NCBI GenBank assembly: GCA_003152255.1
Contig: PLZT01000419.1
Location: forward strand, 29,294 to 44,918
Source of the DNA: Methylocystaceae bacterium
GTDB taxonomy: Bacteria; Pseudomonadota; Alphaproteobacteria; Rhizobiales; Beijerinckiaceae
Reading direction: 5' to 3'
DNA length: 15,625 nt
Part shown: in pieces, positions 1 through 15,625 of the stretch
Layout: every line of letters starts with the position of its first letter
How positions within the stretch are numbered: the stretch's first letter is position 1
The notes under the pieces: model-generated
What the model was told of the DNA's origin: nothing
Databases searched by the model: none
The model's input: the letters and a program-made list of their open reading frames with translations, nothing else
Translations under genes and position numbers: made by a program

Positions 1-95
1 TGCAGCACGATGGCTATGGGCGCGCCGCGCGTCGCGGATTGATGAAAGCGGCCTTCCAGCCTGCCGGCCGGGCCAGTGAAGATGACTTCGGGCAT
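1..95 (-). CDS. Alpha/beta hydrolase, N-terminal part (cut by window edge)
   Basis: Only the first 31 codons are inside the window; the gene continues beyond position 1. The peptide begins MPEVIFTGPAGRLEGRFHQS and continues through a hydrophobic stretch (APIAIVL). This matches the N-terminus of the predicted alpha/beta-superfamily hydrolases of the COG2945 type, whose first beta strands lead to a conserved histidine-proline turn just past the visible end. The start is well supported: a GGGGAGG ribosome binding site lies about 5 bases upstream of the ATG whose first base is position 95. These are cytoplasmic hydrolases of mostly unknown substrate. The nucleophile and the rest of the catalytic triad are not visible, so activity cannot be judged. 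The gene is divergent from the TPR gene; the IS1595 element now lies between them. Confidence 0.8.
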   Translation of the reverse strand, partial: MPEVIFTGPAGRLEGRFHQSATRGAPIAIVL

Positions 96-449
96 TTGCC
101 TCCCCAGTAGCTTTAAGTTAAATATCGGTGAACGCGCCGATGCTTCGCACGGACTGTTCGGCTTTGCCGGCCTTATCCGAGAGAGCGCATCGCGCCCGCG
201 CGACTGCCCTGCATTGCAGCTTTCTAGCATGCGGCGAGGTCGCGAATGCAAGCAATTTCGACATATTGGCCGTGCCGCCGGTCGGTTTGCCGGCCAGGGC
301 CGGCGCGCGCGCCGCGATTTCTGGCGCTCCTCGATCGTCCAGCGCGGCGCTAGCCCCTCGGTCGAGGCGGGCCGACGGAAAACCCGCTTTTCTAACCTCG
401 CCGTCTCTATATTGTCGTCGCGGGGCCGTCCGGTGATCGGCGAACCCTT
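96..449. other. Intergenic region with no convincing gene
   Basis: GC-rich stretch between the hydrolase and the insertion element. Two overlapping plus-strand open frames run through it, but they lack ribosome binding sites and recognisable domains. A short GCGGG/CCCGC stem followed by TTTT (about 368-391) is a weak terminator-like hairpin. TATATT at 408-413 resembles a -10 box and could belong to the promoter of the TPR gene now on the far side of the insertion; no good -35 box pairs with it. I see no tRNA or known RNA motif. Confidence 0.4.
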
Positions 450-457
450 AAACAAAA
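450..457. repeat. Target-site duplication, left copy (AAACAAAA)
   Basis: The 8-bp AAACAAAA directly abuts the left terminal inverted repeat and recurs exactly at 3309-3316 next to the right one. Eight base pairs is the duplication length known for the IS1595 family. An intact duplication indicates that one insertion event brought in the whole 458-3308 segment, cargo included. Confidence 0.9.
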
Positions 458-483
458 GGCGATTATGTAGTTGACGAACCACG
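458..483 (+). repeat. Left terminal inverted repeat of the IS1595-family element
   Basis: 26 bp beginning GGCGATTATGTAGTT and ending CGAACCACG. It matches the reverse complement of 3283-3308 except at positions 3, 16 and 17. Mismatches 16 and 17 fall inside the putative -35 box (TTGACG, 471-476) of the transposase promoter. Confidence 0.92.
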
Positions 484-499
484 AAAGGTGATGTAGCTT
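471..499 (+). promoter_or_regulatory. Candidate transposase promoter overlapping the left inverted repeat
   Basis: TTGACG (471-476) matches five of six bases of a sigma-70 -35 box. It is followed after 17 bp by TAGCTT (494-499), a weaker -10 box keeping the TA...T pattern. Transcription would start near 506, just before the AAGGAG ribosome binding site (507-512) of the transposase. Placing -35 within the terminal repeat is common in insertion sequences and lets bound transposase repress its own gene. Predicted from sequence only. Confidence 0.5.
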
Positions 500-520
500 C
501 AGAGTCAAGGAGCTAGATCA

Positions 521-1441
521 ATGTCCGTTCTCTCGCAGGCCCACTTCCACGACGAACCCGCCGCTTTCGCCCATTTGGAGCGTCTACTGTGGCCGGAAGG
601 CCCCGTTTGCCCTCATTGCGGTTCGGCGTCTGGGAAGCATTACGACTTGCGCAAGACGCGCCTCGGCCTCCGCAAATGCTCGGATTGCCGCAAGCAGTTC
701 ACCGTGAAGGTTGGCACGGTTTTCGAGAGCGCGCACGTCCCGCTGCATAAGTGCCTGCAAGCCGTCCACCTGCTTTGCTCGTCCAAGAAGGGCATTAGCG
801 CGCATCAACTGCATCGCGTGCTTGAGGTTCAATACAAGACCGCGTGGTTCCTTGCTCATCGCATCCGCGAGGCCATGCGCTCGGGCGCGCTTGCTCCGAT
901 GGGCGGCCCCGGTAGCGTCGTGGAAGTTGACGAGACTTTCATCGGCAAGAAGCCCGGCGCTCCCGTGAAGCGTGGCTACGGCCACAAGAACGCGGTTCTT
1001 TCGCTTGTGGATCGCAAGAGCGGCGAAGTTCGTTCGTTCCATGTGGACGGCACGAAGGCTTCCGATCTTGTCCCGATCATCAAGGCGAACGTCGCAAAAG
1101 AAACCGCGATCATGACAGACGAAGCCGGCCAGTATCACAACCTCGGCGCCGACTTCGCCAGCCATGAAAGCGTCAACCACGGCAAAGAGGAATATGTGCG
1201 CGGCGACGTTCATACGAACACCGTCGAAGGCTACTACAGCGTGTTCAAGCGCGGCATGAAGGGCGTTTATCAGCACTGCAAGGAGAAGCACTTGCATCGC
1301 TACGTCGCGGAGTTTGATTTCCGCTACACGAACCGTTCTGCTCGGGGCTGCGAGGATCAAGAGCGCGCTACGCGTGCCTTGAAGGCATCCAAGGCAAGAG
1401 GATCACTTATAATCCAGTTGACTGCTGATCGTGACCCTTGA
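521..1441 (+). CDS. IS1595-family (ISXO2-like) DDNK transposase
   Basis: A 306-aa transposase that cuts and joins the ends of the surrounding element. Residues 30-56 form a zinc ribbon (C30, C33, C53, C56), the N-terminal domain usual in this family. The catalytic domain follows: EVDET with D137, IMTDE with D200, then HTNTVEG with N233, E236 and K243, matching the DDNK pattern that separates IS1595 transposases from ordinary DDE enzymes. Length is normal for the family. The ATG at 521 follows AAGGAG with an 8-base gap, and the first residues (MSVLSQAHF, then a WPEGP-CPHC region) are typical, so the start is firm. No frameshift or missing catalytic residue is seen, so the protein is probably functional. 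A candidate promoter overlaps the left inverted repeat. A long antisense frame on the minus strand is a codon-bias shadow. Confidence 0.95.
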   Translation: MSVLSQAHFHDEPAAFAHLERLLWPEGPVCPHCGSASGKHYDLRKTRLGLRKCSDCRKQFTVKVGTVFESAHVPLHKCLQAVHLLCSSKKGISAHQLHRVLEVQYKTAWFLAHRIREAMRSGALAPMGGPGSVVEVDETFIGKKPGAPVKRGYGHKNAVLSLVDRKSGEVRSFHVDGTKASDLVPIIKANVAKETAIMTDEAGQYHNLGADFASHESVNHGKEEYVRGDVHTNTVEGYYSVFKRGMKGVYQHCKEKHLHRYVAEFDFRYTNRSARGCEDQERATRALKASKARGSLIIQLTADRDP

Positions 1442-1477
1442 CACGAATCGGTTAGCGACCAATCTTCAGTTTGCCGG

Positions 1478-1519
1478 GGGCGCGTGAGTGCGCCGCGAGG
1501 TTCGCCTCACCCGGCGCCC
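1478..1519. terminator. Hairpin between transposase and DUF3800 genes
   Basis: GGGCGC-GTGAG (1478-1488) can pair with CTCAC-CCG-GCGCCC (1506-1519), giving an 11-bp stem with a 3-base bulge and a 17-base loop. It lies between two converging genes, and its right arm overlaps the stop codon of the DUF3800 gene. There is no T-tract on either strand, so termination is a guess from position; it could instead separate or stabilise the two transcripts. Confidence 0.35.
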
Positions 1520-2280
1520 ACCTCCCAGCTTCCGCTGGGGAACTTGACTAATCCATATCCCAGAATTTTCTTCGAAGGCCCTGTTCTGAATGCAGGCAAC
1601 AGTAACTTCGCGAAGGTTTGGTCCTTGGAATTAAAATATCTCCCGATTGCTCCCGCGATCATGTCGGCAAATTGAACCCCCACACTTTGATGGCTCGGTG
1701 CCAAAAATAGTGTTTCAACGAAATTATCATAGCTACTGAAGTTTGACGCGCTCGAATGCACCAGCTTTTGGTGATGCTTCCTCAGACGTTCATCTTGTTT
1801 GCGTCCTCGATGATCAGATATGATTATCCCACATTCTGTGTGTTTGTTCGGCCCAACTTCCTGCAAAAGATACTGGAATCTCTCAGTAACTGGTTTATAT
1901 GTATATTCATATAAGTCCTCTTCGTCTTTTATGTAGCTTTTCGTGTACGCAGTAGGCGCGTGAGATATGCAAGCTATTATTTTCAACTCAGCCCGTTTGG
2001 TTATCAACTTAAACATGTCGCTTCTAAAATTAAATCTTTGTTCCATGTTAAGGTGCGACACGTTATTAATTGCTTCTTTGTTCCTTTCTCCAAAATGTCG
2101 CCATTTAATTTCACCAACAATTCTGTATCGCTCATCGTTCTTTAGGCTTTTAAAATCCTCAGACAGCGCTTTCCAAGAGATCGCTGGCATTGCTAACCCG
2201 GCGATGACAAAGTGTGGCTGCGTCTGTGTGGAGGTTGGCTTTGGCGGCGTCCCAGACTCGTCGATGAAAAGCAGGTGCAT
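1507..2280 (-). CDS. DUF3800 domain protein, IS cargo
   Basis: A 257-aa protein with the marks of the DUF3800 family: an N-terminal FIDESG motif (D7, E8), a GLAMP-type strand near 28-32, GEIKWRHF (E57), IIISDHRGR (D156) and a C-terminal QFADMIAGAIGR helix (D206). The spaced acidic residues resemble an RNase H-like nuclease active site. That is inference from the pattern; the biochemical activity of the family is not established to my knowledge. DUF3800 genes are frequent on phages and mobile elements. I chose ATG at 2280 because the family normally begins a few residues before FIDESG; a GTG at 2304 would add eight residues but overlap the divergent 60-aa gene. Neither start has a strong ribosome binding site. 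The gene is markedly AT-rich compared with the transposase and host genes. The 60-aa gene starts 12 bp away on the other strand. Confidence 0.85.
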   Translation of the reverse strand: MHLLFIDESGTPPKPTSTQTQPHFVIAGLAMPAISWKALSEDFKSLKNDERYRIVGEIKWRHFGERNKEAINNVSHLNMEQRFNFRSDMFKLITKRAELKIIACISHAPTAYTKSYIKDEEDLYEYTYKPVTERFQYLLQEVGPNKHTECGIIISDHRGRKQDERLRKHHQKLVHSSASNFSSYDNFVETLFLAPSHQSVGVQFADMIAGAIGRYFNSKDQTFAKLLLPAFRTGPSKKILGYGLVKFPSGSWEVGAG

Positions 2281-2292
2281 AGGGTTGCTCAC

Positions 2293-2475
2293 ATGAAGAA
2301 GCACGAAGTGACTTCAAAAACACAGTCTGAAGCTTTCGTCGAATCCGCCCGCGAACTCGGCTGCGACGACGACCCCGCGCATTTCGACGAAGTGCTCAAG
2401 AAGGTCGCGCGACATAAGCCGGCGGATGGCGATAAGCCGGTCAACGCGCCTCCGAAGAAAGAAGTTGAGAAATGA
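2293..2475 (+). CDS. Small acidic hypothetical protein (60 aa), IS cargo
   Basis: Begins MKKHEVTSKTQSEAFVESAR and continues with ELGCDDDPAHFDEVLKKVARHKP, then a lysine- and proline-rich tail (VNAPPKKEVEK). The central ARELGCDDD-FDE-LKKVA helix resembles short uncharacterised proteins I associate with mobile regions of Hyphomicrobiales, where they sit beside longer cargo genes. That recollection is not a database result. There is no signal peptide or membrane segment. The ATG at 2293 is preferred over an in-frame GTG/ATG extension reaching back to 2212, because the extension would lie antisense inside the DUF3800 gene. The preceding AGGG is a weak ribosome binding site. The stop codon overlaps the start of the next small gene (ATGA), suggesting translational coupling. 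Function unknown; it could be a partner or regulator of DUF3800. Confidence 0.7.
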   Translation: MKKHEVTSKTQSEAFVESARELGCDDDPAHFDEVLKKVARHKPADGDKPVNAPPKKEVEK

Positions 2476-2564
2476 AATGGCTGCTTCTCTCGCCATTAGC
2501 GGAGGCCTTCGTTCAGTTTGGGATTCGTATCAGGCAGGCGCAACTGAAGGCACTCGGCCTCTAG
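2472..2564 (+). CDS. Possible 30-aa peptide coupled to the 60-aa gene, IS cargo
   Basis: A short frame, MKWLLLSPLAEAF followed by VQFGIRIRQAQLKALGL, starts inside the stop codon of the 60-aa gene through an ATGA overlap, the classic arrangement for translational re-initiation. The AAGAAAGAAGTTGAGA stretch just upstream offers a purine-rich, GAG-containing binding site. The peptide is an amphipathic-to-hydrophobic helix with basic residues, so membrane or partner binding is possible. Its TAG stop shares the CTAG palindrome with the stop of the opposing 110-aa gene. It is too short for homology to be judged by eye. The gene-like junctions on both sides are the main support; it could also be chance. 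Confidence 0.45.
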   Translation: MKWLLLSPLAEAFVQFGIRIRQAQLKALGL

Positions 2565-2893
2565 TTTCGATGAAGCCATGTTGTTGGCATTGTAAATTCT
2601 TGGCTCGCTGAAAAATCTATGCCTACCTCTATTACCAATACAGAGTCATGCCCTCCCAGAAATGCTGGTTTGTTCGCTGGCTTGTCTATTGCAGCGGAAA
2701 TCTGGGCCGCATTCAGTGTTGATTTTACGAAATATCCGAACACGTCTGCCGTAACAGATCGCCAAACTAATTCCGGCGCAATCGCAGATACGCTGGCAAG
2801 TTGCGTTTGCAACGGCGGGACAACAGCCGCCAAATGGCGTGGGCTTGTATCACCAAGCCTAACAACCACGAGAAAACGTCGGAAAGCCAACAT
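2561..2893 (-). CDS. Hypothetical protein (110 aa), IS cargo
   Basis: The protein begins MLAFRRFLVVVRLGD and has alternating strand and helix segments: an N-terminal beta strand (FLVVVRL), a helix and strand about 40-54 (ELVWRSVTADVFGYFVKS), a helix with NAAQISAAID, then a strand DSVLVIEVG near residues 82-90 and a terminal WLHRN. The layout resembles small ferredoxin-like-fold proteins of the SinR/Cas2-like type in general shape only; I cannot assign it to a family with confidence. The start is well supported: AAAGGA lies 6 bases before the ATG at 2893. It is the second gene of a probable minus-strand pair with the zinc-ribbon gene, 76 bp downstream of it. Its stop shares CTAG with the opposing 30-aa frame. 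Function unknown. Confidence 0.65.
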   Translation of the reverse strand: MLAFRRFLVVVRLGDTSPRHLAAVVPPLQTQLASVSAIAPELVWRSVTADVFGYFVKSTLNAAQISAAIDKPANKPAFLGGHDSVLVIEVGIDFSASQEFTMPTTWLHRN

Positions 2894-2969
2894 GGAGCAT
2901 CCTTTATGCGCGAAGACCCGCTATCGCTTGATCCTTACATCGGTCCGTTCCCTCGTCAGGAAACCAACG

Positions 2970-3233
2970 TCACCGTCTTGTTAGATTCGTTAGTGCGGAT
3001 TGAATCCAACTTAGAGTCGACGACTGGTGTTGAGCTATCTGCTTTAGCTCCGCAATCTCTTTCTCCTGAGTTTTTAGAAGAGAGCCGAGGTTGTAATAGT
3101 CCAGCACTCCTACGGGAACGCCACAGCTAACGCACTGAAGGACGGATTGCTTGAAATTGCCTCCTATGGGATCGACCGTTTTTATTTCCCATTGGGTTCC
3201 GTTGCATTTCGGGCAATTTGTTGTGAAAGACAT
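2970..3233 (-). CDS. Small zinc-ribbon/coiled-coil protein (87 aa), IS cargo
   Basis: An 87-aa protein starting MSFTTNCPKCNGTQWEIKTV. Two CxxC knuckles (C7/C10 and C34/C37) are spaced as in a zinc ribbon. A short strand and tyrosine-rich turn follow (VGVLDYYNLGSLL), then a charged helix (about 52-85, KTQEKEIAELKQIAQ) likely to form a short coiled coil. Such proteins usually bind nucleic acid or a partner protein; no specific role can be assigned. The ATG at 3233 is preferred over an upstream in-frame start at 3260 because GGAG lies 9 bases before it and the longer frame would run through a hairpin (3235-3282). It is the gene nearest the right end and reads inward, so a promoter in or near that end would drive it and perhaps the 110-aa gene. 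Confidence 0.75.
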   Translation of the reverse strand: MSFTTNCPKCNGTQWEIKTVDPIGGNFKQSVLQCVSCGVPVGVLDYYNLGSLLKTQEKEIAELKQIAQHQSSTLSWIQSALTNLTRR

Positions 3234-3234
3234 A

Positions 3235-3282
3235 GCGAATCTCCGGTTGAGTAGCCTCATGCTCTCAACCTACCCGATTCGC
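3235..3282 (-). promoter_or_regulatory. Long hairpin at IS right end covering the zinc-ribbon gene's ribosome binding site
   Basis: Three nested stems: GCGAATC (3235-3241) with GATTCGC (3276-3282), GGTTGAG (3245-3251) with CTCAACC (3264-3270), and AGC (3253-3255) with GCT (3261-3263) around a 5-base loop. Small asymmetric bulges separate the stems. On the minus-strand RNA, the GGAG ribosome binding site (complement of 3241-3244) is at the foot of the second stem. Any transcript entering from outside the element would carry the whole hairpin and may hide this site. This recalls the protective hairpins of IS10/IS50, a comparison made by inference. Confidence 0.6.
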
Positions 3283-3308
3283 CGTGGTTCGCAAACTACA
3301 TAATCCCC
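3283..3308 (-). repeat. Right terminal inverted repeat of the IS1595-family element
   Basis: Read on the minus strand it starts GGGGATTATGTAGTT and ends CGAACCACG, matching 23 of 26 positions of the left repeat. Read outward on the plus strand it contains CATAAT (3299-3304), a -10-like hexamer pointing at the TPR gene, but without a convincing -35 box. Confidence 0.92.
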
Positions 3309-3316
3309 AAACAAAA
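3309..3316. repeat. Target-site duplication, right copy (AAACAAAA)
   Basis: Exact copy of 450-457 immediately outside the right inverted repeat. Removing 458-3316 restores an uninterrupted intergenic sequence leading into the TPR gene's ribosome binding site. Confidence 0.9.
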
Positions 3317-3351
3317 GGCCACGGCGATTCCTGTTGCGGGAGGAAGCTACG

Positions 3352-4419
3352 ATGAATATTATACTAAAATGGTCAACTTTTAACGGCGGCGGTCGCCATA
3401 GGGAACCAAGGCAGATGGCTCGGTCATTCGTTTATTCCAGCGCTCTGGTCGCTTTCGCGGCGATTTTCTCGATCTCGATCTCTAACGCCGGCGCCGCCCC
3501 GAAAGACGGCTGGGCGGGATGCCGTAGCGCAAATCCCGATGAGCGCATCGCCGGATGCACCAGCGTGATCGATCACATCGCCAAGGAGTCGCGCCACAAT
3601 AAGATCGCGGCCTATTTCAACCGCGCCGGCGCTTACGAAGCCAAGGCGAATTGGGATCGGGCGATCGAGGATTACACCAAGGCGCTCGAACTCGACCCCA
3701 AATCCGCGACGATACTCAGCGCGCGCGCCTCCGCTTATCGGGGCAAGGGCGATCTCGATCACGCGCTCGCCGAATATAGCGTCGTCTTGAGCGAGAGCCC
3801 GAAGGACGCCGTCGCCCATCTTGGTCGTGGCGAAATTTATCATTTAAAGGCCGATTACGATCACGCCATCGCCGATTATGACGAGGCGATCAAGCTGGAC
3901 TCCAAAAACGCCGCGGCCTTCAGCGCGCGCGCCATCGCATGGCGCTTGAAGGGCGACGCCGAAAAAGCGCTGGCGGATCTGAGCGAGGCGGTCAAGCTCG
4001 ACAAAAAAACGGCGGCGGCTCTGAACGCCCGCGGCGCCTTCTATCAATCAAAGGCCGATTTTGAGCACGCCCTCGCGGATTTCAGCGACGCGATCAAGCG
4101 CGACCCCAAGTCGAACCAATCCTACAGCAATCGCGGCCTCGCCTATCACGCCAAGGGGGATCTGGATCACGCCATCGCCGATTTCGACGAGGCGATCAAA
4201 CGCGATCCAAACTACGCGGCCGCTTATCTTAATCGCGCCAACGCCTGGCGCGCCAAGAAAGACTTGGACCGCGCGAAGCAGGATTACGAGGTGGCGCTCA
4301 AGCTGAAGCCGGAATTGGCCTCGGCGAAGAAGGGCCTCGATGAAGTGGAGAAATTAATCGCCAAAAAGGCGGCGACGGCCGCTCCGACGGCGGCGCCCAC
4401 GCCGGCCGCGAGCCATTAA
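3352..4419 (+). CDS. Exported seven-repeat TPR protein
   Basis: A 355-aa protein with an N-terminal export signal and seven consecutive 34-residue tetratricopeptide repeats. The repeats keep the TPR pattern closely, for example NRGLAYHAKGDLDHAIADFD, each ending in a K-DP-like turn. They form a superhelical protein-binding surface. A hydrophobic segment (SALVAFAAIFSISISNAGA) and an AGA-AP cleavage site indicate a periplasmic protein. The tail is alanine/proline-rich (ATAAPTAAPTPAASH). The ATG at 3352 follows GGGAGGAA at ideal distance; a later ATG at 3415 would give a more classical signal peptide (MARSFVYSS), so the start is not fully settled. The gene now begins 43 bp from the right end of the IS1595 element and has probably lost its original promoter context. 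Binding partners unknown. Confidence 0.85.
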   Translation: MNIILKWSTFNGGGRHREPRQMARSFVYSSALVAFAAIFSISISNAGAAPKDGWAGCRSANPDERIAGCTSVIDHIAKESRHNKIAAYFNRAGAYEAKANWDRAIEDYTKALELDPKSATILSARASAYRGKGDLDHALAEYSVVLSESPKDAVAHLGRGEIYHLKADYDHAIADYDEAIKLDSKNAAAFSARAIAWRLKGDAEKALADLSEAVKLDKKTAAALNARGAFYQSKADFEHALADFSDAIKRDPKSNQSYSNRGLAYHAKGDLDHAIADFDEAIKRDPNYAAAYLNRANAWRAKKDLDRAKQDYEVALKLKPELASAKKGLDEVEKLIAKKAATAAPTAAPTPAASH

Positions 4420-4462
4420 GCCGGGCGCTCGGCGTCGCCGGCGCGAAACAGAAATGCGAAAT

Positions 4463-4500
4463 GCCCCCTCCCGGGATGCTCGGTCGCGCGGGGAGGGGGC
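4463..4500. terminator. Hairpin between convergent TPR and bcp genes
   Basis: GCCCCCTCCC (4463-4472) is exactly complementary to GGGAGGGGGC (4491-4500), with an 18-base loop. It lies between the stops of two converging genes. Neither side has a T-tract, but the ten GC-rich pairs make it a plausible bidirectional terminator. Confidence 0.6.
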
Positions 4501-4543
4501 GAGAGTTCAGGCCGTCAACGGCCCCAGGCGCCGGCCGTGGGCG

Positions 4544-5023
4544 TCACAAAGCTTTCGCCGCGGCCAGCACGGCCTCGGCATGGCCGGGAACCTTGACCTT
4601 CCGCCAGATTTTCGCGATGCGGCCATCGGCCGCGATGAGAAAGGTCGAGCGCTCGACGCCCATGTATTTCCGGCCATACATGCTTTTTTCGACCCACACG
4701 CCATAGGCGCCGAGGGTCGCCTTCGTCTCGTCCGAGGCCAGCGGAATCGCCAGTTCGTATTTGACGCGGAACTTGTCGTGGCTTTTGACGGAATCCGGCG
4801 ACAGACCAATAATCGTCGTTCCGGCCTTGTCGAATTTGTCGCGTAGCGCGTTGAACTCCATCGCCTCCTTGGTGCAACCCGAAGTGTCGTCCTTTGGGTA
4901 AAAATAGAGAACCAGATTCCGGCCCTTCAGCCCAGCGAGCGACAGCGTCTCTCCCCCCGCGCCGGGCAAATGAAAATCTGGCGCTGCGTCGCCTTCTTGC
5001 GGTTGGCTGGTCGCGGCCGTCAT
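4544..5023 (-). CDS. bcp: Thioredoxin-fold peroxiredoxin, Bcp/PrxQ type
   Basis: A 159-aa cytoplasmic peroxidase of the AhpC/TSA superfamily that reduces hydrogen peroxide and organic hydroperoxides using thiol donors. The peroxidatic cysteine is C50 in YPKDDTSGCTKEA, in the family's usual context. C50 is the only cysteine: the position five residues later, which carries the resolving cysteine in E. coli Bcp, is M55. Other conserved blocks are GLSPDSVKSHDKF, KSMYGRKYMGVERSTFLI and a C-terminal VKVPGHAEAVLAAAKAL. I recall the same arrangement in rhizobial Bcp proteins, so it is a lineage trait rather than damage. It implies one-cysteine chemistry with an external thiol as resolver. The start is supported by AAGGA 8 bases before the ATG. 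The gene is convergent with the TPR gene. Confidence 0.93.
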   Translation of the reverse strand: MTAATSQPQEGDAAPDFHLPGAGGETLSLAGLKGRNLVLYFYPKDDTSGCTKEAMEFNALRDKFDKAGTTIIGLSPDSVKSHDKFRVKYELAIPLASDETKATLGAYGVWVEKSMYGRKYMGVERSTFLIAADGRIAKIWRKVKVPGHAEAVLAAAKAL

Positions 5024-5348
5024 CGGGCTTTCCTTTCGTGTCGCGAGAAATTATGTTCGTTATCAGTTTGCAAAGGCCGCGCGAGCAATGCAAGCGCCGT
5101 TCCGAAAAGGCGGCGCCCCGCGCGCGACGCGAAAAGTCAATTGGAGGCGACAAGTCGCGCCGATAGCCGATACTTTAAGCAGGAAAGATCGGCGCATTAG
5201 CGGGGACGGAGCGCTGGCGAGAGCGATATGTCGATCGGCGCCATTGTTTCGGCTCAAGCGCGGACAATTATAGGAGCTTCGCCGCCGCCGCGGGGCGTCG
5301 CGGCCGGCGAGTCGGCGCGATTTGCGAGGGACGAATGACTCAAGACAA
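5024..5348. other. Divergent intergenic region upstream of bcp and the AsmA-like gene
   Basis: About 325 bp with no convincing gene. TTGTTT, 17 bases, then ATTATA (about 5244-5272) is a possible plus-strand promoter for the AsmA-like gene, of modest quality. A 9-codon frame (5335-5364, peptide MTQDKCEGD) begins 4 bases after GAGGG and overlaps the proposed start of the large gene in another frame; it may be a leader or chance. Confidence 0.3.
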
Positions 5349-8300
5349 ATGCGAGGGCGATTGACGGACGGACGACGCGGCGACGCGGAGATCCTATCGA
5401 ACGAGGTCGACTTGACGGCTGTGCGGCTGCAAGCGCCGCGGCTGCTCTGCGCCGCGCGCCGGGTTACGCGCGCCTGCATCTATCTCGGGCTAGGCGTTCT
5501 CGCGGTTTTGAGCGTGTCAATCGGCGGCTTTCTTCTCGTGCTGGCGCGCGGTCCAATCGGCTTCGATTGGCTTACGCCCGTCATCGTCAAGTCGTTGGAC
5601 GAGCTCTACGCGCATCGATACGATTTTGGACTCGGAGGCGTCGCGTTCGCGAGCACGGACCACGGACCGACGCTCACCGCCGCGGGATTGACGGTGAAAT
5701 CCGACGGCCGGACGATTGTCGCGGCGCCGCGAGCCGAACTTTCCGTGGATTTGTCTTCCTTGCTGCTTGGCCGGGTCAAGCTGCGCCGACTGGAAATGCT
5801 GGATCTGGAGCTGCGCCTCGCGGTGATGCCCGATGGTCGGGTCACCATCTCGGCGGGGACGGCCCCGCAGGACGCCCTTTCGCTCGATTCGCGGGCTCCA
5901 GCGCCCCTGACGCCGAGCGCCCCGACCGACCAGGGCGACGCGGCCGATAGCGCGAAGTTGCTCGCGCGGGGCGGGGCGGCGCTGCGCCTGCTGACCGATC
6001 TCGTGACCAGTCCAGACAGCGCGATCGGCGCCATCGACCGGGTTGGCGTCCTGCATGGCCGGCTGGTCATCGACGATCGCACGCTAGACCGGGTGATCCG
6101 CTATGACGACCTCACGCTAAGTCTCGATAAGGGCGCTGGCGGGATGAAATTCAATCTTGCCGCGACCGGCGCGACCCGCCGCTGGGGAGTGGTGGCGACC
6201 GCGCAGGGCCTGCCTGGCGGGCGGCGCGTGTTCGAGGCGAACGCGCAAGGCTTTTCGCTCGACGAGATCGCGCTGTTCGGCGGTCTGCGGAACCTGCCGT
6301 TCGACAGCGACGCGCCCCTATCGGCGCAGATGCACTTCGCGCTGGGCCAGAACGACCTCGTCGCCGAGGCGAGCGGTGGGATCACGGTCGGCGCGGGCTA
6401 TTTTCGCCTGGACGAGCCCGATTTCGAGCCCGTCATGATCCAGTCCGTTTCCGGCGCCGCGCATTGGGACCGGAAGAGTCGGCAATTCGTGATCTCGCCG
6501 ATAAAGATCAGGACCGGCGCGCTGGATATGACCATCGAAGGCGCGGTGGCGCCCCCGGCGGCGAGCGTCTCGGTTCCGCCAGACGCGGCGCCTGCCGAGG
6601 GAGACTCTTGGATTGGTTCCTTGCGCCTCGCGAAACCGAGCAGCGTCGGGCCCGAGCGCGCCGGACAATCGCCGCTGACGCTCGAACGCTCCTCGCTCAG
6701 GCTGCATCTCTCGCCCATCCAGAAAAAATTGACGATCGAACAATTCGAACTTGTCGGGCCCGAGGTGAATTTAACGGGCTCGGCGGCCGCCGACTGGGTG
6801 GATGAGCCCCATATCGCCTTCGGACTGACGTCGGACAACACCCAGATACAGGCGCTGGTGCGCCTCGTGTCCACCCATGTGGCGGCGCCGGTCCGCAATT
6901 GGCTGATCGAACACCTGCCGCTGGGCGCCATTCGACACGGCGAATTCAAAGCCGATTTCACGCGGGCGAACATCATCGCCATGCGCTATGAGCAGCCGCC
7001 GCCCGACGCCGCGATTCACGCCGAGGCCGATCTCGTCAATGTGGCCTTGTTGGATTTGCTCCCCGGCCTGCCGCCTCTGCGCAATTTGTCGATGCATTTG
7101 CGTCAGACCGGCCGCACGCTGACTTTGGACGGCGCCAGCGCCGTGCTGGACACGCCGCATGAACGCCGGCTCGCGCTCTCCGAAGGCAGTTTTGTAATCG
7201 ACGACAACATGTTGAAGCCGGCGCCGGCCACGCTCGATTTGCGCTTTGCCGGAAATGTCGAAGGCGTCGCCGAGATTCTCGCCCTTCCGAGCCTCGCGCC
7301 CTATGCGAACTTGCCGCTCGATCCTTCGCAGTTGAAGGGGCAGATCGACGGCCGCTTGCGGGCCAATATCGAGATAGGCGACCAAGCGCGTGGCGATCAT
7401 ACGGTTGTATCGATCGAAGCGAATACGACCAATCTCTCGGTCGATCGCTTTGTGGGAGCCGAGCGACTCGACAATGGCGCGCTCAACATTGTTAACGACC
7501 ACGCCGGGCTGCGCGTCAGCGGAACAGGGCGGCTGTTCGGCGGGCCGACAACGCTCGACATTCGTCGCGCCGGCGACGAAAAAGCCGTGACGCAGGCGCA
7601 GTTCTCCGTTGTGCTGGACGAGGCGGCGCGCGCCAAGGCCGGCTACGCCCTTCCCGGCGTCGTGGGCCCAATAACCGCCTCGGTGAAGACGCAGCTGCCA
7701 CTATCCGAGACCGAAACGCCGGTCGAACTCGACCTGACCCGCGCTTCGCTCGACAATCTGGCGCCGGGCGTCGCCAAGCCGTCGGGCAAGGCCGCGAAAG
7801 CCCAATTCACCCTGGTCAAGCGAGCGGATGGAATGACGCTCGATCATTTCGCGCTCGACGCGGGCGCGATGCAGCTTTCGGGCGTGGTCGAACTGGCGCG
7901 CGACGGAGCCTTCCGCTCCGCGAAATTTTCGCAGTTCCGGCTTTCGCCCGGAGACGACGCCAGGTTCGAGGCGCAGCGGAGCGGCGATGTTCTGAAGCTC
8001 ACGGTGCGCGGGAACAATGTCGACGCGCGGCCATTCCTTCACGGCCTCGCGGAGAGCAACGGCGAACGGCAGGCGCCGGGCGCGGGCAAGGGTCCGGTAT
8101 CCTTCGACGACATAGATCTCGATCTGAAATCCGCGCTGGTGACCGGCTACGGCAAGCAAATCCTCTCCAATGTCGATTTCAAATGGGAGCGCCGGGGCAA
8201 TAAACCGCGCGTGTTTTCGCTCACCGGCAGTTTTGGCCGCGAACCGCTCGCCGTCGCGCTAATGCGCAATCAGAACGGGCCGCCGCAAGTTGAAATTTCC

Positions 8301-8900
8301 ACCTCGGACGGCGGGTCGCTGATGTCCTTCCTCGCCCTCTATGACCGGATGGACTCCGGCGCGCTCAACGCCCGTGTGCAGTTGGGCGCGCAGGGGCGCG
8401 TCGATGGCATGCTGCATGTGCGGGACTTTTACCTCAAGAACGAGCCGGCGATGCGCCAACTGATGTCGCAGGGCGCGCCTCGCGCCGACGATAAGGGCGT
8501 CCTGAGCTTCGATCCCGAATCCGTGCGCGTCGCCCGGCTGCAAATGAATTTCGTCTGGGGCGGCGGCAAACTGGCGCTCAGCGACGGCATAATGTCCGGG
8601 CCGGAGATGGGCCTGCTGTTCGAGGGCGACGCGGATATCACGCGCGACACCCTCGATATTAGCGGCTCCTACGCGCCGCTCTATGGCCTCAACAATCTCG
8701 TGACGAATATCCCGCTGGTGGGCCCGCTGATCACCGGCGGCGCTCACGAAGGGGTGATCGCGCTCAATTACCGGGTCACCGGCAAGGTCAGCGCGCCGAT
8801 TGTCAACGTCTCGCCGGCCTCGCTGCTGACGCCGGGGCTGTTCCGCAAGATCATGGGCGTGATGGACGGCACCGCGCGCCCGGAAGCGCAGGGGCGGTAA
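5349..8900 (+). CDS. AsmA/YhdP-like (DUF3971, AsmA_2) large envelope protein
   Basis: A 1183-aa protein with one N-terminal membrane anchor (about residues 43-66, YLGLGVLAVLSVSIGGFLLV), after which the chain lies in the periplasm. The body is long beta-rich sequence, and the C-terminus has the typical AsmA_2 signature: GALNARVQLGAQG, DGMLHVRDFYL, LQMNFVWGGGKLALSDG, then LDISGSYAPLYGLNN and LVGPLITGGAHEGVIALNY. AsmA-like proteins such as YhdP and TamB are thought to form hydrophobic grooves that move phospholipids between inner and outer membrane; the transport role here is by family. The length suits a YhdP-type member. Start uncertain: ATG 5349 has no good ribosome binding site, and a TTG at 5322 would add nine residues. 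The stop is 2 bp from that of convergent tyrS. No frameshift is seen across 3.5 kb. Confidence 0.88.
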   Translation: MRGRLTDGRRGDAEILSNEVDLTAVRLQAPRLLCAARRVTRACIYLGLGVLAVLSVSIGGFLLVLARGPIGFDWLTPVIVKSLDELYAHRYDFGLGGVAFASTDHGPTLTAAGLTVKSDGRTIVAAPRAELSVDLSSLLLGRVKLRRLEMLDLELRLAVMPDGRVTISAGTAPQDALSLDSRAPAPLTPSAPTDQGDAADSAKLLARGGAALRLLTDLVTSPDSAIGAIDRVGVLHGRLVIDDRTLDRVIRYDDLTLSLDKGAGGMKFNLAATGATRRWGVVATAQGLPGGRRVFEANAQGFSLDEIALFGGLRNLPFDSDAPLSAQMHFALGQNDLVAEASGGITVGAGYFRLDEPDFEPVMIQSVSGAAHWDRKSRQFVISPIKIRTGALDMTIEGAVAPPAASVSVPPDAAPAEGDSWIGSLRLAKPSSVGPERAGQSPLTLERSSLRLHLSPIQKKLTIEQFELVGPEVNLTGSAAADWVDEPHIAFGLTSDNTQIQALVRLVSTHVAAPVRNWLIEHLPLGAIRHGEFKADFTRANIIAMRYEQPPPDAAIHAEADLVNVALLDLLPGLPPLRNLSMHLRQTGRTLTLDGASAVLDTPHERRLALSEGSFVIDDNMLKPAPATLDLRFAGNVEGVAEILALPSLAPYANLPLDPSQLKGQIDGRLRANIEIGDQARGDHTVVSIEANTTNLSVDRFVGAERLDNGALNIVNDHAGLRVSGTGRLFGGPTTLDIRRAGDEKAVTQAQFSVVLDEAARAKAGYALPGVVGPITASVKTQLPLSETETPVELDLTRASLDNLAPGVAKPSGKAAKAQFTLVKRADGMTLDHFALDAGAMQLSGVVELARDGAFRSAKFSQFRLSPGDDARFEAQRSGDVLKLTVRGNNVDARPFLHGLAESNGERQAPGAGKGPVSFDDIDLDLKSALVTGYGKQILSNVDFKWERRGNKPRVFSLTGSFGREPLAVALMRNQNGPPQVEISTSDGGSLMSFLALYDRMDSGALNARVQLGAQGRVDGMLHVRDFYLKNEPAMRQLMSQGAPRADDKGVLSFDPESVRVARLQMNFVWGGGKLALSDGIMSGPEMGLLFEGDADITRDTLDISGSYAPLYGLNNLVTNIPLVGPLITGGAHEGVIALNYRVTGKVSAPIVNVSPASLLTPGLFRKIMGVMDGTARPEAQGR

Positions 8901-8902
8901 AG

Positions 8903-10165
8903 CTACGCCCGCTCCAACAGCACATGCTTCTTCTTGCCGAGCGACAGTTTCGCCACGCCGTCCTTCTCGAAATCCTTGTTTCCAAGCGTCGCGCGCTCGT
9001 CGGTGACGGGAGCGTCATTGACGCGCAGCCCGCCTCCCTTCACCTGCCGCCGCGCTTCGCCGGTCGAGGCGACGAGGCCCGCCTTGACGAAGGCCGTCAG
9101 CACGCCAAGGCCCGCCGCGACTTCCTCCGCGTCGACCTTGACCTTCGGCAAGGACAGCGCCACCGCGCCTTCCTCGAAAGTGGTCTTCGCGGTGGCGGCG
9201 GCTTGCTCGGCCGCCTCGCGCCCATGCACCAGCGCGGTCGCTTCGGTCGCAAGCGTCTTCTTGGCCTCGTTGATCTCGGCGCCTCGCAGCGCCGCCAGCT
9301 TCGCGATCTCGTCCAGCGGCAGGAAGGTGAACAGCTTCAGGAAGCGCTCCACGTCCGCGTCCTCGCTGTTGCGCCAATATTGCCAGTAATCGTAGGGCGA
9401 CAGCAGGTCGGCGTTGAGCCAGACCGCGCCAGCCGCTGTCTTGCCCATTTTCGCGCCGGAAGAGGTGGTGAGCAGCGGCGAGGTCAGGCCGTAAAGCTGC
9501 GGGCAGCCCATGCGCCGGCCGAGATCGACGCCCATGACGATATTGCCCCATTGATCGGAGCCGCCCATTTGCAGCAGCGCGCCATGACGCTTGTTTATCT
9601 GCGCGAAATCATAGGCTTGCAGACACATATAGTTGAATTCGATGAAGGATAGCTCGTGCTCGCGCTCCAGGCGCAGCTTTACGCTGTCCATCGTCAACAT
9701 GCGGTTGACCGAAAAATGCCGCCCCACGTCGCGCAGAAACTCGATGTAATTCAAGCCCGCCAGCCAGTCGGCGTTGTCCAGCAGCAGCGCGTCGCCGGCG
9801 GCGTCGCCAAAACGCAGAAACTTCTCGAAAACGGTCTTGATCGAGGCCTTGTTGGCGTCGATCTGCTCGATCGTCAACAGCTTGCGGCTCTCGTCCTTGC
9901 CGGAAGGGTCTCCGACCCGCGTCGTGCCGCCGCCGACCAGCGGCAGCGGCTTGCCGCCGGTGCGTTGCAGCCAGGCGAGCAGCATGATCGGCAAAAGCGA
10001 GCCGATATGCAGGGACGGCGCGGTGCAATCGAAGCCGATATAGGCCGAAAGGCCGCCCTTGCGCGCTTCTGCGTCGAGCGCGCCAAAATCGGTGCACTGA
10101 TGCACGAATCCGCGCGCGATCAGCGTGGCGAGAAATTCGGATTTGGGGGCGAACTCGTCGGACAT
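8903..10165 (-). CDS. tyrS: Tyrosyl-tRNA synthetase
   Basis: A 420-aa class I aminoacyl-tRNA synthetase that activates tyrosine with ATP and charges tRNA-Tyr. The HIGH motif appears as LHIGS (H53-G55) in [15 protein letters not shown]. The tyrosine-binding region includes [13 protein letters not shown] (about 198-209). The KMSKS loop is KMGKT (239-243), a common bacterial TyrRS variant. The C-terminal S4-like RNA-binding domain is visible from about 350 ([20 protein letters not shown]). Length and domain order are normal, and the gene is undoubtedly functional. The ATG at 10165 ([12 protein letters not shown]) is typical of alphaproteobacterial TyrS, although no strong ribosome binding site precedes it. 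It is divergent from the MBOAT gene, with about 150 bp between starts and no obvious regulatory structure. Confidence 0.98.
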
Positions 10166-10316
10166 GGGAGCGTTCGTTGGAGCGGCCGCCGATTTCGACG
10201 GGCTACGCGCGGTTGTTAAAGGGAAGGGGGAATAGGCGCAAGGGTCGCTCTCTTGCCGCTCCCGCGCGCGCTCTGCTAAGACCCGCGCGCCCTTCGCTTC
10301 TCCCCAAAGGATCGGG

Positions 10317-11744
10317 ATGCTCTTTTACGAACCGCTGTTCCTATTCCTGTTCGCGCCGGCGGTTTACCTTTTATATCTCGCGGTCGGCGCGCGGAGGGCG
10401 TCGAGGGCGCTCGTGCTGCTGCTCGCCAGCATCGTATTTTACGCCTGGAGCGAGCCGGTCTTCGTGTTCGTCGTCTTCGCCTCGGTCGCGCTCGATCTTT
10501 TTGTCGCGCGGCGGATTTTCGCGCTTCGCGAGGGGGCGCCGGAGCGGTCAAACTGGCTGACGCTGGGCGTCTGCGCCAATATCGGCATCCTCGTCTATTA
10601 TAAATACACCGGCTTTCTCGCCGTGAATTTCGACGCTCTGCTTGGCGCGCTCGACCTCGGCGGCGTGAGCATCCCCAAGATTGCGCTGCCCATCGGCGTC
10701 TCTTTTATTGTTTTCGAAAAGATCACCTATCTCGTCGATGTCTATCGCGGCGTCACGGCGCCGGCGCGGACCGTCTCGCTCTATGCGCTTTACGTGTTCT
10801 TCTTCCCAAAACTTCTGGCCGGCCCGATCGTCAAATATCACGACATCGCCGGCCAGATGGAGGCCTGTCCCCCAGCCCATGTCGACGATTTCGTCCTCGG
10901 CTTTTCCCGCTTCATGCTGGGGGTCATCAAGAAGGTGCTGCTCGCCGACGCGCTCGCCGGCGGCGCCGATCTCGTCTTCGCGCATGACCCGGCGGAGTTG
11001 GGGTTTGTCGAGGCCTGGGCGGGCGTGATTTTCTTCACATTTCAGATTTACTTCGATTTCTCCGGCTATTCGGACATGGCCATCGGTCTCGCCCGCATGT
11101 TCGGCTTTCGCCTGCTGGAGAATTTCGACGAGCCCTATATCGCGACCACGATGACCGAATTCTGGCGCCGCTGGCATATGTCGCTGACCAGCTGGATACG
11201 CGAATATCTCTATTTTCCGCTCGGCGGAAACCGTCGGGGCGCGCTACGCACGCATTTTAATCTGTGGCTGTGTTTCCTCGCCTCGGGCCTGTGGCATGGC
11301 GCGGCCTGGAACTATATCGCCTGGGGTGCCTATAACGGGTTGTTTCTGGTGCTGGACCGGCTGTTTTTGGCCCGAGCGTTGGGGCGGCTGCGGCCTTGGG
11401 AGGCAAATATCGCGACCTTTTTCATCGTCATGGTGGGATGGACGATCTTTCGCTCGACGGCTTCGCTGCATCAGGCCGGCGCCATGCTGGCGCTGATGGC
11501 GCAGCCTTTCACGCGGGCGCCCGGAGCGCAGATGATTCCATCCTATTACTGGCTCGCCGCGCTCATCGGCGCCGGCGTCGTCGTCGCGCAGCGCGCCGTG
11601 CTTTCGATCGAGGGCTTCAACTGGATGGATTTGGCGCGCCGCCACGCGCTTTTGGCCAATACGCTGCTCGCCCTGCTGTTCGTCGCGGCGCTGGCGAAGG
11701 GGCTCGCCGACCCGTTCAAGCCCTTTATCTATTTCAGGTTCTAG
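10317..11744 (+). CDS. MBOAT-family O-acyltransferase (AlgI-like)
   Basis: A 475-aa polytopic inner-membrane protein of the MBOAT family, of the subgroup that passes acyl (usually acetyl) groups across the membrane for modification of exported polysaccharide. Diagnostic blocks are [21 protein letters not shown] (from about 125), [17 protein letters not shown] (161-177), [15 protein letters not shown] (246-260), FWRRWHMSL (282-290) and the GLWHGA motif carrying the conserved catalytic histidine (H327). About ten hydrophobic segments span the chain. AAAGGA lies 5 bases before the ATG, so the start is firm. The next gene, an AlgJ/AlgX-like protein, begins 2 bp after this stop, so the two almost certainly form one operon, like algI-algJ. 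No polysaccharide synthesis genes are in the window, so the substrate is unknown; alginate itself is unlikely to be implied. Confidence 0.93.
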
Positions 11745-11746
11745 CC

Positions 11747-12967
11747 ATGACCCGACGCATCGTGGAGAGACTGCCGATTTTCGCCTGCGCGGGATTCATC
11801 GGCTTTTTGTTCCTCGCCAGTCTTTGGAACTACGCGGTCGAGCGCGATTGGCCCAAGCTGCGCATCCGCAGCGCTCAGCCCTTAAACGGAGTGACGCCGC
11901 CCGAGCCCGCGCCTTGGACGTTGAGCGCCTTCCTTACTAGCGAAACGCAGCGGGCCGTGTCGATGAACCTTGGACGCGCCTCGCCGGTGTTTCCGATTTC
12001 CGTGCGGGCGAAGAACCAGACCATGTATTCGCTGTTCGGGGTCTCCGGCGCGGCCAATATCGCCATCGGGCGCGACGGGCAGTTGTTCGGCTGGGAATAT
12101 ATCGACGAATTTTGCTCTCGGGGCAGGGCGCCGACCGCCGCGGCGGGCCTCGACCACTGGGCCGACGCGATCACGGAAATCGCCGCCGCCGCGAAGACGC
12201 GTGGCAAGGGCTTCGTCTATCTGATCTCGCCCTCGAAACCCGCGCACCTCCCGCAATATCTGCCGGTGGGGCTGACATGCCCGGCGCTGGCGCGGGGCGG
12301 GTCGCGAGACAAGCTCGCTCCGTTTCGCGCGGCGCTGGAACAGCGAGGCGCACCCTATGTCGACGGCGCGCGATTAATGGACGCCGAGCGGATGAACTAC
12401 GCGATCGACTTTTTTCCGCGCGGCGGGACGCATTGGGACCTGCTTGGCGCCGCGTTGACCCTGCGCGACATAAACCGGGCTTTCGAGGCGAGCCCTGGCG
12501 GCTCGCCCGTCGGGCGCTTCGAGTTCGACTGGCGCGAGGACGATTTCGCCAAGGGAACCGACCGCGATCTGCTCGAACTGCTCAACCTCTACTGGCCGCC
12601 GGATCATTATCCGACCGCAATCGTCGAGGGTCGCGGGAATGGCGGGGCGTGTCCGCGAACGCCGCATATTTTGATGGTGGGCGATAGTTTCATGCGCGAA
12701 CTCATCGTCGTTTCGGCGCAAACGCCCTGTCCGCCAACGATCGACTACTGGTTTTACATGCGCGACGATCGTGGCGGCTTCATGCTGGCGCGCTTTGTCA
12801 CGGCGCCGGGCGAAATCGGCAATGGCGCCCGCCTCACCGCCGACCTCGCCCAATTGCCGCGAAGCTTCTTGGACGCCGACGCCGTGGCGCTGGAAGAAAA
12901 CGAGCTCAACATCAGCGAAACCAAACAGGTCGGCAATTTGCTGGCGGCGGCGGGGGCGTTGAATTAG
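11747..12967 (+). CDS. AlgJ/AlgX-like SGNH acyltransferase partner protein
   Basis: A 406-aa protein with an N-terminal membrane anchor (about 10-28, PIFACAGFIGFLFLASLW) and a large periplasmic domain of the AlgX/AlgJ type. Visible motifs are NIAIGRDGQLFGWEYIDEFC (104-123), like the VVGKDGWLF strand of AlgJ; GTHWDLLGA (227-235), matching the histidine motif; and MVGDSF (310-315), with the probable catalytic serine S314. ALEENELNIS near the end (381-390) is also typical. The family usually has D-x-H-W; here the Asp position is Gly (G227). The protein would take the acyl group delivered by the MBOAT protein and attach it to a polysaccharide. The ATG at 11747 is chosen because it lies 2 bp after the MBOAT stop and starts the anchor; an open frame extends far upstream inside the MBOAT gene and is ignored. 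The stop codon overlaps an intergenic repeat. Confidence 0.85.
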   Translation: MTRRIVERLPIFACAGFIGFLFLASLWNYAVERDWPKLRIRSAQPLNGVTPPEPAPWTLSAFLTSETQRAVSMNLGRASPVFPISVRAKNQTMYSLFGVSGAANIAIGRDGQLFGWEYIDEFCSRGRAPTAAAGLDHWADAITEIAAAAKTRGKGFVYLISPSKPAHLPQYLPVGLTCPALARGGSRDKLAPFRAALEQRGAPYVDGARLMDAERMNYAIDFFPRGGTHWDLLGAALTLRDINRAFEASPGGSPVGRFEFDWREDDFAKGTDRDLLELLNLYWPPDHYPTAIVEGRGNGGACPRTPHILMVGDSFMRELIVVSAQTPCPPTIDYWFYMRDDRGGFMLARFVTAPGEIGNGARLTADLAQLPRSFLDADAVALEENELNISETKQVGNLLAAAGALN

Positions 12968-13080
12968 AGCAAGCTCCAAAAAAGTTGATAGACTTTTTCG
13001 ATAAGAGCTTGCTCCAACATTTTGATTTTGAGCGATTTTTTATTGTTCAAACGATTCCGTTCGAACGGAAAGCGCTCTAA
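12965..13080. repeat. Palindromic intergenic repeat, likely bidirectional terminator
   Basis: A two-hairpin element between convergent genes. First hairpin: GAGCAAGCTC (12967-12976) pairs with GAGCTTGCTC (13005-13014), and inside it AAAAAGT (12979-12985) pairs with ACTTTTT (12992-12998). Second: GAGCG (13030-13034) pairs with CGCTC (13073-13077), enclosing a perfect 16-bp palindrome, TTCCGTTCGAACGGAA (13055-13070). The form, and its start and end on TAGAGC-like sequence, resemble repeats scattered through Hyphomicrobiales genomes; that is from memory. It supplies the stop codon of the AlgJ-like gene (TAG, 12965-12967). A related sequence may begin at 15602. Confidence 0.7.
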
Positions 13081-13086
13081 GCCGAC

Positions 13087-13935
13087 TCAAGCCGCTCCCG
13101 CGGCTTCCTCCCGCCAATAGCCCGCCGCGCGGGCGACGCGCGCGTATTCGGCCCGCACTTCATGCGGTCCATATGTCCGCTCCAGCCGCCGCACGATGAA
13201 ATGTCCGCGCGCGAGAGTCTGGAAGTGTTCGGTGAAAGCGAGATTGATCACGGCGCCACTGATCGCGCCGAGAACGGGGGCGGCCTGCGCCGCCGTCTTC
13301 TGCGAGACGACGACGCCAAAACGCCCCGAGATCATGCCGATCAAACGGACGAGCGCGGGTGCCGATTCGGAGGCGACGCCTCTGCGGGCGACATAACCCG
13401 CCGCATCGGACACCGACTTGGCGAACAACCCGCGCAACGCGAGATAGCCGCCCTCCATGACCTTTTCGTCCTCGCCATGTCCGCCGAGCGCGAACACTTC
13501 GAGACAGGCCATCGCGGCCGCCGGATCGGAAAGATCTTCCCCTTCCGCGCGGGCGATGTCTGCGATGGCGCGTAGCATGATCGTTGTTGAAATCGGCAGT
13601 TCGACCGGCAGGCTGGCCAGGCCGAGCGCGCCGCCGAGCGCGCCCGAGACCATCGCCAACTGGCGATGGCGCAGCCGCGTATCGGCGACGGGCTTCCCCT
13701 TAAGACTGGCGAGCGCGACATTCATCGCGCCAAACAGCGCCCTTCGCGCCGCGATCGCGCTGACCTGCTGAAGTTTCGCCGGCATGAACCGACCGGCGAA
13801 GCCAATCTGGCGGCCGGCGAGATGCGCGAGCTTCTTGGCAAAGCTGGTTTTCTCCAACGCGGCGACGGCGGATTCAAGGGCGGCGCTGTCGGCTTTGTTC
13901 ATGCGATTCGTTGGAACCGGCAGGGGATAGGTCAC
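13087..13935 (-). CDS. EcsC-family protein
   Basis: A 282-aa protein of the EcsC family (PF12787), named after a Bacillus protein encoded with the Ecs ABC transporter; its biochemical role is unknown. Recognisable blocks are GALGGALGLASLPVELPIST (about 97-116), then TIMLRAIADIARAEGEDLSD and ACLEVFALGGHG, which are typical of the family. Further glycine/alanine-rich segments (VLGAISGAVINLAF) suggest membrane association. The C-terminus (RRLERTYGPHEVRAEYARVA) also fits. The proposed start is GTG at 13935 (MTYPLPVPTNRM). An in-frame ATG at 13902 would remove 11 residues, and neither has a good ribosome binding site. The gene ends 7 bp from the intergenic repeat and converges with the acyltransferase operon. 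I see no link between the two functions. Confidence 0.85.
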   Translation of the reverse strand: MTYPLPVPTNRMNKADSAALESAVAALEKTSFAKKLAHLAGRQIGFAGRFMPAKLQQVSAIAARRALFGAMNVALASLKGKPVADTRLRHRQLAMVSGALGGALGLASLPVELPISTTIMLRAIADIARAEGEDLSDPAAAMACLEVFALGGHGEDEKVMEGGYLALRGLFAKSVSDAAGYVARRGVASESAPALVRLIGMISGRFGVVVSQKTAAQAAPVLGAISGAVINLAFTEHFQTLARGHFIVRRLERTYGPHEVRAEYARVARAAGYWREEAAGAA

Positions 13936-14419
13936 GGGCGCTGTTCCACAAGGGCCGAATTTGGCTTATCCGATAAGATCGGGCGTCGGAAGCGCGCTTG
14001 CAAGTGGGGCGCGCCCCGGCTCAGGTTGTCGCGAAATATTGATCAGGCAGGGGAGGCGCGATCGAACGCCGCTCGCTTGATGCGACCAACCGGAACCTCG
14101 GCCTTCGTGACCGGGCTTTTTCGCACCGCTCGCGCGGGGGGATCGCGCTGTTGGCGCGGCTTTTGATTTTAGAAGGGCTGCCAATTCAAAATTGTGAAAC
14201 TTGTCCTTCGATTCCATGAACGCCGTCCATGGCGTCTTGTCCATGGAATTATTGGAGTTGCGGCGCCATTGAACCATCAAGCGCCCGTCAAGCATAGCGC
14301 ATGAAATATTCAAGAATATCTCATGGTAACTTCATGTAAGTCTCATTCAAACCTCACATGTAAATGCTAGAACTCCGCGTCGATGTGGCGAACATCGTGA
14401 TAGACGAAGGAGAGACTCC
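13936..14419. other. Intergenic region with hairpin and short direct repeats
   Basis: Nearly 480 bp without a confident gene. ATTCCATG (14211-14218) pairs with CATGGAAT (14242-14249), and inside them ACGCC pairs with GGCGT around a 6-base loop. Closer to the 66-aa gene the sequence turns AT-rich and has three related motifs: CATGGTAA (14322), CATGTAA (14333) and CATGTAA (14357), the last two 24 bp apart. These could be regulator sites, but no regulator is indicated. A minus-strand frame (13966-14313) starting with TTG is judged unlikely. Confidence 0.4.
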
Positions 14420-14620
14420 ATGAGCGACAATGTATCGAATAGCGCCAACAAAGCGGTTGCCGAAAAGCCCGAAAAGTGGACTGGCAAAATCGCCGGAGCC
14501 GGGGTCGGCTTCGTGCTCGGCGGGGCGATTGGCTACGTGCTGCTCGGCTACGGCGGAGTTTTTTTCGCTGGCGTTGTGTGCGCCCTGCTTGGCGGCGCGC
14601 TTGGCGCGGCCTTCGACTGA
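14420..14620 (+). CDS. Small glycine-rich membrane protein (66 aa)
   Basis: Starts MSDNVSNSANKAVAEKPEKW, a polar head, followed by two hydrophobic glycine-rich segments (about 24-44, IAGAGVGFVLGGAIGYVLLGY, trimmed at either end, and 46-64, VFFAGVVCALLGGALGAAF). The regular GxxxG spacing resembles glycine-zipper membrane proteins, which pack or oligomerise in the inner membrane. No specific family can be named. AAGGAGAG (14405-14415 region) precedes the ATG at good distance, so translation is well supported. A strong intrinsic terminator lies about 125 bp after the stop. The upstream AT-rich region with repeated CATGTAA motifs may control it. The function is unknown; small proteins of this form are often stress-related, but nothing here proves that. 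Confidence 0.75.
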   Translation: MSDNVSNSANKAVAEKPEKWTGKIAGAGVGFVLGGAIGYVLLGYGGVFFAGVVCALLGGALGAAFD

Positions 14621-14744
14621 GTTTGCAACTCTCGACCCAGTTCGTATGCGTTGCGTCGCCCGCGTGAATTTTTGAGCGCGGAAGCGTTCAAACGGGCCCC
14701 ACGGTCCTCTGTTGCGTCGCCTTTACAACTGCCCCTTGTGTGGC

Positions 14745-14776
14745 GACTCCGTGCGGCGCGCGCGGAGTCTTTTTTT
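14745..14776 (+). terminator. Strong Rho-independent terminator
   Basis: GACTCCG (14745-14751) pairs with CGGAGTC (14763-14769), with an 11-base GC-rich loop, followed directly by seven T (14770-14776). This is the best intrinsic terminator in the window. It sits 125 bp past the stop of the 66-aa gene, so it ends either a long 3' untranslated region or a separate small RNA. Confidence 0.85.
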
Positions 14777-14845
14777 GCCAGTTTTATGGACGTCGATCGA
14801 TTTTTTTCCCAGGAACCTCTCGCGTCAGGGCGAGGCGCGCAGTTT

Positions 14846-14879
14846 TTGATAACACGTTAACGCGATAACGTGTTATCAA
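14846..14879. promoter_or_regulatory. 34-bp palindrome, candidate operator for the ribbon-helix-helix gene
   Basis: Perfect 14-bp arms, TTGATAACACGTTA (14846-14859) and TAACGTGTTATCAA (14866-14879), surround ACGCGA, whose inner CGCG is also symmetric. Within it GATAAC or its complement recurs: GATAAC at 14848, GTTAAC at 14856, GATAAC at 14864 and GTTATC at 14872, about 8 bp apart. Repeated short half-sites at such spacing suit cooperative binding by ribbon-helix-helix dimers. One such protein is encoded 63 bp downstream. Direct binding is inferred. Confidence 0.6.
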
Positions 14880-14941
14880 TGCTCATTGGCGCGCATGGCG
14901 CGCGTGATTGCGTTCGGCGCAAGTACCTGAGGCCAAGCTCG

Positions 14942-15457
14942 ATGAGCGACGCCGCCAACAAAGCTGGAACCGGCCAGTTGATCGGGGTGCGAATGCAGCC
15001 CGACGAACTCGCCGCGATCGACTGCTATCGTCGCGATCTACCGGGCGTCCCCAGCCGCCCCGAGGCCATGCGACGGCTGTGCGTCCAGGCGCTGGACCCG
15101 CGCGCCGACAATTCCGCGGCGCCCGCCTTGCGCCCGCTGCGAGAGATTGTCCGGGACTTTTTCGACGCCGATCCATCGAGAGTCGGGATCTTCCTTCGCG
15201 GCCGCGACGAAGACACGACGCCCGCCGAAGCGGTCGAAATCAGCTTTTCTCCGGAGGACGACACGAGCTTCTCGATCCTGCAACGCGCGGCGCGCGACGT
15301 GCTCGAAGCATACCAGCGCTTCGCCAAGGCGGGCGATCCGGCCGCGCGGGAATTATGCGCGCGAATGCACACAATTCTCGACGACAAGGCCATCGCCGAC
15401 CAGGACCAATATTTGACGACTTTCGCGAAAGGCTCGAGACGTGGACGCCAGCGTTGA
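14942..15457 (+). CDS. Ribbon-helix-helix DNA-binding protein with unknown C-terminal part
   Basis: A 171-aa protein. Residues about 10-48 read like a ribbon-helix-helix domain: a strand GQLIGVRMQP, helix A DELAAIDCYRRDL, then SRPEAMRRLCVQAL as helix B. Such domains dimerise and place the strand in the DNA major groove, commonly as repressors of their own promoter. The C-terminal two thirds (REIVRDFFDADPSRVGIF and onwards, with a helix RAARDVLEAYQRFAKAGD) matches no family I recognise and may bind a ligand or partner. The ATG at 14942 (MSDAANKAGTG) follows GAGG at 9 bases; an ATG at 14879 or GTG at 14870 would extend it into the palindrome, which is less likely. The palindrome upstream is its candidate operator. 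No toxin-like gene follows within the window. Confidence 0.75.
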   Translation: MSDAANKAGTGQLIGVRMQPDELAAIDCYRRDLPGVPSRPEAMRRLCVQALDPRADNSAAPALRPLREIVRDFFDADPSRVGIFLRGRDEDTTPAEAVEISFSPEDDTSFSILQRAARDVLEAYQRFAKAGDPAARELCARMHTILDDKAIADQDQYLTTFAKGSRRGRQR

Positions 15458-15601
15458 TGGGGATTGGGAGATCATCTGGCTCCGCGCGGCGATTCGGCGC
15501 CTAGGCGGAGTTGAATTACAGATATATCCAACTGAAATAAAGATGATAAAAAATCGGAGCGAATTTTTTTATTTGAACAAATACACCAACGCTTCTTCGT
15601 G

Positions 15602-15625
15602 CTAGAGCGGAATCCGATCAACCTG
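15602..15625. repeat. Possible second intergenic repeat, cut by window end
   Basis: CTAGAGCGGAATCCGATCAA resembles the outer end of the repeat at 12965-13080 read on the minus strand (TTAGAGCGCTTTCCGTTCGA): the TAGAGCG start, TCCG and the following TC line up. Only 24 bases are visible, so it may be a truncated copy or a chance similarity. The preceding 15458-15601 holds no confident gene and contains the small inverted repeat TATTTG-AA-CAAATA. Confidence 0.35.

Follow-up and report, generated by a model that had tools for sequence, protein, structure and literature searches.

A likely two-slot cargo carrier of the IS1595 family, from a transposase clade often found beside SOS-type boxes

The element and its genes

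The window (the whole 15,625-nucleotide stretch analysed here, from a Methylocystaceae bacterium) holds a complete IS1595-family element (Table 1). Its ends form the longest inverted pair found within positions 300-3600 (26 nt, 88% identity), with 21 of 24 positions identical in a script-based end comparison, and an exact 8-bp target duplication, AAACAAAA, flanks both. The target is unoccupied in G001, a genome of the same genus: its contig L235 aligns across the joined window flanks (843 bp, 92%) and carries one AAACAAAA copy, demonstrating insertion with duplication. An earlier note on this DNA, made from the sequence alone, had proposed a mobile element here, more than half of it other than transposase, with cargo that moved along with the transposase, and had suggested the empty-site comparison. 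All of this is borne out, the cargo sitting between conserved ends and only 918 of the 2851 bp coding for transposase. The terminal repeats, which that note named as a point on which its reading could fail, are conserved in related elements. Its count of five cargo genes was too high; three are supported (the DUF3800, 60-aa and 96-aa genes).

Table 1. Features of the element and its insertion site (window coordinates)
Feature	Position	Strand	Evidence or remark
Complete IS1595-family element, 2851 bp	458..3308	.	Inverted ends, 8-bp duplication, empty site in G001
Left target duplication copy, AAACAAAA	450..457	.	
Right target duplication copy, AAACAAAA	3309..3316	.	
Left terminal inverted repeat	458..483	+	Similar ends in related elements
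Right terminal inverted repeat	3283..3308	-	Similar ends in related elements
IS1595 transposase, 306 aa	521..1441	+	Pfam and NCBIfam
Slot A cargo: DUF3800 protein, predicted RNase HII-like fold	1507..2304	-	Pfam, PADLOC, model and fold match
Hallmark gene, 60 aa, part of carrier	2293..2475	+	Relatives in related elements
110-aa open frame in slot B, unproven	2561..2893	-	
Slot B cargo: 96-aa protein, two Cys pairs, zinc-ribbon-like	2970..3260	-	
GAAC half-site, 4 bp left of duplication	442..445	.	Other half of SOS-type box absent

The transposase has an N-terminal zinc ribbon (Pfam Zn_ribbon_IS1595, 1.1e-13) and a DDE domain (DDE_Tnp_IS1595, 8.5e-37), and matches the NCBIfam IS1595 model at 1.7e-56, above the family cut-off. 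The element thus has the marks of the IS1595 family, namely a DDE transposase of IS1595/ISXO2 type with that ribbon, terminal inverted repeats and an 8-bp target duplication. With the DUF3800 and 96-aa genes inside its ends, both loads being absent from the related element L031, it belongs among the passenger-carrying ("transporter") ISs of this family, an already known kind; passenger genes in IS1595 elements are described in PMC11891212 and PMC3129680.

The DUF3800 gene starts at 2304 (GTG) or 2280 (ATG). Its product matches Pfam PF12686 at 1.2e-18 (68.7 bits against a curated cut-off of 21), and modelling gives it an RNase HII-like fold with conserved acidic residues. The protein is predicted to cut RNA or DNA; an RNase H fold for DUF3800 has been reported (PMC10910872). 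The PADLOC candidate PDC-M04A matches moderately (7.5e-12), DUF3800 being the only component matched. The gene may plausibly serve in defence. The window has the DUF3800 protein in common with PDC-M04A and other DUF3800-bearing defence candidates, but unlike in those candidates the gene stands alone in a transposon slot, and no partner is seen there.

The 96-aa protein has four database relatives (best 95% identity) and only sub-threshold zinc-ribbon matches in Pfam. The 110-aa frame matches no Pfam family at E ≤ 1 and nothing at E ≤ 1e-4 among 110 fetched loci; it and other overlapping small frames are unproven. A search for non-coding RNA gave no Rfam match, and scanning the window for promoters and terminators gave no more signal than shuffled sequence does.

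Cargo turnover around a constant gene

Our discovery set was the nearest 80 of 512 relatives. Elements were counted as complete when the duplication matched at 7 or more of 8 positions and the ends agreed with the consensus at 13 or more; this filter excluded 28 of 81 sequences, most of them near a contig border or with no pair found, and left 53. (The automated end assignments for L042 and L083 are false matches.) Relatives of the 60-aa gene, which we term the hallmark gene, are present in all 53, always on the transposase strand, and the gene divides the element into two cargo slots. We read the unit as a left end with the transposase, followed by slot A, then the hallmark gene, then slot B and finally the right end. 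Purifying selection on the hallmark gene is only moderate (median dN/dS 0.55, 170 pairs), and a fold search gave four PDB matches, the best at E 3.4.

The contents of both slots turn over almost completely; slot-A cargo is common to none of seven element pairs whose transposases are at least 90% identical. L031, which is G001's own element, has a transposase 92% identical to that of the window; its ends match too, and its 60-aa gene is a relative of the window's. Both cargo stretches are unalignable between the two at the DNA level and the cargo proteins show no homology at E ≤ 1e-4, yet both slot-A proteins are DUF3800 by Pfam. It follows from this comparison that the 60-aa gene belongs to the carrier, and that the DUF3800 and zinc-ribbon-like proteins of the window are one loading of a two-slot carrier.

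The suggestion in the earlier note of a compact accessory system survives in part: a defence-like accessory load fits the family, but there is no fixed five-gene set, L031 being loaded differently. The same cargo order, which was to be sought in other genomes, recurs as transposase, DUF3800 (49% identity) and 60-aa gene in L042, and in L106 with DUF3800 in two pieces. Copies without the cargo were to count against the proposal; this specific cargo is indeed missing elsewhere, but to carry cargo is the rule, all 53 complete elements measuring 2.0-4.2 kb.

Going by the chemistry of its family, the transposase should bind the two ends and integrate the 2.85-kb unit, duplicating 8 bp of target. 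Comparison among the elements shows that the slots are refilled while the carrier parts are kept; refilling probably proceeds by recombination between elements through the common transposase, hallmark gene and ends. We consider it likely that the element is a DDE IS1595-family two-slot cargo carrier with refilled slots, from a clade in which the choice of target often goes with an SOS-type box.

Transporter ISs such as ISNha5 share with the window's element the IS1595 transposase, terminal repeats and internal passenger genes; a constant hallmark gene, two-slot turnover and an SOS-box register are not described in the available portions of PMC11891212 and PMC3129680. The combination of a constant hallmark gene with two-slot cargo turnover among complete related elements looks new. 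Integron cassette arrays likewise join a constant platform to exchangeable small cassettes; unlike in integrons, no integrase or attC sites are seen here, the whole carrier transposes, and each slot holds a few genes. A two-slot carrier would also serve the search for defence candidates, which could be read from the intervals between transposase and hallmark gene and between hallmark gene and right end.

Anti-phage and other cargo

Full-length matches to PD-Lambda-5 A and B, BstA (twice) and PDC-S15 were found in the cargo, against a best match of 1.4e-27 among those listed for flanking control ORFs. The difference lies in strength only, 91 PADLOC families being matched in cargo and 98 in the control ORFs. 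DUF3800 occurs in 16 of 27 minus-strand slot-A ORFs (other elements included), and PIN and Panacea domains in 8 and 5 of 51 plus-strand ORFs; slot A elsewhere often holds two-gene sets with one of the latter domains. The cargo also includes many genes without a defence link, and many ORFs without assignment. The recurrent nuclease, PIN and Panacea domains and the known anti-phage genes suggest that cargo is probably retained for protecting the host or for ensuring that it is itself inherited.

A possible objection is that these are ordinary transporter ISs with chance cargo and no defence theme, in which the hallmark gene rides along as a passenger or simply regulates transposition. Passenger genes are, after all, known in IS1595 elements (PMC11891212 and PMC3129680), the PADLOC family count in cargo does not exceed control, and many cargo ORFs have no assignment. 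The objection accounts poorly for a hallmark gene kept in every complete element while its neighbours change, for full-length anti-phage genes set against the best listed control match, and for the recurrence of DUF3800, PIN and Panacea. We regard it as a real possibility, if one we lean against.

A different purpose for the slot-A load would be a toxin-antitoxin module, formed by DUF3800 and its neighbour, that retains the element in the genome and is no anti-phage system. PIN domains are linked to toxin-antitoxin systems, Panacea is so linked by its Pfam name, and two-gene sets with these domains are frequent in slot A elsewhere; in the window, moreover, the DUF3800 gene and the hallmark gene point away from each other and their starts overlap. 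However, the hallmark gene also stands beside other cargo types, so we reject it as a dedicated DUF3800 antitoxin, and slot A offers no other partner. We think such a module unlikely.

An insertion register beside SOS-type boxes

We defined an SOS-type box in register as GTTC/GAAC-N7-GTTC/GAAC exactly 4 bp from the duplication. The transposase clade of 30 that includes the window (drawn from the nearest 80 of 512 relatives) contains 20 elements in exact register and three further near-register cases. The exact cases lie at comM, mmcB, recA and a LigT-like gene. Genes were identified by assignment and from the similarity of flanks, and comM next to L254 and L261 by visual inspection. Since comM and mmcB hold 18 of the 20, the events are not fully independent. 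The 20 target duplications are all distinct 8-mers as read (19 with orientation allowed for), both copies matching in each; the left element end faces the box in 8 cases and the right in 12, and the gene may stand on either side of the box. At mmcB the box, GTTC-N7-GAAC, is an inverted repeat, as against the canonical direct repeat. Out of sample, three of seven new order-level elements were in register (L252 is among the register cases), and a class-wide sample had none with a box in register among 27 resolved elements.

Insertion 4 bp from an SOS-type box, in either orientation and beside conserved repair genes, is observed as a pattern, and this register of the clade looks new; among the papers listed in a literature search that covered few subscription journals, none was recognisable by title or start of abstract as being about LexA-box-targeted insertion sequences. 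The window's own site has the proximal GAAC half in place of a full box, as does the empty site in G001, and we therefore ascribe SOS targeting to the clade and do not claim it for the window copy. That the register merely reflects survivorship or shared ancestry, a handful of old insertions having been inherited at promoters that tolerate them and then given new cargo, would fit the concentration at comM and mmcB but is very unlikely given the distinct duplications with matching copies, the use of both element ends and of boxes with the gene on either side, the same register at recA, the LigT-like gene and L252, and a spacing that survival alone would not set to a single base.

The simplest cause of the register would be that the transposition complex docks on operator-bound LexA or reads the box sequence directly. 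A broader proposal, which we hold tentatively and with more doubt than belief, is that host LexA guides minimal defence-carrying transposons: the transposase, perhaps with the 60-aa hallmark protein, would dock on LexA-bound SOS boxes and insert 4 bp away, and because the same boxes are used repeatedly, elements would accumulate next to one another at the promoters of repair genes and exchange cassettes there, making SOS operators docking ports for a common anti-phage gene pool.

Tn7-type target-site transposons, with their Tns proteins, insert again and again at a set distance from some conserved feature of the chromosome and carry anti-phage cargo. The present elements resemble them in both respects, but they have one IS1595 transposase and a 60-aa protein where Tn7 types have Tns proteins; their landmark is an operator box that occurs at several genes and can be faced by either end of the element. 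If the register is true targeting, a bacterial transposon would be using a global stress operator to choose where it lands, the SOS box being a landmark common to alphaproteobacterial genera. The control of DNA damage would then be coupled to transposition and to the spread of anti-phage genes in a very small and directly testable system, its minimal parts being one transposase, one 60-aa protein and one 15-bp site.

Some of the non-box sites are terminator-like, but we rejected terminator targeting: of 30 such sites, 5 have a hairpin next to the duplication, where the background rate is 10%. SOS-type boxes also occur inside 9 of the 53 complete elements, in no common place.

Family structure and the window element

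Elements of this IS1595 family insert with a target duplication, combine a constant carrier with variable cargo and, in one clade, stand at a fixed spacing from an SOS-type box. A transposase scan of one genome per species returned 512 relatives; the best 80 of these were analysed with the window, and inverted ends plus a target duplication delimited a complete element in 53 of the 81 sequences (8/8 duplication bases in 52 of the 53; length 2038-4234 bp, median 2952). The earlier note had placed a cargo-carrying IS1595 element at 458-3308 of the window. The existence and exact limits of that element are established by its inverted ends, its duplication and an uninterrupted site in the closest genome available, G001 of the same genus, to which the window flanks joined by one AAACAAAA align over 843 bp (92%).

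Features of the window element and its surroundings (window coordinates)
Feature	Position	Remark
Inverted ends	458-483 and 3283-3308	26 nt
Target duplication, AAACAAAA	450-457 and 3309-3316	both sides of the element
IS1595 transposase		gene content of the element
DUF3800 gene	1507-2304(-)	gene content of the element; slot A
Hallmark gene	2293-2475(+)	60 aa
Box half-site GAAC	442-445	also in the G001 empty site
Gene for repeat-rich protein	3334-4419	TPR-like by eye; well conserved in the genus; element a few dozen bases upstream

Elsewhere in G001 lies a related element, L031, whose DNA matches the window element (element coordinates) at 1-941 (89%, the left part with the transposase), 1862-1963 (85%, near the hallmark gene) and 2771-2851 (91%, the right end); both cargo stretches between these parts are without DNA alignment in this pair. 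One record, L072, is titled Oceanobacillus (Bacillota), but the transposase tree places its element among alphaproteobacterial ones; a wrong label, contamination or wide transfer may be behind this.

The hallmark gene, a small carrier gene, has a relative in all 53 complete elements, on the transposase strand and downstream of the transposase; its core measures 34 residues in 52 elements and 35 in the remaining one. It was also found in 20 of the 28 unresolved loci; in seven of the eight loci lacking it, less than 1.4 kb of sequence follows the transposase, and the eighth, L071, has 1.9 kb there and no hallmark match. A profile search of 289 class genomes matched 18 of them at 21 places; at 15 of these (counted by hand) the contig also carries an IS1595 transposase nearby. 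Among 5.8 billion proteins there were 1242 matches at E <= 0.001; the 120 of these that were listed have no Pfam domain, and some are named DNA-binding protein. The structure model has two helices (11-21 and 28-40) at modest confidence (pLDDT 74, pTM 0.35), and a fold search with it gave no convincing match. Selection on the gene is moderately purifying (median dN/dS 0.55, 170 pairs). The window's hallmark protein (2293-2475) is listed on eight contigs and its DUF3800 protein (1510-2280) on four; close relatives may therefore harbour copies loaded with different cargo.

Cargo content and turnover

Cargo lies in two slots separated by the hallmark gene: slot A follows the transposase and slot B precedes the right end. 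Length and codon composition were used to pick 125 main cargo ORFs, including two manual additions (L109, L056); the control was a random draw of 125 out of 234 flanking ORFs (cut-offs: Pfam E <= 0.01, PADLOC E <= 0.001). By Pfam, DUF3800 occurs in 16 of the 27 minus-strand slot-A ORFs, and the 51 plus-strand ones include PIN in eight and SocA_Panacea in five. Among the 47 slot-B ORFs, Cas2-like proteins occur twice, and dCTP deaminase, Beta protein, FRG and NYN are among the families seen once. CRISPR_Cas2 is matched by two slot-B ORFs (best 1.2e-05), and L039:6195-6512 and L110:6181-6474, in one BLAST cluster, have a Cas2-like look. The window DUF3800 has 622 database relatives; in L042 and L106 one is placed between a related transposase and the hallmark gene.

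PADLOC families matched showed no excess in cargo (91, vs 98 in the flanking control); the best control match among those listed was 1.4e-27, and many of the matches listed for the control were to ATPase models. Near full-length matches in cargo were PD-Lambda-5 A and B in L054 (3.7e-164 and 4.3e-119), BstA in L066 and L074 (5.8e-119 and 1.7e-116) and PDC-S15 in L069 (2e-103). Cargo might be selected for phage defence or self-maintenance.

Turnover was assessed over pairs of the 53 complete elements, with cargo homology called at E <= 1e-4. Where transposases are at least 90% identical, homologous cargo was found in 0/7 pairs for slot A and 0/6 for slot B; at 80-90% identity the counts were 3/55 and 2/50. 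BstA of L066 and L074 is 94% identical vs 81% for their transposases. Cargo thus passes from one carrier to another. Exchange could proceed by recombination through the transposase, the hallmark gene and the ends. Passages of PMC11891212 and PMC3129680 describe IS1595 elements with passenger genes as transporter IS; in the literature searched, the founding IS1595 paper excepted, we found no description of the hallmark gene, of turnover in two slots or of a fixed spacing from SOS boxes.

Spacing from an SOS-type box

Flank comparison revealed two recurrent loci: comM-type genes (Mg_chelatase/ChlI), with eight elements in records of several genera (identified by Pfam for L039, L058 and L104, otherwise by reading or flank similarity), and mmcB, with ten Mesorhizobium elements (Pfam for L043, flank similarity for the rest). 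Two further elements are L034, found upstream of recA, and L059, next to a 2'-5' RNA ligase-like gene. At all 20 of these sites the 15-mer GTTC/GAAC-N7-GTTC/GAAC lies exactly 4 bp from the duplication; background for this register is 26 of 285,743 flank positions (9.1e-5), and an exact box at any spacing occurred in 20 of 4000 random 128-bp flank windows. L046, L052 and L096 have a one-mismatch box in register, L088 and L107 an exact box at other spacing, and the window site the proximal half-site only. According to PMC9578287, the SOS box of Caulobacter crescentus is GTTCN7GTTC and mmcB is SOS-regulated there; the mmcB box in these loci is the inverted form, GTTC-N7-GAAC.

The left end faces the box in eight of the 20 and the right in 12, and no two of the 20 duplications have the same 8-mer as read (19 distinct 8-mers once orientation is taken into account). 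Because the gene may be on either side of the box (box side for recA and mmcB, other side for comM), the spacing is fixed relative to the box rather than the promoter. The site might be chosen by docking on operators occupied by LexA, or the box might be read directly.

In a transposase tree of 80 rows, built by a quick method, the 23 elements with a box in register (20 exact, three near) all fall within one 30-row group (support 92). The window is inside this group and, with L031, L032 and L035, stands beside the main box group; of the other 23 among the 53 complete elements, none has the box in register.

Sites beyond the discovery set

A class-wide test fetched 60 stretches and kept the 27 that were resolved; these distant elements (transposase identity 33-66%) are all at least 1.7 kb long, with the hallmark gene (8) or without it (19), and none is in register. 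An order-wide transposase search (327 genomes) gave 16 stretches. Nine were resolved, of which two repeat L092 and L054; among the seven new elements, an exact box in register is present in three (L252, L254, L261), two of them beside comM by eye. We also searched 397 order genomes for a box, 2-31 free bases and an element end. The GTTC-first pattern had six matches, which come from a single genus and all show the box sequence of mmcB, five at the predicted spacing of 12, overlapping the discovery set in part (by 8-mers, L229 = L063 and L233 = L095); the GAAC-first pattern gave a single match, not a true box.

At eight of the ten mmcB sites the sequence just past the duplication starts like another element end (GGCGATT), and at L230, L231, L232 and L234 an end stands at the box, but the 20 kb retrieved for each contain no match to the transposase. 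Such pile-up at the same sites might help cargo exchange. In L229:587-4998 the first element is succeeded, at the same 8-mer, by a second end that comes with a weak hallmark match, and L233:401-4051 likewise has a second end; the left (far) flank of L252 looks like an element end. One element of the class-wide test, L165, which lacks a hallmark match, is flanked on the right by an SOS-type box that adjoins the duplication (0 bp, not 4 bp); on the side away from the box the sequence resembles an element end. Two related elements, L186 and L195, have the same palindrome, with a GGTATTATAATACC core, beside the duplication, which suggests that other clades may target other operator-like sites.
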